Below are positions 1 to 5,163 of a stretch of DNA of 5,163 nt, in pieces. The notes beneath the pieces were generated by a model. The model saw only the letters and a program-made list of their open reading frames with translations, ran no database searches and was not told where the DNA came from. The stretch is from contig JAJYAS010000306.1 of assembly GCA_021779415.1 (NCBI GenBank), positions 1 through 5,163 of the forward strand, read 5' to 3'. The translations under genes were made by a program, and so were the position numbers. Source of the DNA: Bacillota bacterium (lineage in GTDB: Bacteria; Bacillota_B; Desulfitobacteriia; Desulfitobacteriales; Desulfitobacteriaceae). Within the stretch, counting starts at the first letter, position 1, and the number at the start of each line of letters is the position of its first letter.

Positions 1-971
1 GTATCGCCCGCCTGTTCTGTGGCTGTTCCTGCAATTTGCTCGATCGTTTTTGCGATCTCTTCAACTGCTTTGGCCGACTCTTGAGATATTAAGGTCAGTT
101 CTTGTGAAGTGTTAGTAACTTCGCTTGCCGTCTCCAAGAGACGGCTCGTCAATTCCTTCTGATTGATATTAGTTGCCTTAATCACTTGTCCAAGTATTCC
201 GAGCTCATCATTTCTTTCCGTTAAAGCCTTTTTGATCTTATCCAGATCATGTCCTTTATATTTATTCTCATATAAAACCACATCAGTTTGGATTTCTTTG
301 ATTTCTTTCAATTCAATATCTACCCCGATTGCCCCCATGAACTTACCCTTAATAATGATCGGTCGCATTATACTTGTCATTAAAATCTTATTGCCATTCA
401 GGTCATAAATATAGGGTTTAATAATTGAAACCTTGCGACTTTCTTTGGGGGTGGTGTACCATGCTTCAGTATAGACATTCTTGAGAGCAACCACTTCGAT
501 AGTTTCATTTTCCCAATAGACATAAGCCGTAAATTTTCCATCATCATAGTAGTCCGAACCCCTAAAGTTCTCATCTTTGCCATCAAAGGCATTAGGCTCC
601 CAGAAAGTGCTTAAGGAAAGAAGTCCTTTATTCTCCAATAATAGCTTTTTTTGCAGTTCCAGGAGCGCGGTCCTATCCGTATTACCCGCCTTTTTTAGAG
701 TTATCAACTCATCAAGGAGTTGCTTAGAAACCTCCACCCCTCTTTCCAAAACTATGTAATCACCCATAGATCCCCTCTTTAGGAATTCTATGGCAAAGGC
801 TAATAATCTCAAAGTTAGACTTGTGCGAAATAATATAATACCGAGGAAACCCACGATGCTTAAAATAAAAAATATTACCGTGAAATCAGAATTTCTAAAT
901 ACTAACTCTAATAAGACCATAATTCCTGCAAACCCCAAAGGCAGCTTGTTTTGGAAAATTACAGCTTTCAT
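1..971 (-). CDS. Methyl-accepting chemotaxis protein, N-terminal part (3' end outside window)
   Basis: Reading the minus strand from ATG at 971 gives 323 codons without a stop, running off the left edge. Residues about 11-26 and 30-48 are two hydrophobic segments forming a probable membrane hairpin. The positive charges after the second (R49, R55, K65, R66) suggest that the rest is cytoplasmic. Residues about 75-225 resemble the Cache/PDC ligand-binding fold: WEPNAFDGKD at 124-133, SIIKPYIYD at 182-190, and MTSIMRPIIIKGKFMGAIGVDIE at 198-220, a series typical of the membrane-distal half of dCache_1 receptors. NDELG at 254-258 resembles the end of a HAMP domain. From about 270 the helical start of the MCP signalling coiled coil follows (SQELTLISQESAKAVEEIA region). 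The signalling tip and methylation sites lie outside the window. The start is supported by a G-rich Shine-Dalgarno at 979-989. Chemoreceptors pass ligand signals to CheA/CheW; the ligand is unknown. No transmembrane segment follows the Cache-like domain, which is unusual. The family call is firm; the topology is inferred. Confidence 0.9.
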   Translation of the reverse strand, partial: MKAVIFQNKLPLGFAGIMVLLELVFRNSDFTVIFFILSIVGFLGIILFRTSLTLRLLAFAIEFLKRGSMGDYIVLERGVEVSKQLLDELITLKKAGNTDRTALLELQKKLLLENKGLLSLSTFWEPNAFDGKDENFRGSDYYDDGKFTAYVYWENETIEVVALKNVYTEAWYTTPKESRKVSIIKPYIYDLNGNKILMTSIMRPIIIKGKFMGAIGVDIELKEIKEIQTDVVLYENKYKGHDLDKIKKALTERNDELGILGQVIKATNINQKELTSRLLETASEVTNTSQELTLISQESAKAVEEIAKTIEQIAGTATEQAGD

Positions 972-1015
972 GAAAATACCCCCCCTCTCACTGGTTAACG
1001 TTCAATTTTTCCCTT

Positions 1016-1044
1016 ATATTATTCTGACTATTTGATTTCGACAA
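1016..1044 (-). promoter_or_regulatory. Candidate sigma-A-like promoter of the chemoreceptor gene
   Basis: On the minus strand, TTGTCG (1039-1044) and TAATAT (1016-1021) are separated by 17 bases. Both are imperfect matches to TTGACA/TATAAT. Transcription would start near 1009, about 38 bases before the ATG. The weak -35 overlaps a 0A-box-like site, as at some promoters that need Spo0A. No sigma-28 type (TAAA-N15-GCCGATAA) motility promoter was seen on this strand. Confidence 0.4.
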
Positions 1045-1045
1045 A
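1036..1045 (-). promoter_or_regulatory. Spo0A box-like site (0A box)
   Basis: The minus strand reads TTTGTCGAAA, which contains the TGTCGAA core of the 0A box bound by phosphorylated Spo0A in Bacillus and clostridia. It overlaps the weak -35 element of the candidate chemoreceptor promoter, the arrangement known from Spo0A-activated sigma-A promoters such as spoIIG. A single seven-base core can occur by chance, so the call rests on its position. Confidence 0.4.
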
Positions 1046-1162
1046 ATACAATAAACTCCTCCTGTTTTATTTGAAACATTTCGATTATTTATGCTACATT
1101 CCTACTAAATGTGTCTATTTCTCCGTGAACGATATAAATCACCAGTCTTCATGGTACACACA

Positions 1163-1199
1163 ATGATTAGGCCGGTGAAAATATCACCGGCCTAATCAT
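1163..1199 (-). terminator. Hairpin terminator after tnaA
   Basis: A perfect 16-base-pair inverted repeat (arms 1163-1178 and 1184-1199) with a 5-base loop lies 9 bases past the tnaA stop. Its core GGCCGGTGA pairs with TCACCGGCC. The T tract after the stem on the minus strand is poor (TGTGTGT), so termination efficiency is uncertain. It separates tnaA from the co-directional chemoreceptor gene, which has its own promoter candidate. Confidence 0.75.
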
Positions 1200-1208
1200 G
1201 AAAATACA

Positions 1209-2591
1209 TTATCCTTCAATGGGTTTAAGCTTACAAAGAAAATGACGCAGCACCTTTGGCTCATAGGTAAATTCTAGGCCTTTGACTTGGTCTCGACGTT
1301 CCCAAATCGTTGCTAAAGCATCGACAACCACATCCATATGGTTGTCAGTGTAGACTCGGCGTGGAATGGTCAAACGCATAAACTCCACGCCGGCTTTCTT
1401 TTGCGTCCCAGTCTCAGGATCGCGACCCAGCAATAGGGAACCTACTTCTACCGGGCGGACCCCCGCCTCAAGGTATAGTTCATTACTAAGAGCTTGGGCT
1501 GGGAATTGTTCTGCGGGAATGTGGGGGAGAAATTGACCAGCATCTACGAAGACGGCATGCCCACCTACCGGCCATTGGATTGGAATGCCACGCTTACGCA
1601 GTTCATTACCCAGGTATTCCACTTGTCCAATGCGGCTTTCGAGATAATCTACATCTAAGCCTTCATATAAACCAACCGCCAAACATTCCATATCCCGCCC
1701 GGAAAGTCCCCCATAAGTAATGAATCCTTCCATGGGTACGCAGCTCGTACTCGCCTTTTGGTACATTTCTTCTTCATTTTTGATACCAATCAAGCCACCC
1801 ATGTTCACAATGGCGTCTTTCTTGGCACTCATCGTAAAGTAATCGCCCATGTCATACATTTCTTTAACAATCTCTTGAATATCCTTATTTTCATAGCCCG
1901 GTTCACGCTTCTTAATAAAATAGGCGTTCTCAGCAAAACGCGCAGAGTCAATGTCGATCTTCAAAGAGTATTTATCAGCAATTTTCCGAACTCCACGGAA
2001 ATTTTCCATAGAAAGTGGTTGTCCGCCCGAGGAGTTACAGGTTACCGTCGCAATGATGAAAGCAATGTTTTCAGGACCTTTTTCTATGATAAAATTCTCT
2101 AGTTTTTCTAAATCAAAGTTACCCTTAAAAGGGTGCTCTTTTTGGGTATCGAAAGCATCCTCAATCACAAGGTTCACGGGAATCATACCGTTCATCTCGA
2201 TATGAGCCATCGTTGTATCAAAGTGCATATTCCCCAGAACGAATTGACCGTTGTGTTTCTTTAAATGAGGAAAAAGAACTTGTTCTGCTCCGCGGCCTTG
2301 GTGCGTAGGAATGACATAGGCATAACCGAAGATATCCTGCACTGCATCTTTGACTTTAAAGAAGGATTTACTGCCGGCATAGGACTCATCTCCGAGCATC
2401 AAGGCAGACCACTGTTTGTCACTCATCGCACCGGTGCCACTATCAGTGAGCAGGTCAATGTAAACATCTTCTGCTTTTAAAAGAAACGGGTTATACCCAG
2501 CTTCCTGAAGTTTTATCTGACGCTCTGCACGGGAAATCATGCGAATGGATTCCACCATTTTGATCCGATAAGGTTCTGCTTTTCTGGCCAC
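1209..2591 (-). CDS. tnaA: Tryptophanase (tryptophan indole-lyase), PLP-dependent
   Basis: This 460-residue protein catalyses beta-elimination of L-tryptophan to indole, pyruvate and ammonium in the cytoplasm. It aligns along its full length with tryptophanase and tyrosine phenol-lyase, fold-type I PLP enzymes. The PLP Schiff-base lysine is K258 in MSAKKDA (254-260). The pyridine-nitrogen aspartate is D215 in [12 protein letters not shown], the catalytic tyrosine is Y71 in GDESYAG, and the carboxylate-binding arginine is R406 in [17 protein letters not shown] is at 96-104. Specificity points to tryptophan: H450 in VLRHF matches E. coli TnaA His463, where tyrosine phenol-lyase has Phe, and VEVG at 381-384 lacks the Arg381 that binds the phenol in tyrosine phenol-lyase. 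The start is GTG with Shine-Dalgarno GGAGG at 2601-2605, nine bases away. The protein is slightly shorter than the 471-residue E. coli enzyme because a loop near residue 112 is shorter. A perfect sigma-54 promoter lies upstream and a TyrR-like activator gene precedes it. No tryptophan permease gene or TnaC-type leader is seen. Confidence 0.95.
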
Positions 2592-2600
2592 TGTAAAGTT

Positions 2601-2608
2601 CCTCCCCC
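2601..2608 (-). promoter_or_regulatory. Ribosome binding site fixing the GTG start of tnaA
   Basis: The minus strand reads GGGGGAGG, ending nine bases before the GTG at 2589-2591. There is no nearby ATG that aligns with the family N-terminus, so this site supports the non-ATG start. Confidence 0.8.
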
Positions 2609-2654
2609 GATTTTAACTTATTTTAGATTACAACTCTTATAGATTAAAAAATAA

Positions 2655-2670
2655 TGCAAAATGCGTGCCA
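2655..2670 (-). promoter_or_regulatory. Sigma-54 (-24/-12) promoter of tnaA
   Basis: The minus strand reads TGGCACGCATTTTGCA. This is TGGCAC, five bases, then TTGCA, a full match to the sigma-54 consensus, with the correct spacing between the GG and GC pairs. Transcription should begin near 2644, leaving a leader of about 53 bases. That leader has no tryptophan codon and no credible leader peptide, so TnaC-type attenuation as in E. coli is unlikely. Sigma-54 promoters strictly require an AAA+ activator, and the gene directly upstream encodes one. Confidence 0.9.
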
Positions 2671-2751
2671 ACCAAAACAACCGATTCCAACGCCGGATAT
2701 GTAACTAGATGCTACGAATTAATCGAATATCACGTCTTAAGATGATAAAGT

Positions 2752-2796
2752 AAAGTGGCAAGAAATCTTATCAATGATAAAATTTCTTGCCACTTT
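2752..2796 (-). terminator. Hairpin terminator after the TyrR-like gene
   Basis: Arms 2752-2766 and 2782-2796 form a perfect 15-base-pair stem (core AAGTGGCAAGAAAT). After one mismatch, five more pairs follow, closed by a three-base loop. It starts eight bases past the activator's stop codon and is followed on the minus strand by T-rich ACTTTATC. A factor-independent terminator is the simplest reading. Its centre also lies about 130 bases upstream of the predicted tnaA transcription start, within the usual distance of an upstream activator site, so a DNA-binding role is possible too. Confidence 0.75.
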
Positions 2797-2803
2797 CCAA
2801 TAA

Positions 2804-4084
2804 CTAGTCATTCCCAATTCCATAACTTTTCATTTTGTTCAAAATGGTTGTATTGGAAACTCCGAGTATTCTTCCCGCTTTTCTTGAAGATGAATTAGTT
2901 TCCAAAACGCGCATGAGAACTTGTTTTTCAACGTCCCTCACAATCTCTTTTAAGGTAGGCCATTCTTTTTCTACCGGAATCTCTAGTTTAAAATTCCCCA
3001 CCTCACTTTTCAAAATTTGGCGGGCAGAGACCAAATCCGTCCACTCATAGAAAAGGCGGGGCGTAATTTCATTGGAATCCATGACGTTGATAATGCGTTC
3101 AAGAGTGTTTTCAAGCTGTCGAACATTTCCTGGCCAGAGTTGAATCATTAACAAGTCCATGCTCTCCTTCGTTACGTGAATCTCGGGTTTTCCCAACTTT
3201 TCTGAAATCTTGCGAATCAGGTGCTGGACGATCAGCGGAATATCCTCAGAACGTTCCCGAAGAGGGGGAATCCGCAAAGGGATAACATTTAAGCGATAAT
3301 AGAGGTCTTCCCGAAATTTTCCCGTTTGGATCATTTCTTCCAGGTTACAGTGTGTTGCAGCAATAATACGAACATCCACCGGTAATTCCTTTGTTCCCCC
3401 AATCCGGCGGATTATGTTTTCTTGCAAAACCCGAAGTAACCGAACCTGAACCTGCGTTGGAATCTCTCCGATTTCATCCAAAAAGAGGGTACCTTGATCC
3501 GCTTGCTCAAAAAGCCCTTTTTTCCCCCCTTTTATTGCCCCTGTAAATGAGCCTTCCTCATAGCCAAAGAGTTCACTTTCCAGCAAGCTATCTGGTAATG
3601 CTGCGCAATTGATCGGAATAAAAGGAGCCCCCGCCCGCAAGCTTTCCATATGAATAGCTCGTGCAAATAGCTCTTTCCCAGTTCCGCTTTCCCCGCGCAA
3701 TAAGACTGTTGAGTTTCCTTTAGCAACCATTTTCGCGGTTTCAACAACATGACGCATCTTTGCGCTCTGGTAAACAATCCCTTCGAACGCTATTAAATGT
3801 TTCTTTCGGTCCATTTTTGAAATAATCTCTTTTAACCCATTTTCCCGCTCTTCATATGGCATCTGATCCCTTAATGTTACAAGAAGAACCCCTTTAACCT
3901 CTTCTAAATTCTTTATTAGACGTTGAACTTGTCCATCCGAAGTACAACGAAATTTAATAAACATGCCCTGATCCGGAATGACTTCCATTCCAATCTTATC
4001 AACCCTATTTTTCTCGCACCCCTCAAAGATCTCCATCCCTAAACCCAAGCGATCTTGGAAATCAATCTGAATCACACGTTCCAT
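2804..4084 (-). CDS. TyrR-like sigma-54-dependent transcriptional activator (ACT, AAA+, HTH)
   Basis: This 426-residue regulator probably senses an aromatic amino acid and activates sigma-54 promoters. Residues about 2-72 form an ACT domain (DRLGLGMEIFEG at 11-22), like the amino-acid-binding N-terminus of TyrR. Residues about 100-345 are the AAA+ domain: Walker A GESGTGKE at 131-138, sigma-54-contacting loop GSFTGA at 178-183, Walker B GTLFLDE at 198-204, arginine-finger region FREDLYYRLN at 258-267, and GNVRQLEN at 319-326. Residues about 398-422 are a TyrR-type helix-turn-helix (SSRKAGRILGVSNTTILNKM). The roughly 25-residue linker leaves no room for the PAS domain of E. coli TyrR (513 residues). 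The ATG at 4084 is chosen because GGGGAGGT lies at 4089-4096 and the protein then begins like TyrR; a TTG at 4111 would add nine unsupported residues. Perfect sigma-54 promoters lie on both sides, before tnaA and ridA, so these are its likely targets. The effector (Trp, Tyr or Phe) is not known. Confidence 0.9.
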   Translation of the reverse strand: MERVIQIDFQDRLGLGMEIFEGCEKNRVDKIGMEVIPDQGMFIKFRCTSDGQVQRLIKNLEEVKGVLLVTLRDQMPYEERENGLKEIISKMDRKKHLIAFEGIVYQSAKMRHVVETAKMVAKGNSTVLLRGESGTGKELFARAIHMESLRAGAPFIPINCAALPDSLLESELFGYEEGSFTGAIKGGKKGLFEQADQGTLFLDEIGEIPTQVQVRLLRVLQENIIRRIGGTKELPVDVRIIAATHCNLEEMIQTGKFREDLYYRLNVIPLRIPPLRERSEDIPLIVQHLIRKISEKLGKPEIHVTKESMDLLMIQLWPGNVRQLENTLERIINVMDSNEITPRLFYEWTDLVSARQILKSEVGNFKLEIPVEKEWPTLKEIVRDVEKQVLMRVLETNSSSRKAGRILGVSNTTILNKMKSYGIGND

Positions 4085-4088
4085 TGCT

Positions 4089-4096
4089 ACCTCCCC
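4089..4096 (-). promoter_or_regulatory. Ribosome binding site fixing the start of the TyrR-like gene
   Basis: The minus strand reads GGGGAGGT, with GGAGG ending five bases before ATG 4082-4084. The upstream in-frame TTG at 4109-4111 would place this site inside the coding region and has no comparable site of its own. Confidence 0.8.
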
Positions 4097-4147
4097 TGTA
4101 ACACCTGTCAAGTAAAGAATACCAGAAAATATTTAATTAGTCTATAA

Positions 4148-4176
4148 ATTATATCATACATGCACTCTCATGACCT
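4148..4176 (-). promoter_or_regulatory. Candidate sigma-A promoter of the TyrR-like gene
   Basis: On the minus strand a perfect TATAAT (4148-4153) is preceded by TGA (4154-4156), forming an extended -10. A weak -35, AGGTCA (4171-4176), lies 17 bases upstream. Transcription would start near 4141, giving a leader of about 57 bases. An extended -10 compensates for a poor -35. The activator would thus be made by the housekeeping polymerase while its targets use sigma-54. Confidence 0.6.
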
Positions 4177-4226
4177 TGTACAAAATAAAAGCAGTATCCT
4201 AATCACTTAACCTTCCAATTTCTTGC

Positions 4227-4255
4227 TTGGTTATTCTCGCAACATCAGTTATACT
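4227..4255 (+). promoter_or_regulatory. Possible sigma-A-like promoter upstream of ridA
   Basis: TTGGTT (4227-4232) and TATACT (4250-4255) are spaced by 17 bases. The -10 matches at five of six positions, but the -35 is only partial. It would start near 4262, before the sigma-54 promoter, and could give basal ridA expression. Its -10 is embedded in the inverted repeat at 4244-4258. It may be fortuitous in this AT-rich region. Confidence 0.3.
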
Positions 4256-4258
4256 GAT
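4244..4258. promoter_or_regulatory. Short inverted repeat, possible operator
   Basis: ATCAGT-TAT-ACTGAT has six-base arms around a three-base centre. It ends 13 bases before the -24 element of the ridA sigma-54 promoter and covers the -10 of the possible sigma-A-like promoter. That position suits a repressor site better than a sigma-54 enhancer, which normally sits 80-150 bases upstream. The binding protein is unknown. Confidence 0.35.
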
Positions 4259-4271
4259 ACTAGTCTTGTCA

Positions 4272-4287
4272 TGGCACATAAATTGCA
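4272..4287 (+). promoter_or_regulatory. Sigma-54 (-24/-12) promoter of ridA
   Basis: The sequence TGGCACATAAATTGCA is a full match to TGGCAC-N5-TTGCA. The predicted transcription start is near 4297-4298, right at the Shine-Dalgarno AAGGAGGT (4298-4305), so the leader would be only about 15 bases. It points away from the neighbouring TyrR-like activator gene and has the same -24 and -12 blocks as the tnaA promoter. Confidence 0.85.
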
Positions 4288-4297
4288 TGAAAATCTC

Positions 4298-4305
4298 AAG
4301 GAGGT
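4298..4305 (+). promoter_or_regulatory. Ribosome binding site fixing the ridA start
   Basis: AAGGAGGT is a near-perfect anti-16S match, with GGAGG ending eight bases before ATG 4313. It rules against an in-frame TTG at 4223, which would lie upstream of the sigma-54 promoter and add 30 residues foreign to the family. Confidence 0.85.
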
Positions 4306-4312
4306 CGATCCC

Positions 4313-4693
4313 ATGAATAAACAAATCGTTAATACTCAAAACGCACCTGCGGCCATTGGCCCTTATTCCCAAGGGGTTAAGGTAGGAAATCTAATTTTTA
4401 CATCTGGACAACTTCCTCTAAATCCGCAAAGTGGAGAATTGGTCGCTGATATTGAGGGCGCAACCAAGCAATCCTTAGATAATGTCAAAGCGATTCTAGA
4501 ATCTGAAGGCGCCAGCATGGATAAAGTCGTAAAAACTGTCGTTTTCCTACGGGACATGAATGACTTTGCTGCGATGAATGCAGTTTACGCCACCTATTTC
4601 CCGAGTAACCCACCTGCCCGCTCCGCTGTACAAGTCGCGCGCTTGCCAAAGGACGCTATCCTGGAAATTGAGGCAATTGCTCTTGCCGAGTAG
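4313..4693 (+). CDS. ridA: RidA family 2-iminobutanoate/2-iminopropanoate deaminase
   Basis: This 126-residue protein is a full-length member of the RidA (YjgF/YER057c/UK114) family, normally 120-130 residues and trimeric in the cytoplasm. RidA hydrolyses reactive enamine/imine products of PLP enzymes, such as 2-aminoacrylate, to 2-keto acids and ammonium, protecting other PLP enzymes from damage. Archetypal RidA features are present: NAPAAIGPYSQG at 10-21, SGQLPLNP at 31-38, SLDNVKAIL at 54-62, the imine-carboxylate-binding arginine R103 in PARSAVQVARLP (E. coli Arg105), and E120 in LEIEAIA. The N-terminus aligns with E. coli RidA without gaps, confirming ATG 4313. It is transcribed away from the TyrR-like activator, with a perfect sigma-54 promoter directly ahead and a strong palindromic terminator behind. 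It is therefore a single-gene unit. The neighbouring tryptophanase generates 2-aminoacrylate during catalysis, giving a plausible reason for shared control. Confidence 0.95.
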   Translation: MNKQIVNTQNAPAAIGPYSQGVKVGNLIFTSGQLPLNPQSGELVADIEGATKQSLDNVKAILESEGASMDKVVKTVVFLRDMNDFAAMNAVYATYFPSNPPARSAVQVARLPKDAILEIEAIALAE

Positions 4694-4730
4694 TGAATTC
4701 GAAGGATACCTTGTTGCCAAAAGTAAGAAG

Positions 4731-4780
4731 CATAGAAGAGAAAGAGGTCCCGTAATTACGGGACCTCTTTCTCTTCTATG
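4731..4780. terminator. 50-base perfect palindrome, probable bidirectional terminator after ridA
   Basis: Positions 4731-4780 are a perfect palindrome of 25-base arms centred on AATT, beginning 38 bases past the ridA stop. The GC-rich core GGTCCCGT/ACGGGACC is flanked by an A/G-rich left side and a T/C-rich right side (TCTTTCTCTTCT). Read from either strand, this gives a stem followed by a pyrimidine-rich tract, the form of a bidirectional factor-independent terminator. It insulates ridA from the gene starting at 4935. Confidence 0.85.
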
Positions 4781-4819
4781 GTAGTTTATTTAGCTTTAAT
4801 TTCTACTCCTCTTTTCCTT

Positions 4820-4847
4820 TTGACAGATTGATTCATTAAGATATTTT
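4820..4847 (+). promoter_or_regulatory. Candidate sigma-A-like promoter of the Pro/Gln-rich gene
   Basis: A perfect TTGACA (4820-4825) is followed after 16 bases by TATTTT (4842-4847), a four-of-six match to TATAAT. Transcription would start near 4854, about 80 bases before the ATG at 4935. The -10 is weak, so this is tentative. No convincing sporulation-sigma promoter was found in the same interval. Confidence 0.4.
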
Positions 4848-4893
4848 TTCCTTAATTAGAACATTAATCCATTTATCGCATACCGTGTAGTAT

Positions 4894-4907
4894 GAATCAG
4901 ATGATTC
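4894..4907. repeat. Short inverted repeat in the leader of the Pro/Gln-rich gene
   Basis: GAATCA-GA-TGATTC has six-base arms and a two-base centre, and ends 27 bases before the ATG at 4935. A two-base loop is too tight for a good RNA hairpin, so an operator is the likelier role if it has one. It may be chance. Confidence 0.3.
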
Positions 4908-4934
4908 TACATTTTATATAAGGGGGGCTTGCCC

Positions 4935-5163
4935 ATGACATCGTTAAAAGGGCAGCGGAGTTATTTTTACCCAACACAACCGAACAAGGTTTCCCCAATT
5001 CAGCGTCAAGGAACTCACCCTGTTCAACCACCAATTCCTTCCCCAGCTTCCCAACCCCGGACTCAAACGATGACCCAGCCCAAAGTTCAACCCATAACTC
5101 CGCCTAAAACACAATCCCCAGCTCAATCTGTTACTCCTATTCAGAAACCCCTTCCCTCTTCCG
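4935..5163 (+). CDS. Proline/glutamine-rich protein of unknown function, N-terminal part (3' end outside window)
   Basis: ATG at 4935 follows a Shine-Dalgarno-like AAGGGGGG at 4919-4926 and opens a frame that stays free of stops for the 76 codons to the right edge. The visible part is low complexity: 17 prolines and 12 glutamines in 76 residues, with many Ser and Thr. It has no aspartate or glutamate, and eight Lys/Arg, so it is basic and almost certainly disordered. Repeated PxP and QP pairs occur (QPPIPSPASQP at 31-41, QPITPPKTQSP at 52-62). There is no signal peptide or membrane segment in this portion. The start MTSLKGQRSYFYP is not recognised. Such tails can belong to surface, coat or linker-bearing proteins, but the function cannot be assigned. 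The 50-base palindrome separates it from ridA, so it is probably a separate transcription unit. Confidence 0.7.
   Translation, partial: MTSLKGQRSYFYPTQPNKVSPIQRQGTHPVQPPIPSPASQPRTQTMTQPKVQPITPPKTQSPAQSVTPIQKPLPSS

Follow-up and report, generated by a model that had tools for sequence, protein, structure and literature searches.

The tnaA gene, coding for a tryptophanase-type beta-eliminating lyase, is preceded by a predicted sigma-54 promoter in a Bacillota contig, and comparison with related genomes strongly supports the conservation of this promoter where tnaA lies beside a gene for a TyrR-like activator. We consider it very likely that the two form a one-component switch for aromatic amino acid breakdown, in which the TyrR-like activator and sigma-54 would drive tnaA, with the neighbouring ridA gene more probably read by sigma-A.

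The window, i.e., the whole stretch of 5,163 nucleotides analysed here, carries an MCP-like receptor gene truncated by the window edge (3-971, minus strand), tnaA (1209..2591, minus strand; 460 residues, GTG start), the activator gene (2804..4084, minus strand; 426 residues), ridA for a Rid-family enamine/imine deaminase of 126 residues (4313..4693, plus strand) and a proline/glutamine-rich open reading frame beginning at 4935, in this order. The activator gene also has an alternative in-frame TTG start at 4111. Judged by the activator protein, the six nearest loci all belong to the genus Desulfosporosinus (81-83% identity), making the window Desulfosporosinus-like. RpoN is encoded in all eight relatives tested, and the window contained no Rfam matches.

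An initial annotation of the window, made from its sequence alone, had reported two exact TGGCAC-N5-TTGCA motifs, both of which were recovered by our motif scan, one on the minus strand at 2655-2670 before tnaA (TGGCACGCATTTTGCA) and one on the plus strand at 4272-4287 before ridA (TGGCACATAAATTGCA). Allowing up to two mismatches revealed no additional site in the window. The number of exact matches expected by chance was 0.0016 from base composition and 0.0027 from 3000 dinucleotide shuffles (eight matches altogether), in agreement with the value of about 0.002 given originally; an expectation of 1.16 refers to sites with up to two mismatches and is irrelevant to exact ones. The looser pattern TGGCAYN5TTGCW occurred 20-117 times per genome in 12 whole genomes, compared with 1-7 times for its reversed control, so that in this group the majority of such sites probably represent real promoters.

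The same annotation had proposed examining the -24/-12 elements in related genomes. We searched 150 genomes for tnaA, obtained a match at E <= 1e-100 in 39 and scored 30 loci over up to 300 bp of upstream sequence, counting a site when at least 10 of the 11 positions of the -24/-12 element agreed. Fifteen of the 30 loci carried a sigma-54 site, all among those at >=80% identity (15/20, versus 0/10 of the more distant ones). The five misses among the close loci are the unlinked ones: a contig starting 236 bp upstream of tnaA, with no activator found (G027), a genome whose activator sits on a different contig from tnaA (G050), one in which no activator was found (G022), and two tnaA copies located away from their own activator (G035, G043). 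Counted by linkage, a sigma-54 site preceded the tnaA-type gene in all 21 activator-linked loci, including the window, and in none of the five unlinked loci, so the promoter at 2655..2670 (minus strand) is conserved. L009 entered the comparison only at this stage; in one of the 21, G018, linkage was deduced from an activator ending one contig and a permease plus tnaA on another. The distance from the -12 element to the tnaA start codon was 43-110 nt in the linked loci.

Placing the presumed transcription start 12 nt past the C of the -12 element gives a predicted tnaA leader of 53 nt (2592..2644, minus strand). On inspection by eye this leader holds no ATG, and its sole TTG is directly followed by a stop codon, which makes leader control of the TnaC type, as in E. 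coli, unlikely at this gene. The E. coli tna operon, which specifies the same type of enzyme and likewise serves tryptophan breakdown, is governed by CRP and by attenuation in the TnaC leader. Here, in contrast, control would rest with a sigma-54 activator, and the predicted leader is too short for a TnaC-type peptide, which agrees with the original suggestion of a control logic unlike that of E. coli.

The activator consists of an ACT domain (residues about 1-75), an AAA+ domain with a GSFTGA loop (103-270), a lid and an HTH_50 domain (377-423). The AAA+ part was recognised by the Sigma54_activat model with 240.5 bits and the HTH_50 domain with 63.2 bits (cut-off 27), the latter also matching the HTH structure of a TyrR homologue (1g2h, E 1.2e-5). 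The N-terminus of the window protein was sub-threshold for Pfam ACT_4 (E 0.012; 16.8 bits versus a curated cut-off of 27), but its assignment is supported by profile and fold: an 80-residue model was predicted as ACT with a pLDDT of 93, and the best solved match was TyrR (2jhe; profile E 2.8e-4, fold TM 0.81). This fold evidence belongs to the 80-residue model only, the model of the whole protein having a pTM of 0.38 and a poor AAA+ part (TM of about 0.28 in the fold search). ACT_4 was detected at E <= 1 in 17 of 20 activator N-termini. The ACT-AAA+-HTH architecture and the GSFTGA loop, both proposed initially, are thus confirmed, the loop by an alignment in which all 21 activators, window included, have either GAFTGA or GSFTGA. 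The GSFTGA variant is counted as compatible with sigma-54 (PMC6615313).

Against the TyrR equivalog model NF008085 the activator scored 314.4 bits, below the curated cut-off of 576, and the PrdR and NifA models outscored the TyrR model, because the AAA+ part dominates the score. E. coli TyrR possesses a PAS domain. A segment of about 106 residues lies between ACT and AAA+ in 16 of the 21 aligned activators and corresponds to Pfam PAS in all three that were scanned (L004, L010, L165); it is missing, each time at the same junction, in the window and in L001, L002, L003 and L174, all five from genomes of the Desulfosporosinus type. The window protein is hence TyrR-like and not a full TyrR, and its sequence supports its classification as a TyrR-like activator of the sigma-54 type. 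The activator tree is compatible with a single origin of PAS loss; the tnaA tree requires three PAS changes on well-supported branches, one of them due to G027, where the activator was not found and which was labelled as not PAS-less. Among 100 relatives the activator was detected in 17 (E <= 1e-110), all 17 of which have a tnaA match at >=80% identity. Such a match occurs in 20 of the 100 genomes, giving a Fisher p of 1.7e-16 for co-occurrence when kinship is ignored.

Several relatives have a permease gene between tnaA and the activator gene, preceded by a sigma-54 site of its own in all nine loci with a readable upstream (L164, whose upstream was not readable, was left out), compared with none of four related permeases located elsewhere. 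The one permease scanned (L004) scored best with the AroP and PheP models, below their curated cut-offs.

The upstream regions of tnaA also share a repeated 18-bp palindrome, TGRYAA-N6-TTRYCA, which has the geometry of the TyrR box and is the probable binding site of the activator. The window holds exactly two full-score boxes, both on the minus strand: a proximal one at 2756..2773 (TGATAAGATTTCTTGCCA), 85 bp upstream of the -24 element, and a distal one at 2775..2792 (TGGCAAGAAATTTTATCA), 104 bp upstream. At a threshold of at least 11 of 12 positions, boxes were found in 20 of 29 sigma-54-type tnaA or permease upstreams (38 boxes), versus 1-2% of shuffles, and were missing from the other nine; they were absent from all nine tnaA or permease upstreams that have no sigma-54 site and from 18 of 18 ridA upstreams, a count that leaves out two distant ridA types, each with a sigma-54 site (L126, L131). 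Exact half-sites occurred 24 times at a spacer of 6, once at a spacer of 11 and never at any other spacer length between 2 and 12, and in 15 tnaA upstreams the nearest box was 38-198 bp from the promoter. These counts include loci in which the box was first noticed by eye, and the loci are related to one another. A joint pattern of box, 50-80 bp and promoter gave six matches in five of 398 genomes, all before the permease or tnaA gene of this locus, with none for the reversed control; with a gap of 55-85 bp, 24 chosen genomes gave seven matches in six genomes, all at the tnaA-activator locus. As the pattern was derived from some of the matched loci, its presence there is partly by construction and its absence elsewhere is the informative part. 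The strict pattern was found in only five of the 17 activator-bearing genomes, the 12 misses arising because box letters and spacing vary; it is specific, not sensitive.

In the window the two boxes form one inverted repeat, which folds as a hairpin of 20 pairs followed by a T-rich tail and resembles a terminator of the activator gene (2753..2795, minus strand), so part of the box conservation could reflect termination. The paired boxes might even be nothing but this terminator, with the activator binding elsewhere or acting from solution. We regard this as very unlikely, since boxes with a spacer of 6 also precede tnaA where it lies downstream of a permease gene (L004, L165, L168, L169, L170), one upstream region contains three boxes (L010), none of the nine upstreams lacking a sigma-54 site has a box, and the geometry is of the TyrR type. 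A further question concerns the substrate, as the lyase might instead be a tyrosine phenol-lyase and the switch serve tyrosine breakdown. The protein exceeded the cut-off of the tryptophanase subfamily (730 versus 285) and stayed below the equivalog cut-offs of both enzymes (679 versus 826 and 648 versus 750 for tryptophanase; 603 versus 721 for tyrosine phenol-lyase), and several aromatic amino acids act on TyrR-like activators (PMC4894688, PMC4374768), all of which would leave room for tyrosine. The tryptophanase models nevertheless score higher (679 versus 603 bits), and the best solved relative is a tryptophanase (1ax4, E 3.1e-179, compared with 1.7e-156 for the best tyrosine phenol-lyase). 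At positions that we take to set the specificity of the two enzymes, the window lyase reads FDTT, EVGS and RHF, as in tryptophanase, where the tyrosine phenol-lyase shown alongside has FTTT, ERGI and RFF. A switch for tyrosine breakdown thus appears most improbable. An assignment of the L171 and L172 lyases as tyrosine phenol-lyases was considered and dropped, the best solved match of L171 being 'Tryptophanase 1' (8sij).

The second exact motif, at 4272..4287 before ridA, fared differently, and the proposal of a sigma-54 module spanning tnaA and ridA is supported on the tnaA side but not on the ridA side. An intact site was present in only three of 23 ridA orthologues (the 23 being the window, L102-L121, L001 and L084; the weaker matches L122-L131 were not counted). 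The three, i.e., the window, G025 and G004, form one clade (support 94/82), so a single origin that was kept is possible and the site is not dismissible as pure chance. Activator and ridA are adjacent in nine loci, and the element is intact only in the window and G004; its loss from the other seven (G001, one base short, G002, G005, G006, G017, G018 and G029), all of which keep the gene order, is an outcome that the initial annotation itself had named as speaking against its claim. In G025 the site persists beside an adjoining MCP gene, with neither the activator (E <= 1e-110) nor tnaA (E <= 1e-100) found. An alternative, in which sigma-54 acts directly on ridA as well, via 4272-4287, and enamine removal thereby increases in step with tryptophan breakdown, would account for an exact match too improbable for chance at the composition of the window and for its retention in a three-member clade. 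It would also fit the sigma-54 sites of the distant ridA-type genes L126 and L131, the ridA genes located behind the lyase gene in the activator clusters of G082, G083, G035 and G043, and the published clustering of Rid genes with tryptophanase genes (PMC4433059). The gene order in these four genomes and the published clustering equally make ridA a fitting neighbour even without a sigma-54 promoter of its own. Besides the scarcity of the site among orthologues and adjacent loci and its persistence in G025, the lack of an activator box from every ridA upstream counted and the position of the -12 element, 26 nt from the start codon in the window and 26-28 nt across the three, compared with 43-110 nt at tnaA, speak against the alternative, which we judge unlikely; the site is probably not a working promoter of the tnaA switch. 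With so short a distance, the transcript would begin roughly at the initial base of the ribosome-binding site AAGGAGG (4298-4304). Reading of ridA from its own sigma-A-type promoter is more likely: a TATACT preceded at 17-18 bp by a hexamer of the TTGG or TTGA type lies upstream of ridA in 23 of 23 orthologues (TTGGTT, 17 bp, TATACT at 4227..4255, plus strand, in the window). Its -35 hexamer is weak, agreeing at 3-4 of 6 positions, and a consensus promoter scan requiring 4/6 does not report it. As this element lies just upstream, the sigma-54-like match would fall inside the leader of the resulting transcript. Compared with shuffled sequences, eight of the 23 ridA leaders have a better fold (p <= 0.05); a leader hairpin is not supported as the cause of the look-alike site in the three leaders that bear it, whose p values are 0.42, 0.21 and 0.43.

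We take tdcF, a gene that figures in earlier work on sigma-54 regulons, to be a RidA-family gene. It appears under DioR in a reconstruction of the sigma-54 amino-acid fermentation regulons of Clostridiales, such as those of PrdR, OrdR, CdsR, MdeR and DioR (PMC6615313). Those regulons resemble the switch proposed here in having a one-component sigma-54 activator, mostly encoded beside its target, with ACT among the activator domains (PMC6615313). Table 1 of that paper, as printed, lists no tnaA target, and 'tnaA', 'tryptophan' and 'TyrR' are absent from the accessible main text; a word search of the accessible text of PMC12316311 likewise gave no 'TyrR', 'tryptophan', 'tnaA' or 'RidA'. Also close is GcsR of Pseudomonas aeruginosa, a TyrR-like, RpoN-dependent enhancer-binding protein that activates the gcs2 operon for amino acid catabolism through 18-bp palindromic repeats upstream of a sigma-54 site (PMC4894688). 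GcsR differs in its target (glycine cleavage), its inducer (glycine) and its box, TGTAACG-N4-CGTTCCG (PMC4894688), whereas here the target would be tnaA, the box TGRYAA-N6-TTRYCA and the activator PAS-less. With E. coli TyrR the activator shares the ACT fold and the HTH type, and its candidate box has the 6-6-6 geometry of the TyrR box, given for E. coli as TGTAAA-N6-TTTACA (cited in PMC4894688). TyrR and some others have lost contact with sigma-54 (PMC3162934), which agrees with the initial statement that the E. coli protein works without sigma-54 and sets it apart from the sigma-54-type activator of the window. Among the matches listed by our literature search, which lay mostly outside subscription journals, no paper states sigma-54 control of tryptophanase. 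A sigma-54-dependent TyrR-like activator of amino acid breakdown is known from Pseudomonas in GcsR, and the PAS-less activators would be a modest variation.

From the conserved promoter and boxes, the linkage and the domain make-up, all observed by sequence comparison, we infer the following course of events. The ACT domain would sense one of the aromatic amino acids, tryptophan being the most likely, a type of ligand suggested by the TyrR family. Bound to the pair of 18-bp boxes at 2756-2792, the activator would then use its AAA+ ring to contact the sigma-54 RNA polymerase waiting at 2655-2670 and to open the promoter in an RpoN-dependent manner. Tryptophanase would be made, splitting tryptophan into indole, pyruvate and ammonia. 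The AroP/PheP-like permease of several relatives, with its own sigma-54 site and often boxes, would form part of the same switch. Since tryptophanase can release 2-aminoacrylate, the compound that RidA removes, ridA would be a metabolically sensible neighbour.

It is tempting to speculate about a wider sigma-54 regulon of indole formation, in which a PAS-less, ACT-only activator directly links the sensing of tryptophan with the AAA+ ring and drives permease and tryptophanase in relatives, ridA having been captured in the clade of the window, but we hold this extended picture to be decidedly unlikely. If ridA was captured there, enamine detoxification would rise alongside tryptophan breakdown. 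The perfect motif pair, with a conserved site at tnaA and a poorly conserved one at ridA, is a warning against taking motif perfection as evidence. The PAS-less activators may offer a natural minimal case in which an ACT domain alone might gate a sigma-54 AAA+ ring. With activator, candidate binding site and promoter defined as a testable set, the prediction is that sigma-54 would control tryptophanase, and hence indole, in the anaerobes of this group.

The activator genes of this group, which encode TyrR-like sigma-54 activators, differ in the stretch between the ACT and AAA+ domains. Five activators, those of the window (2804-4084) and of the relatives' loci L001, L002, L003 and L174, lack the PAS-type segment at the same junction, and close relatives retain it. 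At the locus of a further relative (L169 in genome G082), a stop codon interrupts the activator gene (5360-7135), which reflects either decay or an assembly error; the sigma-54 sites of the permease gene and of tnaA are intact there despite the interruption.

The linkage between the activator gene and tnaA was also found to vary. In genome G025, the closest relative of the window by ridA (98%), the gene for the MCP-like receptor adjoins ridA (L162, 4718-7152), with no activator-tnaA pair; this pair was therefore either lost in G025 or gained in the line of the window. In genome G050, a related activator gene (L176, 2447-4195) lies on a contig without tnaA, and the tnaA of this genome lacks a sigma-54 site. 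The MCP-like receptor gene neighbouring tnaA is preceded by a sigma-54 site in two relatives, L006 (8954-8969) and L174, in the latter approximately 267 nt ahead of a gene start whose position is a guess. Neither of these sites has an activator box alongside, and the MCP gene of the window has no sigma-54 site.

A proline/glutamine-rich ORF begins downstream of ridA (4935-5163), as it does in several relatives. The ridA leaders of the window (4262-4312) and its relatives contain a possible short inverted repeat with a variable loop; eight of the 23 leaders, the window's not among them, folded better than shuffled sequences at p ≤ 0.05. In two more distant ridA-type genes (L126, L131), sigma-54 sites are located 52-54 nt ahead of the start codon. 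PMC6615313 gives tdcF as a target under DioR, and the sites of L126 and L131 may match this target.
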